NCBI GenBank assembly: GCA_003223115.1
Contig: QHXW01000161.1
Location: 1 to 64,000 of the forward strand
Direction: 5' to 3'
Source of the DNA: Acidobacteriota bacterium
Lineage (GTDB): Bacteria > Acidobacteriota > Terriglobia > Bryobacterales > Bryobacteraceae
DNA: 64,000 bases
The position numbers and the translations under genes were made by a program. Below, one piece after another: positions 1 to 64,000 of the stretch; within the stretch, counting starts at the first letter, position 1, and every line of letters starts with the position of its first letter. The notes under the pieces are model-generated. The model was given only the letters and a program-made list of their open reading frames with translations, made no database searches and was not told where the DNA came from.

Positions 1-521
1 GTTCCCAATGCCGGCTCAGAAACTCCTTCCAGGTCGTCTTCCGGCTGCGCTCTGGCGCCGGCTCGATCCCGTGCCGTTCCAGCATCTCAGCGATCGTGCT
101 GCGCGCAATTGCGTGCCCCAGATTGGACAATGCGCCCTGGATCCGCCGATAGCCCCAATCCCGGTTCTCCTCTGCGAGTCGAACCACCAACTTCTCGATA
201 TCGAGGGCTGTTCTCGGACGCCCCGGCCCGCTGCGCAGTGCCGTCGTACTTGTGGGCAATCAGCTTCCGATGCCAGGCCAACAAGGTCTCGGGCGTGACA
301 ATGGTGGCGACCTCCGCCAGAAGCCTCCGTCCTAACTCTTTGGCCTTCACGGCTAATCGACGGCGTTGGTCGTCGTTGAAGCGCACTCGCCGCCCACCGA
401 GTTGCTCGCGAAGAACTCGGTTCTCCTCGCGAAGGTAATCGATGATCTGCAGTTGGTGTTGGTTCATCCACCCGGCGACGGCAATCAGCACGAACCGGAA
501 TGGATCCAGGACTCTCGGCAT
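1..521 (-). pseudogene. Integrase-core (rve-type) transposase, frameshifted and cut by window edge
   Basis: Reading from an ATG at 521, the protein starts MPRVLDPFRF, has a coiled helical N-terminal part (QIIDYLREENRVLREQLG) and runs to LLAWHRKLIAHKYDGTAQRAG. Sense then continues in another frame (RPRTALDIEKLVVRL, WGYRRIQGALSNLGHAIARS, TWKEFLSRHW) to the left edge. The frame change sits at a run of four C at about 221-224. The order matches the HTH-containing integrase-core transposases common in soil bacteria; the DDE catalytic core itself would lie beyond position 1. One indel makes it non-functional unless the indel is a sequence error. Family assignment is from recalled motifs; the exact IS family is not certain. 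Confidence 0.75.
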
Positions 522-737
522 CGTTAGCTCATTATCGCGAGACTTGAGGATCGCGGTAACGCTATTTCTTGCAGATCCAGTTTTCGGACCATACGGGGAA
601 CGAAATCCGGCCGACCCGTCGGAAGACCCCGGCGAATTTTTGATCGAGACCAATTCAGGCCCTCTTTGCGTCAGTGCACAAAGTTTAGATCCCTTTGCTC
701 CAGATCTCTTTTCGTGATATACCCTTTGCAAATCAAG

Positions 738-1073
738 ATGGGCAGCGAGGCAAGCCAAAGCGTCATCCGCGCCGCGATGGCCGAAATGGTCAACGCCCGT
801 GGCGGGGCTGCGGCAAGCTGGGCAAGCGCCACTCGCTGAGGCGCTCAAGAACGTATTTGCTGGTTGTGGTCTGCCGCCACAGAACCGTCAGGAAATGATC
901 GAGAATCTCGCCTTCGTGGGGCAGCAGGCGCAGTTAGTGCCGGAGAAGCGCAAGCGTGGAGTGCTTAGAGCCGCCCTGGCGTACGTCAAGCACACGATGC
1001 AGGCGTCTGAGGCGCTGAATGACGCTTGGCTCACCTTCGGGCATATACCGTGGAGAACTTCTTCCATTTGTAG
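738..1073 (+). pseudogene. Helical hypothetical protein, frameshifted
   Basis: An ATG at 738 opens MGSEASQSVIRAAMAEMVNARGGA, then the frame is lost in a G-rich stretch (GGCGGGGC, about 797-805). The coherent sequence continues in the frame of APLAEALKNVFAGCGLPP and ALAYVKHTMQASEALNDAW, and a second shift near 1045 leads to TVENFFHL and a stop at 1071-1073. The composite is about 110 residues, mostly amphipathic helix, with no catalytic motif that I recognise. It lies alone between transposon relics, so it may be cargo of a lost element. Function unknown. Confidence 0.4.
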
Positions 1074-1121
1074 GGCCGCATTGTCGTTGCTAGAGGTCTG
1101 GAAGTTGAGAACTTGATGTAA

Positions 1122-1489
1122 ATGAGTCAAGTTTTCAGGCGGCCAGCTTGCCTCTTCACGCTCGGCGGTGCGGCGGCGGAAGATGTCGGTGCGGCATGCG
1201 TTGGGAGGGGGGCCGTGGCGTCTGGCGCGTCAGACGCTGGCCGAAGGAATTTGTTATGGCGCTGGGCGGCGCGATCTCCGGCGCCGCGCCGCCAGCCGGT
1301 GGTCCATCGCGAACCCCGGTTCGATCGACTGCGCGTGCTCCAGCGCACGCACCAGCAGCGTCGCCGCGATCAGTAGCGGCGCTTGATCGGCCGGCTGGCG
1401 CTGGGAATCGGAATGCGGGCCAGCCTGTGGAGTATGGGAGAGCACGGTATGCGCGCTCTTGAAACATGGATCTAACTAACAGTCAACAC
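1122..1489. other. GC-rich spacer with a hairpin, no credible gene
   Basis: Overlapping ORFs on both strands here are Arg/Pro/Ala-rich and show no family motif, as expected from high GC. The only structure is a hairpin at 1218-1237: GCGTCTG pairs with CAGACGC around a six-base loop, with GGCC at 1211-1214 and 1239-1242 able to extend it. No T-run follows, so it is not a convincing terminator. Confidence 0.4.
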
Positions 1490-1559
1490 GGCGTCATGCA
1501 TGGTCACTTGCCCGTATAACGCCCTTATCCGGCCAATCCTGATGCCCGCGCGCGGACAA

Positions 1560-1640
1560 GGATACCTTTCCTTTCGCGTCGTGGCAAACTCCCGCTAGGG
1601 ATGGCCCGACTTCCGTTGAAAGTAGTGGCTCTCGCGTAAC
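1560..1640 (-). repeat. Possible diverged copy of the dispersed structured repeat
   Basis: Read on the minus strand, this stretch has CAACGGA followed by the palindromic-stem block TCCCTAGCGGGA (1590-1601). The same block, in the same order after CAACGGA, occurs in the repeat at 62158-62254; the copy at 10081-10177 has TCCCTGGCGGGA. Outside these blocks the similarity fades, so shared ancestry is only suggested. It lies just upstream of an ISKra4 relic. Confidence 0.3.
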
Positions 1641-1827
1641 CCTCGCAGCGGGCTGCGGAGGTTGATCCAGCCTCCACGCTTCGTTCGGATTGAAGCCTCC
1701 CTCGCCAAGAATTCTTCCCTCCGGTTGCGGCAATCAAACAAAACCGAATCTATAAGTTACTGGGCGCGTGCACAGATTGGGCCGGATAAGGGCAAATAAA
1801 CCGGCCATACTATATCCCTCCGACAAG

Positions 1828-2202
1828 ATGGCCAAAGTGGGTTGGATCAAAGCGCACCAACATTGGCTCGACGATGGACAGATCGAAAACTTGGTCACCT
1901 CCTTACGGTCGATCAGTTTCGAGAGGCCCGAACTGGAGGACCACATCCGGACAGAGACGAACTACTTCGAAGCCAATGCGGAACCGCGGGCAGCCCGGCA
2001 AATGTGCTATCCCCGATTCCGATCCCGAGGGTTCTTCGTGGGCACGGGAGTGATGGAGGCCGCGTGCAAGACCATCATCGGCGGCCGTCTCAAACGTTCC
2101 GGCATATTCTGGACGGTCCGCGGAGCCAACAGCATCATCGCTCTTCGTTGTTGCCGTCTCAGCGGCAACTTCGAGGACTACTGGGAACGCCGTCGGGCCT
2201 GA
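1828..2202 (+). pseudogene. ISKra4-family transposase, C-terminal fragment
   Basis: The frame carries WIKAHQHWLDDGQIENLV, then YFEANAEPR, and the well-conserved block GFFVGTGVMEAACKTIIGGR followed by WTVRGANSIIALRCCRLSG and FEDYWERRRA before the stop. This is the C-terminal third of an ISKra4-type transposase. The N-terminal two thirds, including the start, are absent; the upstream DNA does not carry them in any frame. A few extra residues (AARQ) interrupt the usual NAERMRYP-type junction, another sign of decay. The fragment ends about 70 bp before an arsC remnant, so the element probably inserted in or beside arsC. Confidence 0.8.
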
Positions 2203-2270
2203 TCCTCCACTTTTATGTCGCGCACCCAACCCCTATCAATATCACCCAAACGCGCCGGCTTATTTTTTGT

Positions 2271-2504
2271 CCGAAACGGCCGTCCATAGATGAATTTGCC
2301 GAACAGGAATTCGACTACGCGATCACCGTCTGCGACAACGCCCGACAGACTTGCCCGGTGTTTCCCGGCAGCGTCCGCTACATCCACTGGAGCATTGACG
2401 ATCCGGCCGCTTCCCACGCCTCCGAAGACGAGCGCCAGAACATCTTCCGGCGTATCCGCGACGAACTCGCCACCTGCATCCAATCGTTCGTCAGACAGCA
2501 CTAA
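2271..2504 (+). pseudogene. arsC: Arsenate reductase (LMW-phosphatase type), 3' fragment
   Basis: The last 77 residues read as the C-terminal half of a thioredoxin-linked ArsC: SIDEFAEQEFDYAITVCDNA, QTCPVFPG, IHWSIDDPAA, then a charged helix with FRRIRDEL. In this family the CDNA-type cysteine and the CPVFPG cysteine belong to the redox relay, and both are visible. The N-terminal P-loop (CxxxxxR) and the start are missing; the upstream DNA belongs to an ISKra4 relic. It is therefore a stranded gene end flanked by two transposase relics and not an active enzyme. Confidence 0.75.
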
Positions 2505-2514
2505 CCCACCCAAC

Positions 2515-2945
2515 AGCTCCCGCGGCCGGTTTCTTGAATGTAATCGCGCCCTGTCGCAGCAGATCGACAAACTCCCGCGTGTCGTAATTCTTGTCCGCCC
2601 CCAATGGACACGCCGCCGATCACCGGGAATCTCGACGGCCATCTCCAGCGCCGCCTCCCGCTCGGCAGTGCCCGTGGCTTCTCCATCAGCATGTGGCCCA
2701 AATATCCCAGCCTCGCCTCCGCTCCACGGCTCTGCTTCTTGAACAGCCGAGCCTCGGGATCGGTCGTCGACTGATGCGCGGCATTGCTTCGCTTCTCGCC
2801 GCGGAAGTTCACCGTCGGGTTGCTGCCGCAGCGTTGGTGCTGGGCGGTTCACCGTCCGGCCTGCGTTGAAAGCTCTTCTGCCCCGCCCAGGCCTCGATGA
2901 GCGTGCCATCCACCGTGAAATAATTGATGTACCTGGTTTATACGT
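2515..2945 (-). pseudogene. IS5-family transposase remnant, several frameshifts
   Basis: Reading leftwards from 2945, short blocks in successive frames rebuild an IS5-group transposase: NYFTVDGTLIEAWAGQKSF, then VNFRGEKRSNAAHQSTTDPE, LFKKQSRGAEARLGYLGHML, GTAEREAALEMAVEIPG, and NYDTREFVDLLRQGAIT. At least three frame changes separate the blocks, and both ends are missing. The FTVDGTLIEAW block holds the first catalytic Asp of the DDE triad; the C-terminal Glu region is lost. Confidence 0.75.
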
Positions 2946-3250
2946 TACTGGCTGTACCTGGAGCGGCTAGCCCCTGAACTCCCTCGAAAATAAAATGCTG
3001 AAGCGTTGGAAGGGCTTGGGTTAATGGCCAGGGGCATAGGTGGCACTGCGCGCAAGCCTGCGAGGCACACCACTCTCCTCGAGTAGGGTGAGCGTGATCG
3101 TCAACGGATCTCGGGGTACCCACCAGCGGCGCAAGCGACAGTCTGGAAATTCCAGTCACGCCTCTCTAGGCGATGGCCACCGAGACGCTAACATCAGCTC
3201 TGTTAGCATATCGCGATCTGGCACCCATTTTCATGATTCGTGCTGTCGTC
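2946..3250. other. Non-coding stretch between IS relics
   Basis: No frame gives a recognisable protein. One hairpin is visible near 3187-3207 (GCTAACA pairing with TGTTAGC around TCAGCTC). The stretch is probably residual flanking DNA of the decayed elements on either side. Confidence 0.35.
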
Positions 3251-3381
3251 AAGACATGGAAAACTAGCTAGACCAACAGCCGGTACGGGTACCGGCCCTT
3301 GCGAGCCGCCACGGCAAGACATGGAAAACTAGCTAGACCAACAGCCGGTACGGGTACCGGCCCCTTGCGAGCCGCCACGGC
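3251..3381. repeat. Tandem direct duplication, 65 and 66 bp
   Basis: Unit 1 is 3251-3315 and unit 2 is 3316-3381. The two are identical except for one extra C in unit 2 in the run after GGTACCGG. Each unit starts AAGACATGGAAAACTAGC and contains the near-palindrome CCGGTACGGGTACCGG. The near-identity points to a recent duplication. It abuts a tyrosine-recombinase fragment, whose minus-strand frame runs through both units. Confidence 0.85.
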
Positions 3382-3555
3382 CCCCTCTATTTCTCCCAGC
3401 CAGCGATCGATGTCTTCGGCCGAGATATATTCAAAAATCATCTGCTCCAGATCGTGCCGAACGGGAATCTCCCGCGATTTGCCGCCTTTTTCTTCGAAGT
3501 GCAGCATCCACTGATCACCGGCGTGGTAGAAGCTGTCACGACGGAGCGTGGCCAC
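3382..3555 (-). pseudogene. Tyrosine recombinase/phage integrase, internal fragment
   Basis: The minus-strand frame reads LRRDSFYHAGDQWMLHFEEK, GGKSREIPVRHDLEQMI, and EYISAEDIDRWLGEI, then runs into the tandem duplication. The GGKSREIPVRHDL block is typical of the strand around the first catalytic Lys of tyrosine recombinases. The His-x-x-Arg and Tyr motifs are absent here; a separate fragment with them lies at 5529-5770, in the wrong order to be the direct continuation of this piece. Confidence 0.65.
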
Positions 3556-3662
3556 GGCGGGGCTTCGGACACCGTTGCAATCGGCGGGGCGCGGGCAGAC
3601 TTTCGTATGCCCTCGGCAGGGCAGTACTCGAGGGAGCTACAGTACGTTCATGATACTGCAAC

Positions 3663-3677
3663 TAGTGCTTAATTGCG
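3663..3677. repeat. 15-bp direct repeat flanking IS630 relic (left)
   Basis: CTAGTGCTTAATTGC occurs here and again at 4225-4239 in the same orientation. Similarity continues weakly for about 20 bp to a shared TTGTATT. It marks the downstream end of the IS630 relic and is probably its terminal repeat. Confidence 0.6.
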
Positions 3678-4173
3678 TAAATTAACAATTGTATTTTGAA
3701 GCTGGCTGCCCTTCACTTCGCGCTTCCGCCAGCGGAATGGTTTGGCGCGCTCGTTGTGCCTCCGGAAGAAGGCTTCAATAGCCTCGCACAGTTGTTCTTT
3801 GCTCTTGAAGCTTCCCCCGTTAAGTGTTTTGCGTTGCAGCAGGCTGAACACGATTTCAATCTGGTTCAGCCAACTGGCCAAGTCGGCGTGAAGTGAAACC
3901 GGACTCGCCCCTCAAACTTCACCAGCCAGTCGTCGTTTCCTTTATGAGGGGAATAATCAGAGCCCGCACTACTTTACCGCTGTCGGTTTCCACATAACCG
4001 GAGGCACGTTCGATGGCCTGTCTACTCGGTTTTTCATCCACACTCAGCACCACGGCGTTGATAGGCGGGTTGAGATATAACCCCACTACGTCGGCGGCTT
4101 TGGGCGCAAACTCCTTGTCGGTGCTCACACACCAACTGCGCCGCCATGGCAGGCCCTCCGGTTTCCTGGCCAT
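3669..4173 (-). pseudogene. IS630-family transposase, internally deleted
   Basis: The upstream part (4173 leftwards) carries CVSTDKEFAPKAADVVGLYL and VVLSVDEKPSRQAIERA; the Asp in LSVDEKP is a DDE catalytic residue of IS630/Tc1-mariner transposases. It then reads YVETDSGKVVRAL and loses the frame. The downstream part (3881 to 3669) carries SWLNQIEIVFSLLQRKTLNG and GSFKSKEQLCEAIEAF, with the Glu in LNQIE matching the last catalytic acid. The middle, about 60-80 residues including the second Asp, is missing. The element is dead. Confidence 0.8.
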
Positions 4174-4224
4174 GTCACGTCAAAAAGGAATTATACGCTC
4201 AATTAGTCTTCATGAGGGTAAGAG

Positions 4225-4239
4225 CTAGTGCTTAATTGC
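4225..4239. repeat. 15-bp direct repeat flanking IS630 relic (right)
   Basis: Second copy of CTAGTGCTTAATTGC, same orientation as the copy at 3663. Terminal repeats of one IS630 element should be inverted, so this end may come from a second, mostly deleted neighbouring copy. Confidence 0.55.
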
Positions 4240-4298
4240 ATTAATACATTTTTGTATTAGAATGTTTGGGAGATGCCCAGACATGCGCCTGAACTGGA

Positions 4299-4567
4299 AT
4301 GTTCGCCGGCGGACAGGGCGAGTTTAGTAGCCCTTACGAAGAACCGCACGAGGACGACGTAAATCTACTTATAACTGACGTGGTCATGCCGGAAATGGAC
4401 GGAGTTGAATTAGCTGTTCAGATTCGCAGGCTGCGACCCAATCTACCCGTGCTCTTCATATCTGGTTTTCGCGAAAATATTCCCGGCTCGTTACAGGAGT
4501 GGGAAAGTATAGACAAGCCCTTTAAGCCCAGGAGCTACTCAAAAAGATCGCTGACATCTTGGTCTAA
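4299..4567 (+). pseudogene. Response-regulator receiver domain, truncated and frameshifted
   Basis: The frame gives [38 protein letters not shown] and DKPFKP. These are the phospho-acceptor Asp loop ([12 protein letters not shown]), the switch-region Ser (FISG) and the conserved Lys (DKPF) of a CheY-like receiver. After KPFKP the frame is lost at a CCC; restoring one C gives [12 protein letters not shown] and a stop at 4565-4567, the expected last helix. The N-terminal beta1-alpha1 with the acidic pair is missing. It resembles the C-terminal receiver of a hybrid kinase or a stand-alone regulator. Confidence 0.7.
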
Positions 4568-4637
4568 ATGCCAATTCCAACCTGAACGCCGTGAGTACCC
4601 CGATTGCCTCGAACCTCCGCGAACGGAAAGGGCGAGG

Positions 4638-4913
4638 TCATGCACTGGGTTCGTTAGTATCCGAAAACAGTCCGAATGCGCGGAATGCCTGTTTCATTGC
4701 GGGCAGCTTGTCCAGCGGGCAGGAATTTTCGCTGACCTCGTCTGAAGTCGGACTGACACCAAAAAGCCGTTTGCAGTACTCAATCCACGCGCTCTCTGGT
4801 ACAAAACCATGCTGTCGAAGGACCCATTTCTTGATTTCCTGGTCGGTGGCGCGATGTACCGGGCGGTTGATGCTTCGATTCGGAGGTTCGTAGCTGTGGT
4901 GCTGGTGACGCAT
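4638..4913 (-). CDS. Conserved hypothetical protein, 91 aa
   Basis: The intact ORF reads [20 protein letters not shown], then [32 protein letters not shown] and [19 protein letters not shown]. The pattern of a short basic N-terminus, an EIKxWVxxxHGFVP helix, WIxxCK and a CPxDKxPAxxxAxRxFG C-terminus recalls a small family I have seen beside integrated elements; I cannot name it. No membrane segment or signal peptide. No strong Shine-Dalgarno sequence is visible. Function unknown; the surrounding relics suggest accessory DNA. Confidence 0.55.
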
Positions 4914-5157
4914 GATGTGACCATGTTACGTGCATACGCGACCAAAGACAAGCCTAGTGTAGCTGTCAAAACCGGACCGTGTAGTCTCAGCTCATAAGAT
5001 TGCACACGGCGTATAACGAAAACAAACCCAATAACAAATTGGGCCCGGAGAGTGCAGTGCACTTATCTGCGGTGATGACGACCATCCCTGGTTCCGGCCG
5101 GCAGGGCAAACAGGGTCGTCACCAGAATGATACCGGCAAGGAGTATATAGATAGAAG

Positions 5158-5397
5158 TCATAGTTCAAGTTCAATGCCAATTTTTTCGCCGACTTTCTGT
5201 GCCCAGTGTTCGAGGCGGTCAAAGCGCTGCGCCGAAATGGTCTTTTCGTCGCGAATAGTTTTCACATCTGCAGCAAGACCGTCGAGCACGGTGGTGTGGC
5301 GGTCAACAGTGCTGCGAATGGCGGCGATATCTGTTTTGATAGGATTAAGCTCCTGTTTTAGAAGTTCCGCAACATCTTCGAGTTTAATGTTGGACAT
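5158..5397 (-). CDS. Small coiled-coil protein, 79 aa
   Basis: The ORF starts MSNIKLEDVAELLKQELNPI and continues as an almost unbroken heptad-rich helix (IAAIRSTVDRHTTVLDGLAA, RFDRLEHWAQKVGEKIGIEL). Leu/Ile/Val fall at a/d positions and polar residues elsewhere, so it is predicted to be a parallel or antiparallel coiled coil. Similar short proteins are common in bacterial and phage accessory regions, but no function is established to my knowledge. Neighbouring genes are recombinase and transposase remnants. The intact frame suggests recent acquisition or selection. Confidence 0.6.
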   Translation of the reverse strand: MSNIKLEDVAELLKQELNPIKTDIAAIRSTVDRHTTVLDGLAADVKTIRDEKTISAQRFDRLEHWAQKVGEKIGIELEL

Positions 5398-5528
5398 ATA
5401 AGACGGGTTAATGATAGGTGTGTAGGAAGGATAGCAGTTAGGCTGGCGGAGTCAAGCGTAGCGGGCTTTCAGGGGCTTTCAGGGTTAAAATATCGGAGCG
5501 GCCGATCACGCCATTGCGCCGGATGATA

Positions 5529-5770
5529 TCAAATCGAAATCCGCTCAACGATATTTCGGGTGATCTTTTTCTGCCGGCGATCGTAAAGGCGGGTGGTGCG
5601 CGGGTCGCGTGGCCGGCCAGGCGCTGGACGGCTTCCAGGGGCACACCTTGTTCGAGGAGGTCGGTGATGGTCGTCACTCGGTACGAGTGGGGCGACAGAA
5701 GTGTCGGCAGGCCTGCATTCCTCAGACGACGTTTCACCATGCCGGCAGACATCCACAACCTGCGGTCCAA
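5529..5770 (-). pseudogene. Tyrosine recombinase, C-terminal catalytic fragment, frameshifted
   Basis: Reading from 5770: RRLWMSAGMVKRRLRNAGLP, then SPHSYRVTTITDLLEQGVPL and VQRLAGHAT, which hold the box II His-x-x-Arg (HSYR) and the His/Trp-position His (LAGHA). A frame change at about 5600 moves to RTTRLYDRRQKKITRNIVER; TRLYDRR contains the nucleophilic Tyr. With one base restored the catalytic end would be complete. The N-terminal SAM-like domain is missing. Confidence 0.75.
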
Positions 5771-5776
5771 ACGCCA

Positions 5777-6003
5777 CTAATGTGGCCAGCGCATCTTTAT
5801 CCAATCCCAAATTCTCCATAGTAAATTCACCACTCCCAAACAAAACGCGAGCCACGGGAGCAGCACCTTCAGCGTGGCCTCATCATGCGCCTGAAGCCGC
5901 ACACTAAAAAACCACCTGCAGCGGGCGTCTTCACGTTGTTCTCACCGGCTTTCCACTGATAACACTCTTCCACTGCGCCGGTTTTGCTCTTGTAAACCGT
6001 TTT
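5777..6003 (-). pseudogene. Fragment with a C-terminal membrane helix
   Basis: One minus-strand frame gives a long open stretch without a start: RWFFSVRLQAHDEATLKVLL followed by PWLAFCLGVVNLLWRIWDWI and a stop at 5777. The latter is a clear single membrane segment. Upstream, a second frame gives KTVYKSKTGAVEECYQWKAG. The two may be halves of one frameshifted protein. No family recognised. Confidence 0.3.
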
Positions 6004-6075
6004 CACTGGCCCACACGGCACCACATCTCCATGCCAGACTGCTCATCACAGCGGCGGTAATATCTCATGAATATG

Positions 6076-6305
6076 TTAAAACTTAAAAGCGACTCGTCGA
6101 AATTCAATCGCGACGGTAATACCGGTCGCGGCTCCGGAAGCCACGCCAAAGAAAACGCCGAGTCCGATGCCGTAGCCGATTCCGAACAGGATAGGTATGT
6201 CACCATCCTGGTGAGCAGCCATAAATCGTAAGCCAGATACAGGCCGCCGAGCACATCAACAGAGATGCCGGTGATGCTCACGGCCGCAACCGCGTGATGG
6301 TCCAC
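6076..6305 (-). pseudogene. Small integral membrane protein, frameshifted
   Basis: From a GTG at 6305 the frame reads VDHHAVAAVSITGISVDVLG and GLYLAYDLW, then shifts. The second frame reads IPILFGIGYGIGLGVFFGVA and SGAATGITVAIEFRR to a stop at 6076. The composite has a first helix ending GLYLAYDL and a long Gly-rich second helix, like small putative membrane proteins of soil bacteria. Part of the inter-helix loop also seems deleted. Function unknown. Confidence 0.45.
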
Positions 6306-6453
6306 AGAACAATTGTAAATGGCGCTACGGCGCCTCCGGTACGCGGCCGCACATTGCGGCATCCACAAATTTGTCCGAGGATTTAGCGAGCATCGGAATC
6401 CATCTGACGTCGAGGGCCATCAACACATATCAAGACGAGTACTGGACGTATTC

Positions 6454-7464
6454 ATGCCCAAGATACGCGCCGTACAGGTCTCCCGCGCGAAAGCGCCTTT
6501 CGAGATTGTGGAACGCGAAATTCCGGAACCAGGTCCCGAATCGGTGCGGATCAAAGTCCAGGCCTGTGGCATCTGTCACAGTGACACTCTCACCAGAGAT
6601 GGAACTTTTCCGCTGGTCGAGTACCCGCGCGTTCCCGGGCACGAGGTCGTGGGGATCGTGGATGCGGTGGGTTCTGGCGCCTCGCGGTGGGCACCCGGGC
6701 AGCGCGTCGGAGTCGGCTGGCACGGCGGAAACTGCGGCTACTGCGAAGCTTGTCGCCGCGGCGACTTGTTCGCCTGCCAGACCTTCACCGGCATCACCTA
6801 TGACGGAGGCTACGCCGAGTACATGATCGCGCGGGCTGAAGCGTTGGCTCTGGTCCCCGACGAGTTATCGTCGGTGGAGGCGGCGCCGCTCATGTGCGCC
6901 GGTATTACCACGTTCAATTGCTTGCGCAACAGCGGTGCGCAGCCGGGCGAACTCGTCGCCGTGCTCGGTCTGGGCGGGCTGGGGCATCTTGCGGTTCAGT
7001 TCGCCGCCAGAGCCGGATTCCGGACGGTTGCGATCGCACGAGGGAAAGACAAGGAGCCGCTGGCTCGCAAGCTCGGCGCCCGGAATTACATCGATAGCCA
7101 GACGCAGGACCCTGCCGCGGAACTGCGCAAACTGGGCGGCGCCAAGGTGATCCAGGCCACCGTAACGAATGGCGATGCGATGGCGGCCGTGGTGGGTGGT
7201 CTCGGCACGAATGGAACGCTCATGATCATTGGCGCCGCGCCGTCGTTGACGATTTCCCCCGGTCAACTCCTTGGAGGCCGCCAGTCTGTGAAAGGCTGGT
7301 ACTCGGGTACCTCGATCGATTCGCAGGACACGCTAAACTTCAGCGTGCTTGCCGGCGTGCGTTCGATGAATGAAGTTTTCCCGCTGGAGCGCGTGGACGA
7401 AGCGTACGAGCGGATGTTGAGCGGCAAGGCGCGATTTCGCGTCGTGCTCACAATGGGCGGCTAA
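6454..7464 (+). CDS. Zinc-dependent alcohol dehydrogenase (MDR family)
   Basis: 336-residue cytosolic medium-chain dehydrogenase, expected to oxidise alcohols or reduce aldehydes with NAD(P). The catalytic-zinc Cys is in ACGICHSDTLTRDG (about residue 39) and the ligand pair GHEVVG follows at about 62. The structural zinc lobe is GNCGYCEACRRGDLFAC with four Cys. The cofactor loop is VLGLGGLGHLAVQFA (about 170-185). I chose the ATG at 6454 because MPKIRAVQV is the family start; the upstream 45 codons of the open frame are unlike the family. It converges on glcF with overlapping stop codons (7461-7464). The substrate cannot be told from sequence. Confidence 0.9.
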   Translation: MPKIRAVQVSRAKAPFEIVEREIPEPGPESVRIKVQACGICHSDTLTRDGTFPLVEYPRVPGHEVVGIVDAVGSGASRWAPGQRVGVGWHGGNCGYCEACRRGDLFACQTFTGITYDGGYAEYMIARAEALALVPDELSSVEAAPLMCAGITTFNCLRNSGAQPGELVAVLGLGGLGHLAVQFAARAGFRTVAIARGKDKEPLARKLGARNYIDSQTQDPAAELRKLGGAKVIQATVTNGDAMAAVVGGLGTNGTLMIIGAAPSLTISPGQLLGGRQSVKGWYSGTSIDSQDTLNFSVLAGVRSMNEVFPLERVDEAYERMLSGKARFRVVLTMGG

Positions 7465-8792
7465 ATGTTTTTATAAGCCTGGTCGAGAATCTCGACGACG
7501 TGCGCAACACGTTGGCCTTTGCCGTGCAAACGCGCGCCGGCCTGCAGTTGAAGCATGCAACCCGGATTCGCCGTGACAATCACAGCGGCGCCAGTCGAGT
7601 TGACGCTCTCCATCTTCTTTTCAAGCAGCGCCATGGACATGCTGTTTTCAACTACGTTGTAGACGCCAGCGCTGCCGCAGCACAGATCGGAGAGCGGCAT
7701 CTCGCGGAACTGTAATTTCGGAACCGCGGCCAGCAGGCGGCGTGGAGCAGTCCCGATTTTCTGGCCGTGCGCGAGATGACAGGAGTCCTGGTAGGTGGCG
7801 ATCACAGGTACGGGGCCCATATCCAGGTTCAGCCCGATTGAGGCCAGAAACTCGTTCACATCTTGAACCAAATGGCTGAAGCGCTGCGCTTTTTCCGCGT
7901 AGGCGGCGTCGTGTTCTAGAAGGTCGTGATATTCCTTGAGCGTTGAACCGCAGCCGGCGGCATTGGTGATGAGGGCATCGAAACCGCCCTCCAGAATTGC
8001 GTCGATATTGCAACGGGCCAGTTTGCGAGCATCCTCGCGCAGACCGGCGTGCACGTGCAGCGCGCCACAGCAACCCTGCCCGGCAGGTATGACGACCTCG
8101 CATCCGTTTTTTTGCAGCACGCGCACCGTGGCCTCATTGAGACGCGCGAACGAAATATTGGCCAGACATCCGGCCAGGAAAGCCACGCGCTGGCGTTGCG
8201 GCCCTTCGGCGGGAAACGTCTTTCCGATCTGGCTAAAAAAGAACGGCGGCTCGGCCGAAGGAGCGAGCTGTTCGATGCGGCCCAAGATTCCCAGGAGTTT
8301 CCAGAGGCCAGATCCGCGCACCAGGGCCTGCAGACCGCTGGCCTGGTAGAGATAAACCATGGCGCCGGCTACGGTCATCCACGTGGGCGACTGGAGCAGA
8401 CATCCAAACACGAACCGGCGCAACAGGCGAGTCATGAAGGGCCTGCGCACGCGATTTTCGATCTCGGCCCGAGCCGCCTCCACCAGCTTTCCGTATTGCA
8501 CGCCGGAAGGGCAGGCGGTCTCGCATCCGCGGCAGGCGAGGCACAATTCGATGTGCTCTATGTACGAGGGGGTGACGGGAGCCCCGCCGGCCACCTGCAC
8601 CATTTGATAGATGCGCCCACGCGGCGAATCCATCTCGAGACCGAGTTCGCGATACGTGGGACAGGCGTTCAGGCACAGGCCGCAGTGCACGCAACGGTCG
8701 AGATCCGCCTGTTGGGGGCGGTCAAAATCCGCCGGCTGCGGAGCGCGAAAGATGTCGACGCGGACATCAGATGAGGCGGTAGAGGCGGCCAC
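7461..8792 (-). CDS. glcF: Glycolate oxidase iron-sulfur subunit GlcF
   Basis: 443 residues. Two 4Fe-4S ferredoxin motifs lie at the N-terminus: CVHCGLCLNACPTYRELG (about 34) and CLACRGCETACPSGVQYG (about 87). Two CCG domains follow: LAGCLANISF with GQGCCGALHVHAG, and DSCHLAHGQ with LSDLCCGSAGVYN. This is the standard GlcF layout; the subunit passes electrons from the flavoprotein to the respiratory chain. The GTG start at 8792 lies inside the end of glcE (26-nt overlap), so the two are translationally coupled. glcD, the catalytic flavoprotein, is not next to them in this window. Confidence 0.93.
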   Translation of the reverse strand: MAASTASSDVRVDIFRAPQPADFDRPQQADLDRCVHCGLCLNACPTYRELGLEMDSPRGRIYQMVQVAGGAPVTPSYIEHIELCLACRGCETACPSGVQYGKLVEAARAEIENRVRRPFMTRLLRRFVFGCLLQSPTWMTVAGAMVYLYQASGLQALVRGSGLWKLLGILGRIEQLAPSAEPPFFFSQIGKTFPAEGPQRQRVAFLAGCLANISFARLNEATVRVLQKNGCEVVIPAGQGCCGALHVHAGLREDARKLARCNIDAILEGGFDALITNAAGCGSTLKEYHDLLEHDAAYAEKAQRFSHLVQDVNEFLASIGLNLDMGPVPVIATYQDSCHLAHGQKIGTAPRRLLAAVPKLQFREMPLSDLCCGSAGVYNVVENSMSMALLEKKMESVNSTGAAVIVTANPGCMLQLQAGARLHGKGQRVAHVVEILDQAYKNI

Positions 8793-9963
8793 GGTTCAAT
8801 AAGTTACCAGGGTCAAACATGCGCTTGACCTTCTTCATCATCTCAAAGTCGGCTCCCGGGGCGGGCCACAGTTCGAGGTTGGAGCGGGTATCGTCGGGCG
8901 CGAACTCGATCACTGCTTTCCAGCCGTGGTCGGTGGCCATACGAATCCAGCGTGCCGCTGCATCGGCTCGATTGAAATAGCCGTAGCATACGCCCGAGCC
9001 GGCGCGGCCGATGGCTGCTGTGTCGAATGATGTCATCACATCTTTCACCTGAGACAGCGTGCAGGAGGCGCGGACTACGGCGCCATGCGGAAACCGATCG
9101 AGGTGGTGCGCGGTGTAATTCTGAACTTGCCCCCAGAAGCGCTCGCCCTCAACACCCTCTAGCTTCAGGGTGCGGGGAAAAGCTGCGACAAGTTCGCGGG
9201 TGGAGCGCTCGACCACGGCCTTACTTCCACCGGTTTCGACAGCCAGAATGTAGCCCTTACGATTCAGTTGGCCGGTCGCTATGGGATTCAGCACGTCAAT
9301 GGCAGCCGGCTGAAGGACGCCCTTCAAAATTTGATCACGAGTGGCGAGAGCATCCACCAGCAACCTAAACGGAATGACGAAGGTGGCGTTGGCGGCAGGC
9401 ATCGGCAACAGCTTGAAGTTCACCACCGCGATGGCGGCGAGCGTGCCGAAAGAACCGATCATGAGCTTGCCCATGTCGAGACCGGCGACGTTTTTCACCA
9501 CCATTCCGCCTGACTGCACCAGTTTGCCTTCGAGTGTTGCGAACGTCATGCCGATGACGAGATCACGCGCGGTACCGTAGAGCCGCCGGCGGGGGCCACT
9601 GGTGTTCGAGGCAACAATGCCGCCGATGGTTGCGGTGTCCGAAAACGGCGGATCGAGCGGCACCATCTGATGGTTCTTAGCCAGCAGGCGCGCCAGTTTG
9701 GTGTAGGGGAGTCCGGCTTCCACGCTGATAGTCAAATCGCGCGGTTCGTACTGCAGCACCTGGGTCATCCCGGCAGTGGAGATAGTGACATCGGAAGGCT
9801 CCACGGGTCCGGCCATCAAACGCTTCGAAGCTGCGCCCACAAGCGTAATGGTCTGGTTGCGCTGGGCAACCGAGCCCAAAGTATCAGCAAGTTCACGCGG
9901 ACTTTGCGGCTGCAACGGGCGCCCTTGTGACTGGAATTGCGCAGATCTTTCAGGTTCCGGCAA
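8767..9963 (-). CDS. glcE: Glycolate oxidase FAD-binding subunit GlcE
   Basis: 398-residue flavoprotein of the FAD_binding_4 (PCMH) family. The FAD-binding region includes ITLVGAASKRLMAGP and DPPFSDTATIGGIVASNTSG, followed by RRRLYGTARDLVIGM and VVKNVAGLDMGKLMIGSFGT. The C-terminus ends with the typical MKKVKRMFDPGNLLNRGR. Together with GlcD and GlcF it converts glycolate to glyoxylate. It is the upstream gene of a two-gene unit with glcF. The 300-bp region in front of it holds a dispersed structured repeat instead of glcD. Confidence 0.9.
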   Translation of the reverse strand: MPEPERSAQFQSQGRPLQPQSPRELADTLGSVAQRNQTITLVGAASKRLMAGPVEPSDVTISTAGMTQVLQYEPRDLTISVEAGLPYTKLARLLAKNHQMVPLDPPFSDTATIGGIVASNTSGPRRRLYGTARDLVIGMTFATLEGKLVQSGGMVVKNVAGLDMGKLMIGSFGTLAAIAVVNFKLLPMPAANATFVIPFRLLVDALATRDQILKGVLQPAAIDVLNPIATGQLNRKGYILAVETGGSKAVVERSTRELVAAFPRTLKLEGVEGERFWGQVQNYTAHHLDRFPHGAVVRASCTLSQVKDVMTSFDTAAIGRAGSGVCYGYFNRADAAARWIRMATDHGWKAVIEFAPDDTRSNLELWPAPGADFEMMKKVKRMFDPGNLLNRGRLYRLI

Positions 9964-10009
9964 GCCACTACTTTACCGCGAAGGGCAAAGCAGACGAGCG
10001 GAGCAGGGT

Positions 10010-10180
10010 GGAATAGGCCTCCAGGCCTGTGGTTTGAAACCGACCGGCGAAAGCCCGGTTAAAACGCGGGTTCCGGGAAAGCAACGGACGGTCCCTGGCG
10101 GGAACGTCTCTGGCGGCAGAAACCTCTATTCGACCGGTTTTTTGTTTCCAACGACTTGCACCGAGGTTCCTGGAGAGACT
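10010..10180 (+). repeat. Structured intergenic element containing dispersed 97-bp repeat (copy A)
   Basis: Positions 10081-10177 match the reverse complement of 62158-62254 with only 3 mismatches in 97. Several hairpins are visible: GACGGTCCC/GGGAACGTC with a TGGC loop (10087-10108, one internal mismatch), and upstream ACCGG/CCGGT around CGAAAGC plus the palindrome GGTTTGAAACC. The loop differs between copies (TGGC here, TAGC there) while the stem is kept. It occupies the gap between glcE and the amidase gene and codes for nothing convincing. It could be a structured RNA, a non-autonomous mobile element or an intron remnant. Confidence 0.6.
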
Positions 10181-10263
10181 TCGACTGCGACGCCGGTTCC
10201 ACAAGAGAGGAAAATGCAGGGCAACCGCTCAGTGACCGTTGTGGCTCGGCTCACCCACAGTGA

Positions 10264-11523
10264 TCAGTCGTTCAGGGTGCTTTCGATGTGGACGGCCAGC
10301 GTCACCAGTTCCGAATCGCAGCCCAAATCGGCGACAATCTGCAAGCCCATCGGCAAGCCGTTATGAGCAGACATGGGGACTGAAATGACCGGAAAACCGA
10401 GCGCGGTCCAGGCGCAGTTCATGACTGGATCGCCAGTGCTCTCGAGACCTTCAGGCGCGGGTCCGGGCGCGGCGGGAGTGAGCAGGAAAGGATACTCGTG
10501 GAACAAGCGCCTGGTTTCGCGCTTTACGTCTGCGATCAGCGCCAGCGCCGCGTGATACTCGGAAACCGTGATGCGCAGTCCTTCCTCCACCAGTTGAGCC
10601 AGCTTCCTGCCGATTCGTTCACCGTACTCGCGGTGCCGCGGGGCGTGCGTGCGCGCACCTTCATATGCGGCGATGAGCCGTGCCGTCCCGGTCATTTGGG
10701 GAAAATCCTGCGGCAGCTCGACGACATTCACCTGATAACTCAAGGAGAGACGCTCCACCGTGGTGCGGAAGGCAATCTCCATCTGAGGCTCGACCGGCGG
10801 CATCACCGTAGGCACCCCCAGCCAGGGTTTGGGGATCGCGTTCTTGTTCCCTATGCGCGTCCAGAGCAAGCGCATATCATCGGCAGTTTGCGTGAACAGG
10901 CCCGCGGTATCGAGCGAAGGAGCAAACGGCAAAACACCGCCGAGCGGCAGCGAACCATACGTAGGCTTGAATCCAACAACTCCGCAGAATGATGCCGGCC
11001 GGATGATGGAGCCCAGCGTTTGCGTGCCCAATGCGAAGGGGACCATGCCGGCTGCGACAGCCACCGCGGAACCACTCGAGCTACCGCCTGGCGTTCGCGA
11101 CGGATCGTGGGGGTTGTGCGTGGGTGCGGCATCGAGATACGCGAAAGCAGTAGTTTGTGTCTTGCCCAGCAACACCGCGCCGAGCTCGCGCAAATGGGCA
11201 ACCAGTGCGGCATCGCTTGAACCCTTGCGGCCCGCGTACAGCGGCGACCCGTACTCGGTGGCCAGGTTGAGCGTTTCGAAAATATCCTTGGCGCCGAAGG
11301 GAATTCCAGTAAGAGGACCGCGATTGAGTTCCGGCTGAGGGGAAACTTCGACCCAGGCCTTCAATTGGGCATCGCGCGCGGCGATACGCTCGAGGCAAAG
11401 GGCAATCAGTTCTTCCCGCGATCTCGCCTTAGAATCGAGCCAGTGAATGAATTGCCGAAGAAGGCCGCGCTTAGTCGCGGAGAAACGCTCGGCCATCACG
11501 ACACCTTCACCACGCGACCGCAT
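10264..11523 (-). CDS. Amidase (amidase-signature family)
   Basis: 419 residues. The amidase-signature Ser-cisSer-Lys site is visible: the Lys in GIPFGAKDIFETLN, the Gly/Ser stretch RTPGGSSSGSAVAVAAGMVP, and the nucleophile region ALGTQTLGSIIRPASFCG, which reads TLGSII where DTGGSIR is usual. FKPTYGSLPLGGVLPFAPSL matches the next conserved block. The enzyme hydrolyses a carboxamide; the family includes allophanate hydrolase, GatA and nonspecific amidases. The length and single domain exclude the allophanate hydrolase C-terminal domain, and no gatB or gatC is near, so a catabolic amidase is likelier than GatA. Start may be 11523 or the Met at 11496. Confidence 0.85.
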   Translation of the reverse strand: MRSRGEGVVMAERFSATKRGLLRQFIHWLDSKARSREELIALCLERIAARDAQLKAWVEVSPQPELNRGPLTGIPFGAKDIFETLNLATEYGSPLYAGRKGSSDAALVAHLRELGAVLLGKTQTTAFAYLDAAPTHNPHDPSRTPGGSSSGSAVAVAAGMVPFALGTQTLGSIIRPASFCGVVGFKPTYGSLPLGGVLPFAPSLDTAGLFTQTADDMRLLWTRIGNKNAIPKPWLGVPTVMPPVEPQMEIAFRTTVERLSLSYQVNVVELPQDFPQMTGTARLIAAYEGARTHAPRHREYGERIGRKLAQLVEEGLRITVSEYHAALALIADVKRETRRLFHEYPFLLTPAAPGPAPEGLESTGDPVMNCAWTALGFPVISVPMSAHNGLPMGLQIVADLGCDSELVTLAVHIESTLND

Positions 11524-11544
11524 ACGTATAATGTAATTCGAACT

Positions 11545-12519
11545 ATGAAAACGTCCTACTGTTTTTTTGTGATTTTATGCGTGCCCCTGCCGCTGTGCGC
11601 GCAGGTCAAGATCGATAAGGGTGATGGTCGTATATCTGTCGCTATCGATGGTAAACCTTATACCGTTTTGTACTACGGTCCGGAAACAATGAAACCCTAT
11701 CTTCACCCGTTACGCTCGGCTTCGGGAAAGGTCATGACTCGCAAGTACCCCATGGAAACAGTTCCGGACGAAACGCACGATCACCCGCACCACCGCGGCC
11801 TTTGGTTCACGCACGGGGACGTGAACGGCTACGATTTCTGGGGCAATGAGCCTTCCGAGCACAATGCGAAAGCCGGCAAGGTGGTGTTGAAGCAGGTGGG
11901 TAAGCTGACCGGCGGCAAGACATCGGGGACGCTCGAAGCGACATTTGAATGGGACGATCCGCAGGGGAAGGGATTGCTCACCGAAGCGCGCAAGATCACG
12001 TTCTACCGGGAGCCGGACCGCCGCGTGATGGACTTCGATATCACTCTCACACCGCTCGAGAAAGTGACGTTCGGCGATACCAAGGAAGGCACATTTGCCA
12101 TTCGCATTGCGCCGGGGTTGGAGGAGCCGACGAAAAACGCCCCAGCCTCACCCAAACGAACCGGGATGATGGTCGATTCTGAAGGCCGGCATGCCGAAGG
12201 ACAGATCTGGGGACACCGTGCGAACTGGGTGGATTACGCTGGAGAAATAGAGGGCGAAAAACTGGGCATCGCGATTCTGGACCATCCGGAAAATCCGCGG
12301 CATCCGACGTATTGGCACTCACGCAGTTACGGGCTGTTCGCCGCGAACATTTTCGGTCTTCACGATTTTCTAAACGATAAATCGGCCAACGGCAGCATGA
12401 CGATTGAACCCGGTCAGCCGCAACGGTTCCGCTACCGCGTGATCATTCATGGGGGCGATTCCGAGAGCGGCAACATCGCGGGGGCGTACCAGACGTATAC
12501 AGCTGGAAAGAAGCCGTAG
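11545..12519 (+). CDS. Secreted DUF6807/PmoA-like protein
   Basis: 324 residues with an N-terminal signal peptide (MKTSYCFFVILCVPLPLCAQ). The body has motifs of the PmoA-like/DUF6807 family of Acidobacteria and Planctomycetes: ETHDHPHHRGLWFTHGDVNG near residue 75, VMDFDITLTPLEKVTFGDT, and GIAILDHPENPRHPTYWHSR. The His-rich HDHPHHRG stretch could bind metal, but no function is established. The ATG at 11545 is chosen because it starts the signal peptide; the longer open frame overlaps the divergent amidase gene. Family members are often found near sugar catabolic genes; here the neighbours are an amidase and a NadD-like gene. Confidence 0.8.
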   Translation: MKTSYCFFVILCVPLPLCAQVKIDKGDGRISVAIDGKPYTVLYYGPETMKPYLHPLRSASGKVMTRKYPMETVPDETHDHPHHRGLWFTHGDVNGYDFWGNEPSEHNAKAGKVVLKQVGKLTGGKTSGTLEATFEWDDPQGKGLLTEARKITFYREPDRRVMDFDITLTPLEKVTFGDTKEGTFAIRIAPGLEEPTKNAPASPKRTGMMVDSEGRHAEGQIWGHRANWVDYAGEIEGEKLGIAILDHPENPRHPTYWHSRSYGLFAANIFGLHDFLNDKSANGSMTIEPGQPQRFRYRVIIHGGDSESGNIAGAYQTYTAGKKP

Positions 12520-12621
12520 ACCGGGAAGAGTCTCGGCAGGAGTGGCGAGACGGCGCGCGGAGCCCGGATACAACGCGAGTCCGGGAGAGTCGCGGATCTT
12601 CGACGAGTGCCCGACACTGCG

Positions 12622-13248
12622 CTACACGGAATAGATTTCGCGGGCGAGCGGCACGACGGCTTCGGGCACCAGATGCTCCCATGCGGCGCCCTGGCGGATG
12701 CGCTCGCGGACCTCGGTGGCCGAAATCGAATCCAGATCCTCGGTAACAGACAGCGTGTGGACGCGTTCGAGCATGCGGTCCGGTGGCGAGAAAACGCCCC
12801 CGCGCGCAGCCACCAACAACTCGAACTGCTCGAGCATGCATGGAAATGCTTCCGGATCGCCATAGTCCCACTGAATGATGCGCTCGGCGGCGTCGCGCCC
12901 ACAAATAAACATCAGCCGGACAAGCTGCCCGTAGACCTCGCGACACTCCCCGGCAATCTCAATGAACAGACCGCGCTGGCTGGATGCCACGGAAAAGCGC
13001 GGGTCCGCCTTGGTGGCCGCGAGCAGCATTTGCAGACGCTGATCGAAACCGGCGGCCTCATAAGTCTTATGAGGAAAAACGCGCGGCAGCACCAACAAGA
13101 CTTCATCCACCGTACTGAGCGCCGCTCGAGCCAGAGTCAGGTGTGCGCGGGTGGGCGGGTTGAAAGCCGCCGGCAGAATCCCGAGCGTCGCTGGAGCAGG
13201 TTGAGCACGCTGGAAAAATTCAAGCGCCACAGTACCGTTGTAGTACAC
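12622..13248 (-). CDS. NadD-like nicotinate-nucleotide adenylyltransferase
   Basis: About 208 residues of a nucleotidylyltransferase (HIGH superfamily). The phosphate-binding motif is FNPPTRAHLTLARAAL, where the usual GH.GH is FNPPT.AH. The C-terminal ISATEVRERIRQGAAW corresponds to the ISSTxIR motif of NadD. This would join ATP and nicotinate mononucleotide in NAD synthesis, or act on a related substrate, since the N-terminal GxFDPxHxGH pattern is altered. The start is uncertain: the GTG at 13248 lies 12 bp from the divergent start at 13261, and the GTG at 13227 is equally possible. Confidence 0.7.
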   Translation of the reverse strand: MYYNGTVALEFFQRAQPAPATLGILPAAFNPPTRAHLTLARAALSTVDEVLLVLPRVFPHKTYEAAGFDQRLQMLLAATKADPRFSVASSQRGLFIEIAGECREVYGQLVRLMFICGRDAAERIIQWDYGDPEAFPCMLEQFELLVAARGGVFSPPDRMLERVHTLSVTEDLDSISATEVRERIRQGAAWEHLVPEAVVPLAREIYSV

Positions 13249-13260
13249 TGGCCCACATTC

Positions 13261-14946
13261 ATGCGTTCCGTAACGTACACGCTCGCTGCTCTTCTATTCG
13301 TGTTGATGTCCGCCGCCGCCCGCGCGCAGGATTTTGACCTGCTGATTCGCGGCGGTTTGATTGTAGACGGCACTGGGAATCCCGCATTTCACGGCGATAT
13401 CGGCATTCGGGAGGACCGCATCGCGGCGCTCGGCCATCTTACCGGCAAAACGGCAAAGCGGATTGTTGACGCGCAAAGCCTGACGGTCGCGCCGGGGTTC
13501 ATCGACATCCATAACCACTCGGATTACACGCTGCTGGTGGACGGAAACGCCGAGAGCATGATCCGGCAGGGCGTGACGTCGATGATTCTGGGCGAGGGCG
13601 AGTCGGCCGCGCCCATCGGCGGCAAGCAGGAGGCTCGTGAGCATCATGTGGGACCGAACGGCGCGCCCGCCGACTGGACGGACTTCGACGGCTACTTCGC
13701 ACGTCTGCTGCGGCAGGGAATTTCGCCCAACGTCGGAAGCTATGTCGGCTCGGGCCAGGTCTGGACTTATGTACATGGTGAGTGCGCCGGGCCGGTCACA
13801 CCCGGGGAACTCGACCAGATGCGCGCGCTGGTACGCCAGGCCATGGAGCAGGGCGCGCTGGGCGTGAGTAGCTCGCTGAGCGGGCCGCCGGGGTCGTGGA
13901 TCGATACCGGCACGCTCGTCGCTATGTGCGAAGCCGCGGCCGCGTACGGCGCCAGCTACTCAACGCACATGCGCACCGAAGGCCGGGGCGTATTCGAATC
14001 GGTCGCGGAGGCGCTAGAGATCGGGCGGCGCGCACATGTGCCGGTGGACATCATCCACCTCAAGATCGCCGAACACAGCATGTGGGGCCAGATGCCGGAG
14101 CTGGTTTCGACTATCGCGCGAGCCCGCGCGCAGGGTTATGATGTGCAAGCCAACGTTTATCCCTATCGCGCCGGGCAGAACGATTTAGCGAGCATCATTC
14201 CGCCGTGGGCACACGAGGGTGGGGCCGAAGCCATGATCCGGCGCCTGAAAGATCCCGCGCTTCGGCCACGGCTTGAAAACGAAATTCAACGCGGCATCGC
14301 CGGCTCCAACTGGTACGACCACTATACGGCTACGGGCGGCTGGGACGGCATGCTGCTGGTGTCCTTCACGAATCCGAAATACAAACGCTTTGAAGGCATG
14401 CGGATGAACCAGGTCATCACGGAGCTGAACAAGCCGCCGATTGATGTGCTATTCGAACTGCTCGAAGCCAACGCCGGCTCTGTGCCGACAGTCTACTTCC
14501 ACCATTCCGAGGAGGACATGCGTAACGCGCTCAAGCAGCCGTTCGTCTCCATCGGTTCTGACGGAACGGCAGTCGCTACTGAAGGTCCGCTCGCGGCCGG
14601 CCATCCCCACCCGCGCTACTACGGAACGTTTCCGCGCGTGCTCGGGCGTTACGTGCGGCAGGAAAAGCTGATGACGCTCGAAGAGGCTATCCGGAAAATG
14701 ACATCGGCGAACGCGGCCAAGGTCGGCATCCTGGATCGCGGCATCCTGCGGCCGGGTATGAGAGCGGACGTCACTGTATTCGACGCCACTCGCATCCTCG
14801 ACAACGCGACGTACGAAAAACCGCATCAATACGCCACGGGTGTGGCCTATGTCATCGTGAACGGCCAGTTGGTGCTCGATGGAGTCAGGCACACCGGCGC
14901 GCGGCCCGGCCGGATCTTGAAGCGGCAGGACAGCGGGCGCACTTAG
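13261..14946 (+). CDS. N-acyl-D-amino-acid deacylase (D-aminoacylase family)
   Basis: 561 residues: signal peptide (LAALLFVLMSAAARAQ), then an amidohydrolase-superfamily enzyme. It has DFDLLIRGGLIVDGTGNPAF, the metal ligands in APGFIDIHNHSDYTLL (HxH), THMRTEGRG, VDIIHLKIAEHSMWG and the late Asp in VSIGSDGTAV, followed by HPHPRYYGTFPRVLGRYVR and ILRPGMRADVTVFDA. This is the D-aminoacylase layout, hydrolysing N-acyl-D-amino acids or related amides, here probably in the periplasm. The ATG at 13261 starts the signal peptide; an open frame extends far upstream but only as the shadow of the divergent NadD-like gene. Exact substrate unknown. Confidence 0.88.
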   Translation: MRSVTYTLAALLFVLMSAAARAQDFDLLIRGGLIVDGTGNPAFHGDIGIREDRIAALGHLTGKTAKRIVDAQSLTVAPGFIDIHNHSDYTLLVDGNAESMIRQGVTSMILGEGESAAPIGGKQEAREHHVGPNGAPADWTDFDGYFARLLRQGISPNVGSYVGSGQVWTYVHGECAGPVTPGELDQMRALVRQAMEQGALGVSSSLSGPPGSWIDTGTLVAMCEAAAAYGASYSTHMRTEGRGVFESVAEALEIGRRAHVPVDIIHLKIAEHSMWGQMPELVSTIARARAQGYDVQANVYPYRAGQNDLASIIPPWAHEGGAEAMIRRLKDPALRPRLENEIQRGIAGSNWYDHYTATGGWDGMLLVSFTNPKYKRFEGMRMNQVITELNKPPIDVLFELLEANAGSVPTVYFHHSEEDMRNALKQPFVSIGSDGTAVATEGPLAAGHPHPRYYGTFPRVLGRYVRQEKLMTLEEAIRKMTSANAAKVGILDRGILRPGMRADVTVFDATRILDNATYEKPHQYATGVAYVIVNGQLVLDGVRHTGARPGRILKRQDSGRT

Positions 14947-14970
14947 CGGTAGATTAGGAATAGGTAACGC

Positions 14971-15642
14971 ATGTTTACATGGATTTGCCCGCAGTGTGGG
15001 CGTGAAGTTCCCCCTGCTTATGATGAATGTCCCGATTGCGCCGCCAAGCAGAAGGGGCAGGCTGCGGCTCAACAACCGGCAACGCCCCCGGCCGCCGCTA
15101 CAGCGCCACCGTTCCCGCAGGCCGTAGAGCCTCGGTGGCCTCGGGCCGTGCCCCCGCCGCCAACGGGCGTCGCTATTCCCGCGTGGCTGCTGAGTATTCT
15201 GTTTGCCGTCGGATTTCTGGCCGTCGGTGCGGGCGCGTACTACGGGATCCGGCACTTTGCGAATCCGGGTTCACCGGCCCTAGACGGGCTGCATGACCCC
15301 CCCGCAGCCGGGAAGGGAGCTGCTGCGAGCTCCTTACAAAAGTACGTGGAAGTTGTCGGTGTGCGGCTGACCGAAGAGCCCCGGAAAAAGCCCGAGGTTC
15401 GTTTCGTTATCGTGAACCACTCGGGCGCGGAGATTTCGGATCTTGTCGCAAATGTCAACCTGTGGGCGCGCACCGCAAAATCCGACGAGGAAGCCGTGGG
15501 CAATTTTTCCTTTAAGCTGCCCTCGCTCGGTCCTTACGAATCAAAAGACTTATCAGCGCCGCTAAACACGAAATTGCGCGTTTACGAACTGCCGGACTGG
15601 CAGAACCTCGTGCCCGACCTCCAGGTCACCTCGCCCAAGTAA
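14971..15642 (+). CDS. Zinc-ribbon membrane-anchored protein
   Basis: 223 residues. The N-terminus is a zinc ribbon, WICPQCGREVPP and YDECPDCAAKQ (four Cys). A Pro/Ala-rich linker (about 30-65), one membrane helix (AWLLSILFAVGFLAVGAGAY, about 70-90) and a C-terminal beta-rich domain (LQKYVEVVGVRLTEEPRKKP, VRFVIVNHSGAEISDLVAN, YESKDLSAPL) follow. The C-terminal part looks like an FxLYD-type interaction domain. It precedes the PEGA kinase by about 100 bp on the same strand, so it may be a partner or substrate. Start has a nearby AGGAATAGG upstream. Catalytic function not expected. Confidence 0.75.
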   Translation: MFTWICPQCGREVPPAYDECPDCAAKQKGQAAAQQPATPPAAATAPPFPQAVEPRWPRAVPPPPTGVAIPAWLLSILFAVGFLAVGAGAYYGIRHFANPGSPALDGLHDPPAAGKGAAASSLQKYVEVVGVRLTEEPRKKPEVRFVIVNHSGAEISDLVANVNLWARTAKSDEEAVGNFSFKLPSLGPYESKDLSAPLNTKLRVYELPDWQNLVPDLQVTSPK

Positions 15643-15747
15643 GCCAGAGCGGCGGATTTCCCTCGTGTGCATTGCGAACTCTGCTACGATGACGCCATAG
15701 GTGGGGTTGGGGCGGCGACCGTCCACACAACAGCCTGTTTCCAAAAT

Positions 15748-17568
15748 ATGGATCGCATCGGACGTTACGAAATCGTGAGGGAACTGGGGCGCGGTGCCAT
15801 GGGCGTTGTGTACCTCGCGGTGGATCCCACGATCGGCCGGCAGGTCGCGATCAAGACCATTCGTCTGGGTGAGGTGGACGATCCGGAGGAACGCACCCGG
15901 CTGCGTGAGCGCCTTTTCCGCGAAGCCCGTTCTGCCGGTATTCTGTCACACCCGGGAATCGTCACTGTCTACGACATGGAAGAGCAGGACGACATCGCTT
16001 TTATTGCCATGGAATTCGTGGACGGCCCCACTCTCGACCAGTTGCTTTCGGCCCGGGAGCCGATGCCGCCCGAACGCATGATGAACATCCTGCGGCAAAC
16101 GGCGGTAGCCATGGATTATGCCCACCAGAAGGGTATCGTGCATCGGGATATCAAGCCCGCAAACATCATGATTGCGTCCGATGGCGCGGTGAAAATCACT
16201 GATTTCGGCATCGCCAAGCTGACCACCGCACAACAGTACACACAGACCGGAACCATTGTCGGGACCCCTAATTACATGTCTCCGGAGCAGGTGCAAGGCC
16301 TCGCCGTGAGCGGGCGCGCCGACCAGTTTTCGCTGACCGTCATTGCCTACGAAATGCTGACCGGTGAGCGGCCTTTCACCGGCGAACATCTCACCACCGT
16401 GGTGTACAAGATCGTGGCCGAAGAACCGCCGCCGGCGCAGCGGCTGAATCCGACGCTGAGCACGCACATTGACGCCGTGCTTCGGCGCGGGCTGTGGAAA
16501 AAGCCAGAAGGCCGCTACGCCACCTGCCTGGAGTTCGTGAATGCACTCGAGGCTGCCTGCGCCAATACGAAGGAGTGGAAGAACCTGGTGCGCGGGGCGA
16601 ACCTGAACATGCCCACGGTAATCAGCGAACCCCCTGAGGCCCTGAGGCACAATGTGGCCAGCACCACCGAGGAAGGTCGCATGTCTAGGCGCCGGGCATC
16701 CAGATGGGTGTTGCCCTTCGTGGCGGCGCTGATCGTGGCTGTCGGGTTGATCGGGGTCATCGCGCTGCAGTTCGGACCTGGGCTGACGCTGGGGCATGGG
16801 CCTTCAGCAGCGCCGGCCACCGCCAACCATGCGCCGACGCAGCAACCTACAACCTCCACCACGTCAGCCTCTCCGTCACCGGCCCCTTTATCGGTAGACC
16901 AAAAGCCAAGCCCTATGACCCCACTCGCGGCAAATCCGCCTGCAGCAGCGGCTCCCACTTCCACACAGCCGGCTACGGAACCTGTGCAGCAGAAGCCGGA
17001 AACACAAAACCCTGCTTCCCAACCCGCTGAAGAGCAGCCGGCGGAGGCGGCAAAAGCCGACCTATCCTCGCAGCCGTCCGAACATGTCCCCGCCAAAGAA
17101 CCGCCGCCGAAGCGGCCCGCCCCGGTGATTACAAGCAGGCCCGCTGGTGGACCTCTTACGGTAATGGTGATGACTGATCCCCCTGGCGCGAACGCCATAT
17201 TGGATAACAACCCGGAGATATCCTGCAAAACTCCCTGCCTTCTGAATGTCACTCCCGGCCGTCATACAGCGACGATGGTGCGCGAAGGTTATCAGCACGA
17301 GAGCCGCGAGTTCCGAATTACCGACAGCCCCATCGAGTTGCCGCTGCTCAATCTGCGCGCTCAAACCGGAACATTGATGCTCAGCTCGACGCCCAGCGGG
17401 GCCGCCATTTATGTTAACGATCGGCTGACGCAGCAAGCCACACCTTCGCAACTCAACCTGCCTCCGGGAAAATACAACGTTCGCGTGGAAAAGGACGGAA
17501 TGCGCAAATCTGAATCCGTCGAGATTCGTAACGGCGTTACGAGCTATCTGCGAATTCCACTTCAGTAG
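15748..17568 (+). CDS. Ser/Thr protein kinase with PEGA domains
   Basis: 606 residues. The N-terminal Hanks-type kinase shows the Gly loop (ELGRGAMGVVYLA), the ATP Lys (VAIKTIR), the catalytic loop HRDIKPANIMI, DFGIAKLT, and GTPNYMSPEQVQG. After a short juxtamembrane stretch there is one membrane helix (WVLPFVAALIVAVGLIGVIA, about 345-365), a long Pro/Ala/Thr/Ser-rich linker, and two PEGA repeats at the C-terminus (MVMTDPPGANAILDNN; LSSTPSGAAIYVND). The kinase domain should be cytoplasmic and the PEGA part outside. The start MDRIGRYEIVRELG is standard; earlier in-frame codons are not conserved. Likely a surface-sensing signalling kinase. Confidence 0.92.
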   Translation: MDRIGRYEIVRELGRGAMGVVYLAVDPTIGRQVAIKTIRLGEVDDPEERTRLRERLFREARSAGILSHPGIVTVYDMEEQDDIAFIAMEFVDGPTLDQLLSAREPMPPERMMNILRQTAVAMDYAHQKGIVHRDIKPANIMIASDGAVKITDFGIAKLTTAQQYTQTGTIVGTPNYMSPEQVQGLAVSGRADQFSLTVIAYEMLTGERPFTGEHLTTVVYKIVAEEPPPAQRLNPTLSTHIDAVLRRGLWKKPEGRYATCLEFVNALEAACANTKEWKNLVRGANLNMPTVISEPPEALRHNVASTTEEGRMSRRRASRWVLPFVAALIVAVGLIGVIALQFGPGLTLGHGPSAAPATANHAPTQQPTTSTTSASPSPAPLSVDQKPSPMTPLAANPPAAAAPTSTQPATEPVQQKPETQNPASQPAEEQPAEAAKADLSSQPSEHVPAKEPPPKRPAPVITSRPAGGPLTVMVMTDPPGANAILDNNPEISCKTPCLLNVTPGRHTATMVREGYQHESREFRITDSPIELPLLNLRAQTGTLMLSSTPSGAAIYVNDRLTQQATPSQLNLPPGKYNVRVEKDGMRKSESVEIRNGVTSYLRIPLQ

Positions 17569-18055
17569 CAAGCCACGTAAGTCCTCCCCGAAACACGATT
17601 CCTGCAAACGTCGTTCCGCGCAGGATGTGACCTCGCACCAGGGCAGAGTCACCTAACGTGCATTTATTTGTGTCATTTTGACGTGCAGCCAGATGCGGTG
17701 GGCGCCAGAAAAACCGCTCGCCGGCGTACGCCTGTAGAGACCTTCGCAAGATCTGTAAATCAGATGTTTTTACGCCGCAGTTACTAATCCGAGATTGCCG
17801 CTTTGTAAGCCGAAGTTAATCACTCTTCCGCTCGCGCAGCGTGTTCCGCCGGTGATTATGGGTCACCGAGCGCGGCTATGCGGAGCAATAAGTGACATGA
17901 ATACATTGACTTAGACGGGGATATCAGCTGAAGACAGTGACAACTTGTCACCCCCCGAAATGATCTCTTTGAATAACACCTGCAGTTTCAACGTGGAATT
18001 TTGGCAGCAGTCGTGCGAATACATGGCCGATGGTGACTCACGTACTGGAGCCACG
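17569..18055. other. Long upstream region of the subtilase operon
   Basis: About 490 bp without a credible gene. A weak hairpin followed by TTTTT (ATCTG/CAGAT around TAAAT, near 17750-17775) may terminate the kinase gene. The open frame from 17945 to 18055 is not conserved-looking and precedes the likely true start at 18056, which has GGAG seven bases upstream. Confidence 0.4.
17937..17951. promoter_or_regulatory. Perfect 15-bp palindrome upstream of subtilase
   Basis: GTGACAACTTGTCAC is a perfect palindrome (7+1+7) about 105 bp upstream of the chosen subtilase start. Its size and symmetry suit a dimeric regulator site. No promoter hexamers around it are strong enough to call. Confidence 0.35.
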
Positions 18056-19870
18056 ATGAAAACGCGACATACAAAAACCCTTCAACTTCCCCGCTCGATC
18101 AGTACTTCGAACTCACGAACCGCGTCCTCGTTGCCAATTTCCGCGACGGGCGTGCATTCGGGATTTAAGCGTCTGATTCGAGTAACGACTTTACTGGCTT
18201 TCGCCGGTCTGGCTTTTGGCGGTCCTAAGCTGGCGCCGGACCTGCCGAAGAACTCCAACTCTATGGTGGATGTGATCGTTCAGTTCCACAACCCGCCCAC
18301 CAAAGCACAGCTGAAGCAACTCGGCGCTTACGGCAAGATGAAGAAGATTTTCAACGGCATCAATGCCGCCCATCTTAGTCTGCCGATGAGCACCGTACAG
18401 GCGCTCGAAAGCGATCCGTCGATCGTTTACATTTCGCCGGACCGCCCCACGGCTGGTTCATTGGACATGGTCGCCGCGACCGTCAATGCGACCATGGCCT
18501 GGCAGTATGGCTGGGATGGAACCGGCGTTGGCGTAGCCGTGATCGACAGTGGCGTTACTCCGAAAAATGATCTGATGGCCAGTGATGGCGTCAACTCTCG
18601 CGTGGTTTATAGCGAGAGTTTCATTGGCGTCTCCGATACGACGGATGGATACGGCCACGGGACCCACGTCGCGGGCGTCGTTGGCGGTAACGGCAAGGAT
18701 TCGAGCGGCGTCGGATTTACGCGGATGTTCCGCGGAATGGCGCCCAACGTTAATCTGATCAACCTTCGCGTGCTCGATCAGAACGGCGCCGGCACCGAGA
18801 GTGGCGTCATCGCGGCCATCGACCGCGCAATCCAATTGAAAAACACCTACAACATCCGCGTCCTGAACCTTTCTCTGGGTCATCCGGTCTATGAAAGCTA
18901 CAAATTAGATCCGTTGTGCCAGGAAGTCGAAGCTGCTTGGAAGGCCGGCATTGTAGTCGTTGTTGCGGCCGGCAACTACGGGCGCGAGAACTCCTATGGC
19001 AGACACGGGTACGGCACCATAGCGTCTCCGGGTAACGATCCGTATGTCATTACCGTGGGCGCGACAAACATGAATGGCTCCTCGAGCAGAGATAACGACA
19101 CCATCGCCAGTTACAGCTCGAAGGGCCCGACGATGGTCGATCACATCGTGAAGCCGGATCTGGTGGCTCCAGGCAATAGTGTTGTCTCTTTGTTAGCGTC
19201 GCCCACCTGCACGTTATTCATGAGTTTCCCGAAGACGCAGGTGAACACCAGCACTTATGAAACTCTGGGTTCGACAGGAGCTGCTGGAAGTTATTTTCGG
19301 CTGAGCGGAACCAGCATGGCTACTCCGGTAGTCAGCGGCGCGGCAGCCCTCATGATTCAGAAGCAACCTTCGTTGACTCCGGATCAGATCAAGGCGCGCC
19401 TGATGAAGTCGGCGACCCGGCTATTCCCGCAACACAGCTATGGCGTCGATTTCCTGTCTCAAGTTAAGTACGACAGTCAATCCGACATTTTTGCTGTCGG
19501 CGCCGGATATCTCGACATTAATGCCGCGCTGGCAAGTACCGATCTGCCTACGCTCCCCGCGCTCTCTCCGGTCGCCGTGTTTAACTCGATCACGGGCAAG
19601 GTCACCATCATGCGTGACTTTTCAGTGGTCTGGGGCGACTCGGTCGTCTGGGGTGACTCGGTTATCTGGGGATCCGGTTTGAGCACGATTTTGAACGGCA
19701 GTTCCGTGATTTGGGGAAGCTCGGTCGTGTGGGGCGACTGCACGATGTCGGGCATTAGTGTGATCTGGGGTGGGGCGGTAGACATCCGCAGCCCCTTGCA
19801 GGCCTTGTCGGCCGATGACGGTGATACGGATACACTACCTGATCCGACCACCGCGGCACCACTTCCGTAG
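18056..19870 (+). CDS. Secreted S8 subtilisin-like protease with VWGD repeats
   Basis: 604 residues. A basic N-terminal stretch leads into a hydrophobic signal segment (VTTLLAFAGLAFGGP), an I9-type propeptide region (VDVIVQFHNPPTKAQLKQLG), and the S8 catalytic domain: Asp in VAVIDSGVTP, His in GYGHGTHVAGVVGG, oxyanion Asn in VVVVAAGNYG, Ser in LSGTSMATPVVSGAAAL. The C-terminus has about seven S-V/I-V/I-W-G-D/S units (SVVWGDSVVWGDSVIWG, SSVIWGSSVVWGD, SVIWGG) and an acidic tail. Start chosen at ATG 18056 for its Shine-Dalgarno sequence. The next gene starts 11 bp after its stop, so they form an operon. The role of the repeats is unknown; they look like a beta-strand ladder. Confidence 0.9.
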   Translation: MKTRHTKTLQLPRSISTSNSRTASSLPISATGVHSGFKRLIRVTTLLAFAGLAFGGPKLAPDLPKNSNSMVDVIVQFHNPPTKAQLKQLGAYGKMKKIFNGINAAHLSLPMSTVQALESDPSIVYISPDRPTAGSLDMVAATVNATMAWQYGWDGTGVGVAVIDSGVTPKNDLMASDGVNSRVVYSESFIGVSDTTDGYGHGTHVAGVVGGNGKDSSGVGFTRMFRGMAPNVNLINLRVLDQNGAGTESGVIAAIDRAIQLKNTYNIRVLNLSLGHPVYESYKLDPLCQEVEAAWKAGIVVVVAAGNYGRENSYGRHGYGTIASPGNDPYVITVGATNMNGSSSRDNDTIASYSSKGPTMVDHIVKPDLVAPGNSVVSLLASPTCTLFMSFPKTQVNTSTYETLGSTGAAGSYFRLSGTSMATPVVSGAAALMIQKQPSLTPDQIKARLMKSATRLFPQHSYGVDFLSQVKYDSQSDIFAVGAGYLDINAALASTDLPTLPALSPVAVFNSITGKVTIMRDFSVVWGDSVVWGDSVIWGSGLSTILNGSSVIWGSSVVWGDCTMSGISVIWGGAVDIRSPLQALSADDGDTDTLPDPTTAAPLP

Positions 19871-19881
19871 GAGGGCGAGAA

Positions 19882-20613
19882 ATGCAAGAAGAGAAAACCA
19901 CGATGCCTACCAAAGCCAAGATTTATATCGGCCTTGTAATCATCCTAGGATTCGCCCTTCTGGCGGGATCCGTCGCGCTCCGGTCTGATTTCCCGGATAT
20001 GCCGCGCTACATCAGCTACCTGCTGCTAGCGCTGCTCGCTTCGACTTTTAAGGTGCGGTTGCCCGGAATCACGGGCACCATTTCGGTGAACTTCCTGTTG
20101 ATCCTCATCGGTATCGCAGATTTTACGTTTACCGAAACCATTACCATGGGATGCGCCGCCATCGTCATTCAATGCGTGTGGGGCGCTAAGCGGCGGCCGC
20201 AACTGATTCAGGTTCTCTTCAATGTGGCCGCGCTCGCGCTCAGCATCGGAGTGGCTTACCAGGTTGCACATTACACTCTGACTCTGGCGCGCGCTGAGTC
20301 GCTGTCAGCCTTGCTGGTGCTCGCCGCCTGCACGTACTTCATGAGCAACACGCTGTTGATTTCGGGCGTGCTCTGTCTGATGGAGGGAAAGCCGCTGAAG
20401 AAAGTCTGGCAACAATGCTACCTGTGGTCATTCCCGTATTACCTGGTCGGCTCCGCGATTGCCGGAATTATCAGCGTATCCAATCGCACAGTGGGCTGGG
20501 AAACCTCGCTTCTGATCATGCCGATTATGTACCTGGTGTACCTGTTCTACCACTTCTGCGTGGAACGTATGTCCCACGATCCTGAGCGACTCGCCGCCAA
20601 ATCCGCTGCCTGA
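19882..20613 (+). CDS. Integral membrane protein, MASE-like, no output domain
   Basis: 243 residues with about seven membrane segments, e.g. IYIGLVIILGFALLAGSVAL, YISYLLLALLASTF, VNFLLILIGIADF, VLFNVAALALSIGVAY, and a C-terminal LLIMPIMYLVYLFYHF. The pattern resembles the N-terminal sensory membrane modules normally fused to GGDEF or HD domains, but this protein ends after the last helix and short tail. A good Shine-Dalgarno sequence (GGAGGGCGAG) precedes the ATG at 19882, only 11 bp after the subtilase stop. Co-transcription with the protease suggests a shared role such as sensing or anchoring; this is inference. Confidence 0.75.
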   Translation: MQEEKTTMPTKAKIYIGLVIILGFALLAGSVALRSDFPDMPRYISYLLLALLASTFKVRLPGITGTISVNFLLILIGIADFTFTETITMGCAAIVIQCVWGAKRRPQLIQVLFNVAALALSIGVAYQVAHYTLTLARAESLSALLVLAACTYFMSNTLLISGVLCLMEGKPLKKVWQQCYLWSFPYYLVGSAIAGIISVSNRTVGWETSLLIMPIMYLVYLFYHFCVERMSHDPERLAAKSAA

Positions 20614-20627
20614 ACCGCCCGCCACGA

Positions 20628-20661
20628 GTGCCGGCCGTAAAGTTGAAATTACGGCCGGCAC
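20628..20661. terminator. Strong intergenic hairpin after membrane protein gene
   Basis: GTGCCGGCCGTAA (20628-20640) pairs perfectly with TTACGGCCGGCAC (20649-20661) around an 8-base loop, starting 15 bp after the stop of the preceding gene. No T-run follows, so it may be a transcript-end stabiliser or a Rho-type end instead of a classical intrinsic terminator. Confidence 0.6.
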
Positions 20662-20825
20662 ACCTTCACTTCCGTACGAGAAACCCGCAATTTCCGCACA
20701 CGGCGAATTTCAGGTAAGTGAGCCCGCGAACGCGTTGCCAGTGTTCAAATGGGCCCTCGAATCGTCGATGGACTGCGCCGCCGGTGGATCCCGGAATGTT
20801 ATGATTGAATTCAGTTCGGCCGAGT

Positions 20826-20901
20826 GGGCGAGTAGCTCAGCTGGGAGAGCACGGCGTTCGCAACGCCGGGGTCGTGGGTTCGAATCCCATCTCGTCCACC
20901 A
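20826..20901 (+). tRNA. tRNA-Ala (anticodon CGC)
   Basis: 76 nt with encoded CCA. Acceptor GGGCGAG pairs with CTCGTCC (one G-U). The D arm is GCTC/GAGC, the anticodon arm CGGCG-TTCGCAA-CGCCG with CGC at 34-36, and the T arm GTGGG-TTCGAAT-CCCAT. The anticodon reads GCG (Ala). It stands alone between the membrane protein gene and dut. Confidence 0.97.
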
Positions 20902-20931
20902 ATCTTCTTAGGCGACATTCTCAATCAACCG

Positions 20932-21363
20932 CTACCGTCCCGACGATCCAAAGCCGCCATCGCCGCGCACTGAATCGTCCAATTCTGCTTCTTCCCACTC
21001 GACAGCTTCGTAACGCGCGATCACCATTTGTGCGATCCGGTCTCCCGTCTCGATCAGGTAATCTTGTTTTCCAAGATTGAGCAGGATCACACGAATCTCG
21101 CCGCGATAGCCCGGATCAATAGTCGCGGGACTGTTCGGCAAGGTGATGGCGTGCTTCAGAGCCAGGCCGCTGCGCGGGCGAATTTGCGCTTCGTAGCCGG
21201 GCGGTAGTTCAATGGCGATGCCGGTTGGGATCAGTCCCGGCACTCCGGGCGCGAGCGTGACCCGCTGGACGGCGCGTAAGTCTAGCCCCGCATCTTCCGC
21301 GGACCCATGTGCGTATCGGGGCAGAAAAGCATCATCGCGGAGCCGTTTGATTCGAATCTTCAT
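20932..21363 (-). CDS. dut: dUTP diphosphatase (dUTPase)
   Basis: 143-residue trimeric dUTPase with all five motifs: AEDAGLDLRA (I), IRPRSGLALKH (II), NSPATIDPGYRGEIRVILLN (III), GDRIAQMVIARY (IV) and the C-terminal RGDGGFGSSGR (V). It hydrolyses dUTP to dUMP and pyrophosphate, keeping uracil out of DNA and feeding dTMP synthesis. It is transcribed away from the double ThyX gene, with about 120 bp between the two starts. The product is the substrate of that neighbour. Confidence 0.95.
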   Translation of the reverse strand: MKIRIKRLRDDAFLPRYAHGSAEDAGLDLRAVQRVTLAPGVPGLIPTGIAIELPPGYEAQIRPRSGLALKHAITLPNSPATIDPGYRGEIRVILLNLGKQDYLIETGDRIAQMVIARYEAVEWEEAELDDSVRGDGGFGSSGR

Positions 21364-21486
21364 GAGACCTGCTTCGTTTGACCGACGTTACCGTTCTGCT
21401 CTGAGCCGCGACCGTGAGCGAGCGGTGTCGTTTTCGATCGCGATCGTGAAAGAGCGGTACCGGTTTCGATATCATAACTTGAACCG

Positions 21487-22920
21487 ATGTCGGACAGACC
21501 GAAGCGTGTGATCACCGTAGCGCCCATGCCGCCCGAGAAATGTGCGTATGCTTTGGCGCGCTACAGCCGCTCGCCCGATTCCATCCGGCAATCGCTCGAT
21601 TGGGTTCGCACGCACGATTCACAGAAGTTTCTCGAAAGTTTCTATTTTCAATACGGCCACGCGTCGATCGCCGACCTGGGGCACACCGTTCTGTGTTTTG
21701 AAGGCATGTCGGAACTAGCCGCGAGCGAGATCGAAGATGAAGCGCTGTGGGACGGACAGGCGAAATCGTCGCGCTACCAGGACTTTTCGCGATCCGGTTT
21801 TATAACGCCGCCCGAGTTCGCGGGCGATGATGCCGTGCGTTACCGGCAAGCCGGCGATATGTTGCTCGGCGCCTACCAGCAAGTTAGCGAAAAAGTATTC
21901 GCTTCTCTTTGCGAGAAGCTGCCACGTCCCGAGGACATGAAGCCGGATGCCTACAAACGCAACATCGCGGCGCGGGCTTTCGACGTGGCGCGCTACCTGC
22001 TGTTCTGGGGTGTGCCGACGAACGTGGGCCAGGTCACAAGCATCCGCACGCTCGAAAAACAGATCAAGCGCATGCGCGTTTCCGAGTACGAAGAAGTGCG
22101 CAGCCTGGGCGAGGAAATCGCGGCGGCTTGCGCCGAAGTGCCGGATTGCGCCTTGGACGGTAACGCCTCAGGCGAGCCGCTGGCTCCAACGCTGGCCCGG
22201 CACGCCGAGCCTGACGAGTACCTCACGCACTCGTGGGCGGATCTGAAACGATGGGCTGATCAAAATCTTCCGCCGGCCACCGGAGTTGAGGTCGATCGCG
22301 TGGATCTGGTGAAGCCGGCAGATGTATCGGCCGACATCGTGGCGGCACTGCTCTACCCGGTTACGAACCGCCCCTTTCGCGAGTTGTACGAAATGGCCGC
22401 CGGCTGGAACCATGCCCGGCGTGCGGAGGTGCTCGACGTGGCACTCCAGTCGCGCACCAAGCGCGATGATCTGCTGCGTGCATTCCGCGGCGGTCCCTAC
22501 GCTTTCGACATCATCATGGACATTGGGGCGTACCGCGATTTGCATCGCCACCGGCGCTGCCACCAGTTTCGCCAGTCCTACGACGGGCGGCTCGGATTTG
22601 ACACCCCACGGGCTGTTGCCGAGGCCGGTGCCAGCGACGTTTACGAAAACTCGATGCGCTGTGGGTTTGCGGCGATGCACAGCCTTCCGGCGCCCGGGTC
22701 ACATTATCTGCTGCCCTTCGGCGCCCGTTCGCGCTTCCTGTTCAAAATGGATTTTGCGGAAGTCGAATACATTTCGCGCGTTCGCAGCGGGGTCAAGGGA
22801 CACTTCAGTTATCGCGACGTGGCCTGGCAGATGAAGTTGAAAATGGAGCAGCTCGAGCCGGCGCTGGGCCGCCTCATCGAAGCTACTCCACCCTGGATTG
22901 ACGATCCGTTGAAGAGGTAA
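21487..22920 (+). CDS. thyX: Tandem-domain FAD-dependent thymidylate synthase (ThyX)
   Basis: 477 residues, about twice a normal ThyX (220-250), with two ThyX-like halves. The first has YALARYSRSP, FYFQYGHASIADLGHTVLCF and GQAKSSRYQDFS, keeping an SxRY-type end but no RHR. The second has ALLYPVTNRPFRELYEMA, MDIGAYRDLHRHRRCHQFRQ and DGRLGF, keeping the RHR signature but not a clear SxRY. ThyX makes dTMP from dUMP with FAD, NADPH and methylene-tetrahydrofolate. Divergent dut supplies dUMP. Both halves appear needed for one site set, which is inference from motif retention. Confidence 0.88.
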   Translation: MSDRPKRVITVAPMPPEKCAYALARYSRSPDSIRQSLDWVRTHDSQKFLESFYFQYGHASIADLGHTVLCFEGMSELAASEIEDEALWDGQAKSSRYQDFSRSGFITPPEFAGDDAVRYRQAGDMLLGAYQQVSEKVFASLCEKLPRPEDMKPDAYKRNIAARAFDVARYLLFWGVPTNVGQVTSIRTLEKQIKRMRVSEYEEVRSLGEEIAAACAEVPDCALDGNASGEPLAPTLARHAEPDEYLTHSWADLKRWADQNLPPATGVEVDRVDLVKPADVSADIVAALLYPVTNRPFRELYEMAAGWNHARRAEVLDVALQSRTKRDDLLRAFRGGPYAFDIIMDIGAYRDLHRHRRCHQFRQSYDGRLGFDTPRAVAEAGASDVYENSMRCGFAAMHSLPAPGSHYLLPFGARSRFLFKMDFAEVEYISRVRSGVKGHFSYRDVAWQMKLKMEQLEPALGRLIEATPPWIDDPLKR

Positions 22921-22970
22921 AAGGAAACAATTCGCAAGCAAATTGGCTGGGTCCGGGCATAGCGCGAACC

Positions 22971-23345
22971 TCAGGCCGAGAGCTTTCCAGCCGTTGCCGT
23001 CTTGCCGAAAGCTGTAGCGCCGCACGTACGGAAATCGTACTTTTCGAACCGAATGGCAGCCGTGTTTTCGTTCGAGCGCACCACCTTGCCGAGCGCCACC
23101 AGTTGCAGCCGGCAGGAATCATTCAACTGCGCCGGCCAGTCTACCGAAAACTCCACGCGATGCCCGCGCATCAAAGCCCCTTCGAGGGTGAACAGAACGC
23201 CGCTGCTGCTCATGTTGAGCGTTCGACCCCGTCCGCTGGCGTCCGCGGCAGGGCTCTCCATCGTCCGATAGCGAAGTTCCCGCTCAAGCGCGAAACGGTC
23301 TTTATCCCGGCGCTCACCGTCCGTTATGTTTCGACGTCTGACCAT
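22971..23345 (-). CDS. PilZ-domain protein
   Basis: 124 residues with a single PilZ fold. The N-terminal arginines (RRDKDRFALERELRYR) and the NMSSSGVLF motif (N/DxSxxG) are the usual cyclic-di-GMP contacts, followed by strands HRVEFSVDWPA and GKVVRSNENTAAIRFEKYDF. The canonical RxxxR spacing is not exact, so c-di-GMP binding is probable but not certain. It stands alone, divergent from the perR promoter region and convergent with thyX. No effector domain is fused. Confidence 0.8.
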   Translation of the reverse strand: MVRRRNITDGERRDKDRFALERELRYRTMESPAADASGRGRTLNMSSSGVLFTLEGALMRGHRVEFSVDWPAQLNDSCRLQLVALGKVVRSNENTAAIRFEKYDFRTCGATAFGKTATAGKLSA

Positions 23346-23482
23346 CTTTTGCTCCTATGAGTCCATCATGCGGAAAATCGTTTTTCCGAGCAATAGATCT
23401 TAGGCTTCAATTCAAGCCCAGTACTATTGGTTACAGATCTCTAGTACTTCAGGGGATCCGATATCCCGATATCCCTGGTCGC

Positions 23483-23513
23483 TTGACAGCATCTTACATT
23501 AGAATTAATCTAA
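23483..23513 (+). promoter_or_regulatory. Sigma70 promoter overlapped by PerR-box-like palindrome
   Basis: TTGACA (23483-23488), a 17-bp spacer and TAATCT (23506-23511) form a near-consensus promoter. The palindrome TTAGAATTAATCTAA (23499-23513) covers the -10 and matches the PerR box TTATAATNATTATAA at 11 of 14 defined positions. The first downstream gene is a PerR/Fur-type regulator, so autoregulation is likely. Transcription would start near 23518, almost at the TTG that opens the reading frame, suggesting a near-leaderless mRNA. Confidence 0.65.
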
Positions 23514-23522
23514 ATTATCACC

Positions 23523-23944
23523 TTGTTCAAAAACAGGCCAGAGACTGTAGCGGCCTTCCGCGAATGTGGCTTGCGCTGCACATCGCAACGTTATGCCGTT
23601 CTGGATTATTTGAAGCGGAATCCGGTTCACGCGACCGCGGGTCAGATCTATCGCGGTCTGAACCGTAGCGATCCTCGCGCCTCACGTGCCACCGTGTATA
23701 AAACCTGCATACCCTCATCGCCGTCGGCCTGGTTCGGGAAGTGCGTCTGGAGGGCAAATCTGTGCGGTTCGATGCCAACACCATGCGGCACCATCACTTT
23801 GTTTGCGAGCACTGCAACCGGGTGGAGGATATCTCCTGGTTCGACGTGCCAAGCTTGGCGCGGCGCTCGCAATTGGGAACGCGGACTGTCCGGGATCACG
23901 AGATTGTATTCCGGGGCATCTGCGAAGTTTGTTCGTCAGAGTAA
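23523..23944 (+). pseudogene. perR: PerR/Fur-family peroxide or metal regulator, one frameshift
   Basis: The first frame carries the winged helix (FRECGLRCTSQRYAVLDYLK, HATAGQIYRGLN, PRASRATVYKT). One C seems missing at AAAACC near 23702; the frame at +1 continues with LHTLIAVGLVREVRLEGKSV and RFDANTMRHHHFVCEHCNRV, ending GTRTVRDHEIVFRGICEVC. The metal site HHHFVCEHC and a C-terminal CEVC are typical. With the base restored it would be about 140 residues, full length. Only a TTG start is available (23523). Whether the break is real or a consensus error cannot be told here. It heads the ferritin-like/Rieske cluster. Confidence 0.75.
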
Positions 23945-23972
23945 ATTTCATTTTCGAAAAGGAGAGAGAACC

Positions 23973-24533
23973 ATGGGCAAAGTTGCCAGACAGGTTGTGG
24001 AACAGGCAGGTGTGAATGTGGACGTCCTGGTGGATAAACTCATTCGCGGCGGGCGCAGAGTTCACAACGTTTTATTACTACACGATTCTTCGTGTCAACG
24101 CGATCGGCTTCGATGGAGAAGGACTCAAAGAGATCATCGAAGACGCCCGCATTGAAGACCGGAACCATTTTGAGGTGTTGACGCCGCGTATTTATGAGCT
24201 GCGCGGTGCGCTGCCCCGCGATATTCGCGGTCTCGCCGACGTTGCCGGCTGCCCGGATGCGTATCTGCCGCCCGGGTGACATGAAAGCCATGTTGAATGT
24301 GCTGGTGGAGGCCGAGCGTTGCGCCATCCGCACTTACACCGAGATTTGCAACATGACCTTAGGCAAAGATCACCGCACCTTCGAGATCGCGCTCGGCGTT
24401 CTGCATGAAGAGGTGGAGCACGAAGCCTGGTTCTCCGAGTATCTCGGTGAAGGACCGTCCGGCCACTTCCGGCGGGGAGCTCCGGGTACATCCCCACGTG
24501 CGGCGTTTCATCACCGCCGACATCAAAGACTAA
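23973..24533 (+). pseudogene. Ferritin-like (Dps-type) protein with three frameshifts
   Basis: A good Shine-Dalgarno (AAAAGGAGAGAG) precedes the ATG at 23973: [20 protein letters not shown]. The frame then shifts near 24045 to [20 protein letters not shown] and [20 protein letters not shown], shifts again in CCCGGG near 24273 to [20 protein letters not shown] and [20 protein letters not shown], and a third time in CCCC near 24493 to [12 protein letters not shown] and a stop. The Glu/His pattern (AEFTT, EDRNH, EAERCA, EEVEHE) is a di-iron four-helix bundle of the archaeal-like Dps ferritin group, which sequesters iron and consumes peroxide. Three indels in 560 bp are notable. Confidence 0.75.
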
Positions 24534-24541
24534 GAAGAGCC

Positions 24542-24879
24542 GTGGGATTTCAGAAATTGGTGGACGACGTGCCGCCCGGGCACACCAGATTTCTTCGTAT
24601 TGACCGGAAGCCAGTGGTTCTGGCGAACTTTCAAGGCCACATCTACGCGTTTTTCGGATTGTGCCGCATCGGAACAATCCGCTCGATGGCGCTACCATGT
24701 GGGACAATCTGCTCGACTGTCCGTTTCATCATTTCCAATACGATGTGACTACCGGTGAAAACTTTTTCCCGCGGAACGTTTATCCTCAGGATTACGAGCG
24801 GCTGAAATCACAGTTGCGGCCGTTGCGATCGTATCCTGTAGAATTAAAGGAGGGTGAAGTATGGGTGGATCTGGGGTAA
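24542..24879 (+). pseudogene. Rieske [2Fe-2S] ferredoxin, one frameshift
   Basis: From a GTG at 24542 the frame reads [20 protein letters not shown] and [17 protein letters not shown]. The cluster motif is split by a frameshift at TGCCGC (about 24661); the +1 frame continues [20 protein letters not shown] and [20 protein letters not shown]. Restoring one C gives [11 protein letters not shown] and CPFHHFQYD, the two C-x-H ligand pairs of a Rieske ferredoxin. The end is PVELKEGEVWVDLG with a stop at 24877-24879, overlapping the next gene by 19 bp. It starts 8 bp after the ferritin-like stop, so it was a tight operon. Confidence 0.75.
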
Positions 24880-25220
24880 GCGGCCTGGCGGCCAAACATT
24901 GTGTGCCCTGCCGGGGCGGCGTGCCGCCTCTCGCGGGCGCGGAGTTGCAAAAGCTCTCTTCGCAATTACCGGATTGGAAGGTGGTGGATGGACATCACAT
25001 CACCAAGACGTTTCTCTTTCCTGATTTCAAAACAGCGCTCGATTTCGTGAATCGAGTGGGAGCCGTGGCCGAGCAGGAAGGCCATCATCCCGACATCACC
25101 CTCGCCTGGGGCCGCGTGGACGTGAAAACCTACACGCACAAGATCGACGGGTTGACGGAGAGTGATTTCATCCTAGCCGCGAAGATCGATCAGGAGTTCT
25201 TCGCCAAGCCCAAAGGCTGA
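24861..25220 (+). CDS. Pterin-4a-carbinolamine dehydratase
   Basis: 119 residues. The Pcd/PhhB/DCoH fold shows LAGAELQKLSSQLPDWKVVD, ITKTFLFPDFKTALDFVNRV, AEQEGHHPDITLAWGRVDVK and TYTHKIDGLTESDFILAAKI. The EGHHPD motif and the later TYTH His form the active site that dehydrates 4a-hydroxytetrahydrobiopterin. A strong Shine-Dalgarno (AAAGGAGGGTG) precedes the ATG at 24861. It overlaps the Rieske gene and is the only unbroken member of this four-gene unit. A link with phenylalanine hydroxylase is not supported by neighbours; molybdopterin-related roles have also been proposed for the family. Confidence 0.88.
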   Translation: MGGSGVSGLAAKHCVPCRGGVPPLAGAELQKLSSQLPDWKVVDGHHITKTFLFPDFKTALDFVNRVGAVAEQEGHHPDITLAWGRVDVKTYTHKIDGLTESDFILAAKIDQEFFAKPKG

Positions 25221-25299
25221 GCACGTCCAAGTCCCGATGGAGCGGTTACCCATTTGCCGCGTCTGGACCGCGACCGCGAGGGTCGGACAAATGCGCGCG

Positions 25300-26007
25300 C
25301 GGGTTAAGATCCCGCCACGAAAACATCAGCGGATGGAAGAAGGCCGGCCACCGCGCCTGCGAACCAGTCGGTAGTAGGAGCGGAGGTGTGGCCGTATTCA
25401 ATTGACCTGTCAGCGTCGTTCGCCAGGTCTGCCCCGCCCATCCCAGCCGGTGCACATCTCCAGCGGAATCGGTACAGTTTTCTACGCTGGTGACGGTATT
25501 GACATGAGTGGTCGTAAAGCTGTTTGAGACAGTATTGGTGACGGACTGCTGCCGGTATGTCGAGAACTGGATCGCAGTTCCGCCGCTGAATCAGTCTGGA
25601 TTTGCGAAATCCCCTTTCGGAGTGTTATCGCAATAGATGGTTGTGGTGCCTTCACGGGCCAGAATAACCAAAGGCCCATTGACCGTTCTTCGTGTCGTGG
25701 TGGCATGAGTAACAAACGTGTAAATGGCGGTCGTCTCATTTTGGGGCGTGCCCGTAAACAACGTTGTCAATCCCCGTTGATTCACCGTTGATTCGAGAGA
25801 TATACCCGAACTGCGAGGATGTTGCGGGCGAAACGCCGGGCGCCGAGTTGATGACGTCGCCGATCAGCTCCATCTGGACGTCACCTGGCGCCGTGAGCGA
25901 TGGGAACCAGGCATTCTGGGCTAACTAACTAAGGCTACAGCCGGCAACGACAGGGATCCCAAAACCGTGATAATCCCCGTACTGATTTGTTTCCGCAAAG
26001 CGTTCAT
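25300..26007 (-). pseudogene. Secreted Thr/Asn-rich protein, broken
   Basis: A clear start exists: GGGAG, then ATG at 26007 and MNALRKQISTGIITVLGSLS plus LPAVALVS, a signal peptide, then a stop. In another frame the sense continues AWFPSLTAPGDVQMELIGD, and later NQRGLTTLFTGTPQNETTAI, YTFVTHATTTRRTVNGPLVI, an in-frame TGA after FANPD, then TAIQFSTYRQQSVTNTVSNS and NTVTSVENCTDSAG. The composition (many Thr, Asn, Ser, Val) suits an extracellular beta-rich protein. At least one frameshift and one stop make it inactive. No family recognised. Confidence 0.5.
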
Positions 26008-26202
26008 TTTGCAAACTCCCTGTTCAGGTGTTCTATTCGTAGCGGGTGACACTAGATCCCGGCAATCCTGCCTCAAAATCGGGATGACAGTCCATGCCCT
26101 GCTGCAAGATTTCTCCTTCCCGTTATCTGTATGAAAATAAGGGGCAATATTGTAAGGTATTCCCTGCCGGAGGTTTCGGATAACATAGACGGGCGCGGAA
26201 CA

Positions 26203-27434
26203 ATGCCTAACGCCACACGATCGATGCTGCGCTTTGGTGTCTTTGAACATCTGCGCTACCTGCGCCAGCGCCGTGCGATTGAGCGGGCGGGTGGTGATCC
26301 CGATCGCGAATGCACGGGGCCAGACCGTCGCTTTTGAAGCTGATCTCATGACACGTGAGCTGCGCAAGGGCGGCACCAGAATCTCAGCGATATTCTCGGC
26401 GTGCTACGTGAGCTGGCATCGCTGATAGCTGGTGAGATCCGTCTGAATCTGTCTACGGAACAGCAGAAGCGGCTGACGAGTGCAGTGTCGGTCAATCCGG
26501 AAGCATATGAGCACTATCTCAGGGGACGCTATTTCTGGAACCGTCGCACCCAAGATGGACTCAAAAAGGCAGGCGCAGTCGAGCATTTCGAAGCTGCTAT
26601 CGCTCTGGATCCTGGTTACGCCCGCGCCTACGCGGGACTGGCGGACACCTACGCCGTGTTTCCCGCATATGGACCGATAAATTTCCGTATAGCAGCAGAG
26701 AAAGCCGAGACGGCCGCACTCAAGGCGTTGGCGATCGACCCTGGCATTTCCGAAGCTTATGCGACGTTGCGATTTGTGACGCAGAATAAATAAAATAAAT
26801 GAGATTGGGCGGGAGCTGAACAGGCGTACAAACGTGGCCATCGAGCTAAATCCGAATTATGCGACCGCGCATCATGGTACGGGTGGTATTTATTTAGGTT
26901 AGTGGGCAGGTCCGACCAGTCCATTGCGGAAGAGAAGCGCGCCCTCGTACTGGACCCGCTCTCCGGTAATGATCAACGCCGCAATGGGACATGCCTACAT
27001 GTGGGCGGGCCAATACGATCGCGCCATCGAGCAGTCTAGAAAAGCGCTCGATTTGGAACCGGACTTTGTCCCGGCTCATTGGTGTATCGGCTACTGTTAC
27101 CTGCAAAAAGGAATGTACAATGAAGCACTTCGCGAGTTCAAGCAAGAAAATGACCCTGTTGACCTCGGTAGTGTGAATGCGGCTGCGGGCCGAACAGAGG
27201 ATGTGGTAAAACAAAAATGCTTTCGCGCGCGGTCACCTCAGTGAAGAAGGCAATGATTTGATCTATGCCGAACTGGGTCGGTTACAAAAGACCTGCGACG
27301 ACCGCAGCTTCGCTCCGTTCAGCCCCTTGGAATTGAGGTGGCGCGTCAGACTGTACCCGGGATTGACCCATGACTCCAGATACGTGGCCATACTGCGCAG
27401 ACTGAAACTTGAAGAGTGGCCGCATAAAAACTGA
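26203..27434 (+). pseudogene. Winged-helix/TPR transcriptional-regulator-like gene, heavily decayed
   Basis: A start-like MPNATRSMLRFGVFE and a displaced LMTRELRKGGTRI recall the winged helix (FGVFExDxxxxELRKGGxRI) of acidobacterial CadC-like regulators, but most of that domain is gone. TPR units follow in shifting frames: AVSVNPEAYEHYLRGRYFWN, AIALDPGYARAYAGLADTYA, ALKALAIDPGISEAYATL, GHAYMWAGQYDRAIEQSRKA, LDLEPDFVPAHWCIGYCYLQ, and the family end RYVAILRRLKLEEWPHKN with a stop at 27432-27434. Several frameshifts and stops are present. Not functional. Confidence 0.65.
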
Positions 27435-27466
27435 CGAGCCGCAGCGGTTATGCTGAGCGTCTACCA

Positions 27467-28792
27467 CTACCCTGCCGGCAAGATCTTCGACAGATCGTTG
27501 TAAATCACGAACGCTACCACCACCATCAGGAAAACAAAACCGAGCTTGAACACGGTTTCCTTCACCTGCAGGCTCAAGTCACGCCGGATCAGCATCTCGA
27601 TCAACAGCAGCACGATAACGCCGCCGTCGAGGATCGGAATGGGCAGCAGATTGAAAATGGCCAGGTTGAGGCTGACCATCGACATCAGCAGGAAGAACGA
27701 AGAGGGTCCTTCACGCGCGGCCTCACCGGAAAGTTGGGCAATGCGGATGGGCCCTTCGAGCGATTTGGGTGACATACGCCGCTCAATAATGCCCGCAAGG
27801 AACTTGAAAATAAGCTCGGCGCCCTTGACGTTCTGCCGAACCGATTCGCTGAAGGCCGCTGGGAGCGAGAGCCGCATGGTGATCAGGTTCAAACGCCGCT
27901 CCGGCAGGAAGCCGATAATCCAACGCGCAGGTCCGTCCCCCTTGCTGAATACCGGCGTCACAGTCACACTGGAGCGTTTGCCGTTGCGTTCATATTCAAT
28001 GGTGACGGGCTTGCCATTCGTGCTCTGGATGATGTCCTGGAGGGTGTACATGGATTGTATGGTCTGCCCGTTGGCGGTCAGCAGCAAGTCGCCCTTCTGG
28101 AGACCCGCCTTTTGCGCCGGCATCCCGGACGAGAGTGTGCCCACCTGAACTTCGGCCCGCGGCGCCCAGCCCGCGAATCCAATTCCGTTTCGCTCATCGA
28201 GCACCAGTGAGATCTTCTTCTCGATCAGTTGCCCGTTGCGCTCAACAACCACGTCGAAGGTCCTGCCCGCACTGGCAATCTCCTTCAAGTTTACGTCTTC
28301 CCAGGTCGGGTTCTGAATGTTGTCGAAGCGCACAATCTTGTCGCCCGGCTGGATCCCTGCTTTAGCCGCCGCCGAGTCCTTGATCACGTATCCGACAATG
28401 GGCCGCTCGTCGCCAGCGGCCAGTTTCTGATACTTCACCATGAACAAACCTGTGAGCAGACCCACCGCCAGAACCACGTTCATGAAAGGCCCGGCAAAGC
28501 CAATGATCAGGCGCTGCCAGCGTGGTTTCGACAGAAAACTGCGGGGATCGTCGGCATTCTCGTCGCCCGGTTGCTCGCCGGTCATTTTGACGTAACCGCC
28601 AAAAAGGATCGCGGAAAACCGGAAGTCCGTTTCGCCCTTGCGGAACCCAAACAGGCGGGGGCCGAAGCCAAAACTAAAGGTCTCGATGCGCACGTCAAAA
28701 TAGCGCGCGGCCCAGTAGTGCCCGGCCTCATGGATGATAATCATCACCCCAATCAGGACCAGCAGCCAGAGTACATTTTGAAAAACAAGCAT
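27467..28792 (-). CDS. rseP: Site-2 intramembrane metalloprotease RseP
   Basis: 441 residues. The N-terminal helix carries the zinc-binding HExxH (IIIHEAGHYWAARYF), and the C-terminal NLLPIPILDGGVIVLLLIEM holds the third ligand Asp (LDG). Two PDZ domains lie between, each with a GLxxGD-type loop (AAAKAGIQPGDKIVRFDNIQ; PAQKAGLQKGDLLLTANGQT). The enzyme cleaves anti-sigma factors or other single-pass substrates inside the inner membrane. The ATG at 28792 follows the dxr stop by 3 bp, the widespread dxr-rseP arrangement. Confidence 0.95.
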   Translation of the reverse strand: MLVFQNVLWLLVLIGVMIIIHEAGHYWAARYFDVRIETFSFGFGPRLFGFRKGETDFRFSAILFGGYVKMTGEQPGDENADDPRSFLSKPRWQRLIIGFAGPFMNVVLAVGLLTGLFMVKYQKLAAGDERPIVGYVIKDSAAAKAGIQPGDKIVRFDNIQNPTWEDVNLKEIASAGRTFDVVVERNGQLIEKKISLVLDERNGIGFAGWAPRAEVQVGTLSSGMPAQKAGLQKGDLLLTANGQTIQSMYTLQDIIQSTNGKPVTIEYERNGKRSSVTVTPVFSKGDGPARWIIGFLPERRLNLITMRLSLPAAFSESVRQNVKGAELIFKFLAGIIERRMSPKSLEGPIRIAQLSGEAAREGPSSFFLLMSMVSLNLAIFNLLPIPILDGGVIVLLLIEMLIRRDLSLQVKETVFKLGFVFLMVVVAFVIYNDLSKILPAG

Positions 28793-28795
28793 AAG

Positions 28796-30049
28796 TTAAG
28801 CTCTCGCCGTCGGCGGATTAGTTTTCGAGGCGGCCAGTCCCCGTAGAGAGGAAGCCTTTCCAACCGCTGCCGCCTTGGTTCCTACCACGATCAGCTCGCG
28901 AGCCAGAGAGCGCGACTCCTTATCAATTTCGAGAATATCACCGATGGATCGAGGCTGCCGGTTGGGCAACCGCGACAGTGTTTCTTCTACAACCTGAGAT
29001 ATCGACTGAAAGCCGATCTTTCGTTCCAGAAAAGCCTCTACGGCAACTTCGTCCGCCGCATTGAGCGTGCATGTGGCCGACCCGCCCGTCTCCAGGCACC
29101 GGTACGCCAGCCTCAGCAGCGGGAATTTGTTGTATTCGGGAACGTCAAAGTCCCGGCGCCGTGCCTGGCTCCAGTCGATTTTGGGTACGGGGGCCTGCGA
29201 GCGTTCCGGGTAGGTCAGCGCGTACTGAATGGGCATTCGCATGTCCGTCGCCGAGATCTGCGCAATCACACTGCCATCGCTGTATTCGACCATGGCGTGC
29301 ACTGAGGATTGCGGGTGAATGACCACGTCTACTTGCGAGGGTGAAAAACCAAACAGCCAGCAGGCTTCAATCACCTCGAAGCCTTTGTTCATCAGGGTGG
29401 CGGAATCGATGGTAATCCGATTCCCCATCCTCCATGTTGGATGCTTCAGGGCGTGTTGGGGTGTCACCAAAGCCAGTTTCTCGAGGGGCGTGCTCCGGAA
29501 CGGGCCGCCTGACGCCGTCAGAATCAGCTTGGTGACCTGCTCGCGATTACCGCAGCGCAAGCACTGGTGGGCGCCGTTGTGTTCGCTGTCAACGGGGATC
29601 AATTCGGACCCGGACTCGCCGACCGCATCCATCACCAGCTTGCCACCGGCGACCAGAACTTCTTTGTTTGCCAAACCGATGCGCTTGGCGGCGCGAACGG
29701 CTTCATACGTGGCTTCGAGGCCCGAGACGCCAACGATGGCCGAAATGACGATATCGACCTCGGCTGCTGTGGCGATCTCCACCCGAGCCTTCGACCCAAA
29801 GGCGAGTTCGGGCCACCGGGACATCGGCAGACCACTCCCGGCCAGCTTGCCGGCAAGCTCGTCGCGACCTTCAGCGGTGGCAACAGCCACTGTTCGCGGG
29901 TGGAATTCCAGAATCTGCTTGAGCAAGAGGTCGATATTACGGCCCGCGGCCAGCCCATACACCTTGAAGCGGTGGCTATTCTGGCGGATGACGTCGAGGG
30001 TATTGGTGCCGATTGAGCCGGTCGACCCCAAAATGGTGAGATTCGGCAT
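28796..30049 (-). CDS. dxr: 1-deoxy-D-xylulose 5-phosphate reductoisomerase
   Basis: 417 residues. The NADPH site is NLTILGSTGSIGTNTLDVIR at the N-terminus; LANKEVLVAGG, the metal-binding PVDSEHNGAHQCL and the flexible-loop TASGGPFRSTPLEKL follow, then HPTWRMGNRITIDSATLMNK and the C-terminal helical domain. It catalyses the second step of the MEP isoprenoid pathway (DXP to MEP). The ATG at 30049 gives the normal start; an earlier TTG at 30097 adds an unlike extension. Directly followed by rseP. A long inverted repeat lies in its upstream region (30167-30236). Confidence 0.95.
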   Translation of the reverse strand: MPNLTILGSTGSIGTNTLDVIRQNSHRFKVYGLAAGRNIDLLLKQILEFHPRTVAVATAEGRDELAGKLAGSGLPMSRWPELAFGSKARVEIATAAEVDIVISAIVGVSGLEATYEAVRAAKRIGLANKEVLVAGGKLVMDAVGESGSELIPVDSEHNGAHQCLRCGNREQVTKLILTASGGPFRSTPLEKLALVTPQHALKHPTWRMGNRITIDSATLMNKGFEVIEACWLFGFSPSQVDVVIHPQSSVHAMVEYSDGSVIAQISATDMRMPIQYALTYPERSQAPVPKIDWSQARRRDFDVPEYNKFPLLRLAYRCLETGGSATCTLNAADEVAVEAFLERKIGFQSISQVVEETLSRLPNRQPRSIGDILEIDKESRSLARELIVVGTKAAAVGKASSLRGLAASKTNPPTARA

Positions 30050-30166
30050 TCCGAGGGAAGGTGACTGGAGCGATGATATCACGGAAAGCCGCCTCAACCC
30101 TGCACGGCGCGGTAATTAATGTTTTTGAATCCGATTTTTGGGAGAAGAGTTTAAACCCTTTCGGGC

Positions 30167-30236
30167 GCCGGGGAGGATGCTTCAGGGGTCTTTATTTAGA
30201 GGTTAGTCTCGCTTTGGTGGGAGTTGCCTCCCCGGC
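30167..30236. promoter_or_regulatory. 10-bp inverted repeat in HIBADH-dxr spacer
   Basis: GCCGGGGAGG (30167-30176) and CCTCCCCGGC (30227-30236) are perfect inverted repeats separated by 50 bp. In the minus-strand transcript the stem would form after the dehydrogenase gene and about 120 nt before the dxr start. It could be a transcript end or a leader structure; no T-run is adjacent. Confidence 0.45.
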
Positions 30237-30292
30237 TTGTTTCCAATATTAGGATAAGCTTTTTCGAAATGCAACCAAAATCTGTATTTTTG

Positions 30293-31186
30293 TTATCGAG
30301 CCCGTACCTCGATGCCCACGATGGACTCCAAGACCTTGATTGTAGAGCAAATATCCTCTTCCCCATGGCCTTTGGCGATGGCTGCCTGGAAGATTTGACG
30401 TGTCAAACCAGTCAGTGGAAGTGGCACTTTAAGCTCGGAGCCCGATTCGAGCATCAATCCAATGTCCTTATCCATCCATTTCACGGAGAACTGGGGGCTG
30501 AAATCCCGGTTGAGCACGTAGGGCGCTTTAAATTCGATGAGGCCCGATTTGGCGGCGCTGTTTGAAAGGATTTCCAGCATCAGCTTGGGGTCGACGCCAC
30601 CCTTGGCGGCCAGGACCATGCCTTCGTTGAAGGCCTGCAAAATGTTCGAAAGAATCAGATTCTGCGATAACTTGGCTTGCAGGCCCAGGCCCGCGCTGCC
30701 GCAGTAGTAGATTTTCTTGCCCATAGGCTCCATCCAGGGCCGGATTTGGTCGAGGATGGCCTTGTCGCCGCCAACCATAAATGTCAGAGTGCCGGCGTTT
30801 GCCCCGGGTGTCGAGCCGGTGCAGGGGGCATCCAGATAGTGAACATTTTTCTTCGCGAGGGACTCGCCGATCCGGCGGCTTCCACTGGGCGAGATGGTAC
30901 TGGCGTCGAGCACTGCAGTGCCTGGCTTGGCCCCTTCGATCACGCCGTCCGGTCCCAATAGCACGCGCTCGCACATGCTGGTAGTGCCCACACAGAGGAA
31001 GATGCACTCGGCGTGTTGCGCCACCTCTTTAGGTGTACTGCAAAACTTTCCTTTCTCAGCGGTTGCCAGTTCTTTGGCTTTGTTTGCCGTATGCGACCAG
31101 AGCGCCACATCGTGTCCCGCGCGCATCAGGTTGCGCGCCATCGGATAACCCATGATGCCGAGGCCCAGGAAGCCCAATTTTGCCAT
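30293..31186 (-). CDS. NAD(P)-dependent beta-hydroxyacid dehydrogenase
   Basis: 297 residues of the 3-hydroxyisobutyrate dehydrogenase family (includes GarR/GlxR tartronate semialdehyde reductases and glyoxylate/succinic semialdehyde reductases). Rossmann motif GFLGLGIMGYPMARNLMRAG at the N-terminus; substrate motif DAPCTGSTPGANAGTLTFMV; catalytic Lys in GLGLQAKLSQNLILSNI. The Shine-Dalgarno AAGGAGA precedes the ATG. Divergent from a D-2-hydroxyacid dehydrogenase, and glcEF occur elsewhere in the window, which fits glyoxylate metabolism, but the precise substrate is not shown by sequence. Confidence 0.88.
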   Translation of the reverse strand: MAKLGFLGLGIMGYPMARNLMRAGHDVALWSHTANKAKELATAEKGKFCSTPKEVAQHAECIFLCVGTTSMCERVLLGPDGVIEGAKPGTAVLDASTISPSGSRRIGESLAKKNVHYLDAPCTGSTPGANAGTLTFMVGGDKAILDQIRPWMEPMGKKIYYCGSAGLGLQAKLSQNLILSNILQAFNEGMVLAAKGGVDPKLMLEILSNSAAKSGLIEFKAPYVLNRDFSPQFSVKWMDKDIGLMLESGSELKVPLPLTGLTRQIFQAAIAKGHGEEDICSTIKVLESIVGIEVRAR

Positions 31187-31290
31187 GCCTATTCTCCTTG
31201 TTACGGTAGGGCAGGCCGATGGCCCGCCAGCGGTGTGTCTTTGAACCGCAATTGTACGATGAAGCGGGCCTGTGCGACAATTGCCGTTCG

Positions 31291-32271
31291 ATGAAACCCG
31301 CAGTACTGGTTACCAGGCGTATTTATCCAGAAGCCGTTGAATATTTGAAGCAGCGCGCCGAAGTCGATTACGTCGATTCTGATGACGGCCTGACCGCCGA
31401 CGAGTTGTTGCGGCGCATTCGTGGCAAGCAGGCGGTTGTGAGCCAGTTGACCGACAAGTTTCCGCCGGCGGTGATCGACAAATTGGAGGGCGTCTGCGTC
31501 ATCGCCAATGTTGCGGTGGGGTTCGACAATATCGATCCGGCGGCCGCAACACGCAGGAAGATTCTGGTGACGAATACGCCCGATGTCCTTACGGACACAA
31601 CGGCCGATTTCGCTTTCGCACTGCTGATGGCGGCTGCGCGGCGCGTGGTCGAGGGCCATCAATTCGTGCACTCGGGCCAATGGAATAAGTGGCGCATCGA
31701 TCTGTTGGTGGGGCAGGACGTGCATCACCGCACGTTGGGTATTTTCGGAATGGGACGGATCGGCCAGGCCGTAGCACGCCGCGGCCGCGGATTTCACATG
31801 CGCATTTTGTATAGCGACGCAGTGCGTGCGCCTGAAGGGGTGGAGCGCGAGCTGCACGCGGAATTCGTGAGCGCGGACCGTCTGCTGCGCGAATCGGATT
31901 ACATCAGCGTTCACGTGCCGCTGCTGCCCGAGACACGCAAGATGATCAGCGCCGATCAGTTCCGGTTGATGAAACCCACAGCCATCTTTGTCAATACCTC
32001 GCGCGGAGCTGTCGTGGATGAAGCGGCGCTGGCGGATGCGCTCGAGAAGCGCGTAATCGCAGGAGCAGGCATTGACGTGTTTGAAAACGAGCCCACGGTG
32101 CATCCGAAGCTGTTGAAGTTGGAGAACGTGGTACTGGCGCCGCACATCGCCAGTGCCTCGGTGGATACCCGGAAAAAGATGTCTATGGTGGCGGCGGAGA
32201 ATGCCATCGCCGCGCTGGAAGGCCGCCGGCCGCCGAATTTGCTCAATCCGGAAGCCTGGACGGGCGCGTAG
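31291..32271 (+). CDS. D-2-hydroxyacid dehydrogenase (glyoxylate/hydroxypyruvate reductase type)
   Basis: 326 residues. The N-terminus KPAVLVTRRIYPEAVEYLKQ and VIANVAVGFDNID lead to the Rossmann motif TLGIFGMGRIGQAVARRGRG; the catalytic Arg is in FVNTSRGAVVDEAAL, Glu in GIDVFENEPTVHPKL, and His in VVLAPHIASASVDTR. All are in place. It reduces 2-keto acids such as glyoxylate or hydroxypyruvate with NAD(P)H. ATG at 31291 is the family start. The last 37 bases and the sequence just beyond are duplicated at 33710-33784. Confidence 0.92.
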   Translation: MKPAVLVTRRIYPEAVEYLKQRAEVDYVDSDDGLTADELLRRIRGKQAVVSQLTDKFPPAVIDKLEGVCVIANVAVGFDNIDPAAATRRKILVTNTPDVLTDTTADFAFALLMAAARRVVEGHQFVHSGQWNKWRIDLLVGQDVHHRTLGIFGMGRIGQAVARRGRGFHMRILYSDAVRAPEGVERELHAEFVSADRLLRESDYISVHVPLLPETRKMISADQFRLMKPTAIFVNTSRGAVVDEAALADALEKRVIAGAGIDVFENEPTVHPKLLKLENVVLAPHIASASVDTRKKMSMVAAENAIAALEGRRPPNLLNPEAWTGA

Positions 32272-32311
32272 CGCCTGAGTGGCCGCTCTCTACTGCACCG
32301 GCAGATTCGCC
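32235..32311. repeat. Duplicated gene-end junction, left copy
   Basis: This 77-bp stretch (3' end of the hydroxyacid dehydrogenase gene plus the converging protease-type gene end) recurs at 33710-33784 in the same orientation with scattered substitutions. Shared blocks include TTGCTCAATCCGGAAGCCTGG and CTACTGCACCGGCAG (each 15-21 bp). Confidence 0.75.
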
Positions 32312-32400
32312 ACAAGCGAGGTAGTTGCCGGCACCGGCGACGCGCGGATCGTGATCAAGGATCTGCGCTGGAGGTTCGGATGCTGCTCGGAAATGGGAAT
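32290..32400 (-). pseudogene. 3' relic of a TIGR03437-type secreted protein
   Basis: The minus-strand frame ends RASPVPATTSLVANLPVQ before its stop at 32290, closely like the end of the giant subtilase (VTAPAANLPVQ, stop at 33763). Upstream of this end the frame gives nothing recognisable. It is a truncated duplicate of a gene end. Confidence 0.5.
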
Positions 32401-32876
32401 TGGGTTTTGTTTCGCAAAATTCGAATTTTCTCCTTGCGGGATGGCGACCCGAGCGACGTGACACCATTTCCATAGATAGCAGGAGCAGGACAGCGCGATG
32501 AAGACCGCGTGAGTCAATCTACGGCGGACACAGAGAGTTTTGTTTTACCGAGGTTGTGATCGAAAAACCAAGACCTCGGCGCCGTCGGCGCCGATTAGGA
32601 CATGATTTCGTCGTTGACAGCGGCAGCGCTCTCATAGATGACTGACGTGCCTCAAACGTCGTACCAAGCCGAACGAGCGTTTTCCGAGTAATTTCGTTCC
32701 TACGCGGCAGTCAGCGGGGATGGAGGTGTTGGGATTTCGGTGCGGGCCTCTTGTCGTAATGACCGCCCCCAAACGCTGTACCAAACCAAATGAGGTCCTC
32801 ATCGGCATCCCCGTGGGGTCGTAGGAGATCAGCAAAGTCCGTTATTTCTAACCGCCGGCAGCGCCCTTAACTCGGG
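32401..32876. other. Spacer with hairpins and one half of a direct repeat
   Basis: No gene supported. CCGAGGT and ACCTCGG (about 32549-32580) are inverted repeats, followed by a GGCGCC-rich stretch. The 27-bp segment 32823-32849 (AGGAGATCAGCAAAGTCCGT core) recurs at 33643-33669 with one mismatch. Two related tracts near 32650 and 32770 (TACCAAGCCGAACGAG, TACCAAACCAAATGAG) suggest a further degenerate repeat. Confidence 0.45.
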
Positions 32877-33146
32877 CTATCGATAGGTGTCCTTAGATTT
32901 GATGAGGATCGCGGAAATTTCCAACGCGCCGCGCTCTGGATACTTCCTGAAGATGATCCGGTAGGGACCGACTTTCTTACGCAGCCGCCCCTTCCACTCG
33001 GATCCGTGCAAGGCCTTTACGTTCCTGCATTCAGCTTCACCTTTCGTTTCAAATTCATCGATAGCGCGCTAGAGTTCCCTCACATCGCGCGGGAATCGGG
33101 CGAGTTGCTTTTGAGCATCGTTCGCAAGCTCAACGCGATAGCCCAT
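32877..33146 (-). pseudogene. RelE/ParE-family toxin with premature stop
   Basis: From ATG 33146: MGYRVELANDAQKQLARFPR, DVREL, then an in-frame TAG, then RAIDEFETKGEAECRNVKAL, GSEWKGRLRKKVGPYRIIFR and ISAILIKSKDTYR to the stop. The KALxGxxWxGRxRxxVGxYRIIF core is typical of RelE/ParE mRNA- or gyrase-targeting toxins. The TAG near codon 26 splits the ORF; 89 codons is normal length. The start overlaps the end of the upstream antitoxin gene, as in many TA operons. Confidence 0.7.
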
Positions 33147-33412
33147 GTTTCACAATGCGCCATGATTTCGACTCTCCGCGTTTGAGCTGGGCCTCGCCGC
33201 GGCGCACCATTTTCGCCTCCGCAGGCGTAAGTGTGTCGTCAGGATCAACCAGGCGTTTCGGTTTTATGAGCGCCGTTCTTTCGCTGGGCGAACGCCACAA
33301 AATCCCCTTCCTGAAGCTTGAGGGTTTTGAGCATCTCTCGCGGGATGACCACCTGGCGCCGCTGTCCCACGCGTCCAATCCGCTCTTGAATTGTGGATGT
33401 TTTTCCTGCCAT
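33130..33412 (-). pseudogene. SpoVT/AbrB-type antitoxin, frameshifted
   Basis: From ATG 33412: MAGKTSTIQERIGRVGQRRQ and VVIPREMLKTLKLQEGDFVA give a swapped-hairpin AbrB DNA-binding domain (RQVVIPREMLKTLKLQEGD). After AQRKNG the frame shifts, continuing KPKRLVDPDDTLTPAEAKMV and RRGEAQLKRGESKSWRIVKH to a stop at 33130, the expected toxin-binding tail. It overlaps the toxin start (33146), so the pair was a two-gene unit. Both genes are broken. Confidence 0.7.
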
Positions 33413-33709
33413 GCTTTCAGATTATCTGATTGTCAGAATCTGTCAAGGTCGGCCGAGTTTAAGTGCTAGCGCGGCAACATCGCCCACCTTACCTGCGTTG
33501 GATGCCGACACTAAAATTCAGAGGATCTTTGCGGGGGCTTCCCCTGGCGCAACGGTCCGGTTCCAAAACTGGCGTTGGGGTCTATTCTCCGTCTTCTGGT
33601 CGGACCGCCCCGAACCCCTCTTCGGACTCTGAGTAACCTCTCAGGAGATCAGCAAAGTCCGTAATTTCTTGTAAGATTTGGGTCCAAGTTTTTGCGGCGC
33701 CGTCCACTA
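33413..33709. other. Spacer upstream of TA relic
   Basis: No supported gene. It includes the presumed TA promoter side and, at 33643-33669, the second half of a 27-bp direct repeat first seen at 32823-32849. The segment belongs to the 1.4-kb block between the two duplicated gene-end junctions. Confidence 0.4.
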
Positions 33710-33784
33710 AATTTGCTCAATCCGGAAGCCTGGAGCAGCGCGTAGCGTCGAGTAGCCGTCTTCTACTGCACCGGCAGGTTCGCC
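33710..33784. repeat. Duplicated gene-end junction, right copy
   Basis: Partner of 32235-32311. It carries a dehydrogenase-like tail (NLLNPEAWSSA in the plus frame) without the rest of that gene, immediately joined to the real 3' end of the giant subtilase. Confidence 0.75.
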
Positions 33785-36700
33785 GCTGGCGCTGTGACGC
33801 CGTTAATGCTCATCTGCACCTGCTGCACTCCGGCCGGTATGTTGGCTGGTACCGTCACGTTCATCTGGTACAGGCCCGAATAGAGCGGCGCGAGGCCACT
33901 GAATCCGACCGTGGCTTGTTGCGTGGCGATGGAAACGGTAGGAGTAGACAAGGTATGCGCCAAAGGTGAAAGCGGCGCAGGCTCCCCGGTGGGCGGCTGA
34001 TTGTCCACAGGGCCGAGTCCGTTGGCAAACAACGAGACTGACTGGCCGCGGCGAGCGGGGTTGCTCGACGAGATGACTTTCCCACTGAGGTCGCGCGCGG
34101 CGAGCAGCAGGCGGTTCGTCCCGCCTTCGGTATACGTGAAGAATGCAGGCGAATAATCGGCCAGCGGCAAGGTATATACGGGACCCTGCGAATCCTCGAT
34201 GGCCACCTTGATCAGCGCGGAGGTCTGGCCGCGAAGCTCCCACGGCACTTGCAAATTGATCTGGCTGGGGCTGACGTAATATAGCCGGCCGGGCAGGCTG
34301 ATGCCCGCTGAAGGAACGTCGAAGCTGACGCTCACAAAGTCGATCGCGAGCGGCAGCGAAGCGGAGTTCGCGGCGCGGGTATCATCGCTCAGGGCGGCGC
34401 CGAAAAGGGAGATGTAGGAGCCGGGTGCCTGGCCTTGTCCCACTTGAAAGCTGGCCGCATTCACGGCGCCCTTGGGCGTAATCGCTGGATCGAGACGCGC
34501 CGTACCGTCAAACTTAATTGACAAACCTCCCGCCTGACCCGCGAACTCCTGTGGTCCTGATTTGGGACCGAGGATGGCGGTCGCTCCGGCCAATCCGTAC
34601 GAGTCGGTTCTAGCGTCAGGCTGCTGGATACTTCCCCCACCGGTGGCCGCAGAGAACTGGACTGGCACGTTCGCGACCGGCGCTCCGAACCTGTCGGTCA
34701 CTTGGAATACGACCGCGCCTTCGGGGATCTGCTGGTTCACCGTGCCATCGAAACCATCGCCGAGTAGAGCCACGATGTCGAATGGATTCCCATCGCCCAC
34801 CACGTACAGGTAGGGGATGTGCACCGGGGTTGCGCCTCCCTGTATGACGATGGATCCTTCGTAGGAGCCGGGCGCAGGCATGGGGCCGCTCAAGGTGACG
34901 GTGACGACATCCGATTGTCCGGGCCCGAGCGCGAGCGCAGTCTTATCAAGGCTCAAATGACCGTGCGCATCCTGATCGCGCGGCGAAAAGGAAAGGCTGA
35001 GATTGCCCGCAGACGTACCGGTGTTGGTGATTTGCAACTGCTGGCTGACCGGCACCGTCTTGATGAAGCCAAAGGAGGCCGTGGCGGGCGCCACTGTGAC
35101 AGTACTCGAAACTGCCGCGCCGGCATCCAGCTTACCCGCGCCGACCGCGTTCACGCGCGCTGTGCCGGATGCGTCGGTGACACCCTGATTCGCGGTATTC
35201 ACGATCGCCGACTTCAACTGCGCGGTCGTATAGTTCGGATGTTTCTGTTTCACGAGAGCTGCGGCACCCGCGACGATTGGCGTCGAAAAGCTAGTGCCCT
35301 GCGACACGGTGTAACCGTCGGCGCTGTAGAGCGCGCCGTTTGGGTCGAAGCGCTCCGCGGCCAGGTAGAGATCAGTCCCCACGGCCCCTAATTCCGGTTT
35401 GATGGCGCCGACGATGGATGGACCGTGAGACGAGAAATCCGGCACCGTGTCGAACACCGGCGTGTCCACAGCGAAAAACGCGGGATCAAGCGTCCCCGGA
35501 TAACCGGGATGAGCATCGACGAAGCTCCTCAAAGCGAAACCATCGGTTGATCCGATCAGCACCGCGGGGATTTGAGTACTGGTCAGGCCACCGGGGGGAA
35601 TGAGATCATCCGTGTTGGCCTGGTAAAAAATCACGCCGACGCCGCCGGCGTTCTGCACGTTGTCCACTTTCACCGCGAAATTACAATTGCCGCGCTCAAT
35701 CAGCACAATTGCGCCGTGAGCCGATGAAGCGGGCATAGGAGAGCAGCCCAGCGGATCACTGGAAAGGACGGCGACATCCCGTAGAGGCGCGGTCAAAGGC
35801 GAGGCTGGGAGAGGGCCGTCACTGAATAGCGCAAACATCTGCTGCAGATTGGAAGGCACAGTGCTGCCGCTCAAACGTACTCTGAAAACAAATTGATGTG
35901 AGTTGGTGGTGGCGCCAGCGGCGATGGCGGAGGGCGCATCGCCCGGCGAATCGATGGTGCCGAGCGTCGGAACATTTTTCCCGAAATCACCCTCGTTGCC
36001 CGCCGCGGCTACCACCAACATTCCCGATCGCACGGCGTTTTCAACCGCGGTGGCCTCAGGATCGCACGGTGTCGAGCCGGTTTCGCCACAAGCTGCGCCT
36101 ACATCGAGTGGTCCACCGAAGGCCGAGCTGCCGAGCGAAAGCACGGCGATCTGCATGCCGTCGTTAAGGGCATCGCTGATGGCGCTGATGACGACATCCC
36201 CAGTAGTAAAATCGTTCACTCCAGGAGAGCCGAACACCTTGTAACTGCCCAAATACGCTTTGGGCGCCATTCCGGTGATGGTGCCGCTCGGGCCGCTGTT
36301 GGTTTCACCAGCCGCGGCCATGGCGACTGCCGTGCCATGCCCTACGCGATCGCGCGCAGAGTTATCGTCGGGCCGTGAGGTGGCGGCCACGTCAGGTGGA
36401 GTTCCCGCGGAGAGTTGCTTGACGTAACTTCGGGCCACGATCACTTTGTGATTGGTGAAGGCGCAATCGGCGGGCGCGCACTTAGGGAATCCGGAAGGAA
36501 CCGGGAGGGCATTGTCTTGAAACGCTGGATGGGTTTGATCGATGCCGGTGTCGATGATGGCAATCCTTACGCCCAGGCCGGCTTGCTGCACTCCGCCCAC
36601 GGCGTTCCACGCAGCCGGACCGTTCATCAGTTGAACGGCACGGTCGAGCAGCCGGCGAAACCTGCGCAAGGGGCGAACGGCCGCAACCCCGGGCAGGGCT

Positions 36701-37011
36701 CGAAGCTCTGAAACGCGGTCCGGCGTGGTGAGAACGAAGATGGCATTGAGGACGTTGCTGACTGAACCGCTCACGATGAACGTGCGCCTGGCGAGTTCCT
36801 GCTTCAGAGAATCCTGCTGTGCCTCGACTCTCTGGCGGTGCGTGTCGACCACGCTCCGCGGCGCATTCTGGTGAGAAGACGCAAATTCTGCCGCGGACGG
36901 GTCACTGAGAATCAGAGCGTAACGCTCGTAAATCTTCGCAGCGCCTAGCGGGCGGATCCCGAGGGTAAAGACAAGTAAGAGGACAAGAACGTACGTCTGG
37001 CCGAGTTTCAT
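33763..37011 (-). CDS. Large secreted S8 protease with PA and TIGR03437-type C-terminal domain
   Basis: 1082 residues. Signal peptide (YVLVLLLVFTLGIRPLGAA), an I9-like propeptide, then the S8 domain: Asp in IAIIDTGIDQTHPAF, His in RVGHGTAVAMAAAG, Asn in LVVAAAGNEGDFG and Ser in SQGTSFSTPIVAGAAAL. A protease-associated insert sits between His and Ser (VLIERGNCNFAVKVDNVQNA). After the protease come Ig-like domains (ASFGFIKTVPVSQQLQITNT; PVANVPVQFSAATGGGSI) and a C-terminal domain typical of Solibacter proteins (GAVNAASFQVGQGQAPGSYI, LYYVSPSQINLQVPWELRG, FANGLGPVDNQPPTG). A GTG one codon earlier is possible. It probably degrades extracellular protein. Confidence 0.92.
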   Translation of the reverse strand: MKLGQTYVLVLLLVFTLGIRPLGAAKIYERYALILSDPSAAEFASSHQNAPRSVVDTHRQRVEAQQDSLKQELARRTFIVSGSVSNVLNAIFVLTTPDRVSELRALPGVAAVRPLRRFRRLLDRAVQLMNGPAAWNAVGGVQQAGLGVRIAIIDTGIDQTHPAFQDNALPVPSGFPKCAPADCAFTNHKVIVARSYVKQLSAGTPPDVAATSRPDDNSARDRVGHGTAVAMAAAGETNSGPSGTITGMAPKAYLGSYKVFGSPGVNDFTTGDVVISAISDALNDGMQIAVLSLGSSAFGGPLDVGAACGETGSTPCDPEATAVENAVRSGMLVVAAAGNEGDFGKNVPTLGTIDSPGDAPSAIAAGATTNSHQFVFRVRLSGSTVPSNLQQMFALFSDGPLPASPLTAPLRDVAVLSSDPLGCSPMPASSAHGAIVLIERGNCNFAVKVDNVQNAGGVGVIFYQANTDDLIPPGGLTSTQIPAVLIGSTDGFALRSFVDAHPGYPGTLDPAFFAVDTPVFDTVPDFSSHGPSIVGAIKPELGAVGTDLYLAAERFDPNGALYSADGYTVSQGTSFSTPIVAGAAALVKQKHPNYTTAQLKSAIVNTANQGVTDASGTARVNAVGAGKLDAGAAVSSTVTVAPATASFGFIKTVPVSQQLQITNTGTSAGNLSLSFSPRDQDAHGHLSLDKTALALGPGQSDVVTVTLSGPMPAPGSYEGSIVIQGGATPVHIPYLYVVGDGNPFDIVALLGDGFDGTVNQQIPEGAVVFQVTDRFGAPVANVPVQFSAATGGGSIQQPDARTDSYGLAGATAILGPKSGPQEFAGQAGGLSIKFDGTARLDPAITPKGAVNAASFQVGQGQAPGSYISLFGAALSDDTRAANSASLPLAIDFVSVSFDVPSAGISLPGRLYYVSPSQINLQVPWELRGQTSALIKVAIEDSQGPVYTLPLADYSPAFFTYTEGGTNRLLLAARDLSGKVISSSNPARRGQSVSLFANGLGPVDNQPPTGEPAPLSPLAHTLSTPTVSIATQQATVGFSGLAPLYSGLYQMNVTVPANIPAGVQQVQMSINGVTAPAANLPVQ

Positions 37012-37080
37012 CACACCATCGCGACGAACAAACGAACTCGAGGGTTACATTATTGTTGCGGCTTGAGAGGAAGGACGGGC

Positions 37081-38082
37081 CTAAACGAACACAAACACCG
37101 TACGCCAGAGTGCGACCACTAGAGCGTGGGCCACCATGCTGGCGCGGATGCTTGCAGCTTTGTGATATGCCAGGCCGTAAAAACATCCGGCGACCGCGGC
37201 TACGATGGCCAGCTTCCAGTTCGGAAAGCCGCGAAACCAGAGATGGGCGGCTCCGAATAAAAGCGACACCGCGGCGAGCGCCAGGTACCGGTTTCCAGTC
37301 CATTCAGCCAGCCAGTTCTGCAGCAGGCCGCGAAAGAAAAATTCCTCTCCCAGAGCCACCACCCATAAGATGCCAAAAAAAATGGCTAACGTCTGCCAGA
37401 ACGGGATGGTGGGGTACGCGAGGTGGCCCAAGCCAAGGCCGATCACCAAGGGCAATCCGACGGGCAGGAAATAGAAAAAGTAGCGCACGCCTGTGATCCA
37501 CTCCTTCTGGCTCGGAAGAAATCCGAATCGTACACGGTGCACGCGCCGCAGCTCGAGCATCACCAGTGCACCGCAGTGTACGAGCATGAGCTTGCCCAGA
37601 ATATCGATGCGCACGCGAACGGGCGAGGAGTAAATGTCATCGAAGACGCGAAGTAGCACCATGGCGGCGACGAAGGCCAGAAACAGCAAGTCCAGAAGGG
37701 GAGAAGCCTTCAACATGACATACCAAAAGCAGAGGATCGCGGTGATTCCCGCGAGCGCGACAAAAGACAACCAGCGAAACTGACCCGTTGCGATGCTGTA
37801 GACCAGGTACGGCAGGACGCCCGAGCCCGCCGTCAGAAATGCCAGTTGCGCAGGTGTGAAGCGAGTTCTTAGCCGCAGGCGGATCGTTTCAAATCCCGGG
37901 ACCAGATAAAATGAGTATTCAAGCAGGAAAGCGGCCACAATCGGCACGGCCGCCCACATGGGAATGTTTCTCTCGCGAGCATACAGGAAACCAGCGGCGC
38001 TCAACGCAATCCAGCCGGTCACCAGGGCCGCCCGGAAGGCGCCGAGCGTTTGGATCATCGGCATCATTCTAGCATCGGCCAT
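37081..38082 (-). CDS. CPBP-family intramembrane metalloprotease
   Basis: 333 residues with about eight membrane helices. The Abi/CPBP motifs are present: EEFFFRGLLQNWL (motif 1, EExxxR), FGAAHLWFRGFPNWKL (motif 2 with His) and the last helix with MVAHALVVALW (His). The family includes type II CAAX-prenyl endopeptidases and bacteriocin self-immunity proteins; no prenylated target or bacteriocin gene is nearby. I chose ATG 38082 (MADARMMPMIQTLG), which has AATGAGG six bases upstream and clears the divergent gene. A start at 38064 is also possible. Confidence 0.85.
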   Translation of the reverse strand: MADARMMPMIQTLGAFRAALVTGWIALSAAGFLYARERNIPMWAAVPIVAAFLLEYSFYLVPGFETIRLRLRTRFTPAQLAFLTAGSGVLPYLVYSIATGQFRWLSFVALAGITAILCFWYVMLKASPLLDLLFLAFVAAMVLLRVFDDIYSSPVRVRIDILGKLMLVHCGALVMLELRRVHRVRFGFLPSQKEWITGVRYFFYFLPVGLPLVIGLGLGHLAYPTIPFWQTLAIFFGILWVVALGEEFFFRGLLQNWLAEWTGNRYLALAAVSLLFGAAHLWFRGFPNWKLAIVAAVAGCFYGLAYHKAASIRASMVAHALVVALWRTVFVFV

Positions 38083-38083
38083 T

Positions 38084-38776
38084 GTGGGCCTCATTGACGC
38101 GGAAGAGCCAACAGCCGCGGACCTTGTGAGGCGCGTTGCGCAGGCGGAGAGCGAAACTGAAGCGGCGCGCAACCAGTACGCCTACAGGCAGTCATTCACG
38201 ATTCAGGAGCTGAGCGAGCACGGCGCCGCGGTGGGCGAATACCGCGACACACGTGATGTGATTTTTTCTCCCACCCAGGAGCGCACCGAAAAGGCAGCCG
38301 GAAGTCCGCTGTCGACACTCAAGAATCTGAAGCTCACCGATGAGGACTTCGAGGACATCCGCAATATCCAGCCGTTGATGCTGGTCCGGGAATCACTGCC
38401 GATCTATGAAACGCGTTACCGCGGTGAAGAGAAGATGGACGATCTGGAGTGCTACGTGCTGCAGGTGCGTCCGCGGCAGATCCTCTCCGGCCAACGCCTG
38501 TTCGATGGCATGATCTGGATCAAGAAAGACGATTACGCCATCGTGCGTACCGAAGGCCAGGCGGTGCCGCAGATCCGCAGCATGAAACAAGAGAATCTGT
38601 TTCCGCGCTTCACCACGATCCGCAAGCCCATCGACGGCAAGCACTGGTTTCCGGTGTACACCTACGCCGACGACACGTTGGGATTCCGCACTGGACCGCA
38701 GCGCATCCGGCTGATGATCCGCTACAGCAACTACAAGCGTTTCGGTTCGGAGTCCTCGATCACGTTTGGAAAATAG
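38084..38776 (+). CDS. Exported protein, LolA-like fold
   Basis: About 230 residues. After a hydrophobic N-terminus comes AADLVRRVAQAESETEAARN and an outer-membrane lipoprotein-sorting-like body: YVLQVRPRQILSGQRLFDGM, IWIKKDDYAIVRTEGQAVPQ, KPIDGKHWFPVYTYADDTLG and IRLMIRYSNYKRFGSESSIT. The IWIKKDDYxIVRxEG pattern is common in acidobacterial secreted proteins of this fold. The start is uncertain: GTG 38084 avoids overlap with the divergent protease but truncates the hydrophobic segment; the open frame reaches ATG 37958, which would include WIIGIILASAIVGLIDA as a full signal sequence. Function unknown. Confidence 0.65.
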   Translation: MGLIDAEEPTAADLVRRVAQAESETEAARNQYAYRQSFTIQELSEHGAAVGEYRDTRDVIFSPTQERTEKAAGSPLSTLKNLKLTDEDFEDIRNIQPLMLVRESLPIYETRYRGEEKMDDLECYVLQVRPRQILSGQRLFDGMIWIKKDDYAIVRTEGQAVPQIRSMKQENLFPRFTTIRKPIDGKHWFPVYTYADDTLGFRTGPQRIRLMIRYSNYKRFGSESSITFGK

Positions 38777-38863
38777 CTCCATGGCCGGATCGTCGTACTT
38801 GTGAATCAACACTCTGCAAGCGCAAGCGAGATGATCGCCTTGCAACGGCTCCTATCCTTAGCC

Positions 38864-40003
38864 TTACTCGAAATTCTCCACCAGCATCAGATCGCTGCTT
38901 GCTGGCTTATGCTGCGCGTATAGCAACCACTGCTCATCCGGCGAGACGGCGAGGCCAGCAATAAACATCGAGATCCGTCGAGGCAATGATCTTCGTTGTC
39001 TGGTCGCCGCAACTCAAGAACTGGATGAGCTTCTTGCTGGCGCGTGAATCCGGCTGGGTCATGAAATAAATGCCGTGGCCGGTCACCGCGTAATTGAACA
39101 GCACGACTGATTCGAGGACCAGGGCTTCCGGACCTCCCTCCGCCGGCATCCGACACAGGACGGTGTTCCGGTCTTTGGATCTTATGTAATACAGATACTT
39201 GCCGTCGGGCGACTCCGTGACAGCAAATCCACCATTCCCGGTCACCTGCGCTGCCGCGCCACCACTCGAGGGCATCTTCCAGATCTGGTCCTTGCCGCTG
39301 CGGTTCGAACTGAAATAGATCCTGCGCCCGTCTCTCGAGCAGTTGGAGAGCATGTTGTCGTCATCATTGGTCAAGCGCTGGGGTACTCCACCTTCCGCAT
39401 TGATGATGTGAATCCGAGCTTTGTCTTCCACGCGCGAGTAAAATGCGATGCGCTGGCTGTCCGGTGACCACTGCGGCAGGCAGGTGAGCGGCCCGCCGAA
39501 CGAAGGCAGTTGGCCGCAGTTCGAGCCATCGCTTGCACAGGCCCAGATTTCTAACCTGCCTGAACGGACGGATTCAAATGCGAACTTCAGGCCGTCTGGC
39601 GAATATTGGGCGAATTCATCATGTGTCGAAGAAATGAATTTGGTCGGCGCGCTGGCGCTGCCGGATTTCCGCCAATCGGGTATCTGGACGCGCCAGATAT
39701 CCAGGTCGCCCCATGAACCGGCGGCATATGCCAGACGAGGCCCCTGTCTGGAAATCGTGGGAGAGCTTCCTCTAATCCGTCCCAGCCGCTGCGGCCTGCC
39801 AGGACTTCCGCCCAATCTGGGGAGGGCGATTTTCCACAAGCGACCACCTGAGCGAGCCGAGGAAAAGACAATGTCGCGTCCTTTGGAAGTCCATGCCGTT
39901 TCCTCCAGGATCGTGTTGTCGCAAGTGATTCGTTTGGGCTCTCCGTCGGGCACAAAAGCGGCACTGAAAGCCTGAAAATACAAATCTCTTGGACCCACAC
40001 CAA
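38864..40003 (-). pseudogene. PD40/TolB-like beta-propeller, truncated and frameshifted
   Basis: From about 40003 the frame gives repeated WD40-like PD40 blades: WTSKGRDIVFSSARSGGRLW, QYSPDGLKFAFESVRSGRLE, QWSPDSQRIAFYSRVEDKAR, NCSRDGRRIYFSSNRSGKDQ and ESPDGKYLYYIRSKDR. Near 38985 the frame is lost; the next frame gives AGLAVSPDEQWLLYAQHKPA and SDLMLVENFE with a stop at 38864-38866, the usual end of these proteins. The N-terminus (in relatives a winged-helix DNA-binding domain plus more blades) is missing; an IS4 relic lies just upstream. Not functional as it stands. Confidence 0.7.
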
Positions 40004-40074
40004 GGCTCGACTCGCGTTTCCGACTTTGAAGTAGGAAACGGGCGAGGATGAATCTCAGTACCGCGCCAGTCCTT

Positions 40075-40368
40075 CACTCGACAGTTATTCTTCCGCAGTC
40101 TCAAGCAACTGCAAGATCAAGTCCTTTCTGGGCACGACGGCGAACGCCGTGCAGATTCAGATCTGTACCGCGCTGACCGCGATGATGGCGTTGCGGTACC
40201 TGCAATTGCGCTCCACGTTCCCGTGGAGTCTCTCCAATCTGGTGGCCTTATTAAGACAGCCACTGTTCGTCTACCGGGGTCTGTGGACCTGGCTCAACCA
40301 CCCGTTCCAGGCGCCAGGCGCCAGACGCTCCGGTGCTGCAAATGCCGCTGTGGGATGCCGGTGGCTAA
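40075..40368 (+). pseudogene. IS4-family transposase, C-terminal fragment
   Basis: After a frameshifted LFF-type stretch (FFRSLKQ), the frame reads IKSFLGTTANAVQIQICTAL, MMALRYLQLRSTFPWSLSNL, VALLRQPLFVYRGLWTWLNH and PFQAP; another frame change leads to PVLQMPLWDAGG and a stop at 40366-40368. This is the C-terminal end of an IS4-type transposase. The N-terminal DDE core is missing. It sits where the adjacent PD40 gene loses its 5' part, so its insertion may have broken that gene. Confidence 0.75.
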
Positions 40369-40663
40369 TCGGGACAGCAACATGCTAGACACTAGGCAAA
40401 CCTCGACGGCAGGAACCTCATTCCGCACTTGCTGCATCTGGCCCTGTTTCCTCAATACCATCAACGACCCCTTCATCGATTCCCAGCTAATTTGGACAGC
40501 CGTGTATTTCAAGAGACAAAATATATATTTTATTTTATTTCTTAATTTTTGTACTTTAGCTTCATGGGAATCTATGGAAAGCGGAATGCACGTACATGAG
40601 TGGTGACGGGTGTGGCGACGGGCCGCCAAATCGCGGGTGTCGGTCGCATTAGGATGACAAGAC
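40369..40663. other. Spacer, AT-rich in part
   Basis: No gene supported. The stretch 40505-40560 is unusually AT-rich for the window (runs of TTTTATTT type), possibly foreign DNA or a promoter region, but no promoter can be assigned. Confidence 0.35.
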
Positions 40664-41179
40664 TTACTTGGGATGAATGAAAATCTGAGTGATGAAATAA
40701 TCAGTATCGGGGCTGATCGCGATTCCCACGCCACTCTGAGAGAAGAGCGGATCAAGCAGGCTCTTTCGGTGTTCGGGGCTTCTCATCCAGCCTTCAACCC
40801 CGGACCGCACCGGGTCGTCGAGTCCCTTTTCCCGATAGATATTTTCGCCACACCTTGTCCAGCGGATACCAACGGCATCCAAACGCGCCACGAGTGCGCC
40901 GCGCTCGGGATCACTATGAGAAAAAAAGCCCCGCTGCATCATGTTGATGCTGTGCGAACGCGCCTGCTCCGCCACGGCATCATTCCACTGCAGTTCAGAA
41001 ATACCGCGCAGCCGCCGCTGCCGGTTAGCCTCGTCGAACACTTTTTTCTCTAAGTCAATGAGAGGATCGTCTGGACGCGACTTGGCGGGTGCGCTGGTTT
41101 GCGAAGCGGGCGACACGGAAGGAGAGGTGCCGCATCCTGATCGAACAAGCAGCAGGCCCACCACGATGAATCCCCGCAC
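40664..41179 (-). CDS. CAP-domain (SCP/YkwD-like) putative lipoprotein
   Basis: About 171 residues. A short N-terminus GFIVVGLLLVRSGC looks like a lipoprotein signal ending at Cys, then a disordered Ser/Pro stretch and a CAP domain: FDEANRQRRLRGISELQWND, AVAEQARSHSINMMQRGFFS, HSDPERGALVARLDAVG, CGENIYREKG, EGWMRSPEHRKSLLDPLFSQ and GVGIAISPDTDYFITQIF. The HSD, GENI and SPEHR motifs carry the usual cavity His/Glu/His residues. The GTG at 41179 begins 2 bp after the heparinase stop codon; a start at 41203 would overlap that gene. Bacterial CAP proteins are extracellular; their activity is mostly unknown. Confidence 0.8.
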   Translation of the reverse strand: MRGFIVVGLLLVRSGCGTSPSVSPASQTSAPAKSRPDDPLIDLEKKVFDEANRQRRLRGISELQWNDAVAEQARSHSINMMQRGFFSHSDPERGALVARLDAVGIRWTRCGENIYREKGLDDPVRSGVEGWMRSPEHRKSLLDPLFSQSGVGIAISPDTDYFITQIFIHPK

Positions 41180-41180
41180 A

Positions 41181-42980
41181 TCATGAACCTGGCCGCGTAG
41201 CAACTGCAGGCTTAGGTTGACCGGTACGATGTGGTGTGAGAGTAACTTTGAGATCCATTTCAGTTACTTTTTCTCCAAGCCGCACCACCAGCTTTTTAGC
41301 TCCGTTATTTGGTGTCTGAGGTGCCGGTGCGGTGACGGGGAGAACATCGAACACGGCGTGCCGGGGCGAGAGGATTTCGGCGGACAGTGTCCAGCCGTCC
41401 TTCTTCAATTCCGCAAATTGCCCGTTCAGCGTGATGTCGGCCTCGGTGAGCATCCCCCACAGCGCTTCAACTGGCTGGTCCGCCTGAAGAACGTCCTGGA
41501 TGAAGATCTGCTGAGCTTGAGTGATTCCGATCTTGCGATGGTATTGCTTCAATTTATGGTAGGTATGCGAGAGATCGACTTCTACCCACGACAGATCCAG
41601 CGAGAACAGGTGATTACTGATGGGCGCTTCGGCGTGCGTGTCCTGATTCTCATCATCAATCGTCACCGTGTTGTGAGACTCGGTGCGCATGCGGTAGTAG
41701 GTCCAGCGCTTCGGGCCGAAATAGCCAGGAAGGTTGTAGTCGTCCGGTCCGAGGTCGAGGGCCCAGCGAACTCCGCCGGCGTCGAGAACGAACGTGCCGA
41801 GATCCAGATGGCTGTGATTGATCTTGTTGTCTCCGCCCTTGACGCCAATGAAGATGGCATTGGGATCCTCCCAGGCGCTGCGCATGAATGCCACCTGTAC
41901 GCTATGGAAGATGGCGTCCAACGGCCAGCCATCTTGTTTAGGGCTGCGAGCCTCGGGCTCATACCAGATGAGGTCCAGCGCATCCGAGTTCCCGCCGGCC
42001 TCGAGCAGCTTCTGCTCCTGCCAGGCGTACACGGGCTCGAAAAATCTGCGCGCGAGCCAAAACATTTCCGGAGCCGGCTCGGTGCGGTCATGAGCATCGG
42101 CGTAGTTGAATGTCTTGCCGGATGGACCGCTGAAGTAGACACGGAATCGTCCGGTCTTGTCAAAACCTTTGGATGCCGAAAGACCAAAATCGGTGCTCAG
42201 CGCGGAATCGAGCGCTGCCAGAAGGTAGACGGTGTAACTGGTGGCGTAATGCCAATACCCGGGCCCTTCGGCCCAGCCGCCGTCCGGTGAGTAGGAAGCC
42301 AGTGCGTGCTGGATGGAATCGAGCGCATAACGCAGCACGGCCCGGCTCTTATCAGGTTCGTCGTCCGCTATAGCGAGCGCACCCAGAGTGATGCCTCCGT
42401 TACAGACCTGATTCCAGTTGAAGCGGTTTGTCACCCAGGTGCCCGCGGGATGCTCGTAGACGGCGAGCGCCGGATCCAGTCCTTTTTCGATGATCGCCGC
42501 TCGAATCCAGCTTCGGTCTTCGGGCGAAAGCGCCGGATAGAGCCAGTCGTATCCAATAGCGAACGCATGCGTCATCTCAGCGGTATCGAGGAAATGCGAT
42601 GGATTCCAATCCTTGAAATTGGCCGCCGCACGCAGTTCGCGAAGTGCGCGATCAAGATATGGTTTCTTGCCCTCTAGCCGGTAAAGCAACGCCAGCGTGT
42701 AGATGCGCTCCAAGACGTGCCGGCTTTGCGCGAGTAGACGGGGTCCCACCAGCTTGTATTCGACAGTGGGTGCGGTCATGAATTTTTCCGCGTCTCTCAC
42801 TAGATCGGCGTGAATTTTCCGGGCGAGGGGATGCTGTTGGATCATGGCGCGGATGCGATCGAGATCACCGTCCCGCAGGATGAGACGCGGGTGCTCCGGC
42901 CGCAGAGTTTTCAGCGGGTTTTCGTCCGCGCCCCAGGCGAGCGCGGTTATCGCCCATAATGCGGCGATGACACGCCTCAT
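41181..42980 (-). CDS. Heparinase II/III-family polysaccharide lyase-like protein
   Basis: 599 residues. Signal peptide (VIAALWAITALAWGA), then an (alpha/alpha) toroid with HPRLILRDGDLDRIRAMIQQ, WLYPALSPEDRSWIRAAIIE, TNRFNWNQVCNGGITLGALA and YSPDGGWAEGPGYWHYATSY, and a C-terminal beta-sandwich with GGDNKINHSHLDLGTFVLDA and SHNTVTIDDENQDT. These blocks match heparinase II/III and alginate-lyase-like proteins, which cleave uronic-acid polymers by beta-elimination; Tyr and His of the GYWHYATSY and NHSHLD motifs are the likely catalytic and metal residues. The substrate is not defined; the locus suggests pectin or glucuronate polymers. Followed by the CAP gene. Confidence 0.87.
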   Translation of the reverse strand: MRRVIAALWAITALAWGADENPLKTLRPEHPRLILRDGDLDRIRAMIQQHPLARKIHADLVRDAEKFMTAPTVEYKLVGPRLLAQSRHVLERIYTLALLYRLEGKKPYLDRALRELRAAANFKDWNPSHFLDTAEMTHAFAIGYDWLYPALSPEDRSWIRAAIIEKGLDPALAVYEHPAGTWVTNRFNWNQVCNGGITLGALAIADDEPDKSRAVLRYALDSIQHALASYSPDGGWAEGPGYWHYATSYTVYLLAALDSALSTDFGLSASKGFDKTGRFRVYFSGPSGKTFNYADAHDRTEPAPEMFWLARRFFEPVYAWQEQKLLEAGGNSDALDLIWYEPEARSPKQDGWPLDAIFHSVQVAFMRSAWEDPNAIFIGVKGGDNKINHSHLDLGTFVLDAGGVRWALDLGPDDYNLPGYFGPKRWTYYRMRTESHNTVTIDDENQDTHAEAPISNHLFSLDLSWVEVDLSHTYHKLKQYHRKIGITQAQQIFIQDVLQADQPVEALWGMLTEADITLNGQFAELKKDGWTLSAEILSPRHAVFDVLPVTAPAPQTPNNGAKKLVVRLGEKVTEMDLKVTLTPHRTGQPKPAVATRPGS

Positions 42981-43051
42981 ACTTCGCTTATAGCACGGGG
43001 AGAATTAAGGAGTAGAATACGCGATGCGCTTTCTCGACGGCGAGGTGTGTC

Positions 43052-44695
43052 ATGGATGGCCTGATGATGGATTTTCCGCTCACTCTGCACCATTTCTTGG
43101 AGCGCGCCGGACGGTTGCATCCGAATAAGGAGATAGTGACGCGCACGCCGAATGGGATTCATCGGTACCGCTATCGCGATTATTACAAGCGCACTCACCG
43201 ACTGGCAAAAGCGCTGGAGAATTTGGGGGTCAAACCGGGTGAGCGCGTGGGAACGCTGGCCTGGAACAATTACCGGCACCTGGAGCTGTATTTCGCCATC
43301 CCGTGTTATGGGGCCGTGCTGCATACGTTGAATCTGCGGTTGCACCCCGACGATCTGGCCTACATCATCAACCATGCCGAGGATCGCGTGATTTTCGTCG
43401 ACCTCTCTCTTGTTCCGATACTGGCCGGCATCCGCGGCAAGATCCCCTGCGTCCGGCAGTTTGTGGTGATGGGAGACAAGGCGGCCGCGCCCGATCCGAA
43501 TTTTCCCGCCCTGGCTTACGAACACCTGGTCGCCGCGACTCCAGATGAGCTGTTTCAGTGGACCAAAATGCGTGAAAACAGCGCGGCCGTCATGTGCTAC
43601 ACCTCGGGCACTACTGGAAATCCAAAGGGCGTGGTCTACAGCCATCGCTCCCTGTTTCTCCACAGCATGGCGTTCACCATGGCGGACACGTTCTCACTCA
43701 GCGAGCGCGATGTTCTTTTGCAAGTGGTGCCCATGTTTCACGCCAACGGATGGGGTAAGCCGTTCGCTGCGATTATGGTGGGGGCCACGATCGTTTTGCC
43801 GGGCGAGCATCCGCAGCCGCGCGACATCGCGCAATTGATTCAGGACGAGCAGATAACCATCGTGGGCGGCGTGCCGACTATCTGGATTGGTCTTCACAAC
43901 TTGCTTCAGGAAGAAAAGTTCGATGTCTCAAGCGTGCGTTTGCTTGTCGGCGCTGGCTCTGCCATTCCGCGCAACCTCATCGAGACTTATGCGAAGGAGT
44001 ATGGAATCGAGCTGCGGCAGTTATGGGGCATGACCGAGACCACGCCTGTCGGGACCGTATCGGTGTTAAAGCGTCATTTCGACGGTTGCACCGAAGACGA
44101 GTGCTTCGCGACGCGCGCCAAACAGGGGCTTCCGGCAGTGGGTGTGGAGCTTCGCTGCGTGGACGATCAGGGCCGCGAGGTGCCGTGGGATGGCGCCACC
44201 ATGGGCGAAATTCAGGTGCGCGGGCCGTGGGTGATCAAAGGCTACTACAACGATGCGCGATCAGCCGTAGCGTTTGCTGACGGATGGTTTCGCACCGGCG
44301 ACGTCGCGACCATTGACGCCGAAGGCTACGTTCAACTGGTTGACCGGACCAAGGACGTCATCAAGAGCGGAGGCGAGTGGATTTCCAGCGTGGACCTGGA
44401 GAACGCCATTATGAGTCATCCGAAAGTGCTTGAGGCCGCGGTCATCGCTGTGGAGCACCCTAAGTGGCAGGAGCGGCCGCTGGCCATCGTGGTCCCAAAA
44501 CCGCAGTTTCAGGACCGTGTTACTAAAGCTGAAATTCTGGAATACCTCGAGCCTCGTTTTGCGAAATGGTGGCTGCCGGATGATGTCGTGTTTGTGGATG
44601 CCCTTCCCAAGACCAGCGTGGGCAAGTTCGATAAGAAAGTAATGCGCGAGATGTACCAAGGTCATGAACAAAAGGCGGATGGCGAGAGGGCATGA
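43052..44695 (+). CDS. AMP-forming acyl-CoA ligase (fatty acid-CoA ligase family)
   Basis: 547 residues of the ANL superfamily. P-loop: VMCYTSGTTGNPKGVVYSHR; A5 motif LWGMTETTPVG; A7 GWFRTGDVATIDAEGYVQLV; A8 hinge DRTKDVIKSGGEWISSVDLE; A10 catalytic Lys in PKTSVGKFDKKVMRE. The sequence resembles medium- to long-chain ligases of the AlkK type. It activates a carboxylic acid to acyl-CoA via acyl-AMP in the cytosol. It starts about 70 bp from the divergent heparinase-like gene. Link to the sugar locus is not obvious; it may act in general lipid metabolism. Confidence 0.9.
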   Translation: MDGLMMDFPLTLHHFLERAGRLHPNKEIVTRTPNGIHRYRYRDYYKRTHRLAKALENLGVKPGERVGTLAWNNYRHLELYFAIPCYGAVLHTLNLRLHPDDLAYIINHAEDRVIFVDLSLVPILAGIRGKIPCVRQFVVMGDKAAAPDPNFPALAYEHLVAATPDELFQWTKMRENSAAVMCYTSGTTGNPKGVVYSHRSLFLHSMAFTMADTFSLSERDVLLQVVPMFHANGWGKPFAAIMVGATIVLPGEHPQPRDIAQLIQDEQITIVGGVPTIWIGLHNLLQEEKFDVSSVRLLVGAGSAIPRNLIETYAKEYGIELRQLWGMTETTPVGTVSVLKRHFDGCTEDECFATRAKQGLPAVGVELRCVDDQGREVPWDGATMGEIQVRGPWVIKGYYNDARSAVAFADGWFRTGDVATIDAEGYVQLVDRTKDVIKSGGEWISSVDLENAIMSHPKVLEAAVIAVEHPKWQERPLAIVVPKPQFQDRVTKAEILEYLEPRFAKWWLPDDVVFVDALPKTSVGKFDKKVMREMYQGHEQKADGERA

Positions 44696-44781
44696 ACGAG
44701 TGCGTGCATATTCATCGCTTTACCGAAAGCGTTTGCAAGCGCGTGCTACGCTATCTGTTCCCGGTGGCGGAGGTGTAACAC

Positions 44782-46218
44782 GTGGCCCGATCATTACACA
44801 GGAATCATGTCATCGAAACCGTATTTGCGATAAGCGCCATTGTTGCGCCAGCTTTCGCGCAATCTGCCGGTGAACATGCGCGGATTACGCTGAAGCCTGC
44901 CGAGCGATTCCAATTCATTGAAGGCTTCGGCGTGAACTTCACCTCGCCGTACTTCCGTGATGACCAGAAGGCGATGTTCGATACGCTCATCAAAGATCTG
45001 GGCGCGACCATGTTCCGCGTGGTGCCGTACCTGGTCTACAGCAACTGGGAAGAGGTGAACGATAACGACGATCCCAACGTGATGAACTGGGAATATTACA
45101 ACGACCGCTACTCGACGCCGATTTGGGAAGCCACCTGGAACGCGCTGCGTTTTTTGAATTCCCGCGGCATCCGGCCGGTCATCGCCCTGATGGGTCCGGT
45201 GCCGGAGTGGATGCTGGATGATCATTGGACACCGCCGAAACACAAAGTTTGCCAGACCGATAGCAAACAGTTTCCTCTCAAACCTGCGATGTATGACGAA
45301 TTCGCGGAAATGGTGGTCTCGATGGTGATGTACGCGCGGACGAAGGCTGGAATTGACTTCGAATATTTCAGCCCGTTCAACGAGACCGATTGTTATCCGC
45401 CCGAAGGTCCGCGCATTGATCCCGAAGAGTCGCCCAAGGTGTTGGCCGCGGTGGCGCGCCGTCTGCGAAAAGAAGGGCTGGGTGACATCAAGCTTACGCC
45501 GGCCGACCAGGCCGTCATCACGAACGACTACATCACTCCCATTCTGCGCGATCCGGATTTAATGAAACAGGTGGGGGTTTTTGCTTTGCACACGTACGGC
45601 GAGAACTCCGTGGGGCCGCACGTGGAGCGCGTGAAGAACAGCAATTACCCGCACGTACCGGTGTGGCTCACCGAGTACGGAGATTTGAATGATCGGGACA
45701 AAACCGCCGAGAACGATTGGAAAAAGTTTTCACTGGCGTCGAATCGGCGCGCGCTCATGGCGCTCAACCAGGGCGCGAGCGCGGTGTTTTACTTCGACGC
45801 TTTCGACGATTACGAAGAGTGCGCACGCCGGCTGACCTTTTACGGGCTATTCCGCAGCGCCGATCACATTTACGCGCCCAAGAAGCGCTATTACGCCACG
45901 CGCCAGCTCTACCATTTCGTCCGGCCGGGTGCGCAGCGCATTGGTCTTACAGCCGATATTCCGGGGCTGACGGTATCGGCGTTTCACGATGCTAGCGCCG
46001 GAACGCTGGTAGTGGTGGGACTGAAGGAGGGTGGACCGAAGACAGTGAACGTGGTGACGCCGCGCACTGCCGGCGTCGTGGACTCCTGGGATTTCTACAT
46101 GACCACACGATCCGTCGATTGCTTGAAAGTCGCGACCGTCATGGCAGCCGACGGGACCGTCGAACTCGAATTGCCGAATGAGGCCGTGTTTACGCTGGTG
46201 GGGAAGCTGAAGAAGTAG
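44782..46218 (+). CDS. Secreted GH30-like glycoside hydrolase (clan GH-A)
   Basis: 478 residues. A signal peptide (VFAISAIVAPAFAQS) precedes RFQFIEGFGVNFTSPYF, which is the beta-1 start of GH30-like barrels. The acid/base Glu is in EYFSPFNETDCYPPEGP and the nucleophile Glu in PVWLTEYGDLNDRDK, with GVFALHTYGENSVGPH between them. A small C-terminal beta domain follows (GLTVSAFHDASAGTLVVVGL). Clan GH-A retaining enzymes of this kind act on glucuronoxylan, beta-1,6-galactan or related side chains; specificity is not deducible. GTG start at 44782 with GGAGG nearby upstream. It lies convergent with uxaC, so its uronate product may feed that pathway. Confidence 0.8.
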   Translation: MARSLHRNHVIETVFAISAIVAPAFAQSAGEHARITLKPAERFQFIEGFGVNFTSPYFRDDQKAMFDTLIKDLGATMFRVVPYLVYSNWEEVNDNDDPNVMNWEYYNDRYSTPIWEATWNALRFLNSRGIRPVIALMGPVPEWMLDDHWTPPKHKVCQTDSKQFPLKPAMYDEFAEMVVSMVMYARTKAGIDFEYFSPFNETDCYPPEGPRIDPEESPKVLAAVARRLRKEGLGDIKLTPADQAVITNDYITPILRDPDLMKQVGVFALHTYGENSVGPHVERVKNSNYPHVPVWLTEYGDLNDRDKTAENDWKKFSLASNRRALMALNQGASAVFYFDAFDDYEECARRLTFYGLFRSADHIYAPKKRYYATRQLYHFVRPGAQRIGLTADIPGLTVSAFHDASAGTLVVVGLKEGGPKTVNVVTPRTAGVVDSWDFYMTTRSVDCLKVATVMAADGTVELELPNEAVFTLVGKLKK

Positions 46219-46244
46219 CGGCCCGAAACGAACACGGACGTCCG

Positions 46245-47672
46245 TCAGCGTGCGGCACTCTGGCCGCGGAGCTCGGGAAGGGCCAGATAGCTGCGGACAT
46301 TGTTATAGCAAATATTGCGGATCATGCCGCCTACCAGTCCTATATCTTGGGGCAGCTCGCCGCGCTGAATCTCTGAACCTAGCAAATCGCACAACACACG
46401 TCGAAAATACTCGTGGCGCGGGAACGACATGAAAGAACGGGAATCGGTCAGCATCCCGATGAAGCGAGACAGCAGGCCGCAATTGGACAGAGCATTGAGC
46501 TGCAACTCGATGCCTTCCTTCTGATCGAGAAACCACCAGCCGCTGCCGAATTGGATGCGCCCGGGAACCCCCGCGCCCTGAAAGCAGCCGATGAGAGCGG
46601 CAAAGGCGTAGTTGTCGGCCGGGTTGAGATCATACAGCACCATTTTCGGAAGCGCACCCTCGCGCTCCAGCGCATCGAGAAAACGCGCGAGGCCTTCAAG
46701 CTGCGCAAAATCGCCGATGGTGTCGAATCCGGTGTCGGGGCCGACCGCAGCCAGCATCCGTGAGTTGACGCTGCGGCACGCTCCCAGGTGCAATTGCTTC
46801 GTCCAACCCTTACGGGCATCCAGGTTTCCGAAATAGAGCATTAGGAATGAGGCGAACTGCAGGTGTTCCTGGGCCGATGCCGCCTTGCCGTCTCGCGCGT
46901 TTTGGAAAATAGCCGCGGCTGCTTGCTCGCTCGACTCTTCAGCCGGGCAGAAGTTCAGGCCGTGATCGGAAAGCCGGCAACCCAAGGAGTGAAAATAATC
47001 ATGTCGTTTAGCCAGGGCATCCAGAAGCGCGTTAAGGTTGCGGATCTCACAGTTTGCCGCGCTTTCTAGACGCTCGATCCAGGCATTCCAACGCTCCAGC
47101 TGATGAACCTCAAGTGCGCGGTCCGGCCGGAACGCCGGATAGACTGCAATTTCAAAACCTGATGCCGCGATGGACTGGTGATGCTTGAGATCATCCGCGG
47201 GGTCATCGGTGGTGCATAGTGCGGTGACGTGAAATTTTCGCAGAATACTCCGTGCGGTCAAATCATTGCCTCCCAACATCTGATTAGCCCGCTGCCAGAT
47301 CGAACGCGCCGTACGTTCGTCCAGAAGATCGTTGATGCCGAAGTATCGTTTCAGTTCCAGATGCGTCCAGTGATACAGGGGATTTCGCAGCGTGTACGGC
47401 ACGGTCTGCGCCCAAGCCATGAACTTCTCTTCGGGCGAAGCGTCGCCGGTGCAGAATCGTTCCTCAACGGCGTTAGCCCGCATGGCCCGCCACTTATAAT
47501 GGTCGCCTTCCAGCCAGATCTCGAACAGGTTGGCGAACTGGCGGTCCTGGTCGATATCTTTCGGAGGCAGGTGGCAGTGATAATCCAGAATTGGTTCCTG
47601 CTCCGCATATTCGTGATAGAGACGGCGAGCGGTTTCGGTGCGCAGAAGAAAGTTCTCGTCAAGAAAGCCCAT
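46245..47672 (-). CDS. uxaC: Glucuronate/galacturonate isomerase UxaC
   Basis: About 475 residues of the UxaC family (amidohydrolase fold). Conserved blocks: FLDENFLLRTETARRLYHEY, EPILDYHCHLPPKDIDQDRQ (metal HxH), WKAMRANAVEE-type WRAMRANAVEERFC, TDDPADDLKHHQS, YPAFRPDRAL, and RFIGMLTDSRSFMSFPRHEY with FRRVLCDLLG near the end. It converts D-galacturonate to tagaturonate, or D-glucuronate to fructuronate. The ATG at 47672 starts MGFLDENF as in the family; the longer frame uses a TTG at 47720. It is divergent from the GMC operon, sharing a 280-bp control region. Confidence 0.93.
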   Translation of the reverse strand: MGFLDENFLLRTETARRLYHEYAEQEPILDYHCHLPPKDIDQDRQFANLFEIWLEGDHYKWRAMRANAVEERFCTGDASPEEKFMAWAQTVPYTLRNPLYHWTHLELKRYFGINDLLDERTARSIWQRANQMLGGNDLTARSILRKFHVTALCTTDDPADDLKHHQSIAASGFEIAVYPAFRPDRALEVHQLERWNAWIERLESAANCEIRNLNALLDALAKRHDYFHSLGCRLSDHGLNFCPAEESSEQAAAAIFQNARDGKAASAQEHLQFASFLMLYFGNLDARKGWTKQLHLGACRSVNSRMLAAVGPDTGFDTIGDFAQLEGLARFLDALEREGALPKMVLYDLNPADNYAFAALIGCFQGAGVPGRIQFGSGWWFLDQKEGIELQLNALSNCGLLSRFIGMLTDSRSFMSFPRHEYFRRVLCDLLGSEIQRGELPQDIGLVGGMIRNICYNNVRSYLALPELRGQSAAR

Positions 47673-47786
47673 CAGAATCTCATTATCGCTCTGCGATTCG
47701 AAGTGTTCATGAGCGGGCAAAGTCGAGCTACCCTTATGAATCCCAAGATTTCTTTGCAGCCTGCAAGGAAGGCAAAACTAAGGATA

Positions 47787-47815
47787 TTGCAATTCCATTG
47801 GACTGGCCGTATAAA
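47787..47815 (+). promoter_or_regulatory. Candidate sigma70 promoter for GMC operon
   Basis: TTGCAA (47787-47792), a 17-bp spacer and TATAAA (47810-47815) lie in the uxaC/GMC divergent region, giving a leader of about 130 nt before the GMC start at 47954. Both hexamers match consensus at four or five of six positions. Confidence 0.45.
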
Positions 47816-47953
47816 GAATGCACCGCTAGAGGATTTTCTGGCCGAGGGGGCATTGTAGGGACTTTGACGCGTGTAGACTAAGGCCGGTGGGAAACGATAT
47901 CCCGCCGAGCCTGATTCGGCGCACCGCTGCAGCATGAATTCGGCGAGGGACCA

Positions 47954-49615
47954 ATGAGCAAAGAACGCTATGACGTAGTGGTGGTCGGGTCGGGTGCAGG
48001 CGGCGCCACGGCTGCTTTTGTCCTCATACAGAAGGGCATGCGGGTCTGCTTGCTCGAGGCGGGACGTATGCTGACGCCCGCGAAGGATTTCATGACGCAT
48101 ACTTGGCCATGGGAGCTGCCTTTTCGCGGAGAAGGCAAACCGGGTGAGTATGACGGGCTGTGGAAAATCAACGAGTACACGGCGCATCTTTACACGAATC
48201 CCAGGAAAGAACGCTACGACTCACTCGACAATTTTCATTGGACACGCTTGCGCGGTGTGGGCGGCAGAACCAACACCTGGGGCCGGGCCTGTTTCCGCCA
48301 TGGGCCGCTCGACTACAAGACCAAGTCGATGCAAGGTTTCGGAGAAGACTGGCCGCTTGGTTATGACGATCTGGCCCCGTACTACGACAAAGTAGAACGG
48401 CTGGTGGGCATCGCCGGCCCGGGCGCCGAAAACTACTTCAACATGCCGGATGGAGTTTATTGCGGCCCGGCGCACAAGCCTCGCTGCTCGGAGATTTTTC
48501 TCAAGCAACGCGCTGAAAAACTCGGCGTTCCCGTCCTGTTCGAGCGTACGGCGGTGCTGAGCGCAGCTTATGATGGACGGCCGGCCTGCCATTACTGTGG
48601 GGAATGTGGGCGCGGTTGCGATGTGCGGGCACGATTCAGCAGCCTGGACGTGATCGTCCCGAAACTGAAAAAGTTTCCGAATTTTACGCTGCGCACCAAC
48701 GCCGTCGCTCACCAGGTGCTTGTGGACGGTAATGGGCGGGCGAAAGGCGTTTCGTTCTTCGATGCCGTCACCAAACAGCACTACGAACTGGAGAGCCGGG
48801 CGGTAGTACTGGCTGCCAGCACCGTCGAATCCGGCCGGATCCTGCTGAATTCCAAGTCGCGCTTCCATCCCAACGGCCTGGGGAATTCGAGCGGCCTGGT
48901 AGGCCACTACCTTATGGACAGCGTGAAATCCGGCGGCATGTTGGGCATTGTGCCCACGCTCGAGAACCGGGCGCGCATCGACGAAGATGGCGCGGGCGGC
49001 TCCCACATGACCATCCCGCGCTTCAATTACAAGCGCAAAAACAATTACTACGGGGGCTACTTCCTTCTAATGGGCACTGGTTTCGGACGCGATGTAAGAA
49101 GTTCGCGGCAGGACAGCGCCTGGGGACCTTCACTCAAGCAGCGCATCCGGCAGGAATATGGTAGCAGCATTTCTCTGCGCGGATATGGAGAGCGTATCCC
49201 ACTTCATGAAAACCATTTTGAGATTGACCCTGATAATCAAGACGGCTACGGTATCCCGCAGGTGCGATTTCGAGTAGCTCATGGAGAAAATGAGCGGGCC
49301 ATGATGGAAGACATGTACGGCTGGATGGACGATATTTTTCGCGCGGCCGGAGCGGAGGTTCTGCCGCACAAGAAATATCTTGAGCCTATGGGTGACGCCA
49401 CGCACGAATGCGGAGCAGCGCGCATGGGGACCAATCCCAAAACCAGCGTGCTCAACCCTTACTGCCAGTCTCACGACATCAAGAATCTGTTCGTTACCGA
49501 CGGAAGTTGTTTCGTTTCGCTTCCGGGCACGCATGGCATCACAACGCTCATGATGGCGCTTTCGTGGCGCGCTTCGGATTATCTGGGCGATCTGATGCGT
49601 AGGAGGGAAATATGA
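47954..49615 (+). CDS. GMC-family FAD oxidoreductase (gluconate/aldose dehydrogenase large-subunit type)
   Basis: 553 residues. FAD-binding N-terminus YDVVVVGSGAGGATAAFVL; GMC signature region WTRLRGVGGRTNTWGRACFR; a Cys-rich stretch PACHYCGECGRGCDVRARFS; SRAVVLAASTVESGRILLNS; and the C-terminal active site AARMGTNPKTSVLNPYCQSH plus LFVTDGSCFVSLPGTHGITT with the catalytic His. This matches membrane-bound sugar or polyol dehydrogenases that pair with a small subunit 3. The next gene overlaps it by 4 bp and encodes that small subunit. It probably oxidises a sugar or sugar acid; no cytochrome subunit is adjacent. No export signal is visible on this subunit itself. Confidence 0.88.
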   Translation: MSKERYDVVVVGSGAGGATAAFVLIQKGMRVCLLEAGRMLTPAKDFMTHTWPWELPFRGEGKPGEYDGLWKINEYTAHLYTNPRKERYDSLDNFHWTRLRGVGGRTNTWGRACFRHGPLDYKTKSMQGFGEDWPLGYDDLAPYYDKVERLVGIAGPGAENYFNMPDGVYCGPAHKPRCSEIFLKQRAEKLGVPVLFERTAVLSAAYDGRPACHYCGECGRGCDVRARFSSLDVIVPKLKKFPNFTLRTNAVAHQVLVDGNGRAKGVSFFDAVTKQHYELESRAVVLAASTVESGRILLNSKSRFHPNGLGNSSGLVGHYLMDSVKSGGMLGIVPTLENRARIDEDGAGGSHMTIPRFNYKRKNNYYGGYFLLMGTGFGRDVRSSRQDSAWGPSLKQRIRQEYGSSISLRGYGERIPLHENHFEIDPDNQDGYGIPQVRFRVAHGENERAMMEDMYGWMDDIFRAAGAEVLPHKKYLEPMGDATHECGAARMGTNPKTSVLNPYCQSHDIKNLFVTDGSCFVSLPGTHGITTLMMALSWRASDYLGDLMRRREI

Positions 49616-50157
49616 CCGTGAATCGAAGGACGGCACTGGCGCTGTTGAGCGCTGGAGTCCTGGCCTCCAGGCTCGAGGCGGCGCAGGCTCACTTGCATGC
49701 TATCCGGAGAAATACAGAAGCACGACGACTGATTTTTTTTGATCCGGAGGCCCACCGGTTGATTGATGCACTTGCGGAAGCTATCATTCCCAGCGATGAG
49801 CACTCGCCCGGCGCCCGCCAAGCGGGGGTGGGTTACTATATCGATCTCGTGGCGGGAAACAGCGCGGCGGCGGAGCAGGAACAGTGGCGAACGGAGATGG
49901 CAGCTTTGGAAGGCGCGGCAACGAGCGAACTGGGCAAGGCATTTCTTGACGCCACTCCCGCTGAGCAGGCCGCCTTTCTGAACAGGCTGGCGAATAGCGC
50001 AGCCGAGCCGGAGACGCCCGCTGTACGGTTCTTCGCCCGCATGAAGCGCATGACGATTTTTGGCTACTACACCGCTGAGATTGGTTTGCTCAAAGAGCTG
50101 GGATATAAAGGAAACCAGGCTTTGTCGGAATTTCCGGGTTGTAACACGGACGGTTGA
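49612..50157 (+). CDS. Gluconate 2-dehydrogenase subunit 3-family protein
   Basis: 181 residues. The N-terminus NRRTALALLSAGVLASRLEA resembles a twin-arginine signal, which in this enzyme type carries the folded large subunit across the membrane. The body has FFDPEAHRLIDALAEAIIPS, HSPGARQAGVGYYIDLVAG, FLDATPAEQAAFLNRLA and FGYYTAEIGLLKELGYKGNQ, the standard subunit-3 blocks (ending YKGN). The ATGA overlap with the GMC gene indicates translational coupling. Confidence 0.88.
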   Translation: MTVNRRTALALLSAGVLASRLEAAQAHLHAIRRNTEARRLIFFDPEAHRLIDALAEAIIPSDEHSPGARQAGVGYYIDLVAGNSAAAEQEQWRTEMAALEGAATSELGKAFLDATPAEQAAFLNRLANSAAEPETPAVRFFARMKRMTIFGYYTAEIGLLKELGYKGNQALSEFPGCNTDG

Positions 50158-50215
50158 CGCCGGTGACCAGTAGTTAAGGTAGCCGGGTCTCTGGTTGTTA
50201 CGAAAGGAGCAGGAG

Positions 50216-53200
50216 ATGGGTCGCTTAGTTGGAGTTGCAGTCCTATGTATCGCGACTGTCACGTTTTGCATCACCGGGCCGGCCTTGGCCCAGCAGCGTG
50301 CTTCGGCGGGGATTTATGGGAGCGTCGTAGATTCGCAAGGCGCCATCATCCCTGGAGCCAAGGTCGCGCTGCTTCACGTGAGCACCAATCAGGTTCGAAA
50401 CACCACCACGGACCAAACCGGCGAGTTCCTGTTCCCACTGCTTCCGGTGGGCGAATACCGCATCACGGTGGAACAGTCGGGTTTCAAAAGATACGAGCAA
50501 ATCGGCTTGCTGCTACAGGTCAACGATAACGTTAAGGTTGACGTGCGGCTCGAGGTGGGTGAGCTCTCGACTTCCGTGACGGTTGAGGCTTCGGGAACGA
50601 CGGTCGAAACTACGAATGCCACGATCAAGGAAGTGGTCGACTCCCGCCGTGTCGCGGACCTGCCGCTGAACGGCCGCAATCTCGCGGATCTCACGCTCCT
50701 GGTCGCCGGCGTGCAACCGTCGGATTCTCCCAGCGGCGACGCCGGGTTGCAGGCTTATTCAGCTCCGGGCGTGAAAGCGCTATCTGTCAACGGCTCGCGC
50801 CAAAACAATCTCAAATACACGCTGGATGGCGGCGACAACAGCGATAATCTGTTCAACTCCAATCTCGCCTTTCCGTTTCCCGATGCCGTGCAGGAGTTCA
50901 GTATGGTGACCAGCAACTCGGGGCTCGAAGTCGGCAAGAGTTCCGCCGGCGCGGTGAACATCGTCACCAAAAGCGGCACAAATGCGATTCACGGCGACGC
51001 CTTCTGGTTTATCAGGAACACGAACCTGAACGCCAAGAACTTCTTCTCGGAGTTTCCTGACGGGCTAAAGCGCAACCAGGGGGGGGCGACGCTGGGCGGC
51101 CCGCTGATCAAAAACAAGCTGTTCCTGTTCGCTGGTTACCAAAGAACCTGGCTGCGCGCGACATCGGGAAGCGCCAAAGAGCGAACCATGCCCGAGGTCT
51201 TCCGCAACGGCGATTTCTCTTCCATCGCGTCCACAACGGTCATTACCGATCCCACCACGAATGCGCCTTTCCCCGCCAACAAAATTCCGCCAGCGCGCTT
51301 CTTACCCGCGGCGCAGGCCCTGCTGAAGTTCTCACCCCTTCCCGGACCCGACGGGTTCACCCACTACAGCCTGTTCTCCAAAGAAGACGCCAGTGATTAC
51401 GTGGCACGAGGCGACTACCGGATGAGTCAAAGGCACTCGTTCCTGGCAAGGTTCTTCCAGGAGGATTTCACCCTGGTCACACCTCTTGTGCCGAACAACA
51501 TCCATTCCAATCGCCGCGGCCTCACGGCGCCCGCCACCAATGCCACGCTGGGATACACCTTTGTGGCCACTCCCGCACTCGTAGCCGACACCCACATCAC
51601 CATGGCGCGAGAGGTAGGCAACCGGACCATTCCCTTTGACAAATCGATCCGGGATTTTGGCGTTGACATTCGTCCGGCGTCCACCGAAATCAATGTCGCC
51701 ATCAGTGGAACCAGCGGACTCAACCTGAGCACTGGTTACCGGCCGGCGGAATTCGCCCGCACCAACATCGAATTCACGCACTCCTGGCAGTTGGTGAGGG
51801 GACGCCACAACCTGAACTGGGGCGGCGAACTGATGTTTTCGCGCTACAACGAGTACAACGTTTTCAACGCATCCGGCGTGTTTCGTTTCAACGGAAAATA
51901 CACCGGTTTCGATCAAGCTGATTACATCCTGGGATTGATGAACCAGTTCAAGCAAGGAAACGGCGAAATCGAGTTTCGCCGGCGCCACTATCAGGGCTTT
52001 TATTTTGGAGATGCCTTCCGGGTCACGCCTCGCCTGACCTTGAACGTCGGCTTGCGGTGGGAACCCTATACGCCGATGACTGACCTCAACGATCGTTCGG
52101 ATCAGTTCATTCAGGAGATGTATTTGCAAGGCATCCATTCGCCGCATTTTGTGAACGCCCCTCCCGGACTTTTCTATCCCGGCGACAAATTGCCGAACGG
52201 CTACCGCATCCCGAAAGCCGGAACCGAGGGCGACATGAGAAATTTAAGCCCTCGTATCGGGTTCGCCTGGGATGTCACGGGCGATGGAAAGATGAGCGTT
52301 CGCGGCGGCTACGGCCTTTTCTACGACGCGCCTGAAATGTGGATGCTGAACAATATGCAGGACCATTCGCCGTTCAGCTTCACGGTGCAGTTCTTGGATG
52401 GTTCTTTCGATCATCCTTATGCCGGGCGCGAAAACTTAAACCTGTTCCCCTACGCTGGAGACTTCGATCCGAACTCGCCATTTGCGCTTCCCATGCAGGT
52501 GGATGCGCTCGAAAAGAAACTCCGCATTCCGTACACGCAGAACTGGAATCTCACTTTAGAGCGCAGGCTGGGCTCGGATTGGCTGGCGCGTCTCGCATAC
52601 GTGGGCACTAAAACCACTCATCTGATGATTGGAGTCGATCAAAATGCGCCGATCTACAACTTCTCCAAATCGCTTTCGGAAAATGAGGACACCATCGACC
52701 AACGGCGGCCCAGACCCCAGTACGAGAACATTTTTACGATGGCCACGCCGCTCGGCCAATTCTACAATTCCTTGCAGACATCGGTGAACAAGCGATTCAG
52801 CCGTGGGTTCACCGTTTTGGCCGCTTACACATTTTCAAAAAATATCGATTACAGCTCGCAGAACAACGACACCGAAGACAACATCATCCAGAACCCGTTT
52901 AATTTTGGGTTCACGCGCGGCTTGGCGGACAACGACCATACGCATCGATTCGTCGGATCTTGCCTTTGGGATTTGCCTGATCCGGGCAAGTCGAACGGCT
53001 CAAAACTGCTCAGCGCTGTCTTTGGAAACTGGCAATTGGGTGGGATCATTACCCTGCAATCCGGCAGGGTTTTCAGCATCTATAGCTCAGGCGACCGCGT
53101 GGCAGGTGCCGCCTTTGGGCCAAATGGCGACGCTTTCGCAGATCTCACCGGCCGGCTCAGTCTGGGGAGCGGCCGCAGCCGCGGGGCAAAGATCGCCGAA

Positions 53201-53494
53201 TACTTCAACATCTCGGCGGTGGATCAAGCCGTTGCCGGCACGTACGGCACCCTGGGCCGCAATGTTCTGCGCGGGCCGAATTACAAGAATGTGGACATGA
53301 GCGTTGCGCGTTCATTTCCTCTGCGATTCCGCGAGGGAGCGAAGCTTCAGTTCCGTTCCGAGTTTTTCAATTTGTTCAACCGGCCGCAGCTTGGTCTTCC
53401 CGACAACGTGGTCGGTCACGACACGCTCGGACAAATCAGCGATACCGATGGTGATCCGCGAATTCTGCAGTTCAGTTTAAAAGTGGAGTTTTAG
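50216..53494 (+). CDS. TonB-dependent receptor, Oar-like
   Basis: 1092 residues. A signal peptide (GVAVLCIATVTFCITGPALA) is followed by a carboxypeptidase-regulatory-like domain (SAGIYGSVVDSQGAIIPGAK; TDQTGEFLFPLLPVGEYRIT), a plug (VADLPLNGRNLADLTLLVAG; GSRQNNLKYTLDGGDNSDNL; SSAGAVNIVTKSGTNAIHGD) and a 22-strand barrel ending FNRPQLGLPDN and ILQFSLKVEF, with a terminal Phe as in outer-membrane proteins. Oar-like receptors replace SusC in Acidobacteria; no SusD is present. A clear Shine-Dalgarno (AAAGGAG) fixes the ATG at 50216; an upstream TTG is less likely. It sits in the pectin-type locus, so oligosaccharide uptake is the likely role. Confidence 0.9.
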   Translation: MGRLVGVAVLCIATVTFCITGPALAQQRASAGIYGSVVDSQGAIIPGAKVALLHVSTNQVRNTTTDQTGEFLFPLLPVGEYRITVEQSGFKRYEQIGLLLQVNDNVKVDVRLEVGELSTSVTVEASGTTVETTNATIKEVVDSRRVADLPLNGRNLADLTLLVAGVQPSDSPSGDAGLQAYSAPGVKALSVNGSRQNNLKYTLDGGDNSDNLFNSNLAFPFPDAVQEFSMVTSNSGLEVGKSSAGAVNIVTKSGTNAIHGDAFWFIRNTNLNAKNFFSEFPDGLKRNQGGATLGGPLIKNKLFLFAGYQRTWLRATSGSAKERTMPEVFRNGDFSSIASTTVITDPTTNAPFPANKIPPARFLPAAQALLKFSPLPGPDGFTHYSLFSKEDASDYVARGDYRMSQRHSFLARFFQEDFTLVTPLVPNNIHSNRRGLTAPATNATLGYTFVATPALVADTHITMAREVGNRTIPFDKSIRDFGVDIRPASTEINVAISGTSGLNLSTGYRPAEFARTNIEFTHSWQLVRGRHNLNWGGELMFSRYNEYNVFNASGVFRFNGKYTGFDQADYILGLMNQFKQGNGEIEFRRRHYQGFYFGDAFRVTPRLTLNVGLRWEPYTPMTDLNDRSDQFIQEMYLQGIHSPHFVNAPPGLFYPGDKLPNGYRIPKAGTEGDMRNLSPRIGFAWDVTGDGKMSVRGGYGLFYDAPEMWMLNNMQDHSPFSFTVQFLDGSFDHPYAGRENLNLFPYAGDFDPNSPFALPMQVDALEKKLRIPYTQNWNLTLERRLGSDWLARLAYVGTKTTHLMIGVDQNAPIYNFSKSLSENEDTIDQRRPRPQYENIFTMATPLGQFYNSLQTSVNKRFSRGFTVLAAYTFSKNIDYSSQNNDTEDNIIQNPFNFGFTRGLADNDHTHRFVGSCLWDLPDPGKSNGSKLLSAVFGNWQLGGIITLQSGRVFSIYSSGDRVAGAAFGPNGDAFADLTGRLSLGSGRSRGAKIAEYFNISAVDQAVAGTYGTLGRNVLRGPNYKNVDMSVARSFPLRFREGAKLQFRSEFFNLFNRPQLGLPDNVVGHDTLGQISDTDGDPRILQFSLKVEF

Positions 53495-53542
53495 GCCTGA
53501 GAGCGCCGGCCCATGATGGGTATCTTCGGACTTTTAAAACTG
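53473..53542. terminator. Inverted repeat between convergent gene ends
   Basis: CAGTTTAAAAGT (53473-53484) and ACTTTTAAAACTG (53530-53542) are inverted repeats with one extra base, lying over the ends of the TonB receptor and MFS genes, about 45 bp apart. It could act as a bidirectional terminator. The loop is long, so confidence is low. Confidence 0.3.
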
Positions 53543-54868
53543 GCGCAGTATCCCACGTTCGTCCGGCCGCTTCGAAGAACGCACCAGCGTGACGAAAACC
53601 GCCGTTGCGATGCATGGAACAATCGCGGCTGCAGTAATCACCGGTGCGAAGGACGTCACGTCGGTCACGCGGCCGATCAAGTAGGTCGAGATCATGGTGC
53701 CGATGCCCGCTCCCGTTCCCCCTATGCCGGCCACCGTGCCGACAGCCCGGGAGTGAAACGCGTCCGTCGGCAAGGATAGGAACATCGTCGAGCAGGCCGC
53801 GTAGGCGAACGAAGCATACGCGAACAGAAACAGGGCCGCGACGTAGCTGGAGGTATGCAGCACGAACAGCAACGACACCATGCTTGGTGCAAAGATCAAC
53901 AGAACGGTGCGGCGCGCTTTGCCCACGGGCCATCCCCGCGAAATCCAATAGCTGGACAGCCCTCCCCCAGCAAAATTTCCGAGGTCGGCGCCCAAAAAAG
54001 GCATCCAGAAACCGAGAATGCTCTGTTCCAGGCGAAAACCCTTGCTCGAAAGATAGAGAGCGAACCATTCGGCAACAAAGAACCAATAGGGGTCGAGCAG
54101 GAGGCGTCCCAGAACGATGCCCCACGTCTGGCGATAGCGAATAAGATCGCGCCAGCGCGGTGTAGCCGGAATGGCCGCGTCCGGCGCACGGCCGTCGCGA
54201 ATGTATTGCAATTCCTCCCGCGTCGCCGAGGGATGGTCTTCGGGGTCGCGAAAGTAGCGCAGCCAAACGAACAACCAGATAAATCCCAGGCAACCCGTGA
54301 GCACAAACGCCGGCCGCCAGGTGCCGGATAGCTTGTACGCGTAGAGCACAATGAAAGGCGCAACCGCGCCTCCAATGGAAGTGCCGCTGTCGAACAGAGC
54401 GACGGCCCAGGCGCGTTCGCGATTTGGAAACCATTCGGAAACCGTTTTGGCCGCACCAGGAAAGTTCGGCCCTTCACCCAGGCCCAGCAGAAAACGGAAA
54501 ATGCGAAAACTGATAATGCCGCGTGCGAACGCCGTGGTCATCGCGACGAGCGAATAGAACGAGACCACAATGGCGAAGCCCAGGCGAGACCCCAGCACAT
54601 CGAACAACCTGCCGCCCACGCCCTGCATGATGGTGTAAGCGATACGAAATGAGATCAGGAGCGAGGCGAAGTCGGAGTTGGTCCAGTGAAATTCGGTCTT
54701 GAGTATAGGCGCGAGAGCGCTGAGTGTCTGGCGGTCGACGTAATTGATGATGGTCGATGCGAACAAGAGCCCGCCGATCCACCATCGAACCCGCGACCTG
54801 CCTCGACGCGAAACTTCGTCTTTGGAAGGTGCGGGGACGGCCCGTTCCTCAGGATTTTGTGGCGCCAC
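53534..54868 (-). CDS. MFS transporter, hexuronate/anion-cation symporter type
   Basis: 444 residues with 12 predicted membrane helices. The N-terminal half has STIINYVDRQTLSALAPILK, GGRLFDVLGSRLGFAIVVSF and RFLLGLGEGPNFPGAAKTVS, then SEWFPNRERAWAVALFDSGT; these are typical of the ACS family (ExuT, galactonate and phthalate carriers). The motif LLGLGEGPNFPGA is highly typical of hexuronate carriers. It overlaps the end of the DegT gene by 20 bp and follows GH28, giving a GH28-DegT-MFS unit on the minus strand. Likely imports galacturonate or a related sugar acid; the substrate is inferred. Confidence 0.88.
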   Translation of the reverse strand: MAPQNPEERAVPAPSKDEVSRRGRSRVRWWIGGLLFASTIINYVDRQTLSALAPILKTEFHWTNSDFASLLISFRIAYTIMQGVGGRLFDVLGSRLGFAIVVSFYSLVAMTTAFARGIISFRIFRFLLGLGEGPNFPGAAKTVSEWFPNRERAWAVALFDSGTSIGGAVAPFIVLYAYKLSGTWRPAFVLTGCLGFIWLFVWLRYFRDPEDHPSATREELQYIRDGRAPDAAIPATPRWRDLIRYRQTWGIVLGRLLLDPYWFFVAEWFALYLSSKGFRLEQSILGFWMPFLGADLGNFAGGGLSSYWISRGWPVGKARRTVLLIFAPSMVSLLFVLHTSSYVAALFLFAYASFAYAACSTMFLSLPTDAFHSRAVGTVAGIGGTGAGIGTMISTYLIGRVTDVTSFAPVITAAAIVPCIATAVFVTLVRSSKRPDERGILRQF

Positions 54869-56147
54869 GCGTCACCGGTTGCCGGATGCTGCCGGCGCGG
54901 CTAGAAAAATGGTAGGCGACTTTGGCAATCGCAAACCCGATCTCATCCACATTCTGGTCTGTATAGTTCTCCAGCAACTCGAGTGTGATCCAGCGGGAGA
55001 ATGCATTTTCGGCCACCGGGCAGAGGCCGCGGGGGTAATCGCGATCCACACCCGTATCGCGCGACACGAAGGGATAATTCGAGCCCGGAAAGGCCAAGCG
55101 CTTTTGAAACAGGTCGTAGAGATAAACCGGCCGCCCGCCGGTGATCAAATGGGCCTTGGCGTTGACGCCCTCGCTCCGCAGCGCCCCTGCAAACTCCTCC
55201 GCGGGGCAGCCGAACCGTTCCAGATTCAGTTTGAACAGGAACATAAAGTAGGAATGCTTCGAGCCGGTTCGAATCCGTTGCAGCGTGATGCCATCCACCT
55301 CGGCCAGGAAAGCGGAGAGCCGGGTACCAGCCCTCCAGCGGCGATCAATGAACTCCGCGAGCTGTTCGAGTTGCGCCAGGGCGACGGCGCCCTGCATCTC
55401 CGTCATCTGGTAGTTCGGCGCCAAGAAGAAAGGATTGCGAATGCCCTCTTCGCGCTGGTAGCACTTGTCGACGAACAGAGAAGCGATGTACCGCAGGCGG
55501 TCGTCACCAGTCAAAACCATGCCCCCGGAACCCGCCGTGATGTGCTTGAAGTGATTCAGCGAGAAAGTCGAGCTTGGGGCACGCTGCCCCACAAGTACCC
55601 CGGCATACTCGCATCCGTAGGCTTGAGCGCAGTCCTCGATCACTGGAATGCCGTTTTCGCGGCCAATTTCAAACAACGCGTCAAGATCGGCAGCCAGGCC
55701 CGCGTGGTGCACGGCCACGATTGCGGCGGTCCGAGGCGTCAGTGCCGCGCGCACTGATTCCGGGTCCAGGTTCAATGTGTCTGGTTCGACGTCGGCGAAA
55801 ACCGGTATGAGCCCCTGATACAGAATGCCGGTGAGCGTGCCCATGTCGGTAATGGAGGATGTGATGACTTCGCAGCCGGGTGGGAGCTGTAACGATGCAA
55901 CCGCGATATGGACTGCGGCAGTGCCGCTCGAGCAGGCAATGCAGTGCTTCTTCCCGTAAAGCGCGGCAAAACGGCGCTCCAGCTCGCGGACCTTCGTGCC
56001 GAGGTAAAAGAACAACATCTCAGAGTCGATCACCTCGGCCAGGTGGCGCTTTTCAGCTTCACCGTGCCGCTTGCGGGCAGGAATGGGTGTTTGGACGGCG
56101 GGTGCACCACCGTCAATCGCGAGCCTTTGCGTAATATCGAATTTCAC
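54849..56147 (-). CDS. DegT/DnrJ/EryC1/StrS-family aminotransferase
   Basis: 432 residues. PLP fold type I: AALYGKKHCIACSSGTAAVH near the start, VITSSITDMGTLTGILYQGL, AIVAVHHAGLAADLDALFEI, PVIEDCAQAYGCEYAGVLVG (PLP-N1 Asp), and FSLNHFKHITAGSGGMVLTG with the Lys that binds PLP. Then KCYQREEGIRNPFFLAPNYQ and MTEMQGAVALAQLEQLAEFI complete the family pattern. Such enzymes transaminate keto sugars, often nucleotide-linked. Here it lies between GH28 and a hexuronate-type carrier with no nucleotide-sugar genes, so a catabolic or unconventional substrate is possible. Translation coupled to the MFS gene. Confidence 0.88.
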   Translation of the reverse strand: MKFDITQRLAIDGGAPAVQTPIPARKRHGEAEKRHLAEVIDSEMLFFYLGTKVRELERRFAALYGKKHCIACSSGTAAVHIAVASLQLPPGCEVITSSITDMGTLTGILYQGLIPVFADVEPDTLNLDPESVRAALTPRTAAIVAVHHAGLAADLDALFEIGRENGIPVIEDCAQAYGCEYAGVLVGQRAPSSTFSLNHFKHITAGSGGMVLTGDDRLRYIASLFVDKCYQREEGIRNPFFLAPNYQMTEMQGAVALAQLEQLAEFIDRRWRAGTRLSAFLAEVDGITLQRIRTGSKHSYFMFLFKLNLERFGCPAEEFAGALRSEGVNAKAHLITGGRPVYLYDLFQKRLAFPGSNYPFVSRDTGVDRDYPRGLCPVAENAFSRWITLELLENYTDQNVDEIGFAIAKVAYHFSSRAGSIRQPVTRGATKS

Positions 56148-56168
56148 GTTTGACTCCAGTCACGGGAA

Positions 56169-57890
56169 TTAATGCGACGAAGCTCCTCGATCCGCATCCG
56201 CCGACACCGCTCCGCGAGGCACCTCGGCCGATTGCTGGATTGCCTGCCGCGCGTGGCGGAGGTCGTTCCCCCGAAGCGCAATATCGGAACTCTTGGTGCC
56301 CCGAATGCTGAGAAAGACATCAGCCGCCGACGAAAAGCGGTTTCCGTACAGCAACGCTCCGGCGACGTTCTGGAAAAGAAGCACGGGTTGATGCGGTGGA
56401 GCGTTGGTTGAATCGAATCCCGAAATCTCCAGGCGCGTTACGTCGTCCAGTATGAGTGCCGGACGCCCGTCCGGTTCCGCGGCATGAATCTTGATGTTCC
56501 TGAGCGTAAGCCCGTCCACATGCCGGCTATATAAGGCCATGGCGGGCAACTCACCGAACATATCGGCCTCGGGGTACTTGCCCGGAACCTCCGGAACATT
56601 TGCGTCGCGAGCCGCGACTCCTCCCATCGAGGTGAGATTGATGCCGTCCAGGCTCACATTCACGACGTGGCCGCTCTCGATTCCGGTAATGGAGCTGGCC
56701 AGCGACGCACCCCTTGCCACAACATTCTGAATGGAAATGTTCTTAATTGAGCCAGGTGCGGGCTTTTCCATGCCACGGCCGCGGTCTCCCAGCCGGATGA
56801 AGATGGGGGCGATCACATCCTCCATCGAGATATTCGAAAAAGCCAACCCATCGATGTTCGAGCCATCCGCAGATTCGATGGCAATGCCCCCGAGCGGCCT
56901 GCGGCCGGAGTCCCGGCGCAGCATTACGCAGTTGCTGACGGTGACGTCCCTCAGGTCACCTGCGGTCTCTGTGCCGAACTTGAAGTTGTTGCACGAGGTC
57001 CGCAAAACACAGTTGGCCACCACCATGTGCTCAGTGGTACGACGCTTTCCCAGCGCCATGCTGGCTTTGGGGCAGACGGCGTCATCCCATGCATCGATGT
57101 AGCTATTCGTGACTCGGATGTAACGGCATCCGTCGGTATCAACACCGTCGGCGTATCCGTTCAGCAGCTTCACACCCTCCACCTCGATGTGATCGGTGGC
57201 GAGAAAGCTAATGTTGTAGTTCGGCGCGTTGCGAATGGTGATGCCTCGAACGGAGATCCATTCTGAATTCCTGATACCGATGGGCTTCGGTCCGCCACGC
57301 CGGGGCCTGTTGCCGTCGATCGTCCCAGTGCCTTCGATGGCCACGTGGTGGACGCCATCGCCAGAAAGCAGGGAGTAGTGGAAGTACGTAGTTTCAGTGT
57401 CGTCGTAGGCTGGAGGCACAGAGAGTCTTCTGCGCTCCGCCGGCAGGTGGTTCACAAAGCTGACTTGCGCCTCCGTCTTCTCCCGAGAGCCCGATATCTT
57501 ATACGGGAGTTGCTCGTACGGATCGAAATCCTCATCATTCGGGCTGAATACCAACGTCGCGCCCTGTGCGATCTGCAATGTCAGATTATTGCGCAGATGG
57601 ATTGTCCCACTCACATATTTGCCCGGGGAAATGACGACCGTGCCGCCGGCCGATGAGGCCTTATCGATGGCCGCCTGAATCGCTGTCGTATCTTTTGTAA
57701 CGCCGTCGCCCTTGGCGCCGAACTCGCGAACGTCCAGGGCGGTGGATGCCGGCGCAGGGTAGACACACCTAAGAGCCAGACAGATTATCTTGGCCGCGCC
57801 CTGCACGAAATATTGGCTGCGAAAACGCCACGGGATATTCAATTGATCACTCCATTCAGTGGGCCATCCAAACTCGCGACGATAACTCAT
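56169..57890 (-). CDS. GH28-type polygalacturonase-like right-handed beta-helix enzyme
   Basis: 573 residues. After an N-terminal hydrophobic segment (AAKIICLALRCVYPAPA), the protein has a pectate-lyase-3-like start (LDVREFGAKGDGVTKDTTAI, QAAIDKASSAGGTVVISPGK) and the beta-helix core: GTGTIDGNRPRRG, ITIRNAPNYNISFLATDHIE, YADGVDTDGCRYIRVTNSYI, DAWDDAVCPKAS. DTDG and DDAVC correspond to the NTDG and DD catalytic Asp of GH28. The later GHG/RIK motifs are not evident (NNFKFGTET in their place), so activity may differ. Signal peptide cleavage is plausible but the start is uncertain. First gene of the GH28-DegT-MFS unit. Confidence 0.82.
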   Translation of the reverse strand: MSYRREFGWPTEWSDQLNIPWRFRSQYFVQGAAKIICLALRCVYPAPASTALDVREFGAKGDGVTKDTTAIQAAIDKASSAGGTVVISPGKYVSGTIHLRNNLTLQIAQGATLVFSPNDEDFDPYEQLPYKISGSREKTEAQVSFVNHLPAERRRLSVPPAYDDTETTYFHYSLLSGDGVHHVAIEGTGTIDGNRPRRGGPKPIGIRNSEWISVRGITIRNAPNYNISFLATDHIEVEGVKLLNGYADGVDTDGCRYIRVTNSYIDAWDDAVCPKASMALGKRRTTEHMVVANCVLRTSCNNFKFGTETAGDLRDVTVSNCVMLRRDSGRRPLGGIAIESADGSNIDGLAFSNISMEDVIAPIFIRLGDRGRGMEKPAPGSIKNISIQNVVARGASLASSITGIESGHVVNVSLDGINLTSMGGVAARDANVPEVPGKYPEADMFGELPAMALYSRHVDGLTLRNIKIHAAEPDGRPALILDDVTRLEISGFDSTNAPPHQPVLLFQNVAGALLYGNRFSSAADVFLSIRGTKSSDIALRGNDLRHARQAIQQSAEVPRGAVSADADRGASSH

Positions 57891-57949
57891 TAAACGTCGC
57901 CCTCACCCGAATTTCAACAGGCAGCAAGAAGATTCGTTGCAGGTTGAAA

Positions 57950-59162
57950 TTAACGCGGCGCGAAAAGAGCCTGCTGCACCAGCTCCGCGGCCACATCCAT
58001 GGATGCAAGTAAAGCGCAGCCGACCGGCCCTGCGTCCTTGCGGAATGGGGCTAGCCTGATCTCGAGGCCACGCGAGACGGCTTCAAACGACTGGCTACGC
58101 ACGGTTCGCGTAACGGCGTCGAGCAGAAAATCGCTGGCAACGTTTGCCAGTTTTCCGGTCAGTACCACGAGCGAGGGGTTGAAGAGCTGGACGGCATTCG
58201 CAATCCCGATTCCAAGTGCCTCGCCGGCTTCAGTCAGAGCTGCTCCCGTGAGAGCATCTCCTTGCCGGGCGGCTGAGACGATCATGTCCAGCGTGATCTG
58301 AGAGGGTGACTTGATCTGCGCTCGTAGAACGGTTTTAGTTAGCCCCCTTCTCAAACGCCTGCCGCACGCGGCGGGTCACGGCGCCAAGCGAGGCAAAAGC
58401 CTCCACGCATCCATGCTTGCCACAGGTACACAAAGGCCCGTTCCGATCGATCACCGTATGTCCGATTTCGCCGCCGGCCAACGTGGCGCCCCGCAGCATT
58501 CTGCCATTCACAAAAATACCGGCTCCGATTCCGCTTCCGATTTGGACATAAATCGCCGAGCGGTGCCGCGGGTGTTCCTGCCAGAGCAGGTGCTGCGCCA
58601 GTGCTACTGCGCGTGCCCGGTCATCGAGCGTGATTTCCAGGTCAAAGGTTTCACGCAAGGCATCCCGCAGATTGACGCGTCTCCAGTGCGGAACTCCTTC
58701 CCAATCCAGGCATAGGCCGTGCTCGACGTCCAATGTTCCTGTGTGTCCCACACCAATGCGCGATAGGCGGCAACTGTGGCGATTGGTGTCTGTAACGGCG
58801 ATCCGTACGACGTTCCGGCAGTCTCGCAGCGTTCTGCGGACGGGGTGTCGCGCGCTGGCGGCGGTGGCGCTGCGGCCGAGCAGGTTTCCGGCCATGTCGG
58901 TGACCACTGCCGTGATCCGGTCACGGTCAATTTCAACTCCTGCGACGTGTGCCAGTTCCGGGTTCACGTGCAGCAGTGTCGGATGGCGTCCACGGGATGA
59001 ACTCGTAGCGCCGGTTTCGACGATCAACTTCTTAGAGAGGAGCACGACAGCGGATCGGGAGATCGTCGCTGCGCTGACATCAAACAGTTGCGCCAATTCC
59101 GAACGCACAACCTGCCGCCGGTAAAAAATCTCCCAAAACAGAGATTCTTCAAGATTTCTCAT
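57950..59162 (-). pseudogene. ROK-family repressor, one frameshift in a G5 run
   Basis: First part (59162-58335): winged helix VVRSELAQLFDVSAATISRS, ATP-binding start LAHVAGVEIDRDRITAVVTD, sugar-binding and kinase-like blocks (GVGHTGTLDVEHGLCLDWEG, ATLAGGEIGHTVIDRNGPLC) and the Zn motif CTCGKHGCVEAFAS, ending in QAFEKGAN. The second part (58354-57950) continues in another frame: LTKTVLRAQIKSPSQITLDM, TEAGEALGIGIANAVQLFNP and VVLTGKLANVASDF. The shift lies in GGGGG (minus strand, about 58341-58345). Restored length is about 405 residues, full for a ROK repressor. It sits just upstream of the GH28 unit, which it probably regulated. Confidence 0.8.
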
Positions 59163-59208
59163 GCCACAGTCTCAGACAAAAAGTCCAGCGCGTCGACACG
59201 ACGTTTAC

Positions 59209-59916
59209 TCAATCGACCGGTCGAATGGAAAATTTCGTGACCATGCCTCTGGCATTGAAGGCAACCTGAAACTTCACTTTGCCGGGAAAGTTTTCAAACT
59301 TTGCGATCCGGTTGTATATCTGAAGCGCGTCGTCCGATTTCACGTTCTCTTCGACAATATTCACTTCCGCTCCGAACCGCTGCTGCACCTGCGCTCGCAA
59401 CTTCGTCAGGTAGTCTGCCGTGACCAACGCCTGCCGCATCACCGGTGAGAGCTTCGCCCACAGATCGGAAAACTTGCTCTCATAAAAACTCTGCACATAG
59501 GAGCGCCCTTTCTGAGCCGCTTTTTTTCCGTCGAACAGCTCGATCATGTCGGCCGGGTCTCCGCCGCGCTCCCACGTGAGCGGCCACGTCCCGCCGTTCT
59601 GTTTCCAGGAACCGGTGATCGACGATCCACCGGCGGCGATTTTCCCTTCGTAAGTTCCACCAATGTCTTTCATTTCGAACCTGACTGCGGATGCGTTCGC
59701 GGTAAACGAGTCTACAGGAAGCGCCGTACCATCCTCGTCGACACTGTCGAGCGTAGCCTTGAACAGTCCCGAGTTTTCCAACGTGACATGCAGCGCCAGC
59801 CGCAGTGGCGCATCGTTCTCAACGTCCAGAGCGCCATGCCAGTCGCCTTGGATACTCTGTCCCACTACGGTCACGGCAGCAAGCAAGACCACGATCGGCA
59901 GGCCCACGGTTTGCAC
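59209..59916 (-). CDS. Secreted protein with C-terminal DUF3887-like domain
   Basis: 235 residues. Signal peptide (VGLPIVVLLAAVTVVGQS), then a beta-rich domain common in acidobacterial hydrolases (QGDWHGALDVENDAPLRLAL, DIGGTYEGKIAAGGSSITGS, KQNGGTWPLTWER), and a helical C-terminal domain (SYVQSFYESKFSDLWAKLSP, MRQALVTADYLTKLRAQVQQ) like DUF3887. In relatives the first domain precedes an alpha/beta-hydrolase, which is absent here. No catalytic motif. It is upstream of the ROK gene on the same strand and divergent from rhaT. Confidence 0.7.
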   Translation of the reverse strand: MQTVGLPIVVLLAAVTVVGQSIQGDWHGALDVENDAPLRLALHVTLENSGLFKATLDSVDEDGTALPVDSFTANASAVRFEMKDIGGTYEGKIAAGGSSITGSWKQNGGTWPLTWERGGDPADMIELFDGKKAAQKGRSYVQSFYESKFSDLWAKLSPVMRQALVTADYLTKLRAQVQQRFGAEVNIVEENVKSDDALQIYNRIAKFENFPGKVKFQVAFNARGMVTKFSIRPVD

Positions 59917-60122
59917 GTTTCAATTCTCCTTTCGCGCTATTGTGCTACAGCTTTTCAGTGGGCGCCAGTCAACGTGGAGTTTATCGGGATTTCACAGACT
60001 CCGAGCGCAGCGACCCGCAGCGACCGCAGGTCTTACACTGAGCCGTCGCGCGGCTGTATAATTTCTGGACCGCAGCAGAACAGTCACACGCCGCCCCTGT
60101 GCCCTGTTTTGCATAGACCACG

Positions 60123-61295
60123 ATGACGCCGAATCCAATTCTCGGAGTTTGCTTTCACTGGCTGGGCGGTCTCGCGTCCGGCAGCTTTTACGTGCCCTAC
60201 CGCGGCGTCAAGCAATGGGCTTGGGAAACCTACTGGCTTGCCGGCGGAGTTTTCAGCTGGCTGTTTGCTCCCTGGATTCTGGCGCTCACGATGACACACG
60301 ACCTCACGGCCGTACTCCGAGAGGCTCCAGCGAGCAGCCTGTTCTGGGCGTACACGTTTGGTACGTTATGGGGACTTGGCGGCCTGACGTTTGGACTCAC
60401 CATGCGGTACCTGGGCATGTCGCTCGGGATGGCGGTGGCGCTCGGGTACACGGCGGCCTTTGGTACTTTGCTGCCGCCGATCTTCCGCGGAGACTTCTCG
60501 GCGCAGGTACTTGGCACGCGCTCGGGGCAAGTAATTCTGTTCGGCGTGGCGGTTTGTCTGGTTGGAATTGCGTTTGCGGGCGCCGCGGGAGTCTCGAAAG
60601 AGCGGGAGATGTCGGAAGTGCAGAAGCGCCAGGCGATTCGTGAATTTGATCTGAAGCGCGGGCTACTGGTGGCAACGTTCTCCGGGATCATGAGCGCCTG
60701 CTTCGCCTACGGCCTTGCGGCGGGAGACCCGATCAAGGCGCTTACCATCCAGCACGGCACCGCGGTGTTGTGGCAAGGGCTTCCGGTGTTGGTTGTCGTC
60801 CTGGCGGGCGGATTAACCACGAACTTCATCTGGTGTGTGTACCTGAACATTCGCAACCGCACGGGGTACCAGTATTTTCATTCCAAGATCCGCGATGATG
60901 GTTCGACGAGCCCGGACGTCCAGCCCGTTCTCGAGAACGTGACCGACGCACCGGCCGAGGAGATGGCAGCGGCGATTGCGGTTGCACGGGAACCGGCGGT
61001 GAGAGCGCCCATGCTGAGCAACTACTTCTTCTGCGCTCTTGCCGGCACCACCTGGTATATGCAGTTCTTTTTCTACACCATGGGCGAGACGCAAATGGGG
61101 CGGTACAAGTTCTCGAGTTGGACTCTTCACATGGCCAGCATCATTATATTTAGTACGCTGTGGGGCATTGCCCTCAAAGAATGGAAGGGCGCCGGCCGCC
61201 GTACGAAATGGCTGATTGCGCTCAGCCTGATCGTGCTCATCAGCTCCACAATCATCGTTGGCTACGGAAATTACCTCGGTACGACAGCCAGTTAA
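60123..61295 (+). CDS. rhaT: L-rhamnose/proton symporter RhaT
   Basis: 390 residues with 10 predicted membrane helices. Typical RhaT blocks: LGVCFHWLGGLASGSFYVPY, RGVKQWAWETYWLAGGVFSW, TFGTLWGLGGLTFGLTMRYL, GMSLGMAVALGYTAAFGTLL and a C-terminal GTTWYMQFFFYTMGETQMGR. The central cytoplasmic loop (KEREMSEVQKRQAIREFDLK) is a little longer than usual. It imports L-rhamnose with protons across the inner membrane. A decayed GH78-type rhamnosidase gene lies about 1 kb downstream, which would have supplied rhamnose. Confidence 0.92.
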   Translation: MTPNPILGVCFHWLGGLASGSFYVPYRGVKQWAWETYWLAGGVFSWLFAPWILALTMTHDLTAVLREAPASSLFWAYTFGTLWGLGGLTFGLTMRYLGMSLGMAVALGYTAAFGTLLPPIFRGDFSAQVLGTRSGQVILFGVAVCLVGIAFAGAAGVSKEREMSEVQKRQAIREFDLKRGLLVATFSGIMSACFAYGLAAGDPIKALTIQHGTAVLWQGLPVLVVVLAGGLTTNFIWCVYLNIRNRTGYQYFHSKIRDDGSTSPDVQPVLENVTDAPAEEMAAAIAVAREPAVRAPMLSNYFFCALAGTTWYMQFFFYTMGETQMGRYKFSSWTLHMASIIIFSTLWGIALKEWKGAGRRTKWLIALSLIVLISSTIIVGYGNYLGTTAS

Positions 61296-61700
61296 GGTGC
61301 GCTCTCGGGCTGAACGAGTGACTCGAAAGGCAAGCCACTGGTTAGACCAGTGAGACGCGAAGAGGTTTGACCGTTCCGGGAGTAGAATCCTGTCCCAGTG
61401 CCCCGGCATGCTCCTCAGTTCGGTGCGTCGAGCAGTGGTGACGGCCTGAGTCAGACCTTATTTTGACTTGTTTCACACACTGCGCAGGGCGATTCGACTA
61501 AAAATTCGCGACGCCTGCATTTTTTGCTGGTTGACCGGCCAATGATGTGCCCGCGCAGCTTGGATATCACGTGGACTCATGAGGTTAATGGCTCGGACAC
61601 ACATTAGACCGGTCAACCAGTAGTTAACCTGCCAATCTGTTTGATTCTAAGATCGCTTACGTTGACAACCGAGGTGCAGACAGAGTTGGCCGGTTAGCTC
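61296..61700. other. Non-coding region after rhaT
   Basis: No gene supported. Besides the inverted repeats at 61527-61620, a third related half-site (TTGGCCGGTTAG) lies near 61686-61697. Confidence 0.4.
61527..61620. repeat. Imperfect 23-bp inverted repeats around TTGACCGG sites
   Basis: 61527-61549 (CTGGTTGACCGG...) and 61598-61620 (...CCGGTCAACCAG) match as inverted repeats at 18 of 23 positions, the outer 12 perfectly, with 48 bp between. The core TTGACCGGtCAA is near-palindromic. They could be operators for a GntR-type regulator or the ends of a small (94-bp) non-autonomous element. Confidence 0.5.
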
Positions 61701-61719
61701 CAGAACATTCAAAAAGAAA

Positions 61720-62150
61720 TCATGTACCGTGAAAGTGCATCGTGGCAAAGTTAGCTTTACGCGATGCTTTGATTGGCCATAAAGCCATGAGTGCACCCGC
61801 GCCTTGCTGCACGACCGTGGGGTAGCTAAGCTAGCCCGACAGAAGGAATGCCAGATCATCGAAGGCCACCTGATGTCGGACCAGGTCCATATGTGCCTAG
61901 CGATTCCACCCAAGCACCCGGTGGCATCTGTGATCGGCTTTCTGAAAGGGAAAAGCGCCATCGCGATCGCCCGCCAGTGTGGTAGAGAACGAAACTTCAC
62001 CGGCGAGCACTTCTGGGCCCGCGGTTACGCAGTATCCACATACATCCAGCGAACAGGATGCAGCGGATGGAGCAGCCGGTCAATTCTGAACTAACCAATG
62101 AGGTGCGCAACGCGCGACGCCTAAATCCGTGGCCCAACCGCCCTTGAGGC
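61720..62150 (+). pseudogene. IS200/IS605-family TnpA (Y1 transposase) relic
   Basis: The frame 61804-62094 carries CQIIEGHLMSDQVHMCLAIP, PKHPVASVIGFLKGKSAIAI and NFTGEHFWARGYAVST, the TnpA core with the HUH-type pair (QVHM, normally HVHM, so the first His is replaced by Gln) and FWARGY. The N-terminus before residue about 20 lies out of frame, and after YAVST the sequence diverges before the catalytic-Tyr helix. A GC-rich hairpin (CCGCC/GGCGG, about 62137-62151) follows, as at IS200 right ends. The element is dead. Copy B of the dispersed repeat begins a few bases downstream. Confidence 0.75.
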
Positions 62151-62157
62151 GGCCCAA

Positions 62158-62254
62158 CTCTCCAGGAACCTCGGTGCAAGTCCTTGGAAACAAAGAACCG
62201 GTCGAATAGAGGTTTCTGCCGCCAGAGACGTTCCCGCTAGGGACCGTCCGTTGC
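62158..62254 (-). repeat. Dispersed 97-bp structured repeat (copy B)
   Basis: Reverse-complement match to 10081-10177 with 3 mismatches in 97. On the minus strand it forms GACGGTCCC/GGGAACGTC with loop TAGC, and CCGGT/ACCGAGG enclosing TCTTTG/CAAGGA with loop TTTC; the latter inner stem is weaker in copy A. It abuts the IS200/IS605 relic on one side and the broken rhamnosidase gene on the other. Confidence 0.7.
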
Positions 62255-62291
62255 TCATCAAGCCACCCGCTTCGCGGGGGGGTGTCTGACT

Positions 62292-63564
62292 TCACGGCAA
62301 GCGCAGCGTCTGAGCTCCGGCATGCAATGTGTACGCTTTGCCATGCCAGATCAACATAGCCGGCACTCCATCGGGACAGTTGATTGTTGCGTCTGTGCCA
62401 TTGGCCGATACCGCAAACGGGACGTCGATATGGCCTTTCGGATGCGGCAAAGAGGCCCTCACGTTGTGTAACGTCCCCAGGTGCGGCTCGATGACGATCT
62501 GCGAAAATCCCGGTGCGGCTGCGCGGATCCTGCCACCAATCGCAACAGATCGTAATTCGGATGCGAACTCCATGCATGGGAATCGGAACGCGTCGGCTCG
62601 GGTGTCTCCGCTCAGGTGGTGAAGTCGAGCTGCAGCATCTTGCGCCAGGGAGCCAGGATCGCTAGGTTAGGTACTGGTCCGCCATGCCGGCATGCTCCAG
62701 AGCCCGGGCGACGTAAAGAACAGAAAGTAGTAGCTGGTTTTGGACATCGCCGCGTTCGTTCCGGGTGAGCCGCCGGCCGCGAGCACCCATGACTGGTTTC
62801 TGTTGTTCCGGTGGAATAACGTCCAGCCAGACCGCGAGTGAATTAGTGTGCTGGCTGAAATGCGATTGGCCCCGCGTGTCCGCGATAAGACCCAGCTTTT
62901 CGTTCCAGCACAGTGTGCGGATAATACCGGCCGTCCGATCGGCGCGCGTGGCATACATTTGGGCGCGCGCTGTGTCGCCAAAGTGACGCTCGAGCTCTGC
63001 CGCATTGCGAAGCGCTTCGATGAATTGAAGCGTCATCGGAGCCGATCCGCCGTCAGTCTCCTGGGGCGGCACTCCAGACTCGAAGTCATCAGTCCAGTCG
63101 ACAAAGGGCCACCACGGCACCCGGTCCAGAAGGCCGTCGGCGCGCTGGTGTTGAATAAACCAGTCAAGCACAGTCCGTGTTGCTGGCAGATGCCTGCGCA
63201 CATACTCCGGATCATCGCGATGCATCCAGAAATCGTGTACCATACCCACCCACATCAGCGAAAATGCGGTGATCATATGGGGCAATTGTGACGGGTAGCG
63301 GCTTTGCGTGATGCCGTCCGGAATTCGCGAATCATCGATGGCATCAATGGCTTGGCGAGCGAGCCTGTCGGCGACGGCATAGGAAACAAGCGCCTGCAAA
63401 CGCGTATTGCCCACGTACTGCAATCGTTCCCAGTAGGGAGTGTCCATGTACGTGTCGTGCGCGCACAGCCGCGCGGTACGCCAACCGACTTTCCAAATCT
63501 TTGCCAATTCCGGATCACTCGCCGTAAACGCCTGAAGTATCGAGAGTCCCGCAACAAATTGCAA
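62292..63564 (-). pseudogene. GH78-type alpha-L-rhamnosidase, truncated and frameshifted
   Basis: From 63564 the frame gives the (alpha/alpha)6 catalytic barrel: WRTARLCAHDTYMDTPYWER, LQYVGNTRLQALVSYAVADR, PDGITQSRYPSQLPHMITAF, HQRADGLLDRVPWWPFVDWT and NAAELERHFGDTARAQMYAT. After DQYLT (62670) the frame is lost; ILAPWRKMLQLDFTT, then a stop and [18 protein letters not shown], then another frame with [20 protein letters not shown] and PHPKGHIDVPF, ending at 62292. The SDSHAW...HPNYDLL and IEPHLG blocks are characteristic of the GH78 C-terminus. The N-terminal beta domains are missing. Its location next to rhaT supports a former rhamnose role. Confidence 0.78.
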
Positions 63565-63656
63565 TCCGAGCGGTTAGATATCTCCGAGAAAAGAATTCAT
63601 TGAGGAGTGGCGAGAAGACCTGTTTTGTATCAGTGAATCTATAGTACAACTGATAC

Positions 63657-63998
63657 ATGCCTGAGCTGGGCGATCAACTGCGGGCGGAAATCCGCACACT
63701 GCAAGCACAACGTCGGTCTCTGGAATCCAAACTGATGCAGCCGCAGTCGATGCTTTCCGCTTCGCTGATCAAACGATTCCTGGGCGCCGGCAACTCGCCG
63801 CGCACCTCCCCCGCTTACTATCTATCCCGCACCGAGCACGGCCGTTCGAAGCTGACCCACGTCAAAAAGGAAGACCTGGACACAGTGCGCCAGCACTGCG
63901 CCGCGTAGCGTGCCTTCCAGCAGAACCTCAGGGCTTGGCGGCAGATTACCGCCACCCTGGAACAGCGCTGGAAACAGTTGCAGCGGGCACAGTCCTGA
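63657..63998 (+). pseudogene. DUF6788-like transposon-associated ORF with amber stop
   Basis: The frame reads MPELGDQLRAEIRTLQAQRR, SLESKLMQPQSMLSASLIKR, PAYYLSRTEHGRSKLTHVKK and DLDTVRQHCAA, then TAG, then RAFQQNLRAWRQITATLEQR and WKQLQRAQS to TGA at 63996-63998. The conserved pattern (LExKLMQPQxMLxASLIxR, YYLSRxxHGRSxLTHVxK) is that of small ORFs that precede a transposase in some IS elements. The amber codon replaces the usual Tyr in AYRAF. The partner transposase would lie beyond the right edge. Confidence 0.6.
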
Positions 63999-64000
63999 TA

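Follow-up and report, generated by a model that had tools for sequence, protein, structure and literature searches.

Does a secreted protease that ends in a ladder of VWG repeats act together with the membrane protein encoded directly behind it? This question is raised by a two-gene locus in the window, the whole stretch of 64,000 nucleotides that was analyzed, which belongs to an Acidobacteriota genome of 9.1 Mb (the source genome). An earlier note on this DNA had suggested that protease, repeat ladder and membrane protein could form a surface system in which the repeat tail, once processed, is sensed or anchored.

The subtilase, its ladder and the membrane module

The protease reading frame matches PF00082 (E=1.9e-55) and carries an intact triad Asp164/His201/Ser420, which is invariant among 49 relatives. 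By this Asp-His-Ser triad in a PF00082 domain the protein is a Peptidase S8, for which proteolysis is predicted. The sequence also shows a recognizable Sec-type signal peptide, so that the secreted S8 protease read by the earlier note is borne out. Named records closest to the protease, and to the related genomes compared below, are from Acidobacteriota, many of them Bryobacterales. In catalytic fold, triad, propeptide and secretion signal the protease is like S8 enzymes with a C-terminal extension of the PDB 3afg type, but it differs from them in its C-terminal VWG hexapeptide ladder, which is preceded by a strand pair following the catalytic domain. No Pfam family covering the ladder was found in a Pfam search.

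In the window protein six S-x-[VI]-W-G units are located at residues 523, 529, 535, 550, 556 and 568. Their final residue is D in three, S in two and G in one unit. Of the "about seven" SV(V/I)WG(D/S) units claimed before, the ladder itself therefore stands, whereas the count has to be lowered to six and one unit ends in G. A DNA pattern covering two units matched the window at the ladder site only and was absent from 100 shuffles; in 37 related genomes it gave about 100 matches compared to 0 for the reversed control. These controls rule out a chance repeat, and since the units differ in their codons they do not stem from recent slippage. A comparison of 853 units from 111 proteins yielded the hexad consensus [NSG]-[VIA]-[VI]-W-G-[TDSNE], with a unit spacing of 6, or 12 where a degenerate unit intervenes; between the ladder end and the C-terminus there are usually no more than about 18 residues. 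Even with 49 homologues as input, AlphaFold2 did not model the ladder confidently (pLDDT about 30); judging from the period-6 x-V-V-W-G-x pattern it may be of beta type.

The gap to the membrane protein gene is indeed 11 bp (19871–19881), as had been noted, and the AGGAGG of this gene overlaps the protease stop codon. Downstream of the module gene follow a hairpin, terminator-like but lacking a clear T run, and then a tRNA gene (Table 1), which sets the two genes apart as a unit of their own. An ORF overlapping the tRNA gene (20805–21080) was rejected as spurious. Just upstream of the pair, at window positions 15667–17568, lies a gene for a Ser/Thr protein kinase with two PEGA-domain stretches.

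Table 1. Features of the two-gene locus in the window and positions of double-module proteins at other loci
Feature	Position	Strand	Basis
Subtilase (Peptidase S8) with C-terminal VWG ladder, 604 aa, predicted to be secreted	18056..19870	+	PF00082, triad
Subtilase, alternative starts	TTG 17945; GTG 18152	+	
Sec-type signal peptide, hydrophobic core, residues 43–56	18182..18223	+	read from sequence
Propeptide-like domain, residues 69–129	18260..18442	+	strand/helix alternation in structure model; Inhibitor_I9 match in 3/49 relatives
S8 catalytic domain, residues 155–459	18518..19432	+	PF00082
VWG ladder: six S-x-[VI]-W-G-[DSG] units in three blocks with degenerate spacers between	19622..19774	+	pattern match
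Shine-Dalgarno AGGAGG (19869–19874) and 11-bp spacer	19869..19881	+	sequence
Putative membrane receptor module, MASE9-like/S-component-fold, 243 aa, without output domain	19882..20613	+	MASE9 21.1 bits (below gathering cut-off 24.3); fold
13-bp perfect hairpin at end of two-gene unit	20628..20661	+	z = -3.30
tRNA-Ala (CGC), directly downstream of two-gene unit	20826–20901		
Double MASE9-like proteins	L029 (source-genome C392) 1167–2606; L178:6171–7595; L186:3560–4957; L187:3085–4485		
Double MASE9-like proteins, continued	L188:1574–3007; L051:1–1127; L098:1–1053		

The membrane protein matches MASE9 (PF20972) with E=3.3e-4, and 26 of 33 homologues do so at E≤0.01 (best 2.4e-9). Apart from a single short hairpin the predicted structure (pLDDT 92) is all-helical, and about seven of its helices are membrane helices. 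The best PDB matches of this model are the ECF S-components RibU, NikM, BioY, FolT and ThiT, with Foldseek probabilities of 0.99–1.00 and TM scores of 0.40–0.65 but weak E-values (≥0.014); one relative matches ECF-ribofla_trS also by sequence (E=4e-4). The window protein is a divergent MASE9 relative, and its predicted fold appears to match the six-helix fold of ECF S-components. A Pfam search for an output domain in its 243 residues found none. The former description as a seven-helix, sensory-like module without GGDEF/HD output thus agrees with our results, and the protein falls into a family of sensory domains rather than into an unrelated well-known family.

Many of the MASE9-like homologues bear GGDEF, HD, EAL or HisKA outputs; unlike them, the window protein stays below the gathering score, stands alone, is output-less and is paired with a protease. 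It also appears to be like 5TMR-LYT receptors and ECF S-components in its predicted fold, and its relatives are likewise used as receptors with cytoplasmic outputs. It differs from both systems, as PF07694 (5TMR-LYT) was matched by none of 33 family members and no free EcfT/EcfA module was found in the source genome. The S-component fold is common to transporters and 5TMR receptors, and some S-components transport alone (PMC11109136, a paper in which MASE, proteases and Acidobacteria are not mentioned). A solitary S-component taking up the products of the protease would fit this fold and the ECF-ribofla_trS match. We nevertheless regard such a transporter as rather improbable: signalling domains fused to its homologues would hinder a transport cycle, and the only EcfT of the genome belongs to a nickel locus resembling NikR-NikM-CbiQ-CbiO. 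This speaks against transport driven by an ECF module and led us to rule out ECF coupling of the membrane protein.

Distribution of the ladder and its neighboring modules

We scanned 84,980 species, with one genome per species, using a DNA pattern of three ladder units and obtained at least 118 stretches. Among the matches listed, 92 encode an S8 domain on the same fragment, most of the remaining ones are truncated copies of the same C-terminus, and nearly all are from Acidobacteriota; hardly any ladder in this set lies outside the subtilases of that phylum. A general bacterial repeat was rejected, as most matches outside the phylum lack an S8 domain and are simple repeats or spurious reading frames. 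A few matches resemble this family but come from MAGs titled Acidimicrobiia, perhaps through mis-binning. Where one genome (e.g. G030, G035, G016) has ladder copies at several loci, these tend to share their linker dipeptide (TT, TG, SN), a sign of recent duplication, of homogenisation or of a partner in common. A literature search for these repeat strings in this context found no matching paper.

Ladder subtilases were counted on the basis of [VI]WG≥4 and the tandem-unit pattern. In the source genome all four (C43, C207, C409, C494) adjoin a homologue of the membrane protein, and none of the other subtilases checked there lies beside a module. Among the matches listed from the pattern scan, a module is located downstream, within 3 kb, of 46 of the 90 decidable ladder subtilases, and in 39 of these 46 cases the distance is 300 bp or less, compared to an expectation of about 0.1. 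Neighbors varying at random, the outcome that would have spoken against a system, were therefore not observed; throughout the phylum a homologous module, with or without GGDEF/HD, is found beside about half or more of the VWG-repeat subtilases. In the 37 related genomes a module lies within 3.5 kb of 12/36 ladder subtilases identified by the DNA pattern versus 7/114 others (p=1e-4). Six of these seven others also carry a ladder (AVWG/ILWG variants or visible in the protein) while the seventh is truncated where its contig ends. Conversely, every testable subtilase with a same-strand module at a distance of up to 3.5 kb carries the ladder (18/18).

Co-occurrence was also seen at the level of genomes. 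The module is present in 12/12 ladder genomes versus 11/25 others among the 37 related genomes (p=9e-4), and in 10/10 versus 57/188 in a separate sample of 198 Acidobacteriota genomes (p=1e-5), in which a ladder genome was defined by two or more ladder matches. Adjacent pairs were found in eight of these ten (G000, G093, G128, G137, G158, G216, G232, G239) and not in G074 and G129. The pairing is not due to chance: a ladder subtilase and an S-component-fold, MASE9-like module constitute a recurrent gene pair of Acidobacteriota. The module often occurs in genomes without a ladder, and at least a third, up to about 40–45%, of ladder subtilases are without a linked receptor. In the tree set described below this holds for 34/91 decidable ladder subtilases, a count that includes loci fetched because of their module, so that 46/90 is the less biased figure. 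Downstream of the stand-alone module a search for a further conserved gene found none. In a deep clade without the module a GNAT acetyltransferase directly follows the ladder subtilase (L157:1837–2496, L101:6393–7067); L155 resembles this arrangement by eye, and GNAT is possibly another conserved neighbor.

Modules beside ladder subtilases are stand-alone (about 235–260 aa), doubled (375–553 aa) or fused to outputs, namely HD-GYP+GAF, HD-GYP+GAF+GGDEF, PAS+GGDEF+EAL or PAS+HisKA+HATPase+REC. As the output varies while protease and sensor remain constant, the latter two look like a functional unit. Output-bearing paralogues also exist in the source genome (C409 MEM-HD-GAF, C118 MEM-HD-GAF-GGDEF). 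Double MASE9-like proteins, with two S-component-like modules in one chain and no output domain, occur in at least six genomes, either next to a ladder subtilase or by themselves. In the vicinity of some solo ladder subtilases there are genes for other signalling proteins, namely a sigma-54 activator with PilZ, response regulators or kinases. In L094 two ladder subtilases in tandem face a divergent MEM-HD-GYP gene and are followed, at 6074–7528, by a sigma-54 activator that has a PilZ domain (c-di-GMP-binding).

The strict co-occurrence of ladder and module in genomes, even when unlinked, and the many modules without output would also be expected if the module were no receptor but a factor that anchors, exports or processes the ladder, similar to an exosortase acting on a C-terminal signal. 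We consider this unlikely, since homologues beside ladder subtilases bear c-di-GMP or kinase outputs and the predicted fold is that of an S-component. In contrast to exosortase/rhombosortase-type sorting pairs the module lacks conserved catalytic residues of that kind: its only invariant columns are K57, P61, Q97 and F113, and an exosortase-like Cys/Arg/His set is not among them.

Descent and exchange of the pair

In a tree of 111 subtilases the paired and unpaired states require 19 changes, and pairs are present in both deep clades. Protease and module distances are correlated (Mantel r=0.64, p=5e-4, 42 pairs), part of which is explained by co-inheritance through common descent. This correlation and the clade-wise conservation in Acidobacteriaceae are what one would expect if the two genes were neighbors by descent only. 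Such neutral linkage is nevertheless highly improbable, because the pair is scattered over deep clades and persists despite swapped outputs, a changed gene order (in C494 the module is upstream of the ladder subtilase), tandem duplication of the protease beside one module and, in one case, a swapped protease.

This last case is locus L136:2327–5094. Acidobacteriales loci are matched by its upstream region, its signal peptide and its module (72–82% DNA identity), whereas its protease body and ladder are of Bryobacter type and match the C207 copy of the source genome (75.6%). L136 is a natural recombinant of a native signal peptide and module with a foreign protease body and ladder. The pair thus persisted although its protease gene was exchanged, and lineages of ladder and module can be mixed; ladder and catalytic domain travelled together and were accepted by the local module. 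Lineage-specific matching of ladder and module was rejected, as a foreign protease and ladder beside a native module argue against it.

Possible roles of the pair

Taken together, the results point to an Acidobacteriota-wide protease-receptor signalling pair. We consider it probable that the receptor senses in a protease-coupled manner, and slightly more likely that it recognizes the protease or the tail directly than that it senses products. Ladder subtilases without a linked module, the output-less state of the window's own receptor, the weak Foldseek E-values and the separable lineages of ladder and module in L136 weigh against this reading. In such a mechanism the subtilase would be exported and mature by removal of the propeptide, and the hexapeptide (x-V-V-W-G-x) tail would serve as a beta-type docking or surface element. 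The receptor, in whose fold the ligand pocket is close to the outer side of the inner membrane, would read the state of the protease or its activity nearby and change its conformation, which in fused receptors would drive HD-GYP/GGDEF/EAL or kinase domains. For the output-less module of the window the simplest possibility is that it may partner with the output-bearing paralogues, or may dock the protease at the membrane.

Alternatively, the subtilase might degrade an external or periplasmic protein and the module bind the released peptide or amino acid, while the ladder would fulfil another task, for example in attachment or stability. S-component-fold receptors have a small-ligand pocket near the outer face (PMC11109136), the L136 module tolerates a foreign protease and ladder, and modules without ladders as well as solo ladder subtilases exist. 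The L136 recombinant and the solo ladder subtilases favor either such product sensing or a loose, generic recognition. If products alone were relevant, however, any protease should do, yet every testable module-adjacent subtilase carries the ladder and other subtilases of the same genomes are not beside modules, which speaks for an involvement of the tail or of proteases of this family. Product sensing therefore appears possible but somewhat doubtful to us. Within the reading of protease-coupled sensing we put forward, tentatively, a more specific version: the ladder might be an encoded ligand or dock on a secreted subtilase, recognized by receptors of the S-component fold whose c-di-GMP or kinase outputs are interchangeable, which would amount to sensing of the cell's own protease or of its processing state throughout Acidobacteriota.

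Proteases are linked with c-di-GMP or transmembrane signalling in LapG/LapD and in site-1/site-2 cascades. As these are commonly described, they involve another protease class and another sensor fold. Here a known protease class and a known sensor type are joined in a phylum-wide, previously unreported partnership that includes an undescribed repeat. We know of no input for most MASE-type c-di-GMP sensors. The conserved protease partner is a concrete candidate input, both for one family of MASE-type sensors and for S-component-fold proteins that act as receptors, and the pair exposes an undescribed protein repeat nearly specific to Acidobacteriota, a dominant but poorly understood soil phylum.
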